Below, piece by piece: positions 1 through 64,000 of a stretch of DNA of 64,000 bases. Both the position numbers and the translations under genes were made by a program. The notes beneath the pieces are model-generated. The model was not told the origin of the DNA and ran no database searches. It worked only from the letters and a program-made list of their open reading frames with translations. Within the stretch, counting starts at the first letter, position 1; every line of letters begins with the position of its first letter. The DNA is taken from assembly GCF_026240635.1 (NCBI RefSeq), contig NZ_CP110848.1:1180501-1244500 (forward strand). The letters are read 5' to 3'. This stretch comes from Trichothermofontia sichuanensis B231 (lineage in GTDB: Bacteria; Cyanobacteriota; Cyanobacteriia; B231).

Positions 1-174
1 GCATTAATGAAAACGGTTCTGGCGGGTCCGGGCAGGTCCAGTGTCCAGACGGGACAGGTGCAGTGTCTAGACAGGTGCGCTGAACTAGTGCCATTATGCA
101 ACCCAGGGTGGCAGACTCATCCTGGGGATTTGCCAAAGATTTTCAAAGATGATTTGCAAAAACACTGTGGCGCT

Positions 175-1239
175 ATGACCGTTGAATCATCCTTCGCCCC
201 GCCGGCAATACCTGTGCCGACGACCCAAACCCGCAAGGCCGAGCACCTTCGCATTTGTTTGGAGGAAGATGTGCAATGTCAGGCGGTGACAACGGGTCTA
301 GAGCGCTATCGTTTTCAACACTGTTGCCTGCCAGAGTTAAATCTCGCTGAAGTTGATCTGCGGACTGAGTTTCTGGGGAAACCCCTAGGGGCACCGTTTC
401 TCATTTCTTCGATGACGGGGGGAACAGAACAGGCCAAACTGATCAATCAACGCCTTGCCGCGATCGCCCAGACCCATCGTCTAGCGATGGGTGTTGGTTC
501 CCAGCGAGTTGCCGTCGAAACACCGCAGTTGGCCGATACGTTTCAAGTGCGGTCCCTGGCTCCTGATATCCTGTTATTCGCCAATCTGGGGGCAGTGCAG
601 TTGAACTATGGCTATGGCCTTGCCGAAGCCCGACAGTTGGTTGACTGGCTGGAAGCCGATGCCCTCATCCTGCACCTGAATCCCCTGCAAGAGTGCATCC
701 AACCCGATGGAGATACTAACTTCCGGGGCCTGCTCGATAAAATTGCCCAACTTTGCCAGCAACTGCCTGTCCCAGTCATTGCCAAAGAAGTGGGGAATGG
801 CATTTCTGCGCAAATGGCGCAGCAATTGCTAGCAGCGGGGGTTCAGGCGATCGATGTAGCGGGAGCGGGCGGCACCTCCTGGGCCAAGGTAGAACGGGAG
901 CGGGCCACAACCCCCTTACAACGTCGTCTCGGCCAAACCTTTGGCGATTGGGGCATTCCCACCGCTGACTGTATTACCCAGATTCGGGCTATCCTCCCCA
1001 CGGTTCCCCTGATTGCCTCCGGGGGGCTACGCAATGGGCTGGATGCGGCTAAGGCGATCGCCCTCGGTGCGGATCTGGTGGGGTTAGCCCGTCCCTTTCT
1101 CCAGGCGGCCTGTGAGTCTGAGGCAGCGCTAGTCTTCCTGGCGGAGGCCCTGATTGCAGAATTGCGGGTGACGTTATTTTGTACAGGGAATGGGACGCTA
1201 GTGGCTTTGCAACAATCGCGATCGTTGAGCCTTTGCTGA
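175..1239 (+). CDS. fni: Type 2 isopentenyl-diphosphate delta-isomerase
   Basis: The 354-residue protein interconverts IPP and DMAPP using reduced FMN, feeding carotenoid, chlorophyll phytyl-chain and quinone synthesis in the cytoplasm. Visible family motifs are the N-terminal [10 protein letters not shown], the SSMTGGT loop, [21 protein letters not shown] (catalytic Gln region), KEVGNGIS and the FMN phosphate-binding GAGGTSW and SGGLRNG segments of the TIM barrel. The reading frame extends upstream to base 7, but homology begins only after the ATG at 175, so that start is preferred. The 56 upstream codons look non-coding. Cyanobacteria use this FMN type rather than type 1 Idi. The gene stands alone, followed by a repeat-bearing gap. 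Confidence 0.95.
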
Positions 1240-1399
1240 ACTAAAGAACATTGGCAATCAGCATATTGTGAGCCAGGTTGCAAACACAACTTGATGACAA
1301 AACCCATCGACGGTAAAAGCCCTACTCAACAAGTGCTGACTCAAAGTGTGCCCAAGCAGCGGCGATCGTCTTTCTGATCAGCGTGGCAGCCCTAGAAGC
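1240..1399. other. Intergenic, no gene seen
   Basis: The gap between fni and the Uma2 gene has no convincing ORF or clear terminator before repeat copy A1 begins at 1400. After A1 (1507-1606) only the ribosome binding site of the next gene stands out. Confidence 0.5.
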
Positions 1400-1506
1400 T
1401 ATAGTCATTACAATTTAAGCTGAAACAGCACCCTCACCCCCCACTCCTCTCCCAGTGCGGAAGAGGGGAGTTAAAAATTGTATCGTTCTTATTTGGATTG
1501 ACCATA
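1400..1506 (+). repeat. Family A MITE-like element, copy A1
   Basis: This full-length copy is 107 bp. It starts TATAGTCATTACAATTTAAG, has the CCCTCACCCC core and the CTCTTCC-type hairpin (here imperfect), and ends ATTTGGATTGACCATA. The ends form an imperfect inverted repeat. It encodes nothing. Confidence 0.85.
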
Positions 1507-1606
1507 TTTTGGATCAAGAAGACGATACCTTGCCCTAGCTTGCGTGCCATCTATAAGCTGAATTTAAGAGATTTGGTGTAGTCCGAGACGCCATTCAGGA
1601 GGCTTG

Positions 1607-2209
1607 ATGATCATTACTGCCATCAAACCTAATCAAACCCCTCAACCTGTACGATTTACGGTGCAGGATTATCACCGTTTAGTGGCCTTGGGGTTTCTCA
1701 ACGAAGATGACCATATCGAGCTAATTCGGGGGGAGTTGATTCAAATGGCCGCCAAGGGTACAGCCCACGCAACCTGTCTTCGACGGTTACTGCGGATTTT
1801 ACCTGGAATCATTGGCGATCGCGCCACTCTTCAGTGCCAGTCACCCATCACCATCGCCTTTGATGGAGAGCCAGAGCCAGATTTGGCAATTGTGAGGAAC
1901 CGAGAGGCTGATTATGAATCAGCCCATCCAACCCCTGCGGACACGCTGCTGGTTATGGAAGTGGCGGATTCATCACTGGAGTACGATCGCACAGTGAAGT
2001 TGTCTCTTTATGCCGAAGCCAGCATTCCCTATTACTGGCTGTTTAATGTCATCGATCGCACGCTGGAAGTATACAGCGAACCGGCCCAAATTACCCCCAG
2101 CCAGTTCGGGTATCTCAGCAAAAGAATTATCCCGACAACTGGAGTTGTGCAACTGCCGCAATTCCCTGACCAAGTGCTTGAGCTTGCTTCAGTTTTCCCA
2201 AGTATTTGA
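1607..2209 (+). CDS. Uma2 family (DUF820) restriction-endonuclease-fold protein
   Basis: The 200-residue protein belongs to the Uma2/DUF820 family, which has a PD-(D/E)XK nuclease-like fold and is greatly expanded in cyanobacteria; its biological role is unsettled. Recognisable segments are FTVQDYHRL, the HIELIRGELIQMA acidic segment, EPEPDLAIV (the catalytic-type acidic pair), LLVMEVADSSLEYDRTVKLSLYA (the ExK-like segment) and IPYYWLFNV. AGGAGG at 1597-1602 lies 4 nt before the ATG at 1607, which favours that start over an in-frame TTG just upstream. It is flanked by repeat elements on both sides and is probably monocistronic. Confidence 0.9.
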   Translation: MIITAIKPNQTPQPVRFTVQDYHRLVALGFLNEDDHIELIRGELIQMAAKGTAHATCLRRLLRILPGIIGDRATLQCQSPITIAFDGEPEPDLAIVRNREADYESAHPTPADTLLVMEVADSSLEYDRTVKLSLYAEASIPYYWLFNVIDRTLEVYSEPAQITPSQFGYLSKRIIPTTGVVQLPQFPDQVLELASVFPSI

Positions 2210-2227
2210 GAATTTTAATCCCAGTCT

Positions 2228-2407
2228 TACAGCCTTTCCTCAATCATAAAGTACAGTTTTGTCTGGGTAGGATGGGCGTATCCCCTGGTGCGGCCCTCAC
2301 CCTAAATCGCTCTTGCAGAACGGGAAAAGGGGTGGGGGATGAGGGCTACCGGTCGGCTCCAGATCCAAACTTTAATGGTGTACTGGGTAAATTAGGTAAA
2401 GGCTGTA
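2228..2407 (+). repeat. Family B MITE-like element, copy B1 (internally deleted)
   Basis: It begins TACAGCCTTTCCTCAATCAT and ends with GTACTGGGTAAATTAGGTAA then AGGCTGTA, giving terminal inverted repeats. It is 180 bp against 224 bp for copies B4 and B6; the second CT-rich arm is shortened. Core motifs GGTAGGATGGGCG and GGCCCTCACCCTAAAT are retained. Small reading frames here are repeat shadows. Confidence 0.8.
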
Positions 2408-2414
2408 TGTCATC

Positions 2415-2588
2415 TCAATCCTCACCTTTCCTATATCTGATTAGTACGGACATCGATTTATGAAAGCACAATATATTTTCTTGATCATACTCTCTTAAAT
2501 CGACAAGATAATTATTATTTTCTATCGTAACCAATTTTGCCACTACCTGTTTATCTATATAGGTTTCAATCTTTTCAGATAATGACAT
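2415..2588 (-). CDS. Small hypothetical protein, doubtful
   Basis: This is a 57-codon frame starting at ATG 2588 (MSLSEKIETYIDKQVV...), acidic and Lys-rich, in a locally AT-rich patch between repeat B1 and the M16 peptidase gene. I recognise no family. There is no clear ribosome binding site. It could be a real small protein, a remnant of a transferred gene, or chance. Confidence 0.25.
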   Translation of the reverse strand: MSLSEKIETYIDKQVVAKLVTIENNNYLVDLREYDQENILCFHKSMSVLIRYRKGED

Positions 2589-2619
2589 TTTAAATAGGCT
2601 TCTAAGCAATAATATGTTT

Positions 2620-3954
2620 TCATGGTATGGCTTTTACCTCAACCGACGGTTGCATCACTACTACCCCATAGGCTGTCGGAGAGAGATACCGTTGGGCCGC
2701 CTGTTGCAGATCCGCTGCCGTTAGTTGGCGAATATGTTCTGGGTAGGCCAAGGCCGGGGCGAGATCCTGAAGAAGAGTCTGGTAGTAGCCATAGAGGTTA
2801 GCCCGATCGCGGGGCGTTTCATTACCAAAAACAAAGCGGTTAGCCACCTGTGTCTTTACCCGGTTAATTTCAGTGGCCTGGATCGGGGTTTCCTGCAGCG
2901 CACGGATATGGTCCACGATCGCCGCCTCCACCTGTACCAGATTTTCACTGGGCAGGTGGACCGAAATATAAAACACCCCCTGCAACCAATGGGAGAGATT
3001 ACTAACGGCAATGCTAGAGACCCACCGCCGCTCCTCACGCAGGTCTTTGACAAGCCGGGAGGTGCGCCCATGTCCTAGAATTGCAGCCAAAACATCCAGC
3101 GCATAGGTCTGGCTGAGATCCACTAAACCGGGGACTCGCCAGGTCATCACTAAACGTGCCTGTTCCAGGCGATCGTCGATCCACTCACGGCGCACAACCT
3201 CTGTAAATACAGGTTCCGGGTCGCCTAGGGGCAACCCCAGTGAGGTGTCGGCAATGGGCCGGGGATCTGCTCCATCTGGCTTGGTGTGCGGAGCCGTGGC
3301 GTCTAACGCTTGGGTCACGGTTGCAATCATCTCATCAACCGGCAAATTGCCCACGACCACAGCAGTGAGGCGATCGGGTTGATACCAGTACTGGTGAAAA
3401 TCCCGCATTTGTTGGGGTACCAGCGATTCAATCACCGTCGCTGGCCCTAGCACGGGTCGCCGATAGGGCAAATAATCAAACGTGGTTTCCATCGCCCGGT
3501 AATAGGTGCGTCGCCGGGGATTGTCCTCCGCCCGTCGGATTTCCTCTAGCACCACCAACCGCTCACTCTCAAAATCCCGATCGGGAATCCGCGGATGCAA
3601 CACCACCTCCATCTGAAGCGGGGCCAGCGTTGCAAAATCCTGGGGAGCCGTCGTGATATAAAAATGGGTGTAGTCCTGACTGGTTGCGGCATTCGTCACC
3701 GCGCCGCGCTCTTCGATCCGGCGTTCAAACTCCCCCAGCGCCAGTTGCTCCGTTCCCTTAAACACCATGTGTTCCAGGAAATGGGCCATGCCATTGATCG
3801 CATCCGCCTCCATTCGCGACCCTACCCGGAACCACACACTCAGGTTCACCGCTTCCACCGGCATCTGTTGGGCCACGATCGTCGCCCCATTCGCCAACCG
3901 ATGGACGATCGGGGCTTCCAGAGCGCGAACTGGATCACGGGTTAGAAGCGCCAT
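2620..3954 (-). CDS. M16 family zinc peptidase (processing-peptidase-like)
   Basis: The 444-residue single-half M16 (pitrilysin/MPP-type) metallopeptidase has the inverted zinc motif HFLEH in MAHFLEHMVFKGT near residue 60, with the downstream glutamate helix (about 75 residues later) expected to complete the site. The C-terminal M16_C domain (about residues 190-400) includes GHGRTSRLVKDLREER, typical of the family. No signal peptide is evident, so a cytoplasmic or periplasmic location is not decided. The ATG at 3954 (MALLTRD...) is chosen over a TTG 21 bases upstream. Cyanobacteria often carry two adjacent M16 genes; only one lies here. It is transcribed divergently from sucC. Confidence 0.92.
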   Translation of the reverse strand: MALLTRDPVRALEAPIVHRLANGATIVAQQMPVEAVNLSVWFRVGSRMEADAINGMAHFLEHMVFKGTEQLALGEFERRIEERGAVTNAATSQDYTHFYITTAPQDFATLAPLQMEVVLHPRIPDRDFESERLVVLEEIRRAEDNPRRRTYYRAMETTFDYLPYRRPVLGPATVIESLVPQQMRDFHQYWYQPDRLTAVVVGNLPVDEMIATVTQALDATAPHTKPDGADPRPIADTSLGLPLGDPEPVFTEVVRREWIDDRLEQARLVMTWRVPGLVDLSQTYALDVLAAILGHGRTSRLVKDLREERRWVSSIAVSNLSHWLQGVFYISVHLPSENLVQVEAAIVDHIRALQETPIQATEINRVKTQVANRFVFGNETPRDRANLYGYYQTLLQDLAPALAYPEHIRQLTAADLQQAAQRYLSPTAYGVVVMQPSVEVKAIP

Positions 3955-4217
3955 AGAGCATACCAGATCAAACAACCAATGCCTTGATCATAAGCAATCT
4001 GCCCTGCTTGTGGGATCAATCTGCGGTCAAAGCCACAGAGAATTCCCCAGTCTAGTCTCCTCTCGCCCCTTGCCTAGCCCCCAAAACTCCCTAACTATAC
4101 CCAAGGGCTGGAGACTAGCCCATCCCCTCTCTGCTTCCTTCTCTTTTCTCCTTTTCTTCCTTGCCCCTTCTCCTGTCCCCAAAGCGCTAAGATGCATTCA
4201 TTGCCCTTATCAAAGCT

Positions 4218-5531
4218 ATGGACCTGCTAGAGTACCAGGCGAAAGAACTGTTTCAGGCGATGGGCATTCCCGTCTTGCCCTCGCAACAGATCAGCCAACC
4301 CCAAGACCTGAAAGGACTGCGGATTCCCTATCCAGTGGTGTTAAAATCCCAAGTTCGGCGTGGTGGGCGGGGCAAAGCGGGGGGGGTTCGCTTTGCAGAA
4401 AATACGATCGACGCGATCGCGGCAGCCCATGCTATTTTTAATTTGCCTATTATGGGGGACTACCCCGATATCATTTTGGCTGAAGCTAAATATGATGCCG
4501 ATCGCGAATTTTATTTAGCAGTAGTCCTGGATACCAGTCTGCGGCGACCGGTGCTCCTGGGGTCCCAGGAGGGGGGGATGAATACAGAAGCCACCTTTAG
4601 CCACGTCCAGCGGGTAATTGTCGATCAAGACTTTTCGCCCTTCTATGCACGGCGATTGGCCATCAAAATGGGCCTCAAGGGGAAACTGATCGCCTCGGTC
4701 AGCGCTGTCATTGAAAAAATGTATCGATTATTTCTTCAGCAGGATTTAGATCTAGTGGAGATTAACCCCCTGGGTGTGAGCGTTGATGGGGAAGTGATGG
4801 CCCTCGACGGCAAAGTGACGGTCAACGATACTGCTCTCAACCGCCATCCCCACCTGCAAGCCTTGACGGCGCGACTGGCCCATCCCCGTTCATTAGCACC
4901 GGGTTTGGAGCAGGCAACTTTTTGGGACTTGGACGGTTCGATCGGTGTTATTAGCAATGGCCTAGGGTTGACCTTGACCACACTGGATCTGCTTTACCAG
5001 GCCAAGGGGAAACCAGGGAGATGTCTGAATCTGGTAGGCGAAGCGCAACAGGACTGGGTGTCGGCCTCCCCGCCGGCAGGCAAGGTTGATTACCCCACCG
5101 TTGCCGGTGGGTACCCGCAATTGGGAGCAGCTCTCACTTATTTGAGCCAAGATCCCCGCCTACAGGTTATTCTCATCCATTTGGTCAGTGGCCTCCTAGA
5201 CGGCGGGGCGATTGTGGATACGATTACCGCCTACCTCAAACGCCAGGAACGGTTACCTAAATCTCGCTCCGCTCCCGCCCTAGTTATCCGTCTGCTGGGT
5301 CCCGAGCCAGTGTCTACCCAGGCCCTGTTCACGACCCTGACAGCCGCCATCCCCAACGACTCCCAACAAGCCTCAGGTGAGTCTAAGGTTCCTGTTTTTT
5401 GCTGTGAGACCCTCACGGCAGCGATCGCCCAAGCCGTTCTTCTGACTAAGCCTGAGAAAGCTGATAAACCTGAAAAAGCCAATAAACCCGAAAAAGCGAC
5501 TAAAGCCAGCCGCAAGAAACCTGCCCTATGA
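4218..5531 (+). CDS. sucC: SucC-like (succinyl-CoA synthetase beta, ATP-grasp) subunit
   Basis: The 437-residue protein has the ATP-grasp beta-subunit layout: MDLLEYQAKELF start, KSQVRRGGRGKAGGVRF nucleotide loop, LVEINPLGV and ALDGKVTVND Mg-ATP segment, then a C-terminal ligase domain. In that domain the usual FLDVGGGA and FGGI motifs are replaced by CLNLVGEAQ and HLVSGLL, so the CoA/phosphate-transfer end is diverged. A Lys-rich tail with three KPEKAxK units follows after about residue 410, beyond the usual family length (about 390-400). The stop overlaps the sucD start by four bases (ATGA), indicating translational coupling. It may catalyse succinyl-CoA/succinate interconversion or a different acyl-CoA reaction. 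Confidence 0.85.
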   Translation: MDLLEYQAKELFQAMGIPVLPSQQISQPQDLKGLRIPYPVVLKSQVRRGGRGKAGGVRFAENTIDAIAAAHAIFNLPIMGDYPDIILAEAKYDADREFYLAVVLDTSLRRPVLLGSQEGGMNTEATFSHVQRVIVDQDFSPFYARRLAIKMGLKGKLIASVSAVIEKMYRLFLQQDLDLVEINPLGVSVDGEVMALDGKVTVNDTALNRHPHLQALTARLAHPRSLAPGLEQATFWDLDGSIGVISNGLGLTLTTLDLLYQAKGKPGRCLNLVGEAQQDWVSASPPAGKVDYPTVAGGYPQLGAALTYLSQDPRLQVILIHLVSGLLDGGAIVDTITAYLKRQERLPKSRSAPALVIRLLGPEPVSTQALFTTLTAAIPNDSQQASGESKVPVFCCETLTAAIAQAVLLTKPEKADKPEKANKPEKATKASRKKPAL

Positions 5532-6445
5532 AATTTAATCCCAAAAGTAAGGTTATCGTTCAGGGTATCTTGGAACCCCTGGGGCAGATCTATGCCCCCC
5601 AGATGAAGGCATACGGTACCAATGTCGTCGCGGGCATCAGCCCTGGGGGTGAGCAAACCGAGTGGCAAGGCATTCCCGTATTTGATCTGGTGGAGCAGGC
5701 GATCGCGGCCAATGGCCCAGTTGATACTACGGTAATCCTGACCCCCCCCTACGACGTCCTGGATGCCGCCCTCGAAGCCCTTACGGCTGGCATTCGCCAA
5801 ATTATTATTCTGAGCCAAGGGGTGCCGCCGATGGATATGGTGCGCCTCCTACGACGGGCAGAAAAACTCGAAACCCTGATCGTCGGTCCCAATTCGCCCG
5901 GTTTGATCGTGCCTGGTCAGGTGCTGCTGGGGACCCATCCCCCGGCCTGGTACCAACCTGGTCCCGTGGGGCTGCTGAGCCGGAGTGGGACCTTGACCTA
6001 TGAGGTGGCGCGGGAATTGACCCAGGCAGGGTTAGGCCAGTCGATCGCCCTGGGGATTGGGGGCAGTCCCCTCGTCGGCTCCTCCCTGTCCCAATGGCTA
6101 CAAATCCTGGATGAGGACGAGCAAACCGAGGTCATTGTCTTGATTGGTGAACTGGGCACAGATCAAGAAGAACTGGCTGCCGAGTACATTGCCGAAGCGA
6201 TCGATACGCCGGTCGTCGCCTATCTAGCAGGGCAGTCCTTACCGACCTTGCCCTTGCCCAGTGAGGCCCTGCTGCCCCCCCAACATCGAATCATGCCCTT
6301 TAGTTTGCGGACAGCCAGTGCGGTGGATTTTGGCACCCCAACCCGTAAGCTTGCGGCCTTTAAGCAGGCGAAAATTCCCGTCGCCCAATCTCCCGCCCAA
6401 GTCCCCGAATGGGTGAAAAAAGTGCTTAAGAAAAAACGCGCTTAG
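5528..6445 (+). CDS. sucD: SucD-like (succinyl-CoA synthetase alpha, CoA-binding) subunit
   Basis: The 305-residue partner of the preceding gene has a Rossmann CoA-binding domain (KVIVQGILEPLGQIYAPQMKAYGTNVVAGISPGG), VGPNSPGLI, GLLSRSGTLTYEV and the GIGGSPLVGSS segment near residue 180. The strongly conserved GHAGA motif carrying the phosphorylated histidine of classical alpha subunits is not present where expected (about residues 255-270); the sequence there reads QHRIMPFSLRTASAVDFGTP. The rest of the C-terminal alignment (KLAAFKQAKIPVAQSPAQVPEWVKK) is retained. The protein may therefore not work by the normal phosphohistidine route. It is coupled to the SucC-like gene by a 4-nt overlap. Confidence 0.85.
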   Translation: MKFNPKSKVIVQGILEPLGQIYAPQMKAYGTNVVAGISPGGEQTEWQGIPVFDLVEQAIAANGPVDTTVILTPPYDVLDAALEALTAGIRQIIILSQGVPPMDMVRLLRRAEKLETLIVGPNSPGLIVPGQVLLGTHPPAWYQPGPVGLLSRSGTLTYEVARELTQAGLGQSIALGIGGSPLVGSSLSQWLQILDEDEQTEVIVLIGELGTDQEELAAEYIAEAIDTPVVAYLAGQSLPTLPLPSEALLPPQHRIMPFSLRTASAVDFGTPTRKLAAFKQAKIPVAQSPAQVPEWVKKVLKKKRA

Positions 6446-6516
6446 TGGGGCAGACCCTCCCATGTTAAGATGCAAGACAATCCTGAAATCCTGACCAAAG
6501 CGAGGTATATCAATTC

Positions 6517-6654
6517 ATGGAAGCAGTACTGCTACTGGCTAAACTGCCTGAAGCCTACCAAATCTTTGATCCCCTGATCGATGTTCTGCCCCTGATCCCC
6601 CTGTTCTTTTTGCTTCTAGCTTTTGTCTGGCAAGCCGCTGTTGGGTTTAGATAA
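6517..6654 (+). CDS. psbK: Photosystem II reaction center protein K (PsbK)
   Basis: A 45-codon gene reads [20 protein letters not shown] then [20 protein letters not shown] and AVGFR. The first eight residues match the short leader removed in PsbK; the mature protein begins KLPEAY. One transmembrane helix (about residues 22-42) spans the thylakoid membrane, where PsbK sits at the periphery of the photosystem II core near CP43 and helps PsbZ and dimer stability. A GAGG at 6502-6505 lies 11 nt upstream of the ATG. It follows sucD by 71 nt and is transcribed in the same direction. Confidence 0.96.
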
Positions 6655-6712
6655 TTAATCACAAACCGATTTTTGTAACATTTTGCAATAATTTTGTGTT
6701 GAGGGGGCGGTT

Positions 6713-6740
6713 TTGATGTCCCCTTTTGCTTGCCTATAAT
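6713..6740 (+). promoter_or_regulatory. Candidate sigma-70 promoter for the azoreductase gene
   Basis: TTGATG (6713-6718), a 16-nt spacer and a perfect TATAAT (6735-6740) lie about 85 nt before the ATG at 6825. The assignment is by consensus match only. Confidence 0.55.
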
Positions 6741-6824
6741 GGCCGAGTGGCAAATGTCAATGTGACCGATTCCCAGGGATCGATCAATCATGACCGACGA
6801 TCGCCGTGCACCGGAGATGCAGAC

Positions 6825-7454
6825 ATGGCTAAGTTACTTTATCTGGAGTGTTCCCCGCGGAAGGAACGTTCCCATGCGATCGCAGTGGCCCGTGCTTTTC
6901 TGGAACGGTACCAGGCCACCCATCCCAACGATATGATTGAAACTCTAGATCTATGGGCGGCTGACCTACCCCCCTTTAATGGGGAAACCCTGAATGCCAA
7001 GTATGCCGTCATGAGCGGGTCAGGCCATACGCCGGAACAGGCGGCGGCTTGGAACGCGGTGACGACGGTGGCTGATCGCTTCAAGGCGGCGGATAAATAC
7101 TTGTTCAGTATTCCCATGTGGAATTTTGGGATTTTCTACCCCCTCAAGCACTACATTGATGTGATCACCCAACCGGGCCTCACCTTCAGTTTCTCGCCCG
7201 AAACCGGGTATCAGGGTCTGGTGACGGGTAAGCCTGTGGTGGTGGTCTATGCCCGTGGGGGAGAATACGCACCGGGGACGCCGGGTGAGGCAATGGACTT
7301 GCAGTCGGCCTACATGAAACTGTGGTTAGGGTTTATTGGCTTTACCGAGATTCACTCGATTTTTGTTGAGCCTACCCTGGCCCCCCCGGAGGTTGTGTCA
7401 GCCCGAAAGGAGGCAGCGATCGCCCAAGCCACCGCTCTAGCTGCTAGCTTGTAG
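6825..7454 (+). CDS. azoR: FMN-dependent NADH-azoreductase / quinone reductase (AzoR family)
   Basis: The 209-residue flavodoxin-fold protein reduces quinones and azo compounds by two-electron transfer with NADH and FMN, a cytoplasmic detoxification role. Visible features are the N-terminal MAKLLYLECSPRKERSHAIAVARAFL phosphate-binding loop, the SIPMWNFGIFYPLKHYIDVITQPGLTF FMN/substrate segment characteristic of AzoR, and VVVVYARGGEY. CCGGAG (6811-6816) precedes the ATG at 6825; the frame is open further upstream but without homology. The Rad50-like gene begins 17 nt after its stop, so the two are probably co-transcribed from the promoter near 6713-6740. A joint function is not obvious. Confidence 0.92.
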   Translation: MAKLLYLECSPRKERSHAIAVARAFLERYQATHPNDMIETLDLWAADLPPFNGETLNAKYAVMSGSGHTPEQAAAWNAVTTVADRFKAADKYLFSIPMWNFGIFYPLKHYIDVITQPGLTFSFSPETGYQGLVTGKPVVVVYARGGEYAPGTPGEAMDLQSAYMKLWLGFIGFTEIHSIFVEPTLAPPEVVSARKEAAIAQATALAASL

Positions 7455-7471
7455 GGTTTTCGTTGCTGGGT

Positions 7472-10228
7472 ATGCAGATCCTTTCGGTTGCGCTGAAAAA
7501 TTTTAAGTCCCACCGCGATCGCTACCTAGAATTTCAGATGGGTACCAATGCCATCTGTGGGGAGAATGGAGCCGGTAAAACCAGCATTCTAGAGGCGATC
7601 GCATGGACGTTATTCGATTACAGCAGCTATAACAAATCGGAGTTAATTCGCAAGGGCGCGGCCAGTAGTCAGGCCAGTGTGACGTTTATCTCCAGTCAGG
7701 ATCATCGCACCTATCGGGTGCGGCGGTGTACGAGCAAGGGCTACGAAATTTATGATCCCCAGGCCAAGGTTAACCTGGAGATTAGACGGGTTGAGGAGGA
7801 AGTTTTGCCCTGGCTTCAGACCCATTTAGGCGTACCAACCCACACGAAACTGGCAGATTTGTTTGCCAATACGATCGGTATTCCCCAGGGAACTTTTACG
7901 GTCGATTTCCTCAAGACCGCAGAACAGCGCAAGCGGGTGTTTGATCCGATTCTCAAGGTTGAAGAGTATAAAAAAGTTTATAAAGATAGCTTGCGGCTGG
8001 AAAATTATGCCAAAGCCCAGGTGACAGAGTTAGAAAGGACGATCGCTGATCTCGAAGCCCGCCTGAGTGATTGGCAAACCCTTCAGGAAACCTACGATCG
8101 CTGTGTAATTGAACTTGAACAGGACGAACAAGCCCTTCAGGAGCTGACCCAGCACCTGGCGGTACTCACCCAACAGCTCACCGTGCTCCAGGCGGAGGCG
8201 AAAAGCCTACAAGTGTATCGGGAGACACTACAACGTTTGACTACCCAAATTAGCAGTCAGATTCAACTCAAAGAAACCCATCAACACCTGCTGGCGAAGG
8301 CCCAGGCGGCTGCCCAGGTGTGTCAGAACAATCAGGTCAGCTACGAAACCTACCAGGCGGCTGAGCAGGCACTTCAGGCCCTCACCCAACAGCAGAAACA
8401 AGTGCAATCATTACAAAAACAACGGGAGATCTGCCAACAGCAACTCAATCACTTAGCGCTGCAACTAGCTGAATCCCAAAGCCAACTGCAACGGTTAGCC
8501 ACGCTGGAACAGGAACTTCAGGCGTTAGCTCCCCTGGCTCAACGGCAACAGGTGCTGGAAACAGAACTGGCTGAAATTGATCGCCGGATACAAGCCTGTC
8601 TTGCCGATCGCCGCGATCGCCAACTATTGAGTCGGCAACAAGAGGAACAGCAGATGCGCCTTGCCCAGGTGACTACGGTTTGCGAGCGTCTACAAGCCTT
8701 GGCCCCGGTGGTGACTGAAATCCCCGATTTAGAAACCCAGGTCAAACGCTACCAGGCCCAACTAGCCCGACTGGGAGCCGCCCAGCAATTTGAGGCGGAA
8801 TTACGCACCCTATTGACCTGGGGGGAAGGGGAACGCGATCGTTTTCTTGCCCAAATTGCCGCTATAAAAACAACCTTTCAGACCTCACCGCAAGCGATCC
8901 AGTTGCCCTCCCCACTCAGGGAACAAATCCTAGCAACGCTGGCAACGGGGGAAATGTTGAGCGGTGATTTACTCAGCCAATTAGCACAAATCTATGCTGA
9001 TCTCCACAGTCAAACCGATGCCCAACAACTCCAGGCTCAACTGGCCGCTGCCCAGCAAGCCTTAAACGAGGCCTACGATCGCCGCGCCCAGTGGCAAACC
9101 CTACCCGATTACCAGGCCCAACAGGCGCAAATCCAGACCACTTTACAACAATTAGAGACCCGTTTGGCTCAGTTGGATGCACAACTTGCCCAAGAGGCAG
9201 ATCTACACAACCAGCGCGATCGCTGTTTAACTGAGTTGCAGGCTTTAAATGATCCCCGTGCTCAGATCGCCCTATGTCAGCAAGAACTCCAGCACCGCGA
9301 GGCGATCGCCCAAACCTATGCCCAACAGCAGGCCCAGCAATCTCCCCTCATGGCGCAATTAGCCGATCTGGAGCAACAACTAGCCACCTTCGCCGACCTT
9401 GACGATCGCCTTGAACACCAGACCCAAATTAAGCAAGCCTATCAAGCTGGGTATCTTTTATTTATTGAAAACAAGAAAGAGGCTGAACAGCAGGCGAATT
9501 ATCAGGCAACCTATGACCAAATTTGTGCGCAACTTCAGCAGTTACAAGCCGAAAAAGATGATATTCAATCACGTTATGATCGTCAGCTAGAGCAGCATGA
9601 TGCCCCGCGTTTAGCTGCCTTAGAACGCGAAATTACCGCCGCCAACGATCGCAAAAATCAACTCCTCGGTGGACTGCCCGCCAAACGCGAAAACCGCCAA
9701 CGTCTGGCAACTGAACTGGAACGACGGGCGGCGATCGCCGCTCAACTCCACCAGACCCGGCAGGAACTCGCCCAACGGCAGCGTATCCGCCAATTCATCA
9801 GCGACGCCCGCCAAATTTATAACCTGGCAGGCCCCCGCATCACCCAATACTACCTGACGGAAATCTCCCGCGAAGCTGATCGGCTGTTCCGGGAATTACT
9901 CAATCGCGAGACCGTGGCCCTAGAGTGGACCTCAGACTACGAAATCCGTGTCCAGGAGGCTGGTCATTGGCGCAGTTTCAAAAGCCTTTCCGGGGGGGAA
10001 CAAATGTGCGCCGCCCTAGCCGTTCGCCTGGCCCTATTGCGCACCTTGGCCGAAATTGATGTTGCCTTTTTTGATGAACCCACGACTAACATGGATCGGC
10101 AACGACGGCAACAGTTGGCCGAAGCTCTGGCTAACCTCCGCAGCTTTCGCCAGCTATTCGTAATTAGCCATGATGATACGTTTGAGAACCTCACGGAACA
10201 TGTGATCCGGATTCAGCGCGACAGCTAA
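7472..10228 (+). CDS. Rad50/SbcC-like SMC-family ATPase without zinc hook
   Basis: The 918-residue protein has an ABC ATPase head split by long coiled coils. Walker A GENGAGKT is at residues 30-37; the coiled coil is very rich in Gln, Leu and Ala (about residues 180-760); the C-terminal head has the signature SLSGGEQMCAAL, Walker B VAFFDEPTTNMD and the H-loop VISHDD. Proteins of this class hold DNA ends and regulate the Mre11/SbcD nuclease. I find no CxxC zinc hook anywhere, although Rad50/SbcC normally dimerise through one; the mid-region around residues 430-510 interrupts the coil and may be an alternative hinge. No SbcD/Mre11 gene lies nearby. ATG at 7472 is preferred to the TTG at 7463. 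Confidence 0.85.
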   Translation: MQILSVALKNFKSHRDRYLEFQMGTNAICGENGAGKTSILEAIAWTLFDYSSYNKSELIRKGAASSQASVTFISSQDHRTYRVRRCTSKGYEIYDPQAKVNLEIRRVEEEVLPWLQTHLGVPTHTKLADLFANTIGIPQGTFTVDFLKTAEQRKRVFDPILKVEEYKKVYKDSLRLENYAKAQVTELERTIADLEARLSDWQTLQETYDRCVIELEQDEQALQELTQHLAVLTQQLTVLQAEAKSLQVYRETLQRLTTQISSQIQLKETHQHLLAKAQAAAQVCQNNQVSYETYQAAEQALQALTQQQKQVQSLQKQREICQQQLNHLALQLAESQSQLQRLATLEQELQALAPLAQRQQVLETELAEIDRRIQACLADRRDRQLLSRQQEEQQMRLAQVTTVCERLQALAPVVTEIPDLETQVKRYQAQLARLGAAQQFEAELRTLLTWGEGERDRFLAQIAAIKTTFQTSPQAIQLPSPLREQILATLATGEMLSGDLLSQLAQIYADLHSQTDAQQLQAQLAAAQQALNEAYDRRAQWQTLPDYQAQQAQIQTTLQQLETRLAQLDAQLAQEADLHNQRDRCLTELQALNDPRAQIALCQQELQHREAIAQTYAQQQAQQSPLMAQLADLEQQLATFADLDDRLEHQTQIKQAYQAGYLLFIENKKEAEQQANYQATYDQICAQLQQLQAEKDDIQSRYDRQLEQHDAPRLAALEREITAANDRKNQLLGGLPAKRENRQRLATELERRAAIAAQLHQTRQELAQRQRIRQFISDARQIYNLAGPRITQYYLTEISREADRLFRELLNRETVALEWTSDYEIRVQEAGHWRSFKSLSGGEQMCAALAVRLALLRTLAEIDVAFFDEPTTNMDRQRRQQLAEALANLRSFRQLFVISHDDTFENLTEHVIRIQRDS

Positions 10229-10362
10229 ACCTAGGCACCCTGGGCACTCTTGTCTAAATCAGTGACAATGGAAGTAGGGCAGTTAATGCCTGAACAATAC
10301 CCTGGCGGGGTGCCTACCGTGCATCTTTTAGGAACTTTAGCAACGTCCCGCAGGAGGTTATT

Positions 10363-11160
10363 ATGTTGTATCGATCACTGGGGTTGGGTCTGGGGATAGT
10401 GGCAGGGGTGACCTTGGCCGTGGTCCTTGGTCGACCCGCTTTTGCCCAATCTGAGGTTTGTGTGAGTCCACCAGGGAGTGCTTTAGCCAACCTGGGGCAG
10501 CAGGATTTACTCCGGGAAATCGCTTGTCCGGCGGGTATATCGGGACGGTGTTGGGTGCCAGGTCCCAATTGGTCGCGCTTTAGTACCCATAGCCCCAGTC
10601 AGGCAGGTCTCTGTCAGGCGATCGTGCCCCCCCTGGCCGTATGCCAAGTACAGGGAAATACCACCGTCTGTAGCCCGCCGACCGGAATCGGGGGAGTTGC
10701 GGGTGCCAACCCGATCGTCTCGGCAACGAATCCCCTACTCTTCCTGGTCCGCAGTCCCAACTGGGTCGGCAAGTGGTGGGTACAAAGCCACTGGCCCAAT
10801 GACCCCAATCGCGGTTCACGCTGGGAATTTACGGTTATCCAAACCCCTACCGGTTCAGGGTGCCTAGTGCAAATGCAGGGTGGGGACACGATCCCCTGTC
10901 TAGTGGCGGGGGATGTTTTAACCTGGCGCGGCACCATGGACGGAGAATTGATGGATGTGCGCCTGACCCGGCAGGGCAGTACGATTCAAGGGGAATTTGT
11001 TGGCACGAGTCTCACTGGGCAACCCCAATGGGCCGACGGGCAACGGCTCCCTGTCACCGGAACGCTGCGGGGCGGCCCGCAGCCCCGACTCGGTGATCCA
11101 CCAGTCGGAGCAGTTCGCCCAGTTCCCACCGCCGCTTATCCCTCTAACTTAGAGCTTTAA
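10363..11160 (+). CDS. Secreted hypothetical protein
   Basis: The 265-residue protein has a clear Sec signal peptide (MLYRSLGLGLGIVAGVTLAVV, cleavage likely after RPAFA near residue 29), so it should be exported to the periplasm or beyond. The mature part has Cys-containing motifs (VCVSPPGS, EIACPAG, GRCWVPG, VCSPPTG), then a beta-rich region with repeated Trp (WVGKWWVQSHWP, RWEFTVIQT, LTWRGTMDGELMDVRLTRQG) that suggests a small lipocalin-like or beta-barrel domain. This is inference only. AGGAGG at 10349-10354 supports the start. No family was recognised and no operon partner is present. Confidence 0.75.
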   Translation: MLYRSLGLGLGIVAGVTLAVVLGRPAFAQSEVCVSPPGSALANLGQQDLLREIACPAGISGRCWVPGPNWSRFSTHSPSQAGLCQAIVPPLAVCQVQGNTTVCSPPTGIGGVAGANPIVSATNPLLFLVRSPNWVGKWWVQSHWPNDPNRGSRWEFTVIQTPTGSGCLVQMQGGDTIPCLVAGDVLTWRGTMDGELMDVRLTRQGSTIQGEFVGTSLTGQPQWADGQRLPVTGTLRGGPQPRLGDPPVGAVRPVPTAAYPSNLEL

Positions 11161-11220
11161 CGCTAACCGATCGCCCGATTGCAGCGATGCATACAGGCCC
11201 TCCCGCAATCGTAGAGCCTA

Positions 11221-11315
11221 ATTTTACAGGGGTAGGACAGGGGTAGGATGGGGGCATCCCACCGGTGCGGCCCGCACCCCGTTTGCAAGCAGGGGTTGAG
11301 GGATGAGGGCTGCCG
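11221..11315 (+). repeat. Family B element, degenerate fragment B2
   Basis: It retains GGGTAGGATGGGGGCATCCC, GGTGCGGCCC and GGGATGAGGGCTGCC of family B but lacks both terminal repeats. It contains a local duplication of GGGGTAGGA. It abuts copy A2. Confidence 0.6.
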
Positions 11316-11351
11316 ATAAGATTATTAATAATTATTTATTATTTGCAATTT

Positions 11352-11453
11352 TATTTGCAATTTAGAGTGAAACAGTACCTTCACCCCCAGCCCCTCTCCC
11401 AAAGTGGAAGAGGGGAGTGAAAAACTGTATCGTTCTTATTTGGATTAACTATA
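11352..11453 (+). repeat. Family A MITE-like element, copy A2
   Basis: It matches family A from TTTGCAATTTAGAGTGAAAC through ATTTGGATTAACTATA. The left end has lost TATAGTCA and is preceded by AT-rich sequence repeating TATTTGCAATTT. Confidence 0.7.
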
Positions 11454-11558
11454 CATTACAGGAGCGCGGATTACCAACGATCGCTACAATGGCGCTAGGA
11501 TTGCCCTCAATTGTGATTCATCTTCTTATTCCTCTCCCTTATTGATTTCCCTTAACGC

Positions 11559-12278
11559 ATGGTTACGATTCCTCAAGATCTTGACGAAGCCATTGAACAG
11601 GCGAAAACGGCAACGCGTGCAGCCCTGGCAGCGGGCTATACCCGGCTTCAGGTGGAACTGATGATTCCCGAACTTAAGGTCATGCCGATCGCAGAGCAAT
11701 TCCTACCCCTTTTTGCAGACTACGGCGCTGACCTCAAAGTCGTCTTTCCCGACGCCGGAGCTGCCGCCCTTGCCCGCCGCGATTGGGGACCAATGGCCTT
11801 TGAAATTCGGGGCCTCGACGAAATTCGAGCCCGTTTACGTCCGGAGGATCGGGCGATTTTGGTCGTCGAACCGAGTGCGGTCGAAGTCAAACAGGTCCAA
11901 CAACTCTGCACCGAGGCTGGCGATCGTCCAGTGGTCCTGCTCAATCCCCATTTAGAAGATGTGGCCACGATCGGCATTGGCTACGCGGGTCGCCAACTGC
12001 GGGAGCGCTTCCTAAATACCTTGGAGTCGTGCTACCATTTTCGCCCTCTAGAGGGCGCTGCTCTGCTGCGGTGCTATCCGGCTCCGTGGCAAGTATGGCA
12101 GGAGCGCGACGGCAACTACCAACTGCTCGCGGAAATGCCCAGCAAACCCGTAGGTGACATTCTTGACCAAATCTTAACAAACGATGATGGCAAAAGCTCA
12201 AACCCCTTGCCCAGTCAACCTTCTAAGGCCGGCTTCTTGACGAATTTAGAGCGTTTTTTGCGGGCCTTGAACCAGTAG
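11559..12278 (+). CDS. DUF1995 family protein
   Basis: The 239-residue soluble protein belongs to DUF1995, a family shared by cyanobacteria and plastids and linked in plants to photosystem assembly and low-PSII-accumulation factors. Visible family features are the N-terminal DLDEAIEQAKTATRAAL segment, RLQVELMIPELK, VVFPDAGAAALARRDWG, the ILVVEPSAVEV strand and VVLLNPHLEDVATIGIGYAGR, ending with YPAPWQVWQERDGNYQLL. There is no signal peptide or transmembrane helix, so it is probably cytoplasmic. The role here is unknown. It lies alone between repeat A2 and a perfect palindrome at 12290. Confidence 0.85.
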   Translation: MVTIPQDLDEAIEQAKTATRAALAAGYTRLQVELMIPELKVMPIAEQFLPLFADYGADLKVVFPDAGAAALARRDWGPMAFEIRGLDEIRARLRPEDRAILVVEPSAVEVKQVQQLCTEAGDRPVVLLNPHLEDVATIGIGYAGRQLRERFLNTLESCYHFRPLEGAALLRCYPAPWQVWQERDGNYQLLAEMPSKPVGDILDQILTNDDGKSSNPLPSQPSKAGFLTNLERFLRALNQ

Positions 12279-12289
12279 CCGCGCCATCG

Positions 12290-12305
12290 TCCGTAAATTT
12301 ACGGA
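12290..12305. promoter_or_regulatory. Perfect 16-bp palindrome
   Basis: TCCGTAAATTTACGGA is an uninterrupted perfect inverted repeat between the DUF1995 gene and the phosphatase gene. It could be a dimeric regulator operator; no T-run follows, so it is not a typical terminator. Confidence 0.35.
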
Positions 12306-12468
12306 TACGATTCACCAGGTTTGTCTGTTAGAAGTCGAGTAGCTGATGATACTGAACCCGGTAACCTTGGCATAATGAGGGTAGGAGCAGTAGGGGTATC
12401 AGGGCGATGGAGGTATCAATATGTTTCCGGTAATGAAGCAGGAAGGAACTTAGCGGCAAGGAATTTGG

Positions 12469-13233
12469 ATGAGCAAGACGAGCCTTTCCCGACAAATTGT
12501 TGTAGGTGATGTCCACGGTCACTATGACGGTCTGATGCATCTGCTAGAGCAGGTAGCACCAGGGGATGATGACAACCTGTACTTTCTGGGCGACCTCATC
12601 GATCGCGGTACCCAGAGTGCCCAAGTGGTGGAATTTGTGCGTAAAAATGGCTATGCCTGTATCCGGGGGAATCACGAACAGATGCTCCTCGATGCCTTCC
12701 CGGGCCAGAAAGTAGCGATCCCCGCCCTCCAGGCATGGTTGTATAACGGTGGGCATACGACCTACGAAAGCTACAACCATCAAATTACGCTGCTCTTAGA
12801 TCACCTAGACTGGCTACGGGAGTTGCCCCTATACATTGATTTGGGTGAGGTATGGCTTGTGCATGCGGGGGTTGATCCCCGCTTACCAATTACGGCCCAA
12901 ACCAGTGAAGAGTTCTGCTGGATTCGGGAAGAGTTCCACAGCGTGACTGAACCCTACTTCCCCGATAAGACGATTATTGTGGGGCACACCATTACCCTGA
13001 CGATTCCGGGGGTAGGGGCGGGTCAACTGGCGCGGGGGCCGGGTTGGATTGGCATCGATACAGGGGCGTATCACCCCCGCAGTGGCTGGCTGACTGCCCT
13101 GGATACCACTAGCTGGCTGGTTTACCAGGTCAATGTCCAGGATCGCCTCGCGCGGGTCCTGTCCCTGGCGGAAGCAGTTGTCGATATTGATCCCGAACGG
13201 ATGCGATCACGCCGCCAATTACTCAGCATTTGA
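12469..13233 (+). CDS. PP2A-like serine/threonine metallophosphatase
   Basis: The 254-residue member of the calcineurin-like phosphoesterase superfamily shows the PPP-type signature in order: GDVHGHYDGL (residues about 9-18), GDLIDRGTQS (about 42-51), RGNHE (about 66-70), LVHAGVDPR (about 130) and VGHT (about 170). These motifs provide the two-metal site that hydrolyses phosphomonoesters, most likely phosphoserine/threonine or a small phosphorylated compound. It is probably cytoplasmic. The ATG at 12469 has weak Shine-Dalgarno support (AAGGAA a little upstream). Its natural substrate cannot be read from the sequence. Confidence 0.93.
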   Translation: MSKTSLSRQIVVGDVHGHYDGLMHLLEQVAPGDDDNLYFLGDLIDRGTQSAQVVEFVRKNGYACIRGNHEQMLLDAFPGQKVAIPALQAWLYNGGHTTYESYNHQITLLLDHLDWLRELPLYIDLGEVWLVHAGVDPRLPITAQTSEEFCWIREEFHSVTEPYFPDKTIIVGHTITLTIPGVGAGQLARGPGWIGIDTGAYHPRSGWLTALDTTSWLVYQVNVQDRLARVLSLAEAVVDIDPERMRSRRQLLSI

Positions 13234-13256
13234 AGTTTGAAGCAATACCAAAGGAA

Positions 13257-13363
13257 TATAGTCGTTGCAATTTAGGCTGAAACAGCCCCCTCACCCCCAG
13301 TTCCTCTCCCAGAGCGGGAGAGGAGAGCCAAGGACTGTATCGTTCTTATTTGGATTGACCATA
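13257..13363 (+). repeat. Family A MITE-like element, copy A3
   Basis: A full-length 107-bp copy begins TATAGTCGTTGCAATTTAGG, contains the perfect hairpin CCTCTCCC-agagc-GGGAGAGG and ends TTGGATTGACCATA. It lies between the convergent phosphatase and guaA genes, where the hairpin could also act in transcription termination. Confidence 0.88.
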
Positions 13364-13381
13364 ACACGATATTCCCACTCG

Positions 13382-15004
13382 CTATTCCCACTCGATCGTC
13401 CCCGGTGGTTTCGACGTAATGTCATAGACTACCCGGTTCACCCCAGGAACTTCGTTTACAATGCGGTTCGAGACGGTTTCCAGGAAGTCGTAGGGTACCC
13501 GTGCCCAATCTGCCGTCATGCCGTCTTCACTGGTGACAATGCGCAGGACGATCGGATGGGCATAGGTCCGTTGATCCCCCATCACCCCTACACTGCGAAT
13601 CGGCAATAGGACGGCAAAGGCTTGCCAAATTTGCGAATACAGCCCTTGACGGTTGATCTCTTGGCGCACAATGAGGTCTGCATCGCGCAGGATATCCAGC
13701 CGCTCCGCCGTTACCTCACCCAGGATGCGAATCGCTAAACCTGGACCCGGGAAAGGATGACGCTGAACAATTTCTTGCGGTAGTCCGATCGACGCTCCTA
13801 CCTTACGCACCTCATCTTTAAACAGCTTACGCAGTGGTTCAATCAACTTAAACCGCAAATCCTCCGGTAGACCCCCAACATTGTGGTGGCTCTTGATCTT
13901 GACCGCTACCCGTTCCCCCGTTTGCGGGTCAATGTTGGTATCCGCCGACTCGATCACATCCGGGTAGAGCGTCCCCTGGGCCAGGTAATCAAAGGGACCT
14001 AGCCGCCGCGATTCTTCCTCAAAGACGCGAATAAAGGCATGGCCAATGCGCTTGCGTTTTTCCTCCGGATCCGTCACGCCGGCAATCGCCGCTAGGAAGC
14101 GATCGCGGGCATTGACATAATGCACTGGAATATGGAACTGCTCCTCAAACAGCTTCACCAGCCGCTCCGGTTCATACTTTCGCATGAACCCCTGATCAAT
14201 AAATACACAGGTGAGTTGCTCCCCAATCGCCTGGTGCAACAAAAACGCCAACGTTGAAGAATCAACGCCACCAGACAGGGCCAGCAACACCCGCTTATCC
14301 CCCACCTTGGCCCGAATCTCACGCACCGCCTCTTCAACAAACGCTTCGGTCGTCCAGGTCGGCTGGCAATCACAGATGTGATAGACAAAATTCCGAATCA
14401 GGGCCAAACCGCCGATCGAATGCACCACTTCTGGATGAAATTGCACCCCATAAAGCTTCCGCTCATGGTGAGCCACCGCAGCCCAAGGCGTATTATCCGT
14501 GTGGGCGAGCCGTTCAAAGCCAGGCGGGAGTTCTGTTACAGAGTCACCATGACTCATCCACATTGTCGTGCCATTTTCCACATTCGTGAGCAGGTCGGTG
14601 GGATCGTCAATGTAGAGTGCCGCCTTGCCGTACTCGCCGCGCTCGGCCCGCTCGACGACCCCACCCAGGTGTTGCACCATCAACTGCATCCCGTAGCAAA
14701 CACCGAGGATAGGAATCCCCAGCTCCCAAATGGCCCGATCGCACTGGGGAGCATGGTCATCATAGACCGAATTGGGGCCACCGGAAAGAATAATTCCCTT
14801 GGGGGCCAATTGCCGCAGTTGTTCTGCGGTTGTGCGATAGGGCAGGACTTCTGAATAGACCTGAGTTTCGCGAATCCGACGGGCAATCAGTTCCGAGTAT
14901 TGTGAGCCAAAGTCCAGAATCACAATCATCTGGCGATTGAGGGACCCTAGGCGGTCCTGAGCATGATCCGGTTGGATCGAGCGTGGTTCAGTTTGAAGAG
15001 TCAC
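13382..15004 (-). CDS. guaA: GMP synthase (glutamine-hydrolysing)
   Basis: The 540-residue enzyme converts XMP to GMP using glutamine and ATP. The class I glutamine amidotransferase domain comes first ([17 protein letters not shown], nucleophile Cys in [17 protein letters not shown]), followed by the ATP pyrophosphatase domain with the P-loop [11 protein letters not shown] and the C-terminal dimerisation domain ([17 protein letters not shown], ending KPPGTIEWE). Two in-frame GTG codons are possible starts, at 15034 and 15004; AGGGGG sits 7 nt upstream of 15004, and cyanobacterial homologs have a short tail of this kind before the GSQYS motif, so 15004 is chosen. The gene converges with the phosphatase. 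Confidence 0.97.
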
Positions 15005-15406
15005 GGGTCTGCCCCCTAGCCTGAAAGAGTACACAAAATCGGGAAGAACCTAGTCATCTTAACGAGTCGTTAGCGGTTTTTATAGCCGTTTTTATAGCCG
15101 TTTTATCAGCAAACCATCCCCCAGCAATGAAGCGGCTAGATAAAGACACAGAACGTTGCGTCTCTTCAGGAATTCAAGGGGTTGTCTACGCGCCTCTCCT
15201 TAACTCGTAGGGGCGTTGCTGGGGAATTAAGCAACATCAATTAACTAAATTAAAAAATGATTATATCGTAAGTGGCCTTGGCTAATTAACCGCAAGGATC
15301 GCTGATGGCCCTCACGCCCAGGCCCTCCCCAAGGGGCGATAGGCGTCTTGGGTTTAATGACACCCACCAACTTCCCAATCCCACCAACTTCCCAATTGTG
15401 ATCCCA
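15005..15406. other. Intergenic region with short tandem repeats
   Basis: No gene was seen. It holds 2.5 copies of the 12-mer GTTTTTATAGCC (15076-15106) and two perfect copies of the 17-mer CCCACCAACTTCCCAAT (15363-15396) just after the cbiD stop, plus an AT-rich stretch around 15240-15270. The guaA promoter is expected here but no strong consensus is visible. Confidence 0.6.
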
Positions 15407-16597
15407 CTAGACGATCGCGGCCAATAGGGCTTGTCCCGTGGCGCTGCTCACGACAAGTTGACGATCGCGGTCAAACAACACTGACCCTACCCGCAGCCGT
15501 TGAGGACTGTCCCAATGGCTGTGGGTATAAGCATACGTTTGGGCACGCTCGTCGATCGCCTGGGCGATCGTTTGGTACACCTTGTCCACCCACGGTTCAC
15601 CTGTGATCGCTTGCCAGTGGCGCAAATGGTGTAGAGCTGCTTCCGCAGTGGCAGCGTTCCATAGGGTTGACAGCCAAGGAGCGGGTAACCCCGCCATAGC
15701 CGCATAGGCGATAAGGATTTCCCGGCGAGCGTCGGCGACGTGGTGGTGGGTATGGAAAATCCCAGCAGCCAGTTTCAGCAGTTTGCCGTGGTAGCCAAAG
15801 AGCAACACCGATGGCATTTCCAGGATTGCTGCCTCGACTAGCAGGGGACCGATCCAATTCGCCGTCTTCAGGACTTGTTCGGGGTTGATCCCGAGGCTTT
15901 GGGCTAGGGCCAGTCCATTTTCACCGATGCAAAACACTACACAGTCAAACTGACCCGCCTTTTGTTGCAGTGCCGCCCGACAAGTGGCCAACTGCTCCGG
16001 TGCACTCAAGGGCTGCGAAATGCCACTTGTACCGAGCAGAGACAAGCCCTCAACGATTCCAAAAGCTGCATTTGAGGTCCGCTCCGCTAGGGCGCGCCCC
16101 TCCGGTAGGATCAGATTAACGCTCAGACGTTCGCCGGGTTTGAGCCAAGGCATCAAGTTTGCACTCAGTAACCGACGGGCATAGGCATAGATAGCTGGTT
16201 GGCCAGCGGCGTTTAGATTTTGACCAATGCCTTCCCCCCCGCGTAGGCTGATCTGGGGAGGTTCAGTCATAGCTGGGGATGTCGCTGGATAGAGGACGAC
16301 TTCAGCCCAGACAGGGGTATAGCGCGTCAGGTCGAGGTTATCACCCGGATCACTGCGGCTGATGGCAAGGGCGCGTCTTAAGGAGGACTGGCGTATCTCC
16401 CCAGCCGCCGCCTGGCAATTGTCGGCTAGTCGGGCAACTTGCTCGATCGGGATTTCCACTGTTTCTGCCGGGTCTAGTAAGTCGATGCTGACCGACTTAA
16501 GGCTCGTCAGCTCTTCCTTGAGCCAGCGTAAGGCCGCCACCGCTGACGCACAGGCAAATACAGGCAGCGTATACCCAGTACGCGCAGTCATGGCCAC
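15407..16597 (-). CDS. cbiD: Cobalt-precorrin-5B C1-methyltransferase
   Basis: The 396-residue protein matches CbiD of anaerobic cobalamin/pseudocobalamin synthesis, which methylates C1 of cobalt-precorrin-5B using SAM. The N-terminal GYTLPVFACASAVAAL, the SLRRALAISRSDPGDNLDLTR segment, the SLRGGEGIGQNLNAAGQPAI segment and the FGYHGKLLKLAAGIFHTHHHVADAR motif are family hallmarks. It begins 3 nt after the moeB stop, so the two are almost certainly one transcript. No other cobalamin genes are in the window, as is usual for the scattered cobalamin genes of cyanobacteria. Confidence 0.93.
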   Translation of the reverse strand: MAMTARTGYTLPVFACASAVAALRWLKEELTSLKSVSIDLLDPAETVEIPIEQVARLADNCQAAAGEIRQSSLRRALAISRSDPGDNLDLTRYTPVWAEVVLYPATSPAMTEPPQISLRGGEGIGQNLNAAGQPAIYAYARRLLSANLMPWLKPGERLSVNLILPEGRALAERTSNAAFGIVEGLSLLGTSGISQPLSAPEQLATCRAALQQKAGQFDCVVFCIGENGLALAQSLGINPEQVLKTANWIGPLLVEAAILEMPSVLLFGYHGKLLKLAAGIFHTHHHVADARREILIAYAAMAGLPAPWLSTLWNAATAEAALHHLRHWQAITGEPWVDKVYQTIAQAIDERAQTYAYTHSHWDSPQRLRVGSVLFDRDRQLVVSSATGQALLAAIV

Positions 16598-16600
16598 GGG

Positions 16601-17773
16601 TTAATACTCTGGCACTGAGGGATCGATGTCGCGGCTCCAGGCGGTAATGCCACCCACCACGTTAGTCCCCTCAATCCCTGCCTCCCTGAGGATGGCAAGG
16701 GCCTTGGCGGAACGTGCTCCCATCTTGCAATGGACAATCAGGTGATGACCGTTGACCAGTTCCCGCACCTTATCGATACCCGGCCCCCTTTCAATCTCCG
16801 CCAGTGGGATCAACACAGCCCCAGGAATTCGGGCAATTTCATACTCGTGGGGATTGCGAACATCGATCAACACAAAGTCATCTTTGCCGCTATCGAGAAG
16901 TTGCTTGAGTTCCTGGACCGACATTTCAGCTAGGGTCGTTCTTTGCGCCGCTTCCTGAGCTTGAGCCTGGGGAATGCCACAAAATTGTTCGTAATCAATT
17001 AGCTTTTCGATTACGGGTCGTTCGGGGTTAGGCCGCAGTTTGAGTTCCCGGAATTTCATATTCAGGGCGTCGTAGAGCAGCAGACGACCGCTGAGGGTTG
17101 TGCCTTTACCCAGAATGATTTTGACCGTTTCCGTAGCCTGGATAACGCCAATGATCCCTGGCAGAATCCCCAACACGCCCCCTTCAGCACAGGAGGGGAC
17201 CATGCCCGGTGGTGGCGGTTCGGGATACAGGTCGCGATAGTTGGGACCCCCTTCGTAGTTAAAGACGGTGGCCTGCCCCTCAAACCGAAAGATGGAACCA
17301 TAAACGTTGGGCTTGTTGGTCAGCACACAGGCATCGTTGACCAGGTAACGGGTGGGAAAGTTGTCGGTACCGTCAACAATGACATCGTAGGGTTCAAACA
17401 GTTGCAGTGCATTTTCTGACGACAGCCGCAGGTTGTAGAGATCGACCTGACAGGCTGGGTTGATTTCATGAATGCGGGCCTTGGCCGATTCGATCTTAGG
17501 TTTGCCAACCCAGGAGGTGCCGTGGATTACTTGGCGTTGCAGGTTAGAGCGATCGACGACATCAAAGTCAACAATGCCAATACGCCCAATCCCGGCTGCT
17601 GCTAGATAGAGCAGCAGCGGGGAACCGAGACCCCCCGTGCCAATGCACAGGACACTTGCGGCTTTCAAGCGTTTTTGGCCCTCCAAGCCTACCTCCGGCA
17701 GGATCAGGTGGCGGGAGTAGCGTTCGTATTCTTCTTTCGTTAACTGGATCTCGTCCAGATTGGGATTCAACAT
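16601..17773 (-). CDS. moeB: MoeB/ThiF-type adenylyltransferase with C-terminal rhodanese domain
   Basis: The 390-residue E1-like enzyme activates the C-terminal glycine of MoaD/ThiS-type sulfur carriers by adenylation, and the rhodanese domain can provide sulfur. The ThiF domain (about residues 10-270) has GTGGLGSPLLLYLAAAGIG, DFDVVDRSNLQRQV and DGTDNFPTRYLVND. The rhodanese domain (about 285-388) has the active cysteine in VHCKMGARSAKAL. The zinc-binding CxxC pairs of E. coli MoeB are missing: the first position reads NYRDLYPEP, and only one Cys (QFCGIPQ) remains near the second. It is followed 3 nt later by cbiD. Confidence 0.93.
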   Translation of the reverse strand: MLNPNLDEIQLTKEEYERYSRHLILPEVGLEGQKRLKAASVLCIGTGGLGSPLLLYLAAAGIGRIGIVDFDVVDRSNLQRQVIHGTSWVGKPKIESAKARIHEINPACQVDLYNLRLSSENALQLFEPYDVIVDGTDNFPTRYLVNDACVLTNKPNVYGSIFRFEGQATVFNYEGGPNYRDLYPEPPPPGMVPSCAEGGVLGILPGIIGVIQATETVKIILGKGTTLSGRLLLYDALNMKFRELKLRPNPERPVIEKLIDYEQFCGIPQAQAQEAAQRTTLAEMSVQELKQLLDSGKDDFVLIDVRNPHEYEIARIPGAVLIPLAEIERGPGIDKVRELVNGHHLIVHCKMGARSAKALAILREAGIEGTNVVGGITAWSRDIDPSVPEY

Positions 17774-18041
17774 AATTCAGGTTTGGGGATTGACGATCGA
17801 GCGTGAGCGTGACAGGGGACAGAGGTGAGCCTGGGAATTGCGTCTGCCAACGAGACGATCTAAGACGATCTAAATTTTAGCCTGAGGATCTAGACTATCA
17901 GATCAGCAGCAGGTCTGATCGGGGCAAGGTCTGAGTTGGGGCGATTGTTTGTATCGCGGCTGAAAGGGGAGGCGGCGATCGCTGAATGCGCCCAATGGGA
18001 TAGGCGTCAGACTGACTAATTCCCCCCACTCAGGGCTAAGC

Positions 18042-19250
18042 TTAAGACTTCGGTAACTTGTATTGGCTCACGATCCGTTTGGCAAATTCGGGGACGTGGG
18101 CCATGAGTTTTTCGGGATAGTTGCGTTTAACGTAGAGGTAATTGCGAGTGAAGTGAGAGTCGATCGAAAAGCGGGCGTACTCTAACCCCCGTGGCCCAAT
18201 TTTGTCGATGACTACGCCCATTAACTTGGCTGCCCACATGGGTAAGGTTACTCCCTTATCGTAGGCAGGAATACTTTGTTGCACGGCTTGACGACGATCG
18301 CCTTGGGAGAAAACGGGCTGGACTTCCAGTTGGTCTTGGACGAGATCAAGCATTTCCTGACCGCGTTCATTGCGCACTACGATCCATTGCCAGCCAAAGG
18401 GCGCACCCATGTATCCCACGACTAGATCGGCCAAACCATTGACATAGTCAAAGCAACTCATACAGGAAGGCGCAAACACATCCTTAAGTTCCCTGGTATT
18501 CAACCCAAAGAACGGTACCGTTTCGGTAGAACCATCTTCATGCTTGAAATGGACGCGAAAATCCTGCATGAATTCGTAGTAAACAACCGTTTCGGGCGAG
18601 CGGCTGGTGGTCTCTAAAAATTTCTGCAACCCGGCACGAGTTACATTATCCACACAGGGCGTTCCCAACACGTAGAGCTTTTCCAAGCCTAATTGTTGTT
18701 CAACGGTGCGAAGCGCTTGGATTTGACACCCAACGCCAATCACTAGTAGGCGTTTCATCCTCGACTGTTGTACCTGTTCAAGGACCGATAAATTGGGTGA
18801 GAGCGTGGGTTTATTCACCCGGGCGGCCAGGATTTCTTCGCGGGTACGGGCGATGATGGGTTTGGGTTGGAAGCGATCGTGCTCACTGCTCTGAACACAG
18901 ACGACCCCTTCGACTAGGCCCTTTTCCAGCATTGCGATCGCCGTACTGCTGACGATTCCCGTCCACTGGGCACCCGGAATCGGCTCCCGTTTACGGGCGG
19001 CCATCATGCGTTGATATACCCCGAAGTAGCAGTCATCGGCATTGTCGAGATCGCGGCTGCGACCGTGGGTTTGGGTTTCCAGATCAGGAAACTGCTGATT
19101 CAGGAAGGCGCAGGCCGCTTTGACGTAATGAATGTAGTAGGTGTCGCAGAGGCCACACTCGCTACACAGTTCCTTCGCCGGACGCCGACTGCCAGGTTTG
19201 AGTGCCCTGGCTTTGAGGTGTTTGGGCGGTTCAGGAGTAATCGCAGTCAT
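18042..19250 (-). CDS. bciB: Ferredoxin-type 3,8-divinyl chlorophyllide 8-vinyl reductase (BciB/slr1923 type)
   Basis: The 402-residue protein belongs to the coenzyme F420 hydrogenase/dehydrogenase beta-subunit family. In cyanobacteria this branch reduces the 8-vinyl group of divinyl chlorophyllide a, using ferredoxin-derived electrons through FAD and [4Fe-4S] clusters. Cysteine motifs are CSECGLCDTYY near residue 29 and FAPSCMSCFDYVNGLADLVVGYMG near residue 265; GVGCQIQALR and GTPCVDNVTR are also typical. The plant relative is 7-hydroxymethyl chlorophyll a reductase, but cyanobacterial members of this length are the vinyl reductases. The gene is transcribed divergently from the 19529 gene and separated from moeB by 268 nt with no gene. 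Confidence 0.9.
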   Translation of the reverse strand: MTAITPEPPKHLKARALKPGSRRPAKELCSECGLCDTYYIHYVKAACAFLNQQFPDLETQTHGRSRDLDNADDCYFGVYQRMMAARKREPIPGAQWTGIVSSTAIAMLEKGLVEGVVCVQSSEHDRFQPKPIIARTREEILAARVNKPTLSPNLSVLEQVQQSRMKRLLVIGVGCQIQALRTVEQQLGLEKLYVLGTPCVDNVTRAGLQKFLETTSRSPETVVYYEFMQDFRVHFKHEDGSTETVPFFGLNTRELKDVFAPSCMSCFDYVNGLADLVVGYMGAPFGWQWIVVRNERGQEMLDLVQDQLEVQPVFSQGDRRQAVQQSIPAYDKGVTLPMWAAKLMGVVIDKIGPRGLEYARFSIDSHFTRNYLYVKRNYPEKLMAHVPEFAKRIVSQYKLPKS

Positions 19251-19486
19251 CAGTAACCGAGGTTTGGCGATCGTTCACTTTCCCCAAGATACCGCATTGC
19301 GCGTGAGGACTTAGCTGACTGAGCATTGGGCCTGAGTTTGAAGTTCCGGTGTAGGGGGCGGTTGAATACCTGCTCTCCCAATCCCGCGCCGGCTGGGCCA
19401 ATGTAGCCACCAGCAATGCCAGCGATCGCCCAATTTCTGCTCCATACGTTACCCTGTAGGGCAATCGGAGCCGGGACCCCGGTCAC

Positions 19487-19507
19487 CGGCGAGAACGGCA
19501 CTCGCCG
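19487..19507. other. Short perfect hairpin upstream of the 19529 gene
   Basis: CGGCGAG at 19487-19493 and CTCGCCG at 19501-19507 form a 7-bp stem with a 7-nt loop in the divergent bciB/19529 spacer, just upstream of the 19529 start. Its function is unknown. Confidence 0.3.
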
Positions 19508-19528
19508 TCATAAGGGGGGTGAGCAGAG

Positions 19529-20353
19529 ATGAACCAGTCCATGACCCGTTTGCCCAGGGTCTCTACCAGCACAGCGGTGCGCACCGCCAACCGAGCCTTG
19601 CAATCCTCAACCGCCCCTTCCCGTGGGCGGCTCTCCCCCGTTCGTGCCGCGTCTCCCTCAGCAAATCGTTTGGTGCTGCCTAAGGCGCATCGCTCCCTGT
19701 TATCCCTACTGACCCAACTACGGACCCACTATGCCCAGCAGGGGATTCACCTGCGCACCCAACATTTGGTTCCCCATCGCCTGCAACTGGAGTTACACAG
19801 TCAGGCAGGCTTTTCGCCCCTGACAGCCCCAGCGATCGGGCAACATTTGGCGCAAACGTTGCAACAGCAACGGGCCACCCTCCTAGCGAACCAAATTCGC
19901 CAGATCGACCTTCTCTTGACCGTTTCCACTGCCTCCCAGCAGGAGCCTCACCCCCAACGCCAACGCCTCTGGCAAACCACGATCACCCTGATCCCCCCAA
20001 CAACGCTTTCCCCTGTGCGCCACCGCTCCCCCGGAAAACTGCCACCCATCTTGCCTTCCGACTCAGCCCCACCCATCGTCAAGCTCGGTAGATGGGTTGG
20101 GTTGGGTTGTCTCAATTTTTTACAAAGTAACGCCTTGCTGCTGACCTTCCTCCTCTCTGGCTGGCTGTACGCCGCGATCGCCCTCAAGCCCGCTCCCCAG
20201 ACCACGCCCCCGCCCCCCCAGGACACCCAACCCATCGCCCAACCTGCTAGCATTCCCGTTCCAGATAGCGTCCCGTCTCTCCCAGAAAATCGTCCAACCC
20301 CCACTCCCCTTGAGGTTGCCGTCAAACCGAATCCCTTGACCTTTGCTGTTTAG
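19529..20353 (+). CDS. Hypothetical single-pass membrane protein with Pro-rich tail
   Basis: The 274-residue protein is of unrecognised family. It has a basic, Ser/Thr/Arg-rich N-terminus (residues 1-50), a possibly folded segment (about 55-150: SLLSLLTQLRTHYAQQGIHL, LQLELHSQAG, QIDLLLTVS), one hydrophobic helix (about 200-218, NALLLTFLLSGWLYAAIAL) and a Pro/Thr-rich C-terminal tail that would be outside the cytoplasm if the basic side stays in. GC-rich coding bias matches neighbouring genes, which supports it being real. It could be a cell-envelope or motility accessory factor, but nothing in the sequence decides this. Confidence 0.6.
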   Translation: MNQSMTRLPRVSTSTAVRTANRALQSSTAPSRGRLSPVRAASPSANRLVLPKAHRSLLSLLTQLRTHYAQQGIHLRTQHLVPHRLQLELHSQAGFSPLTAPAIGQHLAQTLQQQRATLLANQIRQIDLLLTVSTASQQEPHPQRQRLWQTTITLIPPTTLSPVRHRSPGKLPPILPSDSAPPIVKLGRWVGLGCLNFLQSNALLLTFLLSGWLYAAIALKPAPQTTPPPPQDTQPIAQPASIPVPDSVPSLPENRPTPTPLEVAVKPNPLTFAV

Positions 20354-20457
20354 GAAAACCCTTCCCAACTTCACAAGGCCATTTGCCCCAACCTCTCCAC
20401 CGAAAAATCGCGCAGCATCCCCAAAAACCTAGGATACAACCTGGGTGCATGTCACTT

Positions 20458-20565
20458 CTGCGGCCCTCACCCTAGATCCCTCTCCCAGAGCGGGAGAGGG
20501 ACTTGCAAGTCAGGATCCCCTTCTCCCAAGTGAGGAGAAGGGGTTGGGGGATGAGGACCGCATCT
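20458..20565 (+). repeat. Family B element, core fragment B3
   Basis: It contains CGGCCCTCACCCTAGATCCC, the CCCTCTCCC-agagc-GGGAGAGGG hairpin and CCCCTTCTCCC-aagtga-GGAGAAGGGG, ending GGGGGATGAGGACCGC. Both terminal repeats are gone. Confidence 0.7.
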
Positions 20566-20642
20566 TGCCCAACTGAGATGCTCCCGTACAACCTTCTCTT
20601 TCCCCTATTCTCTATTCTCTTTCCTCACCAAATGTATTGCAC

Positions 20643-21476
20643 TTAAATCACATCCGCAAAAGTCCGTTCCACCTTCCGGAAAAACCACAGACTGCTGATG
20701 AGCAAGACCCCCACCAGCGCCAGAGATAGCAAGAAACCGGGCAAATACAGGGTTGAAGTCCCGCCTAAAATCGCCCAGCGGAAACCATCAATCACCCCCA
20801 CCATTGGATTGAGGGAATAGAGCAAACGCCACTGCTCCGGCACAATGCTACTGCTAAAGCCTACGGGGGAAATATACAGACCAAATTGGACTAAAAACGG
20901 CACCACATAGCGAAAATCACGATATTTCACGTTAAGTGCTGCTAACCACAGTCCCCCACCGATCGCCGCCGCAAAGGCAATCATAATAAAAAAGGGTAGG
21001 GTGAGGATGCGCCAACTGGGCACAAAGTTATACCAGGCCATCAGGCCCAACAGAATCAGGCCCGAAATCAGGAAATCCACAAAACTCACGATCACGGCAC
21101 TGGCAGGAATCACCAAACGCGGGAAATAGACTTTAGAAATCAGGTTGGCATTAACAATCAGGCTATTACTCGACTCCGAGAGGGCACTAGCAAAAAACTG
21201 CCACGGCAACATGGCGGCAAAAACTAAAATTGGATACGGCACCCCCTCAGAGGGTAACCGGGCTAACTTACCAAAGACGATCGTAAACACCACCATTGTT
21301 AAAAAAGGGCGAATCAATGCCCAGGCCACCCCGATCGCCGTTTGCTTATAGCGCACCAGAATATCGCGCCAAGCCAAAAAGTAAAACAACTCTCGGTAAC
21401 GCCAGAGATCTCGCCAATATTGGCGCTCTGTCCGTCCGGCTTCGATAATTAGCTCAGTTTCTGCTGGTTGAGCCAT
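20643..21476 (-). CDS. ABC-2 type polysaccharide export permease (Wzm/KpsM-like)
   Basis: The 277-residue inner-membrane permease has about six transmembrane helices and the ABC-2 signature: YWRDLWRYRELFYFLAWRDILVRYKQTAIGVAW, the PFLTMVVFTIVFGKLARLPSEGVPYPILVFAAMLPW segment and NPMVGVIDGFRWAILGG. Such permeases export lipid-linked O-antigen or capsular glycans together with a Wzt/KpsT ATPase. No such ATPase gene lies next to it in this window, so it must pair with one encoded elsewhere. It is downstream of wzc (139 nt) and in the same direction, giving the order GT4-wza-wzc-wzm. Confidence 0.9.
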   Translation of the reverse strand: MAQPAETELIIEAGRTERQYWRDLWRYRELFYFLAWRDILVRYKQTAIGVAWALIRPFLTMVVFTIVFGKLARLPSEGVPYPILVFAAMLPWQFFASALSESSNSLIVNANLISKVYFPRLVIPASAVIVSFVDFLISGLILLGLMAWYNFVPSWRILTLPFFIMIAFAAAIGGGLWLAALNVKYRDFRYVVPFLVQFGLYISPVGFSSSIVPEQWRLLYSLNPMVGVIDGFRWAILGGTSTLYLPGFLLSLALVGVLLISSLWFFRKVERTFADVI

Positions 21477-21615
21477 CTTTGCAAGTTTTAAATTTGAAAA
21501 TTTGAGATTTATGGATTGAGGGGTAGGGAGGGAACGAGAAATAGGTTGTCCGATGGGAGGCGTCAGTCACCTACTCAGTGCATCGTTGAAGGACTTTGAC
21601 CGGGTTGAGCGCCGA

Positions 21616-23847
21616 CTATCCTTCCTCTACCGTTGAGACGGGTACCTTCGGCTTGGGTGCATCCTGATGGTAGTACCGATAATAATAACCATTGTAGGAA
21701 TAGCCCGTCACGATCCGCTGTACCCCATTGGCAATCACGCCTAAAAGGGGAATCTGGGCCGTTTGTAGGTAATCCACCACCCGCTTCACTGCTGATCGCT
21801 TGGTTTTGCCCAATCCCACCACCAGGGCTACCCCGCCGGTCGCAGGGGCTAATAACTGGGCGTCGGAAAATCCTAAGAGGGGCGGGGTATCGTAGATAAT
21901 AATGTCAAACTGGGTTTCTAGTTCTCCCATGATTGCCCGCATCCGGTGAGAAGCCAGCAGCCGCGAGGGGTCATGGGGGGAAGGGCCGGCCGTTAGGATA
22001 AAGAAGTTATCCTCGCGAGGCGCCATTTGAATCAGATCTGCTGGGGCACGATCGCCCAACAAGAGCGTACTCAAGCCTTCCTGATTCGATAATCCTAACG
22101 CCCGATGCAGTTGGGGACGCCGCAAGTCCGCATCCACGAGTAAGACCCGTTTCCCCATCGCTGCTGCCGCATGGCTCAGGTTTAGCGCGATCGTCGATTT
22201 CCCCTCAGCCGGTGCTGCGGAACTGATCACCAACGATCGCATCGGGGTCAAATTATTCAATAACCGTAGAACGGTCCATAAAGACCGGAAAGCTTCCATA
22301 AACGGAACCCCCTTATAGTCCCGATAGCGCCGGGAGACTTCGTCCGACGCAGGTTCCGGCGAGGGCCAGTCTTCGGGGAGAATGACCTGACGCATGCCCC
22401 CTAGGCGGCTGGTATAGGGAATCACGCCCAACAGGGGGGCCTGGGTCAGTTCCTTCACCTCCTCGACGCTTTGCAAAGACTCATCCAATTTCTCTGCCAG
22501 AAAAACGGCAGCACTGCCCGCCAGGAGACCCGCAATCACCCCCAGCAAGAGTTGCCGGGGAATATTCGGTTCAATGGGACGGCTGGGAACTTCCGCGATC
22601 GACAGCAACTGCCAGGGGATTTCCTGCTGCGCCGCATCCAGAAGGAGCCGTTCACGGGCCTCCAGGAGTCGGGTTAAGCCCCCCGTTGCCAGGGTCAACT
22701 CTCGCTCTAGATCAGCACTCAGCCGTGACAGGGCGGGCAGTTGGGCCAATTGTTGCCGGAGCTGCGACTCCACCTGGGCCAGGGTTTGTTGTTGCGCCTG
22801 CAAGGCCTGGAGATCGCTGCTCGTGGTGGCCAGAGTCCCACTGAGGGCACGTTCCGCTTCCTGCCGCAGCAAGGGCAGTAGATTCTCGCGCTGTCGCTGG
22901 AGGGTTAGCAGGGCAGGGCTGTCGGGTTGCGATCGGGCTAACTCCTGGGCAATCTGAGCATCTACTTGCCGGACTTGCTCAACCAGGGATTGGTACAAGG
23001 CATCCTGCCGCAAGACTGCCGTCGCCCCTGCCTTATTATTGATCGTGTTAAGACGCTGCTGGGTCCCCTGCAATTGCAGCAAGGTATTGAGGCGTTGGCT
23101 TTCTAGGGCACTCAGTTGGCTTTCGAGTTCCTGGGCCTTCGTATCCAAACTGGTAAAACTGTAGCGTTGTCGGAGATCTTGCAAGGTGGCTTGCAGGCGA
23201 TTGACACGCGCTTGCATCAGGGGAATCTGCTCCTCGACAAACTGAATCCCCTGGCTGAGGGAAGTCCGTCGAGTTTGCAGGCTATAATCCAAATACCCCT
23301 GGGCTAACTGATCCAGGACAAATTTAATTTGGGTCGCATCAGGGCCGCGAAAGCGAACTTCTAGAATCTTGGTATTTTGCAACCTGGTAACACTTAGGCC
23401 CTTGATCAGGGTGTCGTAAGTTAAATTTGGGTAGCGGGTCTGCAGACGGGTCAAAATCGGGTCCAGGATTTCCGGACTGAGGAGAACCTGAATTTGGGTG
23501 TCGTAATCCAGGCGATCGCCCCGCCAAGCCGACGTGTCCCCTGTCTGGCCCAAGAGTTGGGGGAGTTGTGGCTCATTGGCCACCGACTCAACCAAGATTT
23601 GGAAACGTCCTTGGTACACGGGTACTATTTGGGTGGCCCGCCACCAGATCAGGGAACTGACGAGGGCCGCCACCCCCAAGAAGATCGGCCAGCGACGGCG
23701 CAGGGCGTGCAGCAGGTTCCTCAAATCAGCTTCTTGGGGGGGTTGGGGTTGGGGTCGCCAGGGGACCGGGAGGACCGGGGGAACCCTGTTGGCGACGGGG
23801 GCATCGCCAGACACTGGCACCGGCGGAAATTGGGGGGGCGCATGCAT
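21616..23847 (-). CDS. Wzc-like polysaccharide co-polymerase and tyrosine autokinase
   Basis: The 743-residue protein combines a Wzz chain-length domain with a BY-kinase. Order: a Pro-rich cytoplasmic lead (about 1-35), TM1 (PIFLGVAALVSSLIWW), a periplasmic coiled-coil region (about 80-440), TM2 (PRQLLLGVIAGLLAGSAAVFLAE), then the kinase with Walker A APAEGKSTIAL, Walker A' VLLVDADLRRPQLH and Walker B IIIYDTPP, and a Tyr-rich tail (SYNGYYYRYYHQ) for autophosphorylation. It controls the length and export of exopolysaccharide with Wza, whose gene lies 28 nt upstream. ATG 23847 has GGAGAG 8 nt upstream and is preferred over TTG 23865. Confidence 0.93.
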   Translation of the reverse strand: MHAPPQFPPVPVSGDAPVANRVPPVLPVPWRPQPQPPQEADLRNLLHALRRRWPIFLGVAALVSSLIWWRATQIVPVYQGRFQILVESVANEPQLPQLLGQTGDTSAWRGDRLDYDTQIQVLLSPEILDPILTRLQTRYPNLTYDTLIKGLSVTRLQNTKILEVRFRGPDATQIKFVLDQLAQGYLDYSLQTRRTSLSQGIQFVEEQIPLMQARVNRLQATLQDLRQRYSFTSLDTKAQELESQLSALESQRLNTLLQLQGTQQRLNTINNKAGATAVLRQDALYQSLVEQVRQVDAQIAQELARSQPDSPALLTLQRQRENLLPLLRQEAERALSGTLATTSSDLQALQAQQQTLAQVESQLRQQLAQLPALSRLSADLERELTLATGGLTRLLEARERLLLDAAQQEIPWQLLSIAEVPSRPIEPNIPRQLLLGVIAGLLAGSAAVFLAEKLDESLQSVEEVKELTQAPLLGVIPYTSRLGGMRQVILPEDWPSPEPASDEVSRRYRDYKGVPFMEAFRSLWTVLRLLNNLTPMRSLVISSAAPAEGKSTIALNLSHAAAAMGKRVLLVDADLRRPQLHRALGLSNQEGLSTLLLGDRAPADLIQMAPREDNFFILTAGPSPHDPSRLLASHRMRAIMGELETQFDIIIYDTPPLLGFSDAQLLAPATGGVALVVGLGKTKRSAVKRVVDYLQTAQIPLLGVIANGVQRIVTGYSYNGYYYRYYHQDAPKPKVPVSTVEEG

Positions 23848-23875
23848 ACCGCAAACTCTCCACAAGAATAGACAA

Positions 23876-25102
23876 CTAGAAAAACCGAAGCAGGTTATTG
23901 AGAAGTAGAAACAGCGGGGCCGTTACTTGGGTGATGGTGTCGGTGGTGCGGGTAAAGCTAGAGCGATCGACAATAATCACGTCGTTGGGTTGCACGATCG
24001 GGTTCGTAGCTTCATTGATATCGGCAGCCAGATCAACAGGAACGGTCCGCCGCGCGATCGTGCCATTAGGTTGCAGGCGAATGAGTTCCACCGTTTGGCG
24101 ATTAGCACGGGTACTATGAAACCCGCCGGCGGCCAAGAGAGCCTGGTTTAAGGACGTATTCGGGAGCACTTCCAATACCCCCGGTTTGACTACCTCACCC
24201 ACAACGTTGACGCGAATGGTTTGGGGAGCAAAACTGGCCGTTGCCACTTGGCTCAGTTGGGCGGGCGATAGGCTGGGGGCCGTGGGAACCCGAATCATAT
24301 CCCCATCCCGCAGGCTAATATCCTGGTTCAGGTTACTGCTTTGCAGCAACTCCCAGAGATTGACCGAAATCACCTGCTCCAAATCATTCAGGAGGGGACG
24401 CCGCACCTCAATTTGACGCAGATCAGCCCGTTGGGTAATCCCGCCAGATTGCTGAATCAATTCCGTGATCGTCACCAGCGGGACACCGCCCCCCGCCGCT
24501 GCTTCAAATTTATAGGTGCCGGGACGGTTCACTTCGCCACTAATGGCTACCCGCAGGGGCCGCGCCTGCTCCAGGACAATTGTGGTCAACGGCTGACGAA
24601 AGAACCGGCTATATTTAGCCGTGACGATATCTCCCAGGGCTTGCAGCGTCAGGCCGGTCACTGGTATCTGGCCAATGCGTGGCAGGTTGAGGGTGCCATC
24701 GGGCAAAATCAAATAACTTTTGCTGTACTCGGGCACGTTGAAAATATCGACAAATACGCGATCGCCCGGACCCAGGGTATAGTCTTCCGCCCCCTGAGGT
24801 AACCTTTGGGTCTCTCCCGGGAGAACTGGGGGGACTGCCGGAGCCGCAGGGGATGGCGAAACTGCCGCCGGTTGTGGCTCGGCAGTCCTTGCCGTTACCG
24901 TTGGGGCGGTAGGTAATAGGTCGTCCACAAACGATCGGGCCTGCGCCAGACGGATAGGTTCCGGGGTCACGGCAGCAGGGGCAGAGGCAACTAAGCTGGG
25001 AACTGCCATCAACCGGGGCGAGGCACTAACCCACAGCAGACAGGTCAAGGTAAAAACGGTGCAGGAGGGAGACTTCCGGGTGTTAGACCAATCCATGCTC
25101 AT
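23876..25102 (-). CDS. Polysaccharide export outer-membrane protein (Wza-like, SLBB)
   Basis: The 408-residue exported protein begins with a signal-like segment (SCTVFTLTCLLWVSASPRLMA) and a Pro/Ala-rich linker to about residue 105. The Poly_export domain (YTLGPGDRVFVDIFNVPEYSKSYLILPDGTLNLPRIGQIPVTG) and two SLBB-type repeats (LRVAISGEVNRPGTYKF and IRVNVVGEVVKPGVLEVLP) follow. It would form the periplasm-to-surface channel for exopolysaccharide and contact the Wzc-like protein encoded next. No lipoprotein Cys box is evident. It precedes wzc by 28 nt. Confidence 0.92.
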   Translation of the reverse strand: MSMDWSNTRKSPSCTVFTLTCLLWVSASPRLMAVPSLVASAPAAVTPEPIRLAQARSFVDDLLPTAPTVTARTAEPQPAAVSPSPAAPAVPPVLPGETQRLPQGAEDYTLGPGDRVFVDIFNVPEYSKSYLILPDGTLNLPRIGQIPVTGLTLQALGDIVTAKYSRFFRQPLTTIVLEQARPLRVAISGEVNRPGTYKFEAAAGGGVPLVTITELIQQSGGITQRADLRQIEVRRPLLNDLEQVISVNLWELLQSSNLNQDISLRDGDMIRVPTAPSLSPAQLSQVATASFAPQTIRVNVVGEVVKPGVLEVLPNTSLNQALLAAGGFHSTRANRQTVELIRLQPNGTIARRTVPVDLAADINEATNPIVQPNDVIIVDRSSFTRTTDTITQVTAPLFLLLNNLLRFF

Positions 25103-25194
25103 AACGGGCTACCTAACAGCGTGAGCAAAACCGTGCAATCGCAGCAAGTAAATACGGGGCATACAAACAGGGCAAAGCAATAGCCCACCCCTAT

Positions 25195-26544
25195 TCATTG
25201 GGGGGACGTCGGCTGGGTGGCAGCCATCCGCGGGACAGGGGGAGGAACCTCCCCCCGTGGGGTCAGGATGCCCTGCTGGACAACCTGGCAATAGCGCTGG
25301 CCACTCAGTTCCAGGGAAAAGTGGGTTTCCAGGTAATGGCGTGCCGCACGGCCTAGCTGGTGACACCAATCAGGATCACCGTGCAGCCTCTCGATAAAGT
25401 GGGCCAGTCCTTGACTATCCTGATGTTGGAAGCTTTGACCACAGTTAGCCTCCTGAATCAAGGTGCGTAGGTAGGAATCGGCGGCACAGATGGCCGCGAT
25501 CGGGCGTCCGGTGGCTAGGGCCGCATAGAGCTTACTGGGGGCCACCAATCCCTCCATCCCAGGGCCAATACTCACCAGGGAGAGATCACAAGCCGTTAGC
25601 GAATAGGGTAAAACTGCCGCATCCTGGTAGGGCAAGAACCGGATGTTCGTCAAACCCAACGCTTTTGCCTGAGTCTGACAGTCAGCATAGCGAGCACCCC
25701 CGCCAATGAACAAAAATTTAATCTGGGGTTGAGATTGCAAGATCTGTGCTGCCCCCAGAATGGTGTCAAGATCATGGCAGCGGCCCAAGTTACCCGCATA
25801 GAGCACCACAAAGTCATGGACTAATTGATGCTGCTGGGCAAACCAATTGTCGCGCTTGGCGATCGGGCGAATCTGTTGGGGGTCGGCCCAGTTGTGAATG
25901 ACGACAACCTTATCGGCGATCGCGGGATATTTGTCAATCAGGCGTTGCCGCATCGTCGCCGTTAAGACGACAACAGCCTGCGATCGCGCCCAAACCCGTT
26001 GATTCAGCCACTCCCAAACCCGCACCAGCCAGTGGCGTTCGGTCAGAACTCCCAGTTGTATGGCAATATCGGGATAGAGATCATACAGGATACAGGCGTA
26101 TGGCGTTCCAAACAGGAGATGGATGAGATAACCCAAGCTGTGCAGAAAGGGCGGGGCTGTGGTTAAAAACAACACATGATAGTGACAGGCGTGGCGCAGT
26201 AAATGGAGCGTCGATCGTAGATAAAATAAAACCCCGCCAATCGCCTTACCCCGAATCCGCCGAGGCCAGAGATGAATACTGCGAGTCCGCTGCACCTGAA
26301 ATTGGTCGATCGCCTCGTTTCTGGGAGCTGCGGTTTGCTGGAAGGCATACCCTGGTTGGCCCGTAAAAATACTGACAGCTATCCCCTCCTGGCTCAAGAA
26401 GCCAGCTAACTCTCGAATCAGTTGACCCGTTGGCGCATAGTCAGGCGGGAAGAACTGGGTTATTATCTTCAGCCGAATCAGCCTCTCTCCGGGGGAATCG
26501 CCGGTTGGCCAATGCAGGGGTAACCGCACAGCATAACTCCTCAT
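25195..26544 (-). CDS. Glycosyltransferase family 4 (WcaI-like)
   Basis: The 449-residue GT-B fold enzyme likely adds a sugar during exopolysaccharide repeat assembly at the cytoplasmic membrane. Typical segments are LKIITQFFPPDYAPTGQLIRELAGFLSQEGI, VSIFTGQPGY, the acceptor-side VVIHNWADPQQIRP, VVLYAGNLGRCHDLDTIL and the donor-binding GMEGLVAPSKLYAALATGRPIAAI. A hydrophobic patch around residues 110-145 could anchor it to membrane. Homologs start close to the LKIITQ strand, so the first 25 residues after ATG 26544 may be an extension or part of the leader. It is upstream of wza in the same direction. Confidence 0.9.
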   Translation of the reverse strand: MRSYAVRLPLHWPTGDSPGERLIRLKIITQFFPPDYAPTGQLIRELAGFLSQEGIAVSIFTGQPGYAFQQTAAPRNEAIDQFQVQRTRSIHLWPRRIRGKAIGGVLFYLRSTLHLLRHACHYHVLFLTTAPPFLHSLGYLIHLLFGTPYACILYDLYPDIAIQLGVLTERHWLVRVWEWLNQRVWARSQAVVVLTATMRQRLIDKYPAIADKVVVIHNWADPQQIRPIAKRDNWFAQQHQLVHDFVVLYAGNLGRCHDLDTILGAAQILQSQPQIKFLFIGGGARYADCQTQAKALGLTNIRFLPYQDAAVLPYSLTACDLSLVSIGPGMEGLVAPSKLYAALATGRPIAAICAADSYLRTLIQEANCGQSFQHQDSQGLAHFIERLHGDPDWCHQLGRAARHYLETHFSLELSGQRYCQVVQQGILTPRGEVPPPVPRMAATQPTSPQ

Positions 26545-26748
26545 TCTCACATTACGGGGGCGTTTCGGGTTTTGCCTATTGGGATGTCAAACTGACAAGA
26601 GTCTCCCCCAGCTTTCGCCAGAGGGTCCCTTTACGGTTGACAATGACTTTGACTTTAAAAGCACTGTTTTCTAAGCCGCCCTGTGATCTATCCTAGACGA
26701 TCTGCTCCGATTGTTTATCACGGGTTGATAAGATTTGCGCTTTTTCAA

Positions 26749-26819
26749 AGCGGGCAGCGGGAATCGAACCCGCATCAATAGCTTGGAAGGCTATGGTTTT
26801 ACCACTAAACTATGCCCGC
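26749..26819 (-). tRNA. tRNA-Gly (anticodon TCC)
   Basis: On the minus strand the RNA begins GCGGGCA and ends TGCCCGC followed by a T discriminator, pairing as a 7-bp acceptor stem. The anticodon arm reads ATAGC-CTTCCAA-GCTAT with TCC, and the T-arm GCGGG-TTCGATT-CCCGC is standard. A U discriminator is normal for bacterial tRNA-Gly. CCA is not encoded. Confidence 0.96.
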
Positions 26820-27003
26820 AGACGGGTCTGCTGGACGCTACCGTTAGCGACCGGCGATGCTCATCCCTAGCCACAATCGCGTGCCTCGTGGAACTGGCCC
26901 TTAGTTACGCTAGCACAAAGCCTGTCACCTGCGTCATCTTAAATTCTAGCGAAACTCTAGCGGATTCCGGGGCAAGCGGATATTCGCCTAACCCTGATGC
27001 TCG

Positions 27004-28260
27004 CTAATAGCGGAGGCGGCGGTGGTTGGCCACGGATTCAACCAGGCCAAAGGCAATAAAGTTGGCCAGCAGGGCCGATCGCCCATAGCTGAGGAAGGGC
27101 AGGGGAATCCCGGTAATGGGGGCCAACCCGATCGTCATGCCAATGTTAACCGTCACCTGGAAGATCACCATCGACAGCACCCCGATCGCGAGCAGGGACC
27201 CAAAATTGTCCTTAGCACTTTGGGCAATCAGCACCAATCGCAGACAGATGAGCCAGAAGGCTACCAGAACCACGAGACAGCCGACAAAGCCCAGTTCCTC
27301 CCCGATCGCCGAGAAAATGAAGTCTGTATGTTGTTCGGGGATAAAGCTCAGTTGGGTTTGGGTGCCCCGGTGGAGTCCCCGACCCCACAGTTCCCCGGCC
27401 CCGATCGCAATCCGCGACTGGATCAGGTGGTAGCCACCTCCCAGCGGATCTTTGTCCGGGTTGAGGAATAGCAGAATCCGATCCTTTTGGTAGTCCTGAA
27501 GTAGCCCCCACAGAATGTGGCCCAACTCCCCCGCAATCAGGTTCACGGCCACAGCGGCGAAGGCGCCAAGCCGGGGCCACGGTAAGGTAAACCAACCAAT
27601 CAACCCCAACACGACAACCCAGACGAGCCAGAGGGGCAGAAACACGTTAAACAAAATGGCCGACACCAGCGGCGAGATCATCAGCACTAACCAACCGGGA
27701 TTAGCATTACCCCAGTAGAGCATCCCCATCGTAATCGCCCCGAAAATGAGCGCTGTTCCCAGGTTAGGCTGCACAAAGATCAACAGCCACGGAACCGCCG
27801 TCACCGCAAGGCTGGACAGGACCGCCGGGATGGTTGCCGCTGTTCGGGTATGGAGCAGCGCCGCCAGGGTGACGATAATACCCACCTTGGCAAACTCCGA
27901 GGGTTGGACATTAAACCCCCCGATCGTGATCCAGCGTTCCGCCCCCATGGCGGTGGTGCCAATAAACATCACCGCAATCAGCGAGAGGTTGGTAATCCCA
28001 TAGATAATCCAGTGCCAGCCCAGCAGGACATCATACCGAAAGCGGGCCAGCATCAGCGCAATCACCACACCAAACCCGCCCGTGACTAAATGCTGCCAAG
28101 CGAAGAGGGTATCGCCCTGGTTGAGTTCGACACTGTGAATCATAACGCCCCCTAACAGGGTTAACCCCGTGATGAGGCCAAACAGCAGCCAATCCACCTG
28201 TTGCCAGGGCTGGAGCCAGGTTTGCCAGCGCCAATAGAAGTGGGATTTTTTTATAGTCAT
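27004..28260 (-). CDS. rodA: Rod-shape SEDS glycosyltransferase RodA
   Basis: The 418-residue protein has about ten transmembrane helices and SEDS motifs (LNPDKDPLGGGYHLIQSRIAIGAGELWGRG, FIPEQHTDFIFSAIGEELGF, PLPFLSYGRSALLANFIAFGLVES). RodA polymerises lipid II into peptidoglycan during cell elongation with a class B PBP. The apparent start codon ATG at 28260 lies inside the terminal repeat of mobile element A4 (GCAATGACTATA), so the first residues MTIKK are partly element-derived and there is no ribosome binding site of the usual kind. The next Met lies about 40 residues in, inside the first helix. The upstream region has evidently been replaced by A4 and B4. Confidence 0.93.
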   Translation of the reverse strand: MTIKKSHFYWRWQTWLQPWQQVDWLLFGLITGLTLLGGVMIHSVELNQGDTLFAWQHLVTGGFGVVIALMLARFRYDVLLGWHWIIYGITNLSLIAVMFIGTTAMGAERWITIGGFNVQPSEFAKVGIIVTLAALLHTRTAATIPAVLSSLAVTAVPWLLIFVQPNLGTALIFGAITMGMLYWGNANPGWLVLMISPLVSAILFNVFLPLWLVWVVVLGLIGWFTLPWPRLGAFAAVAVNLIAGELGHILWGLLQDYQKDRILLFLNPDKDPLGGGYHLIQSRIAIGAGELWGRGLHRGTQTQLSFIPEQHTDFIFSAIGEELGFVGCLVVLVAFWLICLRLVLIAQSAKDNFGSLLAIGVLSMVIFQVTVNIGMTIGLAPITGIPLPFLSYGRSALLANFIAFGLVESVANHRRLRY

Positions 28261-28358
28261 TGCAATTTAGGCTGAAACAACACCCTCACCCCCAGATCCT
28301 CTCCCTTTCTAGGAGAGAGGAGTGAAAAACTGTATCGTTCTTATTTGGATTGACCATA
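28252..28358 (+). repeat. Family A MITE-like element, copy A4
   Basis: A full-length 107-bp copy runs from TATAGTCATTGCAATTTAGG to GGATTGACCATA. Its left terminus overlaps the rodA start codon. It is followed 60 bp later by family B copy B4. Confidence 0.9.
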
Positions 28359-28417
28359 GCATTCGATAGTGGCGCAGAGAAAAGGAACGAGAAAAACGGT
28401 ATTGGGAACGAGGGAAA

Positions 28418-28641
28418 TACAGCCTTTACCTAATTTACTCAGTACACCGTTAAGGTTTGGATTTCGATCCGAGCGGCAGCCCTCATCCCCCCACCCCTTC
28501 GCCCCACTTGGGAGAAGGGGATCCGGCTTTTTAAGTCCCTCTCCCAGAGCGGGAGAGGGATTTAGGGTGAGGGCCACACCCGCAGGCTGCACCCAGCCTA
28601 CCCCTGTAAAACTGTACTTTATGATTGAGGTAAATGCTGTA
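28418..28641 (-). repeat. Family B MITE-like element, copy B4 (full length)
   Basis: At 224 bp it is the same length as B6 but inverted. The + strand begins TACAGCCTTTACCTAATTTA and ends ATGATTGAGGTAAATGCTGT plus A. Internal hairpins are CCCCTTC...GAAGGGG and CCCTCTCCC...GGGAGAGGG. Confidence 0.9.
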
Positions 28642-28681
28642 TCATTTCTGTCCTCTGTCCTCTATACTCTCTCCCCGGTTC

Positions 28682-29755
28682 TCACGTAAGGGCGGCGATC
28701 GAAACCTTGGCAGCCACCTGTTGAGCGATCGCCACTAACGCCTTGGCTGAAGCCGAATCCGGTTCGCCGACGACAATGGGTACGCCGCGATCGCCCCCCT
28801 GCCGGAGGGAGATTTCCAGCGGTACACAGCCCAACAGGGGGACTTGTAATTCCTTCGCCGTCTTCTCACCGCCACCCGAACCAAAAATGTCATATTGCTT
28901 GTCGGGTTGGTCGGGGGGGATGAAATAGCTCATATTTTCCACAATCCCCAGCACAGGCACTCCCATCTGCTGGAACATCTTCAGCCCCTTGCGGGCATCC
29001 AAGAGGGCCACATCCTGGGGCGTGGTCACAATCACGGCTCCGGCCATCGGTACCGCTTGGACTAGGGTCAATTGGGCATCGCCCGTCCCTGGGGGTAAAT
29101 CAACAATCAAGTAGTCCAACTCACCCCAGGCGACCTGGTAGAGGAACTGGCGAATAATGCCATTCAGCATCGGCCCCCGCCAGATCACGGGTTGATCCTT
29201 GTCGATCAAAAAGCCCATCGAGACCAATTGGACGCCGTGGTTAAAGGATGGCTCCAGGACTTCACCCTGTGCCCCCTGCTGGACCATCACTTTAGCTTGC
29301 GCCAGTCCTAACATAGTTGGCGCGTTGGGACCGTAGATATCGGCATCCAGGAGGCCCACTTTGGCCCCGGATTGGGCCAGGGCCACGGCAATATTCACCG
29401 CCACCGTACTCTTGCCAACGCCCCCTTTGCCACTGGAGACGGCCACAATATTTTTCACGCCCGTAATCCCCTGGCGATCGGGTAGGGCCTTTTGCTGCGG
29501 CGTTTCGGCGGTCACGTCAACGCTCACTTCCGTGACCCCCGGTAAGGTTTTGACCGCTTGTTGACATGCCTCCACGATGAACTCCCGCAGGGGACAGGCG
29601 GGCGTGGTCAGGACCAGGGTAAAGTTGACGCGCCCCCCGTCGGCGATCGCGACATTGCGGATCATATTGAGTTCGACGAGACTTTGCCGCAATTCCGGGT
29701 CTTGCACGGGACGGAGAACCTCTAAGACCGCAGCGGGGGTAAGGGATTGAGCCAT
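28682..29755 (-). CDS. mrp: Mrp/ApbC-family iron-sulfur carrier P-loop ATPase
   Basis: The 357-residue protein has an N-terminal DUF59/MIP18-like domain (VLEVLRPVQDPELRQSLVELNMI, residues about 8-90) and a deviant Walker A ATPase (AVSSGKGGVGKSTVAVN) with DADIYGPNAPTMLGL and LIVDLPPGTGD. The family transfers Fe-S clusters to apoproteins in the cytoplasm. The CxxC pair that holds the bridging cluster in many Mrp/ApbC proteins is absent: after ENMSYFI the sequence reads PPDQPDKQYDIFG. GGGGEKTAKEL-type sequence that follows is otherwise conserved. Confidence 0.93.
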   Translation of the reverse strand: MAQSLTPAAVLEVLRPVQDPELRQSLVELNMIRNVAIADGGRVNFTLVLTTPACPLREFIVEACQQAVKTLPGVTEVSVDVTAETPQQKALPDRQGITGVKNIVAVSSGKGGVGKSTVAVNIAVALAQSGAKVGLLDADIYGPNAPTMLGLAQAKVMVQQGAQGEVLEPSFNHGVQLVSMGFLIDKDQPVIWRGPMLNGIIRQFLYQVAWGELDYLIVDLPPGTGDAQLTLVQAVPMAGAVIVTTPQDVALLDARKGLKMFQQMGVPVLGIVENMSYFIPPDQPDKQYDIFGSGGGEKTAKELQVPLLGCVPLEISLRQGGDRGVPIVVGEPDSASAKALVAIAQQVAAKVSIAALT

Positions 29756-29803
29756 GTTTCCAGACGGGGTGCCTATAGTGTTAACTAACAGAAGGATTTC
29801 TTC

Positions 29804-31450
29804 TCATTTCTTTATTATCTGACTTTCGGCCCCCTTACGGTCACCTTTTGCCCAGGCAGCTTCCCCATGTTTGACGAGTGTGGCTGCGGGCAAGGGTCCC
29901 TGAAGATGGCTCCAGGGCAGAGTTTGGGTCGTTGACCAGCGATCGTGGACATAAAATTCCAGGGGAGGTAGCTGTCCCCGCAGTTCCTTAAAGGCGCGGC
30001 GGTAGCTGCCCAGGCTGTTGCCATAGTGGCGTACCCGTTCTAACAAACGGCTCAGACGCCGATCGCCTCTGGAAATCAGGGCCTGGATTACGGACCAGTT
30101 ATAGCTTTCGGGACGCCAATCAATCCCGTGGGGGCGCAATTGTTTTTGCAAGAATTGCAGGCGTTTCTCGGCTTGGCGATCGACGCCAAACCATTGGAAG
30201 GGTGTATGGGCTTTAGGCACAAACGTGCTACACCCCAGGGTGAGCCGTAATTGGGGGGCGGCCTGCTTCAGGGTCAGCATCATGGCCACAGTTTGTTCTA
30301 GATCATCCATGGTTTCCGTGGGGAGGCCCACCATACCGTAGAGCTTGAGGCCGCTGAGACCACCGGCTTGGGCCTGAACCGCCGCCGCGGTGATCTCATC
30401 GGTGTGCAGTTTCTTATTAATCAGATTACGGAGGCGATCGGAGCCACTTTCGACGGCGATCGTGATCGACTTGGCCCCATGTTTGACCAGAACGCGAGCG
30501 AGGTTGGCTGTCACCGTATTGGTCCGGACTGATGCCAAGCTGAGACGTACCGAGTCGAAGTCTGGGCGATCGAGGTAGGCCAGCAAATCATCAAACTCTG
30601 GGTGTTGCGTCACTGAGGCCCCCAACAGACCCAGGCGATCGGTGACTTGTAGACCCCGTTCGATTGCTGGGATGAGGCTCTCGGTCACCGAGGCCGTCCG
30701 GAAGGGCAGGGTGAGATAGCTGGCCAAACAGAAGCGACACAGTTCCGGGCAACTGCGGACCACCTCAACCATGTAGATATTTTCCCAGGCGGCTTGGGGG
30801 GTGACGACTGTCGAAGCCAGGAGGGTATTGCCCCGGTAGGTTTGTTTTTCAACTTGAGCCGGGATGTCAGGGTAGTTTGGCGTAATTTGGTCGATCGGAC
30901 CATCGGGGCTGACGTAGGTCACGTCATACAGACTGGGGACGTAAAGACCGGGCACTTGGGCCAAGTGGCGAAGTTGGCGATCGCGCGATTCCCCCCGCAC
31001 CGTCTGAACAGCATCAACTAGGGCTGGGATCAGGATTTCAGCATCCCCCAGCAAAATCAGATCGAAGTAATCCGCAAAAGGTTCCGGGTTAGCTGTGAGG
31101 ACGGGTCCCCCACCAAAAACGAGGGGATGGGTTGTGGTACGATCGCTCGCTTGACAGGGAATGTCCAATTGTTCCAGGAGGTTGAGCACGTTGGCGTAGT
31201 CCAGTTCCCAGGAAAGGGAAAATCCCAGCAGGGCCGGCGCAGGGGGCAACGGTTCAGCAACATCGGTAAACAGGCGGCTTACTTGCACATCAGGGCGACT
31301 GGCTAGCATGGCCCACACCGCCTGATACCCCAGACTGGTAATGCCAACGCTGTAGGTATTGGGGAAGGCAAAGACAACAGGCAGGGCATCGTGAGCAGGG
31401 GACGCGGAGGTAAAGAGTAGGCGTTCGGCAATAAAAGGGGAAGGGATCAC
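29804..31450 (-). CDS. B12-binding-type radical SAM protein (TIGR03960-like)
   Basis: The 548-residue protein has an N-terminal cobalamin-binding-like Rossmann region (about 1-190, FAFPNTYSVGITSLGYQAVW, LGFSLSWELDYANVLNLLE, LVFGGGPVLTANPEP) and a radical SAM core with CPELCRFC (C-x3-C-x2-C for the [4Fe-4S] cluster) near residue 240, ESGSDRLRNLINKK and GLKLYGMVGLPTET. In other bacteria this protein is often paired or fused with DUF2344; that domain is not present here. The reaction is unknown. GTG 31450 with AGGAGA 6 nt upstream supports the start. Confidence 0.88.
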   Translation of the reverse strand: MIPSPFIAERLLFTSASPAHDALPVVFAFPNTYSVGITSLGYQAVWAMLASRPDVQVSRLFTDVAEPLPPAPALLGFSLSWELDYANVLNLLEQLDIPCQASDRTTTHPLVFGGGPVLTANPEPFADYFDLILLGDAEILIPALVDAVQTVRGESRDRQLRHLAQVPGLYVPSLYDVTYVSPDGPIDQITPNYPDIPAQVEKQTYRGNTLLASTVVTPQAAWENIYMVEVVRSCPELCRFCLASYLTLPFRTASVTESLIPAIERGLQVTDRLGLLGASVTQHPEFDDLLAYLDRPDFDSVRLSLASVRTNTVTANLARVLVKHGAKSITIAVESGSDRLRNLINKKLHTDEITAAAVQAQAGGLSGLKLYGMVGLPTETMDDLEQTVAMMLTLKQAAPQLRLTLGCSTFVPKAHTPFQWFGVDRQAEKRLQFLQKQLRPHGIDWRPESYNWSVIQALISRGDRRLSRLLERVRHYGNSLGSYRRAFKELRGQLPPLEFYVHDRWSTTQTLPWSHLQGPLPAATLVKHGEAAWAKGDRKGAESQIIKK

Positions 31451-31918
31451 AGTGGTTCTCCTGCGGCGACGCCAACGGAGGCAGGGTAGTTAAACTATCT
31501 TAATATTTGAGCAGTTAAAGTATCTTAATATTTGATCGGATTTTGGCGAGATCTTGTGAGATCTACGGACGTAATCACCGGTTGAGCAGGGTACCCTTAG
31601 AACATAGGGGTAGGGCTATGCCCATCCTTAATAGATCTAAACTAGATCTAAACTTCATAGATCTAACTTCCTTCTAGCGGCGGTCATGCTGGGGTCCCGG
31701 TTCGCCTGCGGTGGGTTATCTTCGGCATAATCAAATTGCAGGGGGTACATTCAAGGGCACCTTGAACAAGAGCACCTTAAAATCAGGGGGCACAATTCAG
31801 GGGACACAATTCTAGGGGTGTATCGGTTATTCTATGGGGGGAAGCCTCTACCGTTCTCCAGAGGAGACGCTACGCGAACGGAATCATGCCAAGAGCCTTG
31901 GGAGGCAAAGAGGGCAAT
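31451..31918. other. Repeat-rich intergenic region upstream of the TPR gene
   Basis: No gene was seen in this 468-nt divergent spacer. It holds two 23-nt direct repeats (31488-31510 and 31513-31535, one mismatch), tandem 11-mers TAGATCTAAAC (31632-31653, third partial copy at 31658-31667), an inverted repeat TTCAAGG-gca-CCTTGAA (31750-31766), near-repeats of CAGGGGRCACAATT (about 31785-31812) and GAGACGCTACGCGAACG (about 31863-31880), a short palindromic repeat seen in many cyanobacterial genomes. Confidence 0.7.
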
Positions 31919-32989
31919 ATGAATTTCCCGGCTCATTACCAATATGAAGGCAATACGGTCAACTTCTCTGGCGGGGAGCGGCGCTCAGCTTTGCGCCTGC
32001 TGCAACAGTTACAGGGAACTGAATCGATCGCCCATATTGAAGCAGAGCATCGCCGAGGTGAGGCCGAACGCTCCCTACGGCAGGGGATGGAGCAACAACA
32101 AGTTCGCCAGTTTACCGAGGCCCTTACCCACTTCAAACAAGCACTGTCTCTGTACCAAAGTCTGGAGGACATTGGCGGGGTACTTAAGGCGCTAGGGGGG
32201 ATGAGTAGTGCCAGCTATGGCCTGAAGCATTATGAAGATGCGGTGCGGTATGCCCAACAACGGCTGGAGTTGGCGGGCCATGTGCAGGATATTCGGAGTG
32301 AGAGTCAGGCCCTCGGACTCTTGGGAAATGCATTTCGGCACCTTGGCCAGATGGAGCAGGCGATCGCCTATCAGGAAAGGGCGCTGATGTTGGCTCGCAA
32401 GCTCCAGGACAAGCGGGCCGAGGCGGCAGCTTTGAATAACCTGGGTCTGGTCTATAAGGCCCAAGGGGATCTGGAGAAGGCAACGCTGTATCAGCAGCAA
32501 AGTCTAGAGATCGCCCAGGAGGCCAAAGACCATCATGTGGCCAAGCAGGTGTTGCGTAATCTGGGAAACACCTATCATGCCCTAGGGGATTACAATCGCA
32601 CGATCGCCTACAATGCTGAACGGCTCAAAATTGCCCAGGCCAGCGGTGATGAGCGCACGGAGGCTCAAATCCTACGGAACCTGGAGAATGCCTGCTATTC
32701 AGTGAATGACTATCCCCAGGTGGTGGCCTATGCCAAACGGCGTCAGGAGATTGCCCGCAAGCTGGGGGATCGCCGCATGGAGGAGCAAGCCTGGGGCAGT
32801 ATGGGGGTGGCCTACGATGCGATGGGCCAATATGCAGAGGCGATTACCTGCTATGAGCAGCGGCTTTTGTTAGCACGGGAGTTAAAGGATCGGCGCGTGG
32901 AGAAGCAAGCGTTGGGTAGTCTCCAGGTGAATTGCTATGCGATCGGAGATTATGCCAAGGCGGCTCAGTATCAGCAGGATAGTGCCTGA
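31919..32989 (+). CDS. Tetratricopeptide-repeat protein (LGN/GPSM2-like TPR array)
   Basis: The 356-residue protein consists almost wholly of 40-residue TPR units from about residue 45 to the end, each like ALNNLGLVYKAQGDLEKATLYQQQSLEIAQEAKD. This 40-residue spacing and the alternating names of units (LGNAFRHLGQMEQAIAYQER, LGNTYHALGDYNRTIAYNAE, MGVAYDAMGQYAEAITCYEQ) match the LGN/Pins type. It is a protein-interaction scaffold with no enzymatic domain. The start at 31919 has AGAGGG 4 nt upstream; an in-frame ATG at 31886 lies directly after a repetitive palindrome and is less likely. Confidence 0.85.
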   Translation: MNFPAHYQYEGNTVNFSGGERRSALRLLQQLQGTESIAHIEAEHRRGEAERSLRQGMEQQQVRQFTEALTHFKQALSLYQSLEDIGGVLKALGGMSSASYGLKHYEDAVRYAQQRLELAGHVQDIRSESQALGLLGNAFRHLGQMEQAIAYQERALMLARKLQDKRAEAAALNNLGLVYKAQGDLEKATLYQQQSLEIAQEAKDHHVAKQVLRNLGNTYHALGDYNRTIAYNAERLKIAQASGDERTEAQILRNLENACYSVNDYPQVVAYAKRRQEIARKLGDRRMEEQAWGSMGVAYDAMGQYAEAITCYEQRLLLARELKDRRVEKQALGSLQVNCYAIGDYAKAAQYQQDSA

Positions 32990-33157
32990 GGCGGATGAGA
33001 CCCTGTTAAGGGGTTGGCTAGGCGGCTGGGTAATCCTGACCACATTCCCACACCGTGCCCAACAGGCAGCCGTAGTGACATCAGCCCATCTGGCAATTAC
33101 TTCCCCCTTTGACGGTATGCTCTTCTATTCAGAGTCCTCGTCAGTGTCATCAATGTC

Positions 33158-34249
33158 ATGTTAAGAGCTGGAATCGTCGGACTACCCAATGTGGGTAAAT
33201 CCACCCTCTTCAATGCCCTCGTCGCCAATGCTAAGGCCCAAGCGGCAAACTTCCCCTTTTGCACTATCGAACCGAATGTGGGCGTTGTAGCGGTCCCGGA
33301 TGAACGTCTAGCCGTCTTGGCTGAATTGTCCCACTCGGAACAGATCGTACCGACCCGGATTGAGTTTGTCGATATCGCAGGACTGGTCAAAGGGGCTAGC
33401 CAAGGGGAGGGTCTGGGCAACCAGTTCCTTGCCCATATTCGTCAGGTGGATGCGATTGTCCAGGTTGTGCGTTGCTTTGAAGATGACGACATCATTCATG
33501 TGTCGGGATCGGTCGATCCCGTCCGTGATATTGAAATAGTTAACCTGGAACTAGCCCTGGCGGACCTGGCCCAGATTGAGCGGCGTATGGAGCGCACCCG
33601 CAAGCAAGCCCGTACCAGTAAAGAGGCCCAATTTGAACTTACGGTGCTTGAAAAGCTCAGCGCGGCCCTGAATGCTGGCACCTCTGTGCGACAAGTCCCC
33701 CTCTCTGAAGAGGAAACCGTTGTCATTCGCCCGCTGGATCTGCTGACCGCCAAACCCCTGATCTATGCGGCTAATGTGGCAGAAGACGAATTGGCAACCG
33801 GAAATGTTTTGGTTGAACAGGTGCGGGCGATCGCGGATCAGGAAAAGGCTAAAGTTGTCGTCATTTCCGCTCAGGTTGAAGCTGAGTTAGTCGAATTACC
33901 CCCAGAAGAACGGACGGATTATCTAGCAGCCCTCGGTGTTAAGGAAGGGGGCCTCCAATCCCTGATCCGTGCGACCTATGACCTTCTCGGTTTACGCACC
34001 TATTTAACAACGGGTCCCAAGGAAACCCGCGCCTGGACCATCCGCGCCGGGATGCTCGCCCCCCAAGCTGCCGGAGTGATCCACTCAGATTTTGAAAAAG
34101 GCTTTATCCGGGCTGAAACCATTGCCTACGCTGATCTCGTCAAGGCCGGCTCTATGCAGGCTGCCCGCGAACAGGGATTAGTTCGCAGTGAGGGCAAAGA
34201 ATATGTTGTGCAGGAAGGGGATGTGTTATTGTTCCGATTTAATATTTAG
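33158..34249 (+). CDS. ychF: Redox-regulated ATPase YchF (Obg-like)
   Basis: The 363-residue universally conserved TRAFAC P-loop protein binds ATP rather than GTP and associates with ribosomes. G1 GLPNVGKSTLFNAL, the G3 region FVDIAGLVKGASQGEGLGNQFL and an altered G4 (AANVAEDEL in place of NKxD) are visible, then the helical insert and the C-terminal TGS domain (YLTTGPKETRAWTIRAGMLAPQAAGVIHSDFEKGFIRAE). It is roughly the standard length. There is no strong Shine-Dalgarno. It is followed by a stem-loop at 34268. Confidence 0.97.
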   Translation: MLRAGIVGLPNVGKSTLFNALVANAKAQAANFPFCTIEPNVGVVAVPDERLAVLAELSHSEQIVPTRIEFVDIAGLVKGASQGEGLGNQFLAHIRQVDAIVQVVRCFEDDDIIHVSGSVDPVRDIEIVNLELALADLAQIERRMERTRKQARTSKEAQFELTVLEKLSAALNAGTSVRQVPLSEEETVVIRPLDLLTAKPLIYAANVAEDELATGNVLVEQVRAIADQEKAKVVVISAQVEAELVELPPEERTDYLAALGVKEGGLQSLIRATYDLLGLRTYLTTGPKETRAWTIRAGMLAPQAAGVIHSDFEKGFIRAETIAYADLVKAGSMQAAREQGLVRSEGKEYVVQEGDVLLFRFNI

Positions 34250-34267
34250 TGCAATTGGCACCCCTGG

Positions 34268-34304
34268 GTTTAGGGTGGCAGTACTACGCGCCCCCACCCT
34301 AAAC
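34268..34304 (+). terminator. Candidate terminator hairpin after ychF
   Basis: GTTTAGGGTGG (34268-34278) pairs perfectly with CCACCCTAAAC (34294-34304), an 11-bp stem 19 nt after the ychF stop. There is no T-run, so it may work by another mechanism or protect the mRNA end. Confidence 0.45.
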
Positions 34305-34360
34305 TCAACCCTTCAATAAGATGAGGGTAACTGAGCGACTATCTGCGTTCTCTTTCCTCT

Positions 34361-34396
34361 TTTCTCTCTCCTCAGGTATTTCTCTCTCCTCAGGTA
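34361..34396. repeat. 18-bp perfect tandem duplication
   Basis: TTTCTCTCTCCTCAGGTA occurs twice in direct tandem (34361-34378, 34379-34396) in the ychF/kinase spacer, just ahead of family A copy A5. Confidence 0.8.
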
Positions 34397-34409
34397 AGAG
34401 GCAAAGATT

Positions 34410-34517
34410 TATCAGTCATGGCAATTTAGACTGAAACAGCCCCCTCACCACCAGCCCCTCTCCCAGAGCGGGAGGGGGGAGTGAAAAACTGTATCGTTCT
34501 TATTTGGATTGACCATA
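34410..34517 (+). repeat. Family A MITE-like element, copy A5
   Basis: It runs from TATCAGTCATGGCAATTTAG to GGATTGACCATA with the core hairpin CCTCTCCC-agagc-GGGAGGGG. It is nearly full length with small end changes. Confidence 0.85.
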
Positions 34518-34712
34518 ATGTCGTTCAAGGTTGAGTGCAGGCGTAGGGAATTCGGGGATAGGTAGGTGTGAGTCTTGAGTACTGAGGTCGGAGTCTCCCC
34601 CGCCTGCTGGGCAGTTCGACCAGACCTGAATGAGGAATTCCCGATTTTATTAAGCTTAGATAGGGGATTGGTATCCTACAATGCCCCTACAGCGGTTAGG
34701 AATCACTGCTCT

Positions 34713-36644
34713 ATGGGCTACTGTCTCAATCCTGACTGCCACCAACCCAACGCTCCGGATCAGGCCCGCTTTTGTAGTCATTGTGGTGCCCGTTTGCTGT
34801 TGGCCGATCGTTACCGGGCGGTAGCCCCGATTGGGCAAGGAGGATTTGGGCGCACCTTTCGGGCGGTGGATGAACATAAGCCCTCCCGTCCCCCCTGTGT
34901 CATCAAGCAGCTTTATCTCGAACATCCCACAGCCGCTGGTTTCCAGAAGGCGGTGCAGTTATTTGAGCAAGAAGCCCACCGTCTGGAACTGTTAGGTACC
35001 CATCCGCAAATTCCAGCCCTGCTTGCCTACTTTACCCAGGAAGGCCACTCCTATCTCATCCAAGAGTTTATCGCTGGCCAAACCCTGACCCAACGCCAAC
35101 AGCAGCAAGGCGTTTTCACCGAGCCTCAGGTGCGATCGCTTCTCCACAGCCTCCTACCGGTCTTGCAGTTTGTCCACGCCCACCAGGTTATTCACCGCGA
35201 TATCAAACCCGATAATATCATCTGGCGAGAAGTCGAGGGAACAGGGCCGTCAGGTTGGGGTAGCCTCTCTTCAAGCCCAGCGCGATCGCCCCGACCTGAT
35301 CTAGTCCTCGTAGACTTTGGGGCGTCGGGCCTTGCCCGATCAACGCCGCGGACCGGCACCAAGATCTATAGCCTGGGTTACAGTGCACCGGAGCAAGAAA
35401 GCGGCAAAGCCTGTTTTGCCAGCGATTTGTATAGTTTAGGTGTTACCTGCATCACCCTACTGACAGGCTGCACCAATCCCCTCGACCTTTACTCCTACAG
35501 TGACGCTACCTGGATCTGGCAGGAGGCTCTCCAGGGGAATCCCGTGAGTGATCGCCTAGCCCACCTGCTGAATCGCCTAATTGCCAAACCCATTAACCAG
35601 CGGTATCCCACCGTTGAGGCCGTGTTACAGGATCTGGTCCATCCGGCAGTGGCCCTCAGCCTCTCCCAGGCTAACTCTAGGGCAAAATCGCCGTCAACCG
35701 CCTCCCTAACTGTTCCCCACAGGGGCAGACATCCTAACCGTATCGGGGGGCAACCGCACAGCGGGGGGCAATCGCACGGGGCTTACCCCCCAGCGGCCTC
35801 ACCAAACGGTGTCCAACCCCAGGTGGGGACCTACCAATGGCTCGAGTGTTCACAGTTTGAAGTTGTCACCGTTGATCACCAGGGCCAGATCGTCGATCGG
35901 CGGCAACACCAGGCCCGCTACTTCCGCGAACCCCTGGCCGCAGGAGTTGATCTAGAGATGGTCGAAATTCCGGGCGGGCGTTTTCTGATGGGGGCGACTG
36001 TCACCACGAGCAGTGAGAACGCCGCCTTACCCCGCCATTGGGTAACGGTGCCGTCCTTTTTCATGGGGCGTTTCCCCATCACCCAGGCCCAGTGGAAAGC
36101 CCTTATGCCTAACAATCCCGCCTGGTTTCGGCAGGCGGATCATCCTGTGGAGGAGGTGTCATGGTGGGAAGCGGTGGAATTTTGCCAGCGCTTATCGGCC
36201 AAAACTGGACGGCTGTATCGCTTACCCAGTGAAGCCGAGTGGGAATATGCCTGTCGAGCGGGGACAACTACCCCCTTCCACTTTGGCGAGCAGATCACCA
36301 CGAAATTGGCCAATTGCTGTGGAGCCTTTAGTTACGATCCGGAACTGCGCGGGCAATGCTGTACCCAAACGACGCCCGTCGGCAGCTATCCCCCCAACGC
36401 CTTTGGTTTGTATGACATGCACGGCAACGTCAGCGAGTGGTGTCAGGATACGTGGCATCCCAGTTATGAGGGGGCACCCACCCAGGGAGAAGCGTGGATA
36501 GACAAGAGTGTAGAGCATCCCTATCGGGTCCTGCGGGGGGGCGCCTGGAATGCCTACGCCCGTCAGTGTCGATCGAGCAGTCGAAATCGCAATATCGAAA
36601 CCTTTCGCGGTAACTTCGTTGGCTTTCGGGTTGTCTGTTCTTAA
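34713..36644 (+). CDS. Zinc ribbon / Ser-Thr kinase / FGE-sulfatase domain fusion
   Basis: The 643-residue protein has three parts. Residues 1-27 form a zinc ribbon (CLNPDC...FCSHCG). Residues about 33-310 form a Hanks-type kinase: glycine loop IGQGGFG, VIKQ lysine, catalytic HRDIKPDN, metal-binding DFGAS and YSAPEQ. A Pro/Ser/Gln-rich linker follows, then a formylglycine-generating-enzyme-like domain (about 450-643: EIPGGRFLMGA, LPSEAEWEYACRAGTTTPF, GNVSEWCQDTW, YRVLRGGAWNAY). This last domain has a single Cys (RQCRSSSRNR) where true FGE has two catalytic cysteines, so it is probably a binding module as in Pkn1-like kinases. ATG 34713 starts directly at the zinc ribbon; upstream codons have no homology. 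Confidence 0.9.
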   Translation: MGYCLNPDCHQPNAPDQARFCSHCGARLLLADRYRAVAPIGQGGFGRTFRAVDEHKPSRPPCVIKQLYLEHPTAAGFQKAVQLFEQEAHRLELLGTHPQIPALLAYFTQEGHSYLIQEFIAGQTLTQRQQQQGVFTEPQVRSLLHSLLPVLQFVHAHQVIHRDIKPDNIIWREVEGTGPSGWGSLSSSPARSPRPDLVLVDFGASGLARSTPRTGTKIYSLGYSAPEQESGKACFASDLYSLGVTCITLLTGCTNPLDLYSYSDATWIWQEALQGNPVSDRLAHLLNRLIAKPINQRYPTVEAVLQDLVHPAVALSLSQANSRAKSPSTASLTVPHRGRHPNRIGGQPHSGGQSHGAYPPAASPNGVQPQVGTYQWLECSQFEVVTVDHQGQIVDRRQHQARYFREPLAAGVDLEMVEIPGGRFLMGATVTTSSENAALPRHWVTVPSFFMGRFPITQAQWKALMPNNPAWFRQADHPVEEVSWWEAVEFCQRLSAKTGRLYRLPSEAEWEYACRAGTTTPFHFGEQITTKLANCCGAFSYDPELRGQCCTQTTPVGSYPPNAFGLYDMHGNVSEWCQDTWHPSYEGAPTQGEAWIDKSVEHPYRVLRGGAWNAYARQCRSSSRNRNIETFRGNFVGFRVVCS

Positions 36645-36763
36645 CCCCAGTGTTTGTGGGGTCAGCATCCTGCCTGCCCAAGATACTTGAATCCTGCCCG
36701 TGCATACCAGCCGGGACGGCCATCCCACGGGATAAATCTAGAGATCTTCCGAAACGTTGTCCT

Positions 36764-36860
36764 TATAGTCATTCCAATTTAGACTGAAACATTACCCTCA
36801 CCCCCAGCCTCTCTCCCGCTCTGGGAGAGAGGAGTGAAGAACTGTATCGTTCTTATTTGG
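36764..36860 (+). repeat. Family A element, copy A6, right end lost
   Basis: It begins TATAGTCATTCCAATTTAGA and retains the hairpin CTCTCTCCC-gctct-GGGAGAGAG, but stops at TTCTTATTTGG, where AT-rich sequence of a different origin begins. The terminal ATTGACCATA is missing. Confidence 0.85.
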
Positions 36861-37458
36861 TAGGAATAATATTAAAGCAGAAATTTTATTAACAAAATAT
36901 ATAGAGCTAACATAAAGAAAAGCTGGTAGCCAAAACAAATTCTGGTAAGCACTATTGCCTAATAGATAAAATGGTACTGATAATAATATCGCACCGGGTA
37001 ACGGCGTGATCTTGCCACCAATCGGAGTCTCTTCATAGTAAGGATATTGTCCCTGTAAAAGTTTATCTACAGCAATATTAAGCGCTTCATCACGATCACT
37101 TCCTTGACTTAAAATTCCTTGTGTTTCCAATGGATAAACTACTGAGAATATTACTACTAATCCTAAAAATGTGAGTCCGACTAAAATTGGATACCATTTT
37201 GGGATAAACTGAAACAAGAAATCCTTAAATTTAAGGATCAACAGTAGTAATGAAGCAACAATGATCACATGAGTCACAATCCCTAGCAAGTCAAAATACT
37301 CTTGAATTAATGCCGCTGATGGAAAACATAAAAAGATAAAAAGATCACTATAAAAATTAATGATAATATCGTAGTTATCTGATGATTTTCTTGATCAAAC
37401 AGATTAGCTAGATGCGGCAAATTAGTAGGCTTAAAATTAAACATATAGGCGCTGCCAT
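36861..37458 (-). pseudogene. Remnant of a multi-pass membrane protein (GT39/mannosyltransferase-like)
   Basis: On the minus strand, codons from about 37458 read YMFNFKPTNLPHLANLFDQE... through a hydrophobic helix to SFYVF and then hit a stop. Losing one T in the run complementary to 37323-37326 explains this: the adjacent frame continues FPSAALIQEYFDLLGIVTHV through several helices to NKISALILF. The reading frame then runs into repeat A6, which adds the tail NKNDTVLHSSLPERERGWG and a stop at 36798. The sequence SQGSDRDEALNIAVDKLLQGQYPYYE resembles periplasmic loops of GT-C glycosyltransferases. AT-rich composition differs from its neighbours, suggesting transfer. It is not functional as it stands. 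Confidence 0.75.
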
Positions 37459-37462
37459 AAAC

Positions 37463-37612
37463 AACAAGGTTCCACAAGCAAGCGGTATAGCTACTCTGAA
37501 GCCCATGCTATCATCAAGCGGGGGCTTAGGACACCTCGTCCCTATAGAAGCTAAATGCAGGTCTCACCCCCAGGTCTCACCCTAATCATCACAAGGGGAA
37601 GTTGCCCCTGCT
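37463..37612 (-). pseudogene. Degenerate fragment resembling the wecG-type gene at 40034-40822
   Basis: The + strand text here (AAGCAAGCGGTATAGC, CCCATGCTATCATC, GGACACCTCG, GAAGCTAAATGCAG, TCATCAC, GGGGAAGTTGC) aligns step by step with 40131-40270 inside the C-terminal part of the WecG/TagA gene (GCAAGCGGTATAGCC, CCCATGCCATCATC, GGACACCTCG, GAAGCTAAACGCAG). Substitutions, small indels and a local duplication of CAGGTCTCACCC destroy the frame. It is either a decayed partial duplication or the remnant of a paralogous gene. It directly abuts the membrane-protein pseudogene. Confidence 0.8.
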
Positions 37613-37762
37613 ATTGATCTGGGTGTGATCCTCAAGACATACCAACTGGCAATCAGATGCTAGGTTTTTATAAAAATAGCTTCTTATAAAAGACTTATAA
37701 AAGATTACCTGTACAACAATCTGGTAAACACAGTTGATACAAGGCACTCCGAGACGTTTGGT

Positions 37763-40015
37763 ATGTATCGGTTTCATGTCCGCGCCTTTACCCAGCCTGG
37801 TGAGACGATTGCTCTAGTCGGATCGCTGCCGATTGTGGGTCAATGGGATCCAAGGCAATGCATTCGGCTCCAAACCAGCCCCGATCGCTATCCCCTCTGG
37901 TGGGTTGATCTGGCTCTGGATGACTGCGGCGAGACCGACGCCACTGCCGCCTGCCGCCTGGAATATAAATACCTGCGGCTCGGTGTAGACGGGCGAATTA
38001 CCTGGGAAACTCTTGGGGTTAACCGTTGGGTGCCCTTGGAAGCATCCCCACTCCCCAGTGCGATCGTGGTGGAAGATGGTTGGTGGGATGTCCTGCCCTC
38101 GTCTCCCTATGGGTACTTTGCTGAACCGGTGGCTCCCCCGCCAGTTCCTCGCTGTCCGGAGAGCCTCAAGATTGTGGTCATTGGCAGTTCCGTCGCCCTC
38201 GGCTGTAGTGCCTGGTTGTTGCGCGGTTGGGCTTGGCATTTAGGGCAGGCGTTACAGAAACGCTATGGCCATCATCTGGTTAATGTGTCTGAGGTCGGGG
38301 CCAACGTCGGGACCACGATCGCGCGGTTTCCCCAAGTCGTGCGGCCCGAAGCGCCGGATCTGGTGATTATTGCCCTCTCTTTGGGCAATGAGGGCTTAGC
38401 TAGCAGTCCTCCCGCCCACTATCGCTCCATCCAACGACGCTTTGAAAATGGCCTTCAGCAACTCATCAAAATGACGCGGGAATGTGGGGCACAGCCGATC
38501 CTGGGTGGGGTTTATCCCAATGGGGACTATTCGCCCGGTCATTACGCAGTTCTGCGCGATACTCAACAACGGATCTTAAGCTGGGGTGTCCCAGTCTTAG
38601 ATTGGTTGGCTGCTGTAGATGATGGCCAAGGGCGATGGCAACCGGGCTTATCCTTTGATGCGGCCCATCCCAATACCACCGGGCATCGGCGTATGTATGA
38701 CGCGATCGACCTTTCCCTATTTGAACTGACCAAATCAGCGTTACGACATACTGTTATCCACCCGACGGAAGCAAGCCTGATTTATCAAGATGACTGGGGG
38801 TTTCAGGTCGGTCTGAATAAAGCTGAAAATAGCCTGCGAATGATTAACCCAACCAGCTACGACTATCTGATTGCGCCCAGTTGGCAGACACTACAAACTG
38901 CCATCCAATCGGCACAACTGGCAGCGGGCCTCTACCTGCTGGAGGCCCCGATCGCCGGTACCTCACCCTTTCTGCTAGTACAAGAGGATAGCCGGATTGG
39001 CACGACTGTGACGATTCCAGCAGCGACACACCTGACCTTTTATCCCGTCTTTCATTTCTTCACGCCCCAATGTGCCAAAATTCTCTTTTATGATGGGCAC
39101 CTAGGGATCTTGAAGATGAGCGATCGTCGCCTGTGCGTCATTAATACGTCAGATCACGCGTACAACCTCCAACCCATGTGGTCAGAAGTGCGATCTGCAT
39201 TGAAGGCGATGTCTCCCGGTGTCTATGAAGATCCCATCCAGCCGGACCACCCCTTCCGCACCTTGATGGTCGGGCCAGAGGGCTTAGAAAGTCGTGTGAA
39301 AGTTGCAGCTCAATCCGCCTTCTTTTTGGACTATCAATGCCCACTCACAGAGCGCAAGCGAGTGGCTATTTTGCCTTTAGGTGATCGGTGTGCAGTACGC
39401 ATGTTATTGTACAAACTGGAGTATGACGGTCCGGCCTTTCCTTTTGACCTGACACGCACAACAAATTTGGCCGATGTTGCCGATATTATTCAGAACGATT
39501 TCTACGATATGTGGAATCCCCACTACCTATCTTATAATCATGAAGCGCGGCGTATTTATCACACAAAGTGGTCAGGATTATCGTTTGCTCATGAAGTTGA
39601 AGACAGCGATGATCCTGTGAATAATATGTTCCCTGTCTATGAACGGATGCGGGTTCGTTACACAGCACGATCGCAACGATTTTTATATGCCCTCAAACAC
39701 TGTGATGAAGCCCTATTTGTACGCACGGGAATCTGCGATCGGGGAACAGTCATCGATCTAATGCATAAACTGGAAAATAAGTGTCAGGGTAAACCTTTTC
39801 GCCTATTGATCATTTCACCCCAGTCTTCGGACGAGTTTAGCCATCTGACTAATGTTTTGCATTACAACTACGAGTTTAACCCCGATCGGATGTACGAGGA
39901 CATCGGGTATTGGTTGCATTGCACCGGCGTGATGCGACATATCCTCCATTCTCTGGGTATTTCCAGTAAAAATCTCTTCTGGTGTCCCCCTTCTCCTGCT
40001 CAAGAGGTCAAATAA
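37763..40015 (+). CDS. CBM20 - SGNH hydrolase - DUF1796 three-domain protein
   Basis: The 750-residue protein appears to fuse three domains. Residues 1-105 form a CBM20 starch-binding domain (YRFHVRAFTQPGETIALVGS, VGQWDPRQCIRL, LEYKYLRLGVDGRITWE). Residues about 130-320 form an SGNH/GDSL esterase: block I VIGSSVALG, block III SLGNEG, block V DAAHPNTTGH with the catalytic-type Asp and His. A beta-rich middle follows (about 330-520). Residues about 530-740 resemble DUF1796, a putative papain-like fold (LPLGDRCAVRMLLYKL, AFPFDLTRT, YDMWNPHYLSYNHEA). No signal peptide or TM helix is seen, so it is apparently cytoplasmic. It may act on a glycan, for example deacylating glycogen-like or surface polysaccharide; this is inference. 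The neighbour is wecG, convergent 18 nt away. Confidence 0.85.
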   Translation: MYRFHVRAFTQPGETIALVGSLPIVGQWDPRQCIRLQTSPDRYPLWWVDLALDDCGETDATAACRLEYKYLRLGVDGRITWETLGVNRWVPLEASPLPSAIVVEDGWWDVLPSSPYGYFAEPVAPPPVPRCPESLKIVVIGSSVALGCSAWLLRGWAWHLGQALQKRYGHHLVNVSEVGANVGTTIARFPQVVRPEAPDLVIIALSLGNEGLASSPPAHYRSIQRRFENGLQQLIKMTRECGAQPILGGVYPNGDYSPGHYAVLRDTQQRILSWGVPVLDWLAAVDDGQGRWQPGLSFDAAHPNTTGHRRMYDAIDLSLFELTKSALRHTVIHPTEASLIYQDDWGFQVGLNKAENSLRMINPTSYDYLIAPSWQTLQTAIQSAQLAAGLYLLEAPIAGTSPFLLVQEDSRIGTTVTIPAATHLTFYPVFHFFTPQCAKILFYDGHLGILKMSDRRLCVINTSDHAYNLQPMWSEVRSALKAMSPGVYEDPIQPDHPFRTLMVGPEGLESRVKVAAQSAFFLDYQCPLTERKRVAILPLGDRCAVRMLLYKLEYDGPAFPFDLTRTTNLADVADIIQNDFYDMWNPHYLSYNHEARRIYHTKWSGLSFAHEVEDSDDPVNNMFPVYERMRVRYTARSQRFLYALKHCDEALFVRTGICDRGTVIDLMHKLENKCQGKPFRLLIISPQSSDEFSHLTNVLHYNYEFNPDRMYEDIGYWLHCTGVMRHILHSLGISSKNLFWCPPSPAQEVK

Positions 40016-40033
40016 AATTTGATTGGGTTGCTG

Positions 40034-40822
40034 TTAGTTTGAGCGCTTACCCATCAGCCAATATTGGAGCAATTGCCAACCCAGTAGCACCACAAATACG
40101 GGATTATTAATCAAGTAGCGCCGCCACAAACGACGAGGTTCCACCAGCAAGCGGTATAGCCATTCTAAACCCCATGCCATCATCCAGCGGGGGGCCTGGG
40201 ACACCTCGCCACTATGGAAGCTAAACGCAGCTCCCACTCCAATCATCACCAGGGGGAGTTGCTCCTGCTGTCGCGCCATCCATTGCTCCTGCTTGGGACA
40301 ACCCAATCCTACCAAGACCACCCTAGCCCCACTGGCCAAAATCCGCGCTGCATCCGCTGCTTCCTCCGCCGGGGTTAACGGGCGAAAGGGTGGGGCATAA
40401 CAGCCGACGATCGCCAACCCTGGAAATTGCCCTGTTAACTGATGACTTAACTTCTCCAACATCGTCGGTGTTCCCCCATACAGATAGAGCGGTACCCCCG
40501 ATCGCGCGGCCCGATCACACCAAGCTAACATCAAATCAGGTCCATACACCCTGACCGCATCAACCACTCCCAGCAACCGTAATGCCCAAACCAGTGGCAT
40601 ACCATCAGGGGTCACTAGGGCTGCTTGATTCACGATCTGCTGGAAAGCAGGTTGCCAATAAGCCGTCATCACCACATGTACGTTGGCCGCAATCACATAA
40701 CGGGATTGACGCGCCTCAGCCCATCGCTGAATCAGATCGCAGGCCGCATCATAATTCGTAGCATCGACCCGACTGCCCAGAATGAATCTAAATCTGGAAC
40801 CGCAGCCAGCCTCATCCGCCAT
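40034..40822 (-). CDS. WecG/TagA/CpsF family glycosyltransferase (GT26)
   Basis: The 262-residue enzyme transfers a sugar (N-acetylmannosamine, its acid or a related residue) from a nucleotide donor to an undecaprenyl-linked acceptor at the inner face of the membrane. Family motifs are the N-terminal GSRVDATNYDAACDLI, the catalytic-region VTPDGMPLVWALRLLG, PLYLYGGTP, VGLGCPKQEQWMARQQEQLPLVMIGVGAAFSFHSG and the C-terminal membrane-associating appendage WGLEWLYRLLVEPRRLWRRYL. ATG 40822 is chosen over a TTG six bases upstream. A degenerate relative of its 3' part lies at 37463-37612. Together with the wza/wzc block it points to surface-polysaccharide synthesis. Confidence 0.93.
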   Translation of the reverse strand: MADEAGCGSRFRFILGSRVDATNYDAACDLIQRWAEARQSRYVIAANVHVVMTAYWQPAFQQIVNQAALVTPDGMPLVWALRLLGVVDAVRVYGPDLMLAWCDRAARSGVPLYLYGGTPTMLEKLSHQLTGQFPGLAIVGCYAPPFRPLTPAEEAADAARILASGARVVLVGLGCPKQEQWMARQQEQLPLVMIGVGAAFSFHSGEVSQAPRWMMAWGLEWLYRLLVEPRRLWRRYLINNPVFVVLLGWQLLQYWLMGKRSN

Positions 40823-40927
40823 CCCCAACCATCCCCCTACGCCAGTCGGCAGCCTCCCTCCACCCTATCAGAACAACCTGACAGGACAGCCGCAAATATC
40901 AGAATCAAAAAATAATTGCAATATCAA

Positions 40928-40956
40928 TTGACAAAATGTAACATTACTTCTAATCT
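40928..40956 (+). promoter_or_regulatory. Candidate sigma-70 promoter for the 41022 gene
   Basis: A perfect TTGACA (40928-40933), 17-nt spacer and TAATCT (40951-40956) lie in an AT-rich patch about 65 nt before ATG 41022. Confidence 0.55.
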
Positions 40957-41021
40957 AAATGTCAGGATGTCTTTAACCGCATCCGTACGTCTCACTTCGC
41001 TCCCCTCACCGATTGCCATCC

Positions 41022-41663
41022 ATGACCCAAACTGCTTTTGTTTCCTGTAAACTGCTAAACTCGCGTGATCAATACCAGACCTGTCATATTGTCGTTCCTG
41101 ACCTCCAACAGCCCCTAGCGGCCATTCAGTTGGGCGATCGCTACTACGGCCTCTTCCAAACCTTGACTGACAGTGAGCGCGTCCTAAGAGTCCTCGTCAA
41201 GCTGCACCAACGGGGCGATGAAGTTGTCGTCACCAAAGCGGGTAAGGGCTATAGCCTATGGGTATGGGAGCCAGAGGCTAGCCGGAAGCAAGCGACTGCC
41301 ACTAAACTCACAACCGTTCCCCCCGCTTCCTTTAGGCTCCTGGTTAGCCCCGATCGGGTTCCCTTCTGGAGCGTTCAGGTTCCCGATCTCGGCCAATCTC
41401 TACAGGCGGTTGAAGTGTCGGGGGAGTACTACAGCCTGTTTCGGCTCGAACGCACCGTTGATCGCCTCTTCGAGATTGTGGCCAAAATTACCCAACAGGG
41501 GGATGTCACGATCGTCTTTGAAGCGTCCCAGGGCTATGCAGTTTGCGTCCTTGAACCTGACGCACAACCCATCCAACGCATCTCATCGAGGGCTTTTTTC
41601 CAGACAACCCTCCAACCTGCGGAGCCGTTTTCGAGCCGGATACCTAGCCTGGCGATCGCTTGA
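41022..41663 (+). CDS. Hypothetical protein with two tandem repeats of one domain
   Basis: The 213-residue soluble protein has two clearly related units (about residues 5-80 and 98-175). Both follow the pattern VPDLxQxLxAxx...YYxLFxxx...R...Kx-xQxGDxxxVxxAxxGYxxxVxEPxA. A short Thr/Ala linker separates them, and a Ser/Pro-rich tail follows. No signal peptide, helix or catalytic motif is seen. I recognise no named family; it looks like a small alpha/beta binding domain, duplicated. ATG 41022 is preferred over an in-frame TTG nine bases upstream. It is probably monocistronic, with a good promoter upstream and a strong hairpin at 41688. Confidence 0.75.
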   Translation: MTQTAFVSCKLLNSRDQYQTCHIVVPDLQQPLAAIQLGDRYYGLFQTLTDSERVLRVLVKLHQRGDEVVVTKAGKGYSLWVWEPEASRKQATATKLTTVPPASFRLLVSPDRVPFWSVQVPDLGQSLQAVEVSGEYYSLFRLERTVDRLFEIVAKITQQGDVTIVFEASQGYAVCVLEPDAQPIQRISSRAFFQTTLQPAEPFSSRIPSLAIA

Positions 41664-41687
41664 TCGACTGACAAACCTTGAATCATC

Positions 41688-41716
41688 GCCGCCATGCCCT
41701 TAACCGGTATGGCGGC
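41688..41716 (+). terminator. Strong stem-loop after the 41022 gene
   Basis: GCCGCCATGCC (41688-41698) pairs with GGTATGGCGGC (41706-41716), 11 bp including one G-T, with a 7-nt loop. It lies 25 nt after the stop. There is no T-run, as is common in cyanobacteria. Confidence 0.55.
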
Positions 41717-42002
41717 TTGGGAGTATCAGGCCAGCGCCTACCTCCTTGGCTCACTGATTGCTGATAACCTAATGGTTGATAACCGATAGCTGCCAAGGAG
41801 AGCTACCGCTTTCCCTCAGTTCGGTAAAGGGGCAATAGCCGTAACCAAGGGACGGCTTTCATCCCCAGGCTAGCGTCCCGATCCTCTTTACACTTATTTA
41901 TAGATTTCTCATTTTTCATCGAGGGACGGGGTGCTCCAGACCCACCGCCGGCTAATCGTACCCAGTCCATCGATGGTTGTCATTTTGCCTAGGGTATAGA
42001 TC
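41717..42002. other. Intergenic, ftsH upstream region
   Basis: No gene was seen. Short direct repeats GCTGATAACC/GGTTGATAACC occur around 41760-41785. The AT-rich stretch at 41885-41920 is a likely place for the ftsH promoter, but no clear hexamers stand out. Confidence 0.4.
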
Positions 42003-43889
42003 ATGGCGATTCGAGACAATACGAAAGGTCCCCCGCGTTTTCGGCTGAGCAACCTTCTGCTGTTGCTGGCCAGCGTGTTCTTCATCGGCAATCTCCTGTT
42101 ACCCCTGATTTTAGGACCCCAGATCCCGCAGGTGCCCTACAGCCTGTTTATTGATCAGGTGAATGATGGCAAGGTAGAGCGGGTGTTCGTTGCCCAAAAT
42201 CAGATCCGCTACCAACTCAAAGCCGAAGACGGTAAACCGGGCCAGGTCCTCAGTACCACCCCAATTTTTGACCTGGAACTACCGCAGCGTCTGGAAAGCA
42301 AGGGGGTTGAATTTGCGGCTGCCCCACCTCCCCAAAATCGCTGGTTTACCACCCTCCTGGGGTGGGTTGTGCCACCGTTAATTTTCGTTGCGATCTTCCA
42401 GTTTTTTGCGTCACGGCAACAGGGTGGTCCCCAGGGGGCGCTGTCCTTCACCCGCAGTAAAGCCAGGGTCTATGTGGATAGTGAAGCTACCAAAGTAACC
42501 TTTAGCGATGTGGCGGGTGCGGATGAGGCTAAGGCTGAGTTATCGGAGATTGTCGATTTTCTCAAAGCCCCGCAACGGTTTACCGCGATCGGTGCCCGGA
42601 TTCCCAAGGGTGTCCTCCTTGTTGGCCCGCCGGGGACAGGGAAAACGCTACTTGCACGGGCAGTAGCTGGTGAAGCCGGGGTTCCCTTCTTCAGTATCTC
42701 TGGCTCCGAATTTGTGGAACTGTTTGTCGGGGCTGGGGCTGCCCGCGTACGGGATCTCTTTGAACAGGCCAAGAAAAACGCCCCTTGTATCATCTTCATC
42801 GATGAGCTAGACGCGATCGGCAAATCCCGCGCTGCAGGAGCCTTCTTCAGTGGCAATGATGAGCGGGAACAGACCCTCAACCAACTGCTCACGGAAATGG
42901 ACGGCTTTGCGGCTGGGGATGCGACCGTGATTGTCTTGGCTGCTACCAACCGTCCCGAAACCCTGGACCCAGCCCTGTTGCGTCCCGGTCGGTTCGATCG
43001 CCAGGTCCTTGTTGATCGTCCTGATCTCTCTGGTCGGGAAGCCATTCTCAAGATCTATGCCCAGAAGGTGAAGTTGGCGGACAATGTGAACTTGCACGAA
43101 CTGGCCGCCCGGACACCGGGCTTTGCGGGGGCAGACCTAGCCAACCTGGTGAACGAAGCGGCCCTGCTGGCAGCCCGTAACCATCGCGAAGCCGTCACCC
43201 AGGCGGACTTTGCCGAAGCGATCGAGCGGGTAGTTGCGGGTCTGGAGAAAAAGAGCCGGGTCCTCAACGAACGGGAAAAGACGATTGTGGCCTACCACGA
43301 AGTGGGCCATGCTTTGGTCGGTGCCTTGATGCCGGGGGGGAGCAAAGTGACCAAGATCTCGATCGTTCCCCGGGGGATGGCGGCCCTCGGCTATACCCTG
43401 CAACTACCCACAGAAGATCGCTTTCTGCTGGATGAAAGTGAACTCCGGGGCCAGATTGCCACCCTTTTGGGGGGACGTTCTGCCGAGGAAATTGTCTTTG
43501 GCAGCATCACGACCGGAGCCGCTAATGACTTGCAGCGGGCCACCGATCTGGCCGAACGCATGGTGACTACCTACGGCATGAGCAAGGTCTTGGGACCCTT
43601 AGCCTACGAAAAGGGCCAGCAGAATGCCTTCCTGGGGGATGGCGGCATGATCAATCCTCGCCGCATGGTGAGCGATGATACGGCCCAGGCGATCGATGCC
43701 GAAGTTAAGGAAATCGTCGAAACGGCCCATCAACAAGCCCTCAATATCCTCAAGCACAATCGCGACCTGCTAGAAAAAATTGCCCGGCGGATCCTCGAAA
43801 CCGAGGTTATCGAAGGCGAGGAGTTACAAACTCTTCTGGCGGAAGCCAAGTCCCCGGAAGCGGCTGCACCCGTCCCGGTCATGGCCTAG
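42003..43889 (+). CDS. ftsH: ATP-dependent zinc metalloprotease FtsH
   Basis: The 628-residue membrane AAA protease removes damaged membrane proteins; in cyanobacteria the thylakoid forms drive photosystem II repair. It has TM1 ([20 protein letters not shown]), a lumenal/periplasmic loop, TM2 ([16 protein letters not shown]), the AAA domain with Walker [14 protein letters not shown], Walker [12 protein letters not shown], the pore motif region FVELFVG and the second region of homology [15 protein letters not shown], then the M41 zinc site HEVGH with a downstream Asp. Cyanobacteria usually have four paralogs; which one this is needs a tree. It is followed by a stem-loop at 44023. Confidence 0.97.
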
Positions 43890-44022
43890 GTCATTGCAGG
43901 TTGGGTCTAGCGACTGTTAGGATTGACGGCCACTGACCCAACCCCTCGGCACTTCTGCCCCCCGTGGCCGCCAGTGGAATTCGCCTGATTGCAGACGCCA
44001 AGCCCGGCGCTGAAGGTCTCTA

Positions 44023-44046
44023 GGGCAGCCCCACACGGGGCCGCCC
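44023..44046 (+). terminator. Candidate terminator hairpin after ftsH
   Basis: GGGCAGCCCC (44023-44032) pairs with GGGGCCGCCC (44037-44046) around an ACAC loop, 10 positions with a single A-C mismatch, about 130 nt after the ftsH stop. The rest of the 305-nt gap (43890-44194) holds no gene; a TATACT at about 44164 could be the rimO -10. Confidence 0.4.
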
Positions 44047-44194
44047 GGTGACTTGCCTGCTCATGACGCCAACCCTAGGTCTGAAGCAGCGGGAAAAATC
44101 CAGGCTAAGCTAGGGTTGGATGTTTGTTTTTGATCACTTCCCTGTTTGATCGCTTCCTTGCTCTATACTTTCTCTGCCTGACTTACCGGAACGC

Positions 44195-45508
44195 ATGGTT
44201 ACTAAGCCCACGATCGCCATTACCCACCTTGGCTGCGAGAAAAACCGCATTGATAGCGAACACATGCTCGGCTTGCTGGTGCAAGCGGGTTACCCCGTCG
44301 ATAGCGATGAGGAGCAGGCGGATTACGTGGTGGTCAATACCTGTAGCTTTATTGCAGCCGCCCGTGAAGAGTCGGTGCGGACGCTGGTGGAACTGGCGGA
44401 GGCTAATAAGAAGATTGTGATTACCGGCTGTATGGCCCAGCATTTCCAGGAAATCTTGCTGGAGGAGATCCCAGAGGCCGTGGCCGTGGTCGGTACCGGT
44501 GACTACCACAAGATTGTCGAGGTAATCGAACGGGCGGAAGCCGGAGAGCGAGTCAAGGAAATTACCACCGAACCCACCTACCTTGCCGATGAGTTGACGC
44601 CCCGCTATCGCACGACAACGGAAGGGGTGGCTTACCTGCGAGTAGCGGAGGGCTGTGATTACCGGTGCGCCTTTTGCATTATTCCCCACCTGCGCGGGAA
44701 TCAGCGATCGCGCTCCATTGAATCGATCGTCGCAGAGGCTGAACGTCTTGCGGCAGAGGGCGTACAGGAATTAATTTTGATTTCACAAATTACCACAAAC
44801 TACGGTTTAGATCTCTACGGCAAACCGCGCTTGGCGGATCTGCTGCGTGCCCTTGGACGGGTGGACATTCCCTGGATTCGGATGCATTATGCCTATCCCA
44901 CGGGCCTCACCCCCGATGTGCTGGCAGCCATGCAAGCAACTGCCAATGTGTTGCCTTATTTGGATCTACCCCTACAACACTCCCATCCAGAGATCCTGCG
45001 GGCAATGAATCGTCCCTGGCAAGGTCGGGTGAATGATGAGATTATCGATCGCCTTAAAACAGCGCTGCCCGGTGCCACCCTCCGCACGACCTTTATCGTG
45101 GGGTTTCCGGGGGAAACCGAAGCCCATTTTGAGCACTTACTCAACTTTGTCCAGCGTCATGAATTTGATCATGTAGGCGTCTTTACCTTTTCCGCAGAGG
45201 AAGGTACCCCTGCTTACGATTTGCCCAATCCTGTGCCTCAATCTGTCATGGATGAGCGGCGTGAAGCTCTGATGCAAGTCCAGCAGCCGATTTCCTTGCG
45301 CCATAACCAGGCCCAAGTGGGTCAGGTCGTGGATGTTCTCATTGAGCAGGAAAATCCAGCGACCGGCGAATTAATCGGGCGATCGGCTCGCTTTGCCCCA
45401 GAGGTAGACGGTCTGGTATACCTGCAAGGGAGTGCCCGGTTAGGTACAATTATCCCGGCGAAAATTACCCATGCCGATGTTTACGACCTCTACGGAGAAG
45501 TGCCTTAA
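44195..45508 (+). CDS. rimO: Ribosomal protein uS12 methylthiotransferase RimO
   Basis: The 437-residue radical SAM enzyme adds a methylthio group to the conserved aspartate of ribosomal protein S12. The UPF0004 N-terminal domain has the three auxiliary-cluster cysteines ([28 protein letters not shown]). The radical SAM core has [20 protein letters not shown], and a C-terminal TRAM domain follows ([32 protein letters not shown]). The variant [11 protein letters not shown] and the PHLRG sequence separate RimO from MiaB. It is a complete-length gene; family B/A chimeric repeat follows 18 nt after the stop. Confidence 0.97.
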
Positions 45509-45526
45509 AAAGCGATGACGGCACCT

Positions 45527-45669
45527 ACAGCCTTTACCTTAATCATAAAGTACGGTTTTACCGGGGTAGGCTGGGGGCAGCCCGCTGGTGCGGCCCTCAC
45601 CCTAAATCCCTCTCCCGCGCAGGGAGAGGGAAGCGAAGGACTGTATCGTTTTTATTTGGATTGACCATA
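45527..45669 (+). repeat. Chimeric element: family B left half joined to family A right half
   Basis: The left part is family B (TACAGCCTTTACCTTAATCA, CCGGGGTAGGCTGGGGGCAG, GGTGCGGCCCTCACCCTAAA). The right part is family A (GACTGTATCGTTTTTATTTG, GATTGACCATA). They meet at the CCCTCTCCC...GGGAGAGGG hairpin that both families share. Confidence 0.88.
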
Positions 45670-45719
45670 ACTCCCTGTCGTTCTAGTCGGTGTATACTAT
45701 CCCCCCTGGGGTCAAGCCT

Positions 45720-45971
45720 ATGTCGGTACAAGTTCACTTTTTACCCAATCAGGTGACGATTGCGGCGGAACCGGGCGAACCGTTACTTACTGTCGCCGAG
45801 CGGGCGGGGGTGACAATTCCCACCGGTTGTTTGATGGGTTCCTGTCATGCCTGTGAAGTGGATCTCGAAGCCGGGGCAGACTGTGAATCGATTTGTGCCT
45901 GCATTACCGCTGTCCCCAACGGTCCCACCGACATTACCATCAACCTCTATGCCGATCCCACCTGGTCGTGA
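45720..45971 (+). CDS. Plant-type [2Fe-2S] ferredoxin-like protein
   Basis: The 83-residue protein has a beta-grasp ferredoxin fold with the cluster motif C-x4-C-x2-C (GCLMGSCHACEVDL) and further cysteines in ADCESICACI; the last of these probably supplies the fourth ligand. It carries electrons in the cytoplasm, but is shorter and diverged from PetF, so it is likely an accessory or biosynthetic ferredoxin. ATG 45720 (MSVQVHFLP) is preferred over an upstream in-frame ATG that lacks homology. A TATACT (45693-45698) 22 nt upstream would be very close to the start codon. Confidence 0.85.
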   Translation: MSVQVHFLPNQVTIAAEPGEPLLTVAERAGVTIPTGCLMGSCHACEVDLEAGADCESICACITAVPNGPTDITINLYADPTWS

Positions 45972-46016
45972 GGGATAGCCGCGATCGCGGCTGAGTTGGT
46001 TAGGCGGCTAACAAAC

Positions 46017-46099
46017 GCTGAGACAGTCCCCTCAGCCCTAGCCCCTCTCCTGCTCTGGGAGAGGGGAATGAAAAACTGTATCGTTCTTATTTGGATTGA
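46017..46099 (+). repeat. Family A element, degenerate copy A8
   Basis: It matches the family A core from GCTGAGACAGTCCCCTCAGC, the hairpin CCTCTCC-tgctct-GGGAGAGG, to TATCGTTCTTATTTGGATTG. Both extreme ends (TATAGTCATTGC and ACCATA) are lost. Confidence 0.75.
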
Positions 46100-46169
46100 A
46101 TACCGACCAGATAGGTCCAGGTCGTGCCCTGCGGCTGCCCTATCCAGCCAGCCCCAATCCACCCAGTTC

Positions 46170-48383
46170 CTATCCACCCAGCAAGGTCATGGCCCGTTGC
46201 ACTAACGCATCGGGTGTAATGCCATTAAAGGCCATCAGTTGATCTGCCGAAGCCGTGGTTTCACCCCGCCGCCAGGCAAAGACATCCCGTGGAGCACGAC
46301 TGCGCAACAGCAGAGGTTCCAACAGGGCGCTGGCCCCCCCCGTTACCCCTAGCAACCCGTCGCCACCAAACAGGCGATCGAACCCAACATCATCCAGAAA
46401 CTCACCATCGGGAAAGGAGCAGGTTTCCCAACCCGTATCCTGGGGTCGATAGAGCCGCCGGGGGTTAATCACCGACACAATGCGGGAGCCAATCCCCTGG
46501 ATCTGAAGCTGTTCAGCAGCGGCGTAAACCGGGATCAGGGGCATATCGCCGACCACTGCAAAGACGATCGTGCCTTTTCCGGGTAATTCCTGAAGGGTGA
46601 CGCCCCCGTGGCGCAGGGCCTCACGGGTTTGCTCAAAGGTAGTCCGCACGGGCAGGGGGGATTTGCTGGCGGTAATCGTAATCCCCTTATTGCAAGTCGT
46701 CAGTGCCCACTCATAACACACCTGAATGCTGTTGGCGTCGGGGGGGAAAAGGGCGAAAACATTGCCATTGCGCAGCATGGCTGCAAAGTAATTTTCAATT
46801 TCGGGCCGTTGATGGGTCCAGCCGTTGCGACCCTGTTCCAGGGCACCTGCCGTGAACAGGGTGATTGTCGAGGGGGTGGCGCGGCGCAGTTCCGCCATTG
46901 CCTGGGTAACGGTTTGCCAGATGGGCAGGCCGTTGATCGCAAAGGATTCGTAGGAACACCACAGGGTGCGGGCACCCATTAGGGCCAGACCAGCCGCTAA
47001 TCCGGCACAGGCATCTTCGCTCAGGGGTTCGTAGACTTGCCCTGTCGGTCCCTGGTTATACAGTTCATCCGGCGTGGGGTGGATAACCTTGAGGGCCTGG
47101 TTGATGTTGGCAATCCCAGAGGCTTCGTTGCCATCGGCGTTAGTCACCAGGAAGTTGGGATCGGCCTGACCCACGTGAGCTACGAGTTGGCCCATTGCTG
47201 TGGTAGCCACCTGTTTGGCCCCGATCGCATACTCGCTGAGGGGTAGGGTGGGGATCGGCGGCAGGGGGTATTCAAACTCCGTCACCACCGTTTGGGCAGC
47301 CGGGCCACCGTGGGCGCGTTCGCAGTTGGTGCGCACCAGTTGCCAGGCATCGGGATGGAGTGCCCGCGCCTTGAGCGCATTGACGATATCGGGGTTATCC
47401 AGCGTGTGGTGGGCGTAGAGGTTATGGGATTTGGAGCCGTAGGCATGGACACCCGCCCCCTTGAGTTGTTTGATAATCAACACTGTTAACGTCCCACTCA
47501 GGGCCGAGCGGATCGCCTCATCGGTAGCTACCAGAGCCGCCTGGGTGAAAGCGAGACGTTGCTCAAAGGAGAAGCGGGTGCTATCGACAAAGGGTCCCGG
47601 CTGGTTCTGGTCATCAAAGTCCTTGGCATCCACCAGCACCACTTCCTCGAACCCGTTACCGGTCCAGTAGGCCATCATTTCGTCATCGGATTTGGTCGAG
47701 ACCATGCTGTGGTGTTCCTGGGAGTAGCCATTCCACACCAGAATGGGTAGGAAGTTGGTCACCCCTGGGAAAGCGGTGTGGAAGTGGGCCATGCTGCTCA
47801 TGACGTAGGGTTCGCCAATGCCGCCATCACCGATCGTCACGGGGAAAAGAATATCGCGGTGCAGCAAGGCCGCCGCCATTGCAAAGTGTTGGCCTTGGCC
47901 GAGGGGACCGGCGGGATTGAGCAGGCCAGGGATATAGCCCGACAGGTGGCCCAGTAACCCGTGCATTTCGCGAAAGCGATCGCGCAGGTGTTGCACGGTG
48001 TAGATACCCATTGCCTCCAGGGAGCGATCGAGGAACATGGCCGCATAGAAACCCGGTGCATGGTGACCGACTTCCGTGATGATATTTTTGTAGCCTAGGA
48101 GGGTGAGGGCGGCATAGATTTCCGCCTGACTGGCAAAGCCGCCGGGGTGACCCGATGCTTTGCTGGCGGTCATTTGCAGGATGAGGTAACGCAGGGCATC
48201 AGCCGTCAGCAGGGTTTGGTAGGCAGCAGCGCGATCGGTGACATCAGCGATCGCGGTATGGCCACTGGCAATGACGGGGGTTTGGCCGTACTGGTCGAAG
48301 AGGGGGGGCCGATCGCCGAAATACTGGATGCCTTCACAAAAAGCGGGGATAGCGGCAGAGGGGGCAGTCGGGGTAGCTGTCAT
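46170..48383 (-). CDS. Transketolase-like thiamine-diphosphate enzyme, cyanobacterial type
   Basis: The 737-residue protein has transketolase/phosphoketolase-superfamily features: SKASGHPGGFASQAEIYAAL, the ThDP-binding motif IGDGGIGEP...VWNGYS (GDG to Asn about 30 residues apart), HLSGYIPGLLNPAGPLGQG, and a pyrimidine-binding second domain (NADGNEASGIANINQ, YEPLSEDACAGLAAGLALMG). A C-terminal domain follows (IQGIGSRIVSVINPRRLY). It is not the classical transketolase (TktA) or the usual 800-residue phosphoketolase. Cyanobacterial homologs carry inconsistent database names, so I give no symbol. It stands alone on the minus strand. Confidence 0.8.
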   Translation of the reverse strand: MTATPTAPSAAIPAFCEGIQYFGDRPPLFDQYGQTPVIASGHTAIADVTDRAAAYQTLLTADALRYLILQMTASKASGHPGGFASQAEIYAALTLLGYKNIITEVGHHAPGFYAAMFLDRSLEAMGIYTVQHLRDRFREMHGLLGHLSGYIPGLLNPAGPLGQGQHFAMAAALLHRDILFPVTIGDGGIGEPYVMSSMAHFHTAFPGVTNFLPILVWNGYSQEHHSMVSTKSDDEMMAYWTGNGFEEVVLVDAKDFDDQNQPGPFVDSTRFSFEQRLAFTQAALVATDEAIRSALSGTLTVLIIKQLKGAGVHAYGSKSHNLYAHHTLDNPDIVNALKARALHPDAWQLVRTNCERAHGGPAAQTVVTEFEYPLPPIPTLPLSEYAIGAKQVATTAMGQLVAHVGQADPNFLVTNADGNEASGIANINQALKVIHPTPDELYNQGPTGQVYEPLSEDACAGLAAGLALMGARTLWCSYESFAINGLPIWQTVTQAMAELRRATPSTITLFTAGALEQGRNGWTHQRPEIENYFAAMLRNGNVFALFPPDANSIQVCYEWALTTCNKGITITASKSPLPVRTTFEQTREALRHGGVTLQELPGKGTIVFAVVGDMPLIPVYAAAEQLQIQGIGSRIVSVINPRRLYRPQDTGWETCSFPDGEFLDDVGFDRLFGGDGLLGVTGGASALLEPLLLRSRAPRDVFAWRRGETTASADQLMAFNGITPDALVQRAMTLLGG

Positions 48384-48575
48384 GGTTAAGATACCTGCCT
48401 TAGGCGGCTGCGTTGGTTAAATCGGTTAAAAATCACGTTAACCAAAGATTTTACAACTGACTGTCGCTGGCTTGAATAGCAGCGCTGATCAGGGTTTGGG
48501 GTGAGGATTGTCTCTTAGAATTTTCTCTATTGATCAGGTTGACGATTGTCTGGTGATTTTAGTCAGGAAGCCAAG

Positions 48576-48799
48576 TACAGCCTTTACCTTAATCATAAAG
48601 TACAGGTTTACCGGGGTAGGATGGGCGCAGTCCACAGGTGTGGCCCTCACCCTAAATCCCTCTCCCAGAGGGGGAGAGGGACTTAAAAATCCGGCTCCCC
48701 TTCTCCCAAGTGGGGAGAAGGGGTTGGGGGATGAGGGCTGCCACTAGCATCCAGATCCAAACCTTAATGGTGTACTGAGTCAATTCGGTAAAGGCTGTA
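48576..48799 (+). repeat. Family B MITE-like element, copy B6 (full length)
   Basis: At 224 bp it begins TACAGCCTTTACCTTAATCA and ends TCAATTCGGTAAAGGCTGTA. The outer 13 bases TACAGCCTTTACC are perfectly inverted at the other end. Two inner hairpins are CCCTCTCCC-agagg-GGGAGAGGG and CCCCTTCTCCC...GGGAGAAGGGG. Nothing else was seen in the 562-nt gap 48384-48945 beyond the short flanks. Confidence 0.92.
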
Positions 48800-48945
48800 G
48801 ACTGCCTTCATGCAAAACTGAACGATCGGTGAAAACATCCTAATTATCAAAATTTATCCCTAGATCTGGGCAGTCGGGGGGAAAATAGCCGATACTAGGA
48901 GCGACTGCCGCATCCCATTGCCGCACTTGTGAGGAGAGTATTGTG

Positions 48946-49554
48946 ATGAAACGTCTAGCCAATGGTTTCCGTAGTCTGGGCCTGTCCTTGTGTGCCAGTT
49001 TGGGCCTCCTGAGTATGGCTGGACCGGCTGCCCAAGCCCTACCGGGTCAGCTTAATGAAGAAGTAGAAGCCTGGATTCAAGCCCATCCCACCCTACGTCC
49101 GGCCAGTGGGGAAAAACTCCTGGTTCGTAAAAGCAATACCCCGGCTCAACGCTTTACTTTCCAAGCCTCTGTCTTTCCACCGGGGCGCGTGGCTCCTGTT
49201 GATTCCAAAGGGATCATCCGTAGCGAACGGCTCCAACTGTTCGACATGGTGAATGGGATTAACCGTAACCGCCTTGAGGAGTCTCTGCGAGCCATCTATG
49301 GGCTTGATATTTACCAGGACTATGCCCAGGCCGAACCTGTTTTTAGTTACCCCACGCCCTATGAGGTTCGGGAGGCGCGCGATCGCCAGACCCCCTTGCA
49401 AATGGCGCTCCAGGGTGAGATCCGGGTCGGTAATCGCTTTGGGTACTGGCTGGAAATTGCCCAACCTGCCGACGGCAAAGCCTATAGTGGTCATCTTGTC
49501 GTCTTTGCCAAAGAGTATCTGGATAAACTGGAAACTGAATTGCGCAATCGCTAG
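48946..49554 (+). CDS. Secreted hypothetical protein
   Basis: The 202-residue protein has a Sec signal peptide (MKRLANGFRSLGLSLCASLG then LLSMAGPAAQALP, cleavage about residue 31). The mature part has a helical start (LNEEVEAWIQAHPTLRP), then mixed sequence with RFTFQASVFPPGRV, LQLFDMVNGINRNRLEESLRAIYGLDIYQDY and a lysine-containing C-terminus. The last third (MALQGEIRVGNRFGYWLEIA, AYSGHLVVFAKEYLDKLE) suggests a beta-sandwich. I recognise no named family. GAGGAGAG at 48931-48938 supports ATG 48946 (a GTG lies one codon earlier). Confidence 0.75.
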   Translation: MKRLANGFRSLGLSLCASLGLLSMAGPAAQALPGQLNEEVEAWIQAHPTLRPASGEKLLVRKSNTPAQRFTFQASVFPPGRVAPVDSKGIIRSERLQLFDMVNGINRNRLEESLRAIYGLDIYQDYAQAEPVFSYPTPYEVREARDRQTPLQMALQGEIRVGNRFGYWLEIAQPADGKAYSGHLVVFAKEYLDKLETELRNR

Positions 49555-49609
49555 CGGGTTTTCACCGTGAAGGCCACGCGGACGCAGGTAGAGTTTGGGG
49601 ATAACCTTT

Positions 49610-49722
49610 AGGGCACCTCGAAAAATTCAAATTTTTGCAACCGTGCTCACGCAATCATAAAGGATTGGGGTGGGGGGCGGAGCTGCCCACCCCAATTAAT
49701 CCCAATTAATCGAAGTTCCCTT
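49610..49722 (+). repeat. Family C MITE-like element, copy C1
   Basis: AGGGCACCTCGAAAAATTCA at the left and AATTAATCGAAGTTCCCTT at the right form imperfect inverted ends. It is the same sequence as copy C2 in opposite orientation. CTTTAG occurs at both edges and may be part of a target duplication. Confidence 0.85.
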
Positions 49723-49872
49723 TAGACAAGGGAACAGGAGAGGTTCTATAGTGAACAGTTGGGCGATACGCTGGGGGTAGGGGGCTGCGATTTGCCTGTA
49801 CAGACGCGGCGCAACCCCACCAATCCCTTGCGTTTAGTATTGCCCTTGATGAGTCCTGCGCCTTGAGAAACC

Positions 49873-50202
49873 ATGCAAACCTACTACTACGTCCTTGCCA
49901 GCCAAAAATTTCTGACGGAAGAAGAACCGATAGATGAGGTGCTGCGCGAACGAACCCGCCACTATCATGAACAGGGAAAGGAAATCGACTTTTGGCTGAT
50001 TAAGCAACCGGCTTTCCTGGAAGCTCCTGATCTCGTGGCGGTCAAATCCCGGTGTCCTCAACCCGCTGCGGCGATCGTTTCCACTAATGAGCAGTTCATC
50101 ACCTGGCTCAAACTGCGTCTAGAGTACGTCCTGACAGGAGCCTTTCAAGCGCCCTCAGAGAGTATCCCCGATCCATTGGCTTCACTCGCTGCTGTGGCCT
50201 AA
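49873..50202 (+). CDS. ycf54: Ycf54 / Mg-protoporphyrin monomethyl ester cyclase accessory protein
   Basis: The 109-residue protein matches Ycf54 (DUF2488) over its whole length: TYYYVLASQKFLTEEEPIDE, LRERTRHYHEQGKEIDFWL, IKQPAFLEAPDLVAVKSRCP and FITWLKLRLEYVLTGAF. Ycf54 binds the aerobic cyclase AcsF and is needed for its stability, that is for closing the isocyclic ring of chlorophyll. A basic-conserved surface (RTRHY, KSRCP) is retained. The gene is bracketed by inverted copies of repeat C (C1 at 49610, C2 at 50360) plus A9. Confidence 0.96.
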   Translation: MQTYYYVLASQKFLTEEEPIDEVLRERTRHYHEQGKEIDFWLIKQPAFLEAPDLVAVKSRCPQPAAAIVSTNEQFITWLKLRLEYVLTGAFQAPSESIPDPLASLAAVA

Positions 50203-50254
50203 GTCAAGCGTAGAGTCGGTTGTCCCTGGCTCCAATGCTCCTTGAAGTTATAGT

Positions 50255-50359
50255 TATGGTCAATCCAAATAAGAGCGATACAGTTTTTGACTCCCCTCTC
50301 CCGCTCTGGGAGAGGGGCTGGGGGTGAGGGTGTTGTTTCAGCCTAAATTGCAATGACTA
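50255..50359 (-). repeat. Family A MITE-like element, copy A9, interrupted by C2
   Basis: It is inverted: the + strand begins TATGGTCAATCCAAATAAGA and reaches GCCTAAATTGCAATGACTA at 50359. The last two bases of its terminus (TA) continue only at 50484 after the inserted element C2. Confidence 0.9.
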
Positions 50360-50475
50360 ATGGGAACCTCGATTAATTGGGGTAAGCGGCTTCGTCGCCC
50401 ACCCCAATCCTTTATGCCAATCCTTTATGATTGCGTGAGCACGGTCGCGGAAATTTGAATTTTTCGAGGTGCTCT
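50360..50475 (-). mobile_element. Family C MITE-like element, copy C2, with 8-bp target duplication
   Basis: The 116-bp element (ATGGGAACCTCGATTAATTG to TTTTTCGAGGTGCTCT) is flanked by direct repeats AATGACTA at 50352-50359 and 50476-50483. The duplicated bases are part of the A9 terminus, so C2 inserted into A9. An internal 11-bp duplication TAAAGGATTGG distinguishes it from C1. Confidence 0.9.
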
Positions 50476-50500
50476 AATGACTATAGATGCATAGATGCAA

Positions 50501-51877
50501 TCAGATATTCCCTACGAACCGATGGGGACTGAGGCGGTTATCGGGATCAAACTGGTGTTTTAAGCGTTGCATTAAGCCCAGGGCATTGCCCGCATAGCCC
50601 CAGACATCAACATTTTGCTTCAGGCAGATCGGAGCCTGCAAAATACTGAAAAAGCCCCGTTGCTGCTGACAAATGGCTCGTGCTCGCAACACAACCGCTG
50701 AGGTCAATCCTGATGCCTCCGGACAACGGACGAGGCCCAACCCACTGCCTGCCTGGATGATCAATTCCGCAGTGCTGGGTAGGCAACGGGTTAAGGCTTC
50801 GCAGGTGGCGATCGCGGCTGCCGCAGGCACACCAAATTTACAGACAATGCTTCCTGTGGTACCTGATCCGGGTTGCCATAGGTGATGTTGCAGGTGTGTC
50901 CACGGGGAGGCTTCGGCTTGGTCATTAACGATTTCGCCCTGAAGTTGAAAGTGTTGACCAAGGGCTAGCACGCGATCGGCCTGTTCCTGAACACTGGCGT
51001 CTAATCCACCAAATCGCACCAGGAGGCCATAGCCTGCCGGCCCATTCATGGTTGTCACCAGGGTCGGTGAAAGGAGGGTGGCGGCGATCGGAACCAGCGC
51101 CGAATTCAGCAAGGTGCGGGCTGCCTGGGCGATCGCCGGCGCTGCGCCCGTTAAGACCACAGTTCGGCTCGCTTCCGGACGCGGATACACCCGCAGCGTG
51201 ACTTGGGTGATGGCTGCTAGGGTGCCCCAGGAGCCAGTCATTAGCTTCATTAGGTCGTATCCGGCCACATTTTTCACGACCCGGCCCCCCGCCTTGGCTA
51301 TCTGGCCATCCGCTCGCACAAAGGTAATCCCCAACAGGAGATCTCGAATGCCGCCATACCGTTGCCGTAAGGCGCCTGTATCGGCTGTGGCCACAATGCC
51401 GCCGATCGTGGCTTGCTCTGGATAGGCAGGATCGATCGGCAGAAATTGGTTAGTCCTAGCCAGGACTGCCTCGAGGTCGGCCAAGCGCATACCTGCCTCC
51501 ACAGTCACGGTGAGGTCACCCGCTGCATGGTCCACTAACTGGTTCAGATGCCGGGTGCACACGATCAGCAGGGGGGAAGAGGATGACGATTTGAGTAAAC
51601 CGCCCCATCCTAATTTGCTACTATTCCCACTGATCAATACCGGCCATTGTTGTTCCTGGGCGCAGGCCATGACCGCCGCCAGCTCTGCCTGGGAGCGGGG
51701 ATACACCCAGCCACCCACCCCTGTACGGGGGGCCAGGGCAACCCCTGTTCGCTGCCGATCGGCCTCAGTGGCCTGTTCCCAGGTCACCACTTGCTCTGGC
51801 CCGACGATCGGGGTTAGGCGATCGACCATTGCGGTTGCCATCGCTTGAGCGGTTGGGGGCGTGGCGTTGAGCACCAT
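50501..51877 (-). CDS. glcE: FAD-binding glycolate dehydrogenase subunit GlcE-like
   Basis: The 458-residue PCMH-type FAD-binding oxidoreductase resembles the GlcE subunit of the GlcDEF glycolate dehydrogenase, which oxidises photorespiratory glycolate to glyoxylate. FAD-domain features are VYPRSQAELAAVMACAQEQQWPVLISGNSSKLGWGG, LTVTVEAGMRLADLEAVL, ATIGGIVATADTGALRQRYGGIRDLLLGI and GGRVVKNVAGYDLMKLMTGSWGTLAAI. The protein is shorter at the C-terminus than GlcD. No glcD or glcF is adjacent, as in several cyanobacteria where these genes are scattered. ATG 51877 is preferred over a TTG six bases upstream. Confidence 0.88.
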   Translation of the reverse strand: MVLNATPPTAQAMATAMVDRLTPIVGPEQVVTWEQATEADRQRTGVALAPRTGVGGWVYPRSQAELAAVMACAQEQQWPVLISGNSSKLGWGGLLKSSSSSPLLIVCTRHLNQLVDHAAGDLTVTVEAGMRLADLEAVLARTNQFLPIDPAYPEQATIGGIVATADTGALRQRYGGIRDLLLGITFVRADGQIAKAGGRVVKNVAGYDLMKLMTGSWGTLAAITQVTLRVYPRPEASRTVVLTGAAPAIAQAARTLLNSALVPIAATLLSPTLVTTMNGPAGYGLLVRFGGLDASVQEQADRVLALGQHFQLQGEIVNDQAEASPWTHLQHHLWQPGSGTTGSIVCKFGVPAAAAIATCEALTRCLPSTAELIIQAGSGLGLVRCPEASGLTSAVVLRARAICQQQRGFFSILQAPICLKQNVDVWGYAGNALGLMQRLKHQFDPDNRLSPHRFVGNI

Positions 51878-52075
51878 AGGCAAAGTCCGTCCTCGATGAT
51901 AGAGCCAGATAATAGAGCCAGTGGAGTCGAGTCCTTCTCATCCTGTTTCATCATGCCTTAGTTCTGGCCCAGTCTTGCGGATGTCGAGTAGTTGGGTGGG
52001 TGACGCATAGAGACATCCCGCGAACAGTGGTAGGGTGGGGACAATCTCTTCTGCCGGTTCTGCGAGCCAGTCGTC

Positions 52076-52888
52076 ATGCTATCTCCATCGCCTACCCTGT
52101 TAGCCCTTGACTTTGATGGTGTCCTCTGTGATGGCCGTCGCGAATATTTCCAGTCCGCATGGCGAGCCTATCGCCAGATCTGGCCAGCGGTCGAGAGGCA
52201 CCCCCCAGAATCCCTGGCAGCCCCCTTCCATCGCCTGCGTCCCGTGGTTGAAACTGGATGGGAAATGCCCCTACTCCTGCGAGCCTTGATCCTGGCCTAC
52301 CCTGAAGATCACCTGTTGCAAAATTGGACGACGATCGCGCCCCAATTACTCACAGCTGAACACCTGACCCAGTCCCAACTCCAATCAGCCCTCGACAGTG
52401 AGCGGGATGCGTGGATTCAGGCTGATTTGGCCGGTTGGTTGCATTTGCATCAGTTTTATCCCGGCACGATCGCGCGTGTGGCGGCTGCGATCGCTGCTGG
52501 AGTGACCGTGGTGATTATCACCACCAAGGAAAGCCGCTTTGTTACCCAACTTCTCCAGGAAGCAGGGGTTGGCCAGCCCTTGCCTCAGATTTTTGGCCGC
52601 GAACAGCAACGCCCCAAACCAGCGATCCTACGAGAGCTACAGCAGCAGGACCCACTGGCATCGATCTGGTTTGTCGAAGATCGACTGCAAACTCTTCAGA
52701 ACGTCCAGCAACAACCAGACCTGGCTAACGTTGAACTCTTCTTAGCAGACTGGGGTTATAACACAGCGGCTGAGCGTGAATTGGCCCGACAAGCCCTTCC
52801 CACCCCGTCATCACAGTCGCGTCGGCTTCACTTACTCACCCTCGATCAGTTTGTGCAACCCTTTGCCGCATGGCAATCCTGGGGTTAG
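52076..52888 (+). CDS. HAD superfamily hydrolase
   Basis: The 270-residue protein has the HAD motif I DFDGVLCDG (residues 12-20, nucleophile and acid Asp), motif II VVIITTKES (about 145-153), a lysine-bearing segment (RPKPAILREL, about 182-191) and motif IV IWFVEDRLQTL (about 199-209). A helical cap lies between motifs I and II. It is a cytoplasmic phosphatase or phosphatase-like enzyme of unknown substrate, different from the phosphoglycolate phosphatases in the cap region. It is convergent with the LpxB-related gene, separated by repeat A10. Confidence 0.85.
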   Translation: MLSPSPTLLALDFDGVLCDGRREYFQSAWRAYRQIWPAVERHPPESLAAPFHRLRPVVETGWEMPLLLRALILAYPEDHLLQNWTTIAPQLLTAEHLTQSQLQSALDSERDAWIQADLAGWLHLHQFYPGTIARVAAAIAAGVTVVIITTKESRFVTQLLQEAGVGQPLPQIFGREQQRPKPAILRELQQQDPLASIWFVEDRLQTLQNVQQQPDLANVELFLADWGYNTAAERELARQALPTPSSQSRRLHLLTLDQFVQPFAAWQSWG

Positions 52889-52905
52889 TCACAATTAATC
52901 ACAAT

Positions 52906-53012
52906 TGTAGTCATTGCAATTTAGGTTGAAACAGCTCCCTCACCCCCAGCCCCTCTCCCGCTCTGGGAGAGGGGAGTGAAAAACTGTATCGCTCGTATTT
53001 GGATTGACCATA
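52906..53012 (+). repeat. Family A MITE-like element, copy A10
   Basis: A full-length 107-bp copy runs from TGTAGTCATTGCAATTTAGG to GGATTGACCATA, with the hairpin CCTCTCCC-gctct-GGGAGAGG. Confidence 0.9.
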
Positions 53013-53043
53013 ACTATAAGAGTAAAAATGAGTCAGAAATTTA

Positions 53044-54393
53044 TCAGAAATGAGTCAGAAATTCATCAGACTGAGTCGCTCCTCTCTCCCCTGTCACTGC
53101 TGCTACAACCAGAGCCACCAACTGGCTCACTGCTCCCGGTTGACCACGCACTTGACGCAGACGCTCACGCATCTGGGCCAATTGATCCGGCTGCTTGAGC
53201 AGGGCTAACACCTGAGTGGCCACTGCTTCCGGTTGCAGAGGGCCAACTAACTCCGGGACAATCTCGGCACCCGCCCAAATATTGGGCCATGCCAACAACC
53301 GCCGCTGGGGTCCCTGTAACTGGCGCAGGGCTAACCAATTGACCGCCTTCGCGAAGAGGGAACCTACTCCCGGTAAGTTTGCCAAAATGCCTGGCAGGCC
53401 ATCCCAAGCCCGCATGGCGTCTAACTGTTGCGTGGGTAGAAGAACCAGCATGGGTACTCCCAGGGCACCCAATTCGGCGGTATTGGCCCCGATCGTCGTT
53501 AAACACAGGGTGCATTGGGCTAGGTGCGCATAGGCAGGAAACGTGGTATCAAGGGGGACAATTAAACCGGCGGGGGTTTGTAAGGCGGGGGCATTTGGCC
53601 CTGAAGTCAGAAGTGTCGCGGTGACGTTGCCAAATTTGGCAATAGCAGGATTCTGAGTGGGATCAGCAAAGCGGGCCAGGGTCTCAACGGCAAGAGCCGG
53701 GGCAACCGGCATGAAAAATTCAAGCTCAGGGCGGTGGTTATAAAGGTGTTGCGCGATCGCCAAACACAGGGGCACCCCGATCGCCAGCTTAGCCGCTTTT
53801 GATCCCGCTAATAGGCCGATTTTAATCCCAGTCTGCTGGGGGAGCGTCGCAGTCGATGTGCCACCCACCTCACCCATATCGGCTATCAGGTCACCCACCA
53901 CTGTACACTTGGCCCTATACGGGGGGGGGATTTTGGCTAAAACTTGAGTGTTCATCACGGCGACGCGATCGACCCAGTGTAGCCAGCGGGCTTCCCACTC
54001 GGCGTAGATCACGCTGCGATATCCCAAACGGCGACTGATGACCACCGCGAAGAACTGATCCCCTCCTAAAAATAGAACCACGCCGCGATCGCGCCAATCC
54101 CAATTCTCTGCCGTCTTTCCCCACAGCAAAAAGTTGAGAAATGCCGCCGGTCCCTGGACGCGATCGACCTCCGGATAAGACCGGGCTATTTCAGTTTCCC
54201 GACCACTGGCATTGGGACACGGCGATAATACGACTGAAATCCGGAGGTGATCGCGGTTATATCCCAGTCGTTGTCGGAGTTCCTGCACGACAGGCCGCAC
54301 CCAGGTGGCTAGTTCTCCCGGCCCATTGGACAGGATGAGCACATCGATCGCGGCCTGATGCTTCAGCAGAGGTCTTGCTTCTGTCGTGCCCAT
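53044..54393 (-). CDS. Lipid-A-disaccharide synthase-related protein
   Basis: The 449-residue protein is a GT-B-fold member of the LpxB-related family found in cyanobacteria (TIGR03492-like), distinct from LpxB itself. Visible segments are DVLILSNGPGELATWVRPVVQELRQ, SVVLSPCPNASGRETEIARSYP, GVVLFLGGDQFFAVVISRRLGYRSVIYAEWEARWLHWVDRVAVMN, IGLLAGSKAAKLAIGVPLCLAIAQ and LCLTTIGANTAELGALGVPMLVLLPTQQLDAMRAWDGLPGILANLPGVG. The donor and acceptor are not known; a membrane glycolipid is likely. Its start lies near, and reads in the same direction as, the K+ channel gene upstream (79 nt apart). Confidence 0.9.
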   Translation of the reverse strand: MGTTEARPLLKHQAAIDVLILSNGPGELATWVRPVVQELRQRLGYNRDHLRISVVLSPCPNASGRETEIARSYPEVDRVQGPAAFLNFLLWGKTAENWDWRDRGVVLFLGGDQFFAVVISRRLGYRSVIYAEWEARWLHWVDRVAVMNTQVLAKIPPPYRAKCTVVGDLIADMGEVGGTSTATLPQQTGIKIGLLAGSKAAKLAIGVPLCLAIAQHLYNHRPELEFFMPVAPALAVETLARFADPTQNPAIAKFGNVTATLLTSGPNAPALQTPAGLIVPLDTTFPAYAHLAQCTLCLTTIGANTAELGALGVPMLVLLPTQQLDAMRAWDGLPGILANLPGVGSLFAKAVNWLALRQLQGPQRRLLAWPNIWAGAEIVPELVGPLQPEAVATQVLALLKQPDQLAQMRERLRQVRGQPGAVSQLVALVVAAVTGERGATQSDEFLTHF

Positions 54394-54472
54394 GATGCCC
54401 TTGGCTTCTGCTTGGTGATCTCAATTGAGTCCTGGATTGGGGTAGGGTTTGGCCCCCTCGCCTTCATGATGG

Positions 54473-55591
54473 TCATGATTGTCGGGGCAGCCGGAAGCGA
54501 TCGGGTCGCAGGGGTGATAGGAGTTGATTCAGGTTGCGCAGTTGTTCCGCTGTGCCCATACAAATCAACAAATCGCCAGCCTCCAGGATCGTCTCAGCAG
54601 TCGGTCCGGCAATCAACCTGCCATCCCGCCGTCGGATCGCCAATACCAATACTCCCGTCTGCGATCGCAGACGGGCTTCCCGCAGGCTTTGACCCAAACA
54701 GTTACAGGTCGTGGGTTCCAGGAGATACTCCTCCAAGTAGTAGGTACGATCGGTCCCCGTGAGGATCCCATCTACAAAATCCATCACTTGGGGGCGCAAA
54801 GCGGCTGCCGCCATCCGTCGTCCGCCGGTCACATAGGGGGAAATGACCGCATCGGCTCCCCCCCGCTGGAGCTTTTGCACGCCCTCTTCCGTGTTGGCAC
54901 GGGCAATCGTCCGAATTTTCGGGTTCAGGGCCTTAGCCGATAGAACCGTGTACAGGTTTTCCGCATCGGTGGGTAGAGCCGTGACCAGGCAGGTTGCTTT
55001 CTCAATCCCCAGTTTGAGCAGAGACGCATCGAGGGTAGCATCCCCCTGGATCGCAAAGTAGCCACGCTGCTGGGCTAGCTCAATCGAAGCTGGATCCGCA
55101 TCCATGACCACAAAGGCAATCCCTTCTGCTGCAAACTCCAAGGCAACCTGCCGCCCCGTGCGGCCAAAACCGCAGACAATATAGTGGTTAGATAACTGTT
55201 CCATAAAGCGGCGCTGGCGTTGCAGACGGATTCTGTGGTCAAAATAACCTTGAATGATTGCGTCTGTAAAACGGTTAACTATATAGCCAATACACACCAC
55301 CCCCGCCAGGATGAGGGCGATCGTAAAGAGGCGGCCATTGTTACTGAGGGGGAGTGTTTCACCAAATCCTACCGTAGACAGGGTGATGATGGTCATATAG
55401 ACCGAGTCGAGCCAGTTCCAACCTTCGATGAACCGATAGCCCAAGGTCCCGCCCAAAATTAAACCGCTCAGAGCTAATGACGCGGCGACTAAATCCTGAC
55501 GAATTCGCCCATAGCCCTGTTCCAGGTCAGAATGCGCCGTGGGGTGAGTACGGGGGGGGCGGCTCAAGCGGGTAGGATCATTGAGGTTCAC
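54473..55591 (-). CDS. Two-TM potassium channel with RCK (TrkA-N and TrkA-C) domains
   Basis: The 372-residue protein has TM1 ([20 protein letters not shown]), a pore helix and selectivity filter TLSTVGFGE, and TM2 ([20 protein letters not shown]). The TrkA-N Rossmann domain follows ([50 protein letters not shown]), then a TrkA-C domain near residues 285-365. This is the MthK/Kch-type architecture gated by a cytoplasmic ligand. The filter reads TVGFGE rather than TVGYGD, which still fits K+ channels. GTG 55591 overlaps the end of lgt by 14 nt; the upstream codons lie inside lgt and are ignored. Confidence 0.9.
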
Positions 55592-56468
55592 GCTGGGAGG
55601 GCAGTGGATTGTGGGACCAATCCGAATCGGCGATCGTATCGGGCAGCGATCGCTGGCGACCATAGAGCCACCAGAGACCCCAGGCTCCCAGAGCCATCCC
55701 CGACAGGCTAACGACTTGGGCAATGCGCAATGGTCCCAACATGAGGCTATCCGTGCGCAAGCCCTCGATCCAGAGCCGACCCAAACTGTAGGCCAACCAA
55801 TAGAGCAAAAATAGGGTGCCCGGTTTGCAGCGCGGTTGGGGTTGGCGCAGGTCCCACAGGAAAATTCCCATCAGCAGCCCAAAAACGCCCAAATCCCAAA
55901 GGGATTCATACAGAAACGTGGGGTGAAAATACTCAAAATTCCGATACGCCCAAGGCCGATGCTCAACCGGAATATAGAGTTTCCAGGGTAAATCCGTCGG
56001 GCGACCAAAGGCCTGCGAATTGAAAAAATTGCCCCACCGTCCGATTGCCTGTCCCAAAATCAATGACGGCGCCACTAGGTCCGCCATCTGCCAAAAGGAA
56101 AGTTTGCGAATACGGCAACACAACAGCGTTGCGATCGTTCCCCCCAAAATTGCCCCATGAATGGCAATCCCCCCTTTCCAAATCGCCAACGCTTGTAGCG
56201 GCTGAGCCGCATATTCCCGCCATTGGAACAGCACATAGTAGAGACGGGCTGCCGGAATGGCTCCTACGACTAACCATACAGCCAGATCGGCGATCGCTTC
56301 CGGGTCCACGCGGCGCTGTTTAGCCAACCACTGGGAGAGAGTGACACCGATCAGCACCGCCGTCGCAATCAGCAACCCATACCAACGCACCGTCAAGGGT
56401 CCCAGTTCTACCAGAATCGGACCTGGGGACTCAAACCGGAAGGCTAAAGGCAGGAGAAGCCAGGGCAT
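55578..56468 (-). CDS. lgt: Prolipoprotein diacylglyceryl transferase
   Basis: The 296-residue inner-membrane enzyme transfers diacylglycerol from phosphatidylglycerol to the lipobox cysteine of prelipoproteins. It has about seven transmembrane helices and the Lgt signature [24 protein letters not shown], plus [43 protein letters not shown] (catalytic His region), [16 protein letters not shown] and [15 protein letters not shown]. It is complete. The K+ channel gene follows with a 14-nt overlap. Confidence 0.96.
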
Positions 56469-56561
56469 AGGTTAGCTCAAACGCAGAATACACAGCCAGA
56501 ATTGGCAAGCGCTTCCATTATCCCATAGCGCTATTCCACCCCCGACGAACCGTCTCAAGAC

Positions 56562-57002
56562 CTATTCACCCCAGATCTGGCAATACACAGTACGGCGACG
56601 AGGACCATCCAAATCCAGGAATAGGAGGGATTGGTAGGTCCCCAGGGCAAGCTGGCGATCGCGCACGGGGAGCATCTCACTTGTACTGAGCATCAGGGCC
56701 ATCAGGTGGGCGTGGGCATTCATGGGTTCATCGGAGGGGATACCGGGCCGCAGATGCAGGTCATTATGGCGGTAGGGTTTATCAAGCGGGGCCAATTGCT
56801 GGAGGTGGGCTTTGAGATCATCCAGCAGCCGCTCTTCGTATTCATTAATGGCTAAGGCAGTTGTGGTGTGGCGGGAGAACACAAGAATGTGTCCGTGTTG
56901 AATGGCGGATGCAGCCAGTAGCGCCTCAATTTGAGGAGTGAGGTTGTGAATACTGATGCCAGGGCTGGTGTCAATTTCAAGTAGATGGTGCGCGATCGTC
57001 AT
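56562..57002 (-). CDS. yjbQ: YjbQ family (UPF0047) protein
   Basis: The 146-residue protein has the UPF0047/YjbQ pattern: GHILVFSRHTTTALAINEYEE, HNDLHLRPGIPSDEPMNAHAHLMALML and LALGTYQSLLFLDLDGPRRRTVYCQIWGE, with conserved histidines and acidic residues clustering around a possible metal site. Homologs show weak thiamine-phosphate synthase activity but the physiological role is unsettled. ATG 57002 (MTIAHHLLE) begins at the homology; the extra 15 codons upstream are not family-like. It lies 48 nt after the histidine kinase and in the same direction. Confidence 0.88.
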   Translation of the reverse strand: MTIAHHLLEIDTSPGISIHNLTPQIEALLAASAIQHGHILVFSRHTTTALAINEYEERLLDDLKAHLQQLAPLDKPYRHNDLHLRPGIPSDEPMNAHAHLMALMLSTSEMLPVRDRQLALGTYQSLLFLDLDGPRRRTVYCQIWGE

Positions 57003-57050
57003 AAAGATGGTATACACTAACTGACTCAAAGGTGGCATCCTTGCCACCGA

Positions 57051-60000
57051 CTACCCCAGGGGAAACTCAACCGTGAAACAGGTCCGCATAGCTCGACTGC
57101 TCACGGTAATGGATCCTCTTAACAGTTCAACGCGGCGTTTGACCAGGGTCAGACCTAACCCCGTGCCGCCGTGCTTCCAGCGATCGCCGCTCGGCACCCG
57201 ATAAAATTTATCGAAAATATAGGGCAACTCGGCGACGGGGATTTCACTACCGGTGTTAGTGACTGAAATCTGGATGACTGCCATTGTAGCCCCCGCTTCA
57301 ACGGTGATTGTGCCACCGGGAGGCGTATATTTACACGCATTATGGATTAATTCACTGATTGTGCGCTCTAGTATGAGGGGATCGGAGAGAAACGGGGGTA
57401 AGGTCGCCCCCAAGCTCAGGCTGAGGGTTTGCTGTTGGTTATTGGCCCGCTCCTGAAAGGCATTCACCCACGCAGGTAAACACTGGTCTAGCTTAACTGT
57501 GACCAAAGTAGGCAATTCCGTTCCCGCTTCTAGTCGCGAAAGATCCAAGAGGTCATTCACTAAGCCTAATTCTTGTTGATATTGCGATCGCATCACTTCT
57601 AAATACTGGAAAGCGCGATCGGGCTTAATCCGTAAGGTCTCGGCTTGTTCACTGAATAACCCTGGCTGCTGCAAAAATAACTGCAACATGTGCAGGGCAC
57701 TGTTCATATTGGATAAGGGCGTGCGTAACTCATGGGAAACCGTACTCAAAAAGTCATCCTTTAGTTGGTTCAGGCGTTCCAACTCCTGCACTTGAGCGAG
57801 GGATGCCTGGTAAAGTCGTGCCTGGCGCAGGGCGATCGCGCACTGATTTGCCACCTGCTGCACGAGACGGATCTCTTGTTCGCTAAACCCGTAATCAGGT
57901 GCATTAATAACCCAAATATCTCCTAAAACCCCCTGATCATTTTGCATCGGGCAGGCGAGGGCAGCAACCCGTCCTCGGTGGGGATAGGGCAGTAGACTAC
58001 AGAATTGGAAGTACTGCCCCGCCAGCAGTTGTTGATAACCGATCGCAAAATTTTCCATACGCATCATGTAGTTGCGGAACGGCTGGCTAAAGGTAGTGTA
58101 CTCATATTTAATTGTCGAAGTTTGCGCCTCCAGATCGTAAAGAGCTGCATTACATCCCTTCGCTCCTAATGCACGGGCCAGCGCCTCTACCGCTGTCTGG
58201 AGAATTTGTTTTTCATCCAGGTGATCACGCACCTGATCTGTAATATGCTTGAGGGTGGCTTCAAATTCAAAAGCCTGCTGCAACTGACGCGTGCGTTCCT
58301 GAACCTCAGCTTCTAGAGCAGCGTTAAACTGTTGCACCTGTTGATAGAGTTCAGACTGTTGAATAGCGATCGCTACTTGGGCTGCTAACTGTGTTAACAG
58401 TTCAACTTCTGTCGGTTGCCATTGCCGGGTATGGGTACATTGATGAACAACTAACAGTCCCCAGAGATGATCCGATGCCTGAGCGACAGTTGCCGGTATG
58501 AGTAAGGGAACAATGACCTTACTCCGAACCGACCACCGTTCAATCGCCTCCAGCCAAATTGGACTCAGATTAAGATCGGGGGCTTGGGTATCTAGAATAA
58601 CCTGCACCTCTCCCTGGTGAAAGCGGGCTAGCTCCACCGCTGGCAGAATAGCCAGGGGGAATGTCTGGTCCAGCAATGCCTCTCCTGTGGGCATAACTGC
58701 CTCGGCAATGACAGTCAGCCGCTCGTCAGGGGTTATTTGATAAATTAGGGCGCGATCGGTCTGGAAGAACCGCTGAATTTCAGTCACCGCCGTATTCAGA
58801 ATTTGGGGCAGTTCTAGGGACTGGCGAATATGCTGGGTTATCGTGGTTATCAGGCGTTCATGCTCAATCCGCTGCTGCAGTGCTTGTTCTGCCCGTTTGC
58901 GATCGCTAACGTCAACGCCAATGCCCCAGCTTGCCCAGCCTTGAAGTGGAAACTGATCGGAAAGATTTGACCAAGCAATGATCTTCTTGGTCCCATCCTT
59001 ACAGGTAACCTCCCACTCCCAGTTGCGATAGTAGTTCCCTCGTTCTCGCCAGCGCGATACCATCGTTTCACGGTAGGTCTTATCTGGATATAACCAGACA
59101 AAAGCATCGGGATTATAGAGTAGTTCCTCCGCCCGGTAGCCCGTCACTTCCTCACACTCCCGATTCCAGAAAATGAGTTGCCAATTTTCATCGAATGCAT
59201 TTAGCATTACGGGCATATTTTCCAGAATGTGGCGTAACCGCTCCTCACTCTGGCGGAGGGCAATTTCCGCTTGCTTAAGGTTGGTAATATCGCGGGCTAC
59301 AACCAGTGCTGTTCTGACACATCCTGTGGCATCAAACTCCGGGACCACCTGCACTGACCAGTATTGCTGCTCACCCTGATAGATTGGCGCATAGACTAAA
59401 TATTGCTCTTGTCCGGTTGCAAAAACCGTATCGAGAGTTGCATTCCAGAGTTGAATAAAATCGTTTGGGAATGATAAATCTTCGCTAGTTCTCTGGATAA
59501 ACTGCATGACCGGTATTGATAAAATTTCTTCAACTTTAGGATTAACATATAGGAATTGATATTGACCTTTTCTTTCAATTTCCTGACAGGGCGAAAGTCG
59601 AGCAATAATATCAGGAAGATGTTCGAGTAATATCCGAAACTCTTGCTCTTTTTGGGCAAGTTGCTGTTCGGTTCGTTTACGATCGGTAATATCTTTACTA
59701 ATACATAAGATACAGGGTTCACCTTCAATAGTAATTAATTGTGCTGAGAGAAGTGCCACCCTTTGTTCATTAAATTTTGTGCGATAATAAACCTCACGAT
59801 TTTTGATACTTTTTTTAACCTGGAGATCGGCTAATATTTGCTGGCGTTGACTGGCATCAAGCCAGAGATTGGGCTGATCGACCCGTTGTCCAATCAGTTC
59901 CTCGCGGGTATAGCCCAACAGGTGTAAGTAGGAAGTATTGGCCTCAATAATTTGCAGATCCTGTAGCCGGATAATGTGGATCGCATCCGGGCTAGCCCAA

Positions 60001-60533
60001 AAAATTGTGGAGAACTGAGCCTCTGATTGCTTGAGGACAACCTGCATTTGTGCAAAAGACTGCAGGAGTTGTTGGACCATCTGGGCACAGGATTGACTGA
60101 GGGTATCGATTTCTGCGATCGGACTGGGGGAATAATGAATCTCCTTTCTTCCCGCTAACGCCGCCTGACTCACCTGACTCAGATAACGCAATGGCTGGGC
60201 TAGCTGATAACTTAACCACATTGCCAACGTCCCTATCCCCACTACCGCCCCCAGATTGATTACCAAGAGGGGAGAACGAATATTGACCACTCGCGTCTGC
60301 TCGATCGCAATGGCTATCTGCTCTGCTTCCGCCACCTGCCACTGCATCAAGACTGCCTTGATCGTCGCACGGTCAGCCTGTAAAACGAACCACTCGATGG
60401 CCGTAATCAGGATAACAATCAGCAACAGCAACGGTACCGTTAGCACGATCTGTAGTGGTAAGCGTCCTAGCAGATGTACCAATCGTAAGGAAAACCTGAA
60501 CCTAGGTCGTGGGGAATGTTGAGGGACAGACAC
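57051..60533 (-). CDS. Membrane hybrid-type sensor histidine kinase with PAS and GAF domains
   Basis: The 1160-residue sensor has two transmembrane helices near the N-terminus (about 25-50 and 85-110) with only a short periplasmic loop, a HAMP-like linker, three or so PAS domains (about 170-290, 295-420, 430-550; for example FSTIFWASPDAIHIIRLQDL and RLRHILENMPVMLNAFDENWQ), two GAF domains (about 560-720 and 760-900), coiled coil, HisKA with the phospho-acceptor His in SHELRTPLSNM (about 935) and HATPase_c (NACKYTPPGG, GGTGLGLTLVKRRVELLRG). No receiver domain is fused. GTG 60533 has AAGGA 8 nt upstream; an alternative TTG lies at 60557. The signal sensed is unknown. Confidence 0.9.
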   Translation of the reverse strand: MSVPQHSPRPRFRFSLRLVHLLGRLPLQIVLTVPLLLLIVILITAIEWFVLQADRATIKAVLMQWQVAEAEQIAIAIEQTRVVNIRSPLLVINLGAVVGIGTLAMWLSYQLAQPLRYLSQVSQAALAGRKEIHYSPSPIAEIDTLSQSCAQMVQQLLQSFAQMQVVLKQSEAQFSTIFWASPDAIHIIRLQDLQIIEANTSYLHLLGYTREELIGQRVDQPNLWLDASQRQQILADLQVKKSIKNREVYYRTKFNEQRVALLSAQLITIEGEPCILCISKDITDRKRTEQQLAQKEQEFRILLEHLPDIIARLSPCQEIERKGQYQFLYVNPKVEEILSIPVMQFIQRTSEDLSFPNDFIQLWNATLDTVFATGQEQYLVYAPIYQGEQQYWSVQVVPEFDATGCVRTALVVARDITNLKQAEIALRQSEERLRHILENMPVMLNAFDENWQLIFWNRECEEVTGYRAEELLYNPDAFVWLYPDKTYRETMVSRWRERGNYYRNWEWEVTCKDGTKKIIAWSNLSDQFPLQGWASWGIGVDVSDRKRAEQALQQRIEHERLITTITQHIRQSLELPQILNTAVTEIQRFFQTDRALIYQITPDERLTVIAEAVMPTGEALLDQTFPLAILPAVELARFHQGEVQVILDTQAPDLNLSPIWLEAIERWSVRSKVIVPLLIPATVAQASDHLWGLLVVHQCTHTRQWQPTEVELLTQLAAQVAIAIQQSELYQQVQQFNAALEAEVQERTRQLQQAFEFEATLKHITDQVRDHLDEKQILQTAVEALARALGAKGCNAALYDLEAQTSTIKYEYTTFSQPFRNYMMRMENFAIGYQQLLAGQYFQFCSLLPYPHRGRVAALACPMQNDQGVLGDIWVINAPDYGFSEQEIRLVQQVANQCAIALRQARLYQASLAQVQELERLNQLKDDFLSTVSHELRTPLSNMNSALHMLQLFLQQPGLFSEQAETLRIKPDRAFQYLEVMRSQYQQELGLVNDLLDLSRLEAGTELPTLVTVKLDQCLPAWVNAFQERANNQQQTLSLSLGATLPPFLSDPLILERTISELIHNACKYTPPGGTITVEAGATMAVIQISVTNTGSEIPVAELPYIFDKFYRVPSGDRWKHGGTGLGLTLVKRRVELLRGSITVSSRAMRTCFTVEFPLG

Positions 60534-60856
60534 AACAACGGTCCTTGAAAAATTCAAGATCCTTAAAAATCTAACTTTAAAAATCTAAAATCTAACATTA
60601 GAAATTTACCTTAAAAAGCGTAGCCCTAGCCACAACGCACTCATGACCAAACCAGCTTCTTATCGGAATATCCCCCAGGACCAGCCCTATCTGCCAGCCC
60701 TATCTGCCAGTTACTGACTAATGCCATCTCCTCACATAACGGTAACGAGGGGGCAGTTTTAACCGATCGGCTCACCCCCTGGGGTGTGGTTTGTGCGGAA
60801 AATCTAACTCGCCGCGATCGCGACTGTACCGATCACTGTACCGATAAGTGTACCGA
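60534..60856. other. Intergenic region with short tandem repeats
   Basis: No gene was seen. It carries a 13-mer tandem CCAGCCCTATCTG (60681-60706) and 12-mer units TGTACCGATNNN in about three copies (60825-60858), the last running into the end of A11. Near the kinase, AAAATCTAA-type short repeats occur at 60565-60600. Confidence 0.6.
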
Positions 60857-60961
60857 TATAGTCAATCCAAATAAGAACGATACAGTTTTTTACTCCTCTC
60901 CCCCCCCTGGGAGAGGGGCTGGGGGCGAGGGGCTGTTTCAGCCTAAATTGCAATGACTATA
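60857..60961 (-). repeat. Family A MITE-like element, copy A11
   Basis: It is inverted and nearly full length (105 bp): the + strand begins TATAGTCAATCCAAATAAGA and ends GCCTAAATTGCAATGACTAT plus A. The core hairpin is reduced to CCTCTCCC/GGGAGAGG with a short loop. The small frame that starts with ATGACTATAACTGC at its end is not treated as a gene. Confidence 0.88.
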
Positions 60962-61076
60962 ACTGCACCGATACCCGTTGAGAAAGCGATCTCTACACCC
61001 ACGGCGTCGGTTATCGCCTCACTGTTCCAGCGGGCACCGCTCCTGTGTTTGCCGGGGAAAGCCAGATGCACGCCCA

Positions 61077-62048
61077 CTATTCCCCCTCGCGCGATCGCTT
61101 TTGCCGCTCAATTTCCCGCTGCAATTCCTCAATCTGTCGTCGTAAGGCCTCCGCCTCGCTGGCTGGGCGGGCCTCTGTCTCCACGGCGCCCTCGGCTCCG
61201 GCCTGGGGATAGTCCCCAGCGCGAATCCGTTTGTATTCTGCCGAAGTGGCCCACTCCTGTAAATAGCGCACCCGCTCCACCGTAAACGGATGGGTCAAAA
61301 ACGTCCCCTGGGACACATTGTTATACAGCAGCAATTTATAGACCTGGTTCAGACTGTCATTATCTAAATCCTGGTAGCGATCGGCCTGACGCAGAAACTC
61401 CTCCAAACTGCACTCATGCAACCGACGGGCACTCCCCCCCGCTAGCTTCATCATCGTCTTAAGCACCAAGGGCAAATCATCCGTCACCAGTAAGGCCGCG
61501 CGATCGGCTGAAAGTTCCGCCTTGCGTAACCACTCATAAAATGCAAACACCAACCCTCGACTGACGATATTGCTAATCCCAAAGGTCAAATCCCCAATAA
61601 AAAATGCTGCCTCCAACGCCCAGCGGGCCATCTGATTCAACGTTGTGTGCCCACATTTCACATGGCCCAGTTCATGGGCTAACACCATGCGCAACTCGCT
61701 ATCATCCAGCAAATCCAATACACCCGTATTCAAAATTACCGACGGTTGTTCCTGCCCCAGAGCATAGGCATTGGCCATGGGGTTTTGCATCACAAACAGG
61801 GCCGGTTCCGGGGTAATGTCGAGATCATGGACACACTCACGAAACAAGCGATAAAGACTGGCATACTGACGCGGCCCCACCTGGATGCCATTGCCCATGA
61901 AATAGACATAATTGGGCCGTTCCAGGAAAAATTCCATAAACTTTCGCGCCGCCACCTCAAAACCGGGCAGACTCCGTAGGGCCTGCTCCGCCTCGCGATC
62001 GAGGGGATGGCGAAAGGCTTCACTGGAAATGCCAGGATAGCTAGGCAT
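61077..62048 (-). CDS. M48 family zinc metallopeptidase
   Basis: The 323-residue protein has the zinc motif HELGH in LAHELGHVKCGHT (about residue 130), with the typical third-ligand region AELSADRAALLV near 185. It lacks the many N-terminal helices of HtpX/Ste24, has only weak hydrophobic segments, and ends with a charged coiled coil (AEALRRQIEELQREIERQKRS). It may act on membrane proteins or as a soluble protease; the location is uncertain. ATG 62048 begins four bases after the end of the upstream DUF2232 gene, suggesting one operon (crp-like, DUF2232, M48). Confidence 0.9.
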   Translation of the reverse strand: MPSYPGISSEAFRHPLDREAEQALRSLPGFEVAARKFMEFFLERPNYVYFMGNGIQVGPRQYASLYRLFRECVHDLDITPEPALFVMQNPMANAYALGQEQPSVILNTGVLDLLDDSELRMVLAHELGHVKCGHTTLNQMARWALEAAFFIGDLTFGISNIVSRGLVFAFYEWLRKAELSADRAALLVTDDLPLVLKTMMKLAGGSARRLHECSLEEFLRQADRYQDLDNDSLNQVYKLLLYNNVSQGTFLTHPFTVERVRYLQEWATSAEYKRIRAGDYPQAGAEGAVETEARPASEAEALRRQIEELQREIERQKRSREGE

Positions 62049-62052
62049 GGCT

Positions 62053-62826
62053 TTACTCACTCGCCTCGATATCCAACAAGACCTGCACCCACTCCGGTGG
62101 GGCGGGGATCGAACTGCCCAAGCGCTCCAGCAACAACCAGGCGGCCAAGTGAACGACAAATAGGTAAATCACGCTATTGATCACCACCACCGCCACCGCA
62201 ATCACCTGGATCAGCCAAAGGTCCGGTTGGGTTAATATCCCCAGCTTAGTAAAGATCCACTCCGCCAGGTTAGCAATTTGTACCATTGAGTAGGCCCACA
62301 GGTCATCCCCCAGCAGCAGCGACACCAGCCAGATGCGAAAGAAAAAGCCCACGGTATTGAGCAGCGTACCCAGGGCGATTGCCACCCACCAGTTCACCGC
62401 ATTCCGCCACAGCCACCCCAACAAAACCCCCAGCAACCCAAAAGGCACGATAAACAGAATACTGCGCGTCGGTCCCATCAACACCGACAAGAGTAACCCC
62501 GATACCAGGGTAGCCATCCACGTCGCCCGATGCCCCCAGCGCAGGTAAACCAGCGTGATCGGCAGGGGAAAAAAGATCCGTAACAGCGGACCGATCGGAA
62601 AATAATAGTTAACCAGCCAAATCAAGCTGGCCGTACTGGCCAAAAATGCCGTTTCCACCAGACTCAGGGGGGCGGGTGCTCTCAGGTGAGGCTCAGCTAA
62701 GGAGGAGGGCACAGGTCCTGTGGCGGCTTCCGCAGGCGAGGGAGCCGCGTTGGGGATTTCCTCATCAGACACGCGATCGCTGGACGACGCCAAGGGCAGA
62801 TCACGGCTGTTAGGCGACGAAGACAT
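62053..62826 (-). CDS. DUF2232 family multi-pass membrane protein
   Basis: The 257-residue protein has an acidic, Pro/Ser/Ala-rich N-terminal segment (about 1-50), then about six to seven hydrophobic helices (ETAFLASTASLIWLVNYYFP, PLLRIFFPLPITLVYLRWG, MATLVSGLLLSVLMG, ILFIVPFGLLGVLLGWLWRN, VIAVAVVVINSVIYLFVVHLAAWLLLERLG). It resembles DUF2232/YybS-type proteins, which look like ECF-transporter S-component relatives. The ligand is unknown. It begins 27 nt after the regulator gene and ends four bases before the M48 gene. Confidence 0.82.
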   Translation of the reverse strand: MSSSPNSRDLPLASSSDRVSDEEIPNAAPSPAEAATGPVPSSLAEPHLRAPAPLSLVETAFLASTASLIWLVNYYFPIGPLLRIFFPLPITLVYLRWGHRATWMATLVSGLLLSVLMGPTRSILFIVPFGLLGVLLGWLWRNAVNWWVAIALGTLLNTVGFFFRIWLVSLLLGDDLWAYSMVQIANLAEWIFTKLGILTQPDLWLIQVIAVAVVVINSVIYLFVVHLAAWLLLERLGSSIPAPPEWVQVLLDIEASE

Positions 62827-62853
62827 AGGGGCAGATCAGGCACATAGCAGTGC

Positions 62854-63561
62854 TTAGGAGAGCAACAGGCGATCGAGGGCATCGGTATCGGGAATACATA
62901 GGACATCCCGTTCGCGTTGAATTAGCCCTTTTTTTTCTAGCTTACTCAAGACCCGCGTTACCGTTTCCCGCGCCAGCCCACTTAAACTACTCAGCTCCCG
63001 GTGGGGTAAGTTGGGAATCATGACCCCCTTCTCACTGGTTTGCCCCTGGCCATCCGCCAGAAATAGCAGAATATCCGCTACCCGCGAGGTACTGTCCGAC
63101 TCGCGTAATCGCAGCCGACGATTGACCTGCCGTAGCCGACGAGCCATAAGTTGAGCCAGACGAATTGCAGCTTGGGGTTCAGTTTGCAGCATTTGCACGA
63201 AATCCTGGGCAGGAACATTAGCAATCACTGTGGGGGCCAAGGTAATCACGTCCGTCGATCGCGGCACCGAATCCAGGGGAGCCATCTCGCCAAAAATTTC
63301 CCCCTTACCCAAAATATTCAGGGTGACTTCCTTGCCTTCCAGGTTATAGGTCCGAATTTTGACCCACCCATCCAGGATGAAATAGACCGAACTGCCCCAG
63401 TCATTTTCTAATAACAAAATCTGATTGGCGGGATGGCTACGCACAACCACATGAGCCGTGGCCTTCTCGACAATCTCAGCAGGGAGTCCCTGGAAAAAGG
63501 TCGAATGACGGAGCTGTTCTTCATTGGCGCGATGACTGCGAGAGACGTGCCGATCTTCCAT
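62854..63561 (-). CDS. Crp/Fnr family transcriptional regulator
   Basis: The 235-residue regulator has an N-terminal cyclic-nucleotide-binding fold (about 20-135, LLENDWGSSVYFILDGWVKI, GKGEIFGEMAPLDSVPRSTDVITLA), a long dimerisation helix and a Crp-type winged helix (about 150-225, LPHRELSSLSGLARETVTRVLSKLEKKGLIQRE). The GEMAPLD-type phosphate cassette does not match the cAMP-binding RxS cassette exactly, although SVPRSTDV carries R and S; no Fe-S cysteine cluster is present. It is first in the putative operon with DUF2232 and M48, so it may regulate them or simply be adjacent. Confidence 0.9.
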   Translation of the reverse strand: MEDRHVSRSHRANEEQLRHSTFFQGLPAEIVEKATAHVVVRSHPANQILLLENDWGSSVYFILDGWVKIRTYNLEGKEVTLNILGKGEIFGEMAPLDSVPRSTDVITLAPTVIANVPAQDFVQMLQTEPQAAIRLAQLMARRLRQVNRRLRLRESDSTSRVADILLFLADGQGQTSEKGVMIPNLPHRELSSLSGLARETVTRVLSKLEKKGLIQRERDVLCIPDTDALDRLLLS

Positions 63562-64000
63562 CTGGCGTTACAAGCATTCAGGATCAGGATGAGGTCTTAA
63601 ACAAGCAATGTGATGGCTTTGCGACGCTGAAGGCATATTACTGATAAGCCCTACACCCCACTCGACACCAGCGCCGAATTGAGGTGCTCAGTTGGCGAAC
63701 ACCAGTCTAACCCGAAATCAGACCAAAACACGTTGGGCTAGCGGAGACCTTACCCACTGGGGATTGACAACCCGGGGCTATTCCCGTTTGCCTCCCAGCG
63801 CCAAAATCCGCCCGCCAAAACCCGCATCCATTGTTTGTGAGTAAGGTGACTCTAGACTGTTCTTAGCATACACCTTAAACTACAAGCACTGATTGATAAA
63901 GAGCCTGATTGAGTCCCTGATGACCCAGTGCTTAACCGTAGGAAAGGTCTATTGATCGCTGTGCCCACAGACCCTTTTCCCATAGACACCCGTTATTACT
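63562..64000. other. Intergenic region at the window edge, no gene seen
   Basis: The last 439 nt show no recognisable ORF on either strand, no MITE copy and no tRNA. The promoter of the crp-like operon should lie here. GTAAGGTGACTCTAGACTGT at about 63842 and nearby A/T-rich bases are unremarkable. Confidence 0.45.

Follow-up and report, generated by a model that had tools for sequence, protein, structure and literature searches.

A conserved cyanobacterial fusion of CBM20, SGNH hydrolase and DUF1796 domains, co-inherited with an acyl-CoA synthetase, as a candidate acyl-ester enzyme of alpha-glucans

What might a single protein do that joins a starch-binding module to an esterase-type hydrolase and to a domain carrying a peptidase name? 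The question is raised by an uninterrupted 750-codon frame, running from ATG to TAA at positions 37763-40015 of the forward strand, in a 64,000-nucleotide stretch of the Trichothermofontia sichuanensis B231 genome (hereafter, the window). A first-pass annotation had described this gene as a cytoplasmic three-domain fusion of CBM20, SGNH and DUF1796 that may edit glycans or process glycan-linked proteins, next to wecG. In the open-access literature we found no relevant paper on DUF1796, CBM20+SGNH or CBM20+GDSL in cyanobacteria, and no paper that names the CBM20 + SGNH + DUF1796 architecture. Here, we examined the modules of the encoded protein, their conservation and their genomic company, and weighed what these suggest about its function.

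Results

Modules of the fusion protein

The frame encodes a complete protein of 750 aa, in which the three proposed domains are matched separately, each above its curated Pfam cut-off (hmmscan), and occur in the same order in homologues. CBM20 (PF00686) covers aa 3-93 (37769-38041, +), with an E-value of 1e-13 and 51 bits against a cut-off of 23.3. When aligned with 1ac0 and 2vn4, its residues W46, K69, W81 and N87 fall on the binding-site-1 residues of the Aspergillus niger glucoamylase, the positions aligned with W46 and W81 being W543 and W590. Across 100 aligned fusion homologues, W28, W46, W81, E82 and R88 are present in every sequence and K69 in 89. CBM20 domains can also bind other glycans, and they can play a regulatory role.

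The SGNH/GDSL hydrolase domain (PF13472, Lipase_GDSL_2; aa 139-310; E 1.7e-15) lies at 38177-38692 (+) and retains S143 within GSS (block I thus reading GSS, not GDS), G179, N209 within GNE, and D299-x-x-H302. All of these are found in 100 of the 100 aligned fusions save D299, which is found in 99; the codon of the putative nucleophile, Ser143, occupies 38189-38191 (+). Foldseek matched this domain to 4rsh (1.4e-8, TMt 0.79), to the acetylxylan esterase Axe2 and to TesA, the E. coli-type acyl-CoA thioesterase I. PDB sequence matches likewise link the middle of the protein to TesA, and its N-terminus to glucoamylase and CGTase.

The DUF1796 domain (PF08795; aa 536-684; E 9.5e-8, 32.5 bits against a cut-off of 23), together with a C-terminal extension conserved to aa 743, corresponds to 39368-39991 (+). 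C543, D562, H610 and R636 are invariant among the 100 fusions, and in an alignment of 44 sequences that includes stand-alone DUF1796 proteins G540, C543, F561, D562, F580 and R636 are invariant and H610 nearly so. The codon of Cys543, the putative nucleophile, is found at 39389-39391 (+). The expectation of intact, conserved catalytic motifs therefore holds for both the SGNH and the DUF1796 domain. A comparison by hhalign of DUF1796 as a diverged SGNH domain was negative.

Between the last two domains, residues ~335-530 form a tandem duplicate of one ~95-aa module (hhalign probability 98%, E 8e-14), with the first copy, R1, at aa ~335-430 (38765-39052, +) and the second, R2, at aa ~434-530 (39062-39352, +). 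Neither copy has a Pfam match, and PDB sequence profile searches with R1R2 or with R1R2-DUF1796 returned nothing credible. The predicted structure of residues 322-750 (pLDDT 92.5, pTM 0.87) was matched by Foldseek mostly to GH13 enzymes, namely CGTase, amylosucrase, alpha-amylase and maltooligosyl trehalose synthase, at E-values of 0.004-0.07 and probabilities mostly of 0.97-1.0, in an output that does not display the aligned query region. Because domain C is what these enzymes have in common besides the barrel, R1/R2 are possibly domain-C-like and are probably the origin of these matches. The resemblance is suggestive only: profiles of cyanobacterial GH13 domain C aligned with R1/R2 at a non-significant P of 0.11-0.15 (hhalign), and we did not adopt the assignment. 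R1 as a diverged CBM20 was likewise rejected by hhalign. Judged from its sequence, the protein consists of five modules, CBM20, SGNH, R1, R2 and DUF1796.

Most homologues keep the start methionine, within the N-terminal MYRF, and with CBM20 starting as early as residue 3 there is no space for a signal peptide. The protein is accordingly predicted to be cytoplasmic, as was first supposed.

Conservation across cyanobacteria

Among 96 relatives, the fusion is full length in 19 other genomes, at 54-62% identity, and present as fragments in two more. A scan of species genomes, from which the best 80 of 142 confirmed relatives were kept, yielded 80 named loci, including those of Nostoc, Anabaena, Oscillatoria, Microcoleus and Pseudanabaena, all encoding the full-length protein with the same domain order. 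In a class-wide survey of one genome per species, 69 of the 390 genomes and 33 of the 155 genera carry the fusion, nearly always as a whole protein. The same order and full length across relatives argue that the architecture is neither a product of chance nor a local gene fusion, and since all of the motifs are kept across many cyanobacterial families, the protein must have a selected function.

Genes split into separate polypeptides were not used as Rosetta-stone proof: those of G219 and G404 resemble frameshifts, and the only plausible true split, in G038, separates SGNH from R2 in a version that lacks R1. A full-length fusion on a long branch also occurs on a contig labelled Chloroflexota (L105, Chloroflexaceae MAG SM1_2_4), which is possibly misbinned. 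A plasmid search found SGNH relatives but not the fusion; among the nearest of them is a Bacteroides SGNH protein flanked by GH30 and GH3 genes.

Where inspected, CBM20 proteins other than the fusion are, in these genomes, GH13 amylases of ~650 aa with a C-terminal CBM20. The host genome's own second copy (L145:3-1322, +; G000:C1 near 2291928) is, according to Pfam, of the same kind, and is a candidate for acting on the same glucan as the fusion.

Neighbourhood in the window

In the window, wecG lies 18 bp from the fusion gene. No wecG-like ORF was found in the flanks of 99 homologous fusion loci, so that the anticipated conserved wecG-type neighbour turned out to be private to this genome, and we do not regard wecG, seen next to the fusion in the window only, as its functional neighbour. 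Upstream, at 37449-37612, a broken and decayed partial copy of wecG in the same orientation repeats 40118-40269 (82-86% identical piecewise); the fusion gene is thus bracketed by wecG sequence, a layout reminiscent of a duplication or insertion. This copy accounts for one of the two glycosyltransferase-type remnants previously noted, and the other is a 163-aa ORF (36798-37289) with no Pfam match. Further upstream, a gene at 34575-36644 encodes a 4-Cys prefix, a Ser/Thr kinase and a formylglycine-generating-enzyme-like domain, and is flanked on both sides by a 94-nt direct repeat (34414-34507 and 36767-36860, 84% identical). No recurrent glycosyltransferase cluster was seen around the fusion in homologous loci.

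A co-inherited acyl-CoA synthetase

Clustering of the neighbours revealed an AMP-binding acyl-CoA synthetase (hereafter, the ligase) in 53 of 80 fusion loci, with the next real neighbours present in 15 or fewer; heme oxygenase, a HemN-like radical SAM protein, CorA and kinases recur in few loci. Of the 61 loci whose downstream flank spans at least 8 kb, 44 have the ligase starting within 7 kb. In the PDB it is best matched by malonyl-CoA synthetases (MatB), and its best NCBIfam model is malonyl-CoA synthase, with 361 bits, below the cut-off of 558; it also resembles ACSF3. By sequence, the partner is a MatB/ACSF3-like acyl-CoA synthetase, a family that does not fix the substrate.

As the ligase had been chosen among many neighbours, its genome-wide co-occurrence with the fusion provided a separate, later test, which holds also at megabase distances. 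Orthologues, set apart by a gap with no match scoring between 1e-100 and 1e-195, occur in 28 of the 390 genomes, all 28 of which carry the fusion, and in none of the 321 fusion-free genomes (Fisher P of 4e-24 when genomes are counted and of 7e-19 when genera are, both inflated by shared ancestry). Within one family of 156 genomes, the ligase accompanies 38 of 38 intact fusions, and is found in none of three genomes with only a remnant and in 3 of 115 fusion-free genomes. The exceptions to co-occurrence, G560, G586 and G603, belong to one genus and have a divergent (67-70%) copy of the ligase without the fusion. On the fusion tree, approximately three changes suffice to explain ligase presence.

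The arrangement of the two genes varies: the ligase may lie in tandem 26 bp downstream of the fusion (G322), in tandem 146 bp upstream (G219), divergently at 238 bp (G404), convergently at 1.4-2.4 kb, or 0.5-2.5 Mb away. The fusion and this particular synthetase have been gained and lost together in many lineages, and their retention through rearrangement combined with joint loss argues for a functional tie. No orthologue of the ligase was found in the window's own genome, and another 40 fusion-positive genomes of the 390 are also without it, which indicates that the ligase is not obligatory and that the fusion studied here works with another acyl source or alone. Given that the ligase almost never occurs without the fusion, whereas the fusion often occurs without the ligase, it is the ligase that depends on the fusion, and this one-sided dependence fits salvage or donor supply.

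DUF1796 outside the fusion

Within the Cyanobacteriia sampled, DUF1796 is confined to this fusion or to broken copies thereof, in frames of ~740-780 aa with the exception of one 441-aa frame of a broken copy. In the sister class, it forms stand-alone proteins of ~250 aa, whose genes adjoin those for GT2, GT8 and GT-D glycosyltransferases, a DegT aminotransferase and a nucleotidyltransferase, and the same class contains a 514-aa fusion of GT2 and DUF1796 (L110:1183-2724, -), another glycan-linked architecture. On a Priestia plasmid, DUF1796 is accompanied by, among others, wecB, epimerase and polysaccharide biosynthesis genes. The P. megaterium plasmids L185 and L186 carry DUF1796 genes at several matching places per plasmid, some of them near a sulfotransferase, an adenylyl-sulfate kinase and wecB. 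Among viruses, the structure matches are a 615-aa glycosyltransferase and proteins of giant viruses that bear the name papain-like cysteine peptidase, and no DUF1796 was found in annotated phages.

The view that DUF1796 lies near glycan genes elsewhere is thus supported by the sister-class and Priestia neighbours and the GT2 fusion, and in light of this evidence and of its predicted fold (see Discussion) the domain is better seen as one of glycan biosynthesis than as a peptidase.

Discussion

The domains, motifs, cytoplasmic location and glycan-editing theme put forward by the first-pass annotation stand, while conserved wecG-type neighbours and the processing of proteins by a peptidase are not supported, the peptidase being the weakest element of that reading; moreover, it overlooked the internal duplication and the synthetase inherited along with the fusion. 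From the observed domains, residues, architecture and co-occurrence we infer, as our leading though tentative interpretation, that the fusion acts in the cytoplasm on acyl esters of an alpha-glucan to which it docks, has two catalytic centres, and handles an acyl group that passes through an acyl-CoA. The N-terminal CBM20, probably together with the R1/R2 beta modules, would dock on glycogen or maltodextrin, as its binding residues suggest. The SGNH domain, with its Ser, Asp-His and oxyanion residues, would then cleave or transfer an acyl ester of the glucan. DUF1796 might serve as a second glycan-acting centre through Cys543, His610 and Asp562, in which case hydrolysis of, or transfer on, that same glycan would be a likelier activity than proteolysis. 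The ligase, associated with the fusion as described above, would be a metabolic partner that either supplies acyl-CoA as donor or turns the free acid left by the esterase back into its activated form. The carbohydrate-esterase relatives of the SGNH domain, the GH13 setting of the other CBM20 family and the glycan genes near DUF1796 elsewhere agree with this interpretation; against it speak the many fusion-positive genomes that lack the ligase, the ability of CBM20 domains to bind other glycans or to be regulatory, and the GSS in place of GDS in SGNH block I.

Alternatively, the fusion could be a surface-glycan enzyme whose cytoplasmic target is a polysaccharide intermediate, either lipid-linked or destined for export. 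CBM20 would then recognise a stretch of alpha-glucose in it, and DUF1796 would have the role that it has in other glycan clusters. The joining of DUF1796 to GT2, its sister-class position beside genes for GT2, GT8, GT-D, DegT and NTP-transferases, its place near wecB and epimerases in Priestia, and the wecG gene 18 bp away in the window are all consistent with such a role. However, the flanks of every other homologous locus examined are devoid of a wecG-like gene, and the recurrent associate of the fusion is an acyl-CoA synthetase rather than a glycosyltransferase cluster, and we therefore consider this explanation unlikely, albeit a serious contender.

An improbable alternative is that the fusion is a thioesterase or a regulator of acyl-CoA, in which the acyl-CoA product of the partner ligase is the substrate of a TesA-like SGNH domain and CBM20 does no more than anchor the protein on glycogen or sense that polymer. 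The existence of the ligase speaks for it, as does TesA, which ranks high among the matches of the SGNH domain by both sequence and fold, but carbohydrate esterases are also among the closest solved structures, a synthetase and a thioesterase by themselves would amount to a futile cycle, and DUF1796 and R1/R2 would be left unexplained. Finally, a glycogen-associated cysteine peptidase and esterase, whose papain-like DUF1796 processes proteins bound to glycogen particles, fits the Pfam and NCBI names and the strictly conserved Cys and His, but appears very improbable in view of the predicted alternating alpha/beta fold, which places Cys543 after the first strand and ahead of the first helix (in the model with pLDDT 92.5), of the 50 PDB matches listed for residues 322-750 (Foldseek), none of which is of the papain family, and of the glycosyltransferases that partner DUF1796 elsewhere.

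Returning to the glucan-docked acyl-ester enzyme, its co-inheritance with the ligase points to an as yet undescribed addition or removal of acyl groups on a storage glucan; a point against it is that acylated glycogen has, to our knowledge, not been reported from cyanobacteria. In its boldest form, which we consider distinctly unlikely, the proposal would be a dedicated, repeatedly lost two-gene pathway by which an alpha-glucan of the cytoplasm is reversibly acylated, perhaps malonylated, with DUF1796 modifying glycan rather than acting proteolytically. If true, such a pathway would add a layer of glycogen chemistry not previously described. The joint gain and loss of the two genes poses a testable question, namely whether the cyanobacterial storage glucan is acylated and, if so, whether the fusion writes or erases the mark. 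In addition, DUF1796, otherwise encountered in the sister class, on Priestia plasmids and in giant viruses under a peptidase label, gains a concrete glycan context.

Several known systems resemble parts of the fusion. CBM20-tethered enzymes such as glucoamylase and CGTase share its CBM20, the tryptophans of which align with those of the A. niger glucoamylase, and laforin, a glycogen-tethered non-hydrolase, likewise has CBM20 ahead of an enzyme that is not a glycosidase; unlike these, the fusion lacks a glycoside hydrolase or phosphatase domain, its catalytic part being of the esterase type. With the SGNH/GDSL carbohydrate esterases and TesA it has in common the fold, the catalytic blocks and the conserved Ser, Gly, Asn and Asp-His, but it differs from Axe2, 4rsh and TesA in being joined to CBM20 and DUF1796, in its predicted cytoplasmic location, and in GSS replacing GDS, and its identity to solved relatives is ~20%. 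The partner ligase belongs, as the MatB/ACSF3 malonyl-CoA synthetases do, to the AMP-binding family, with MatB as its closest PDB and NCBIfam match, but it scores under the malonyl-CoA synthase cut-off and is co-inherited with a glucan-binding esterase fusion. Stand-alone DUF1796 proteins share with the fusion the signature G-x-x-C ... P-F-D ... H ... R, and the giant-virus proteins match it in structure; whereas elsewhere the domain either stands alone at ~250 aa or is joined to GT2, the sampled Cyanobacteriia have it only within the CBM20-SGNH fusion or broken copies of this.
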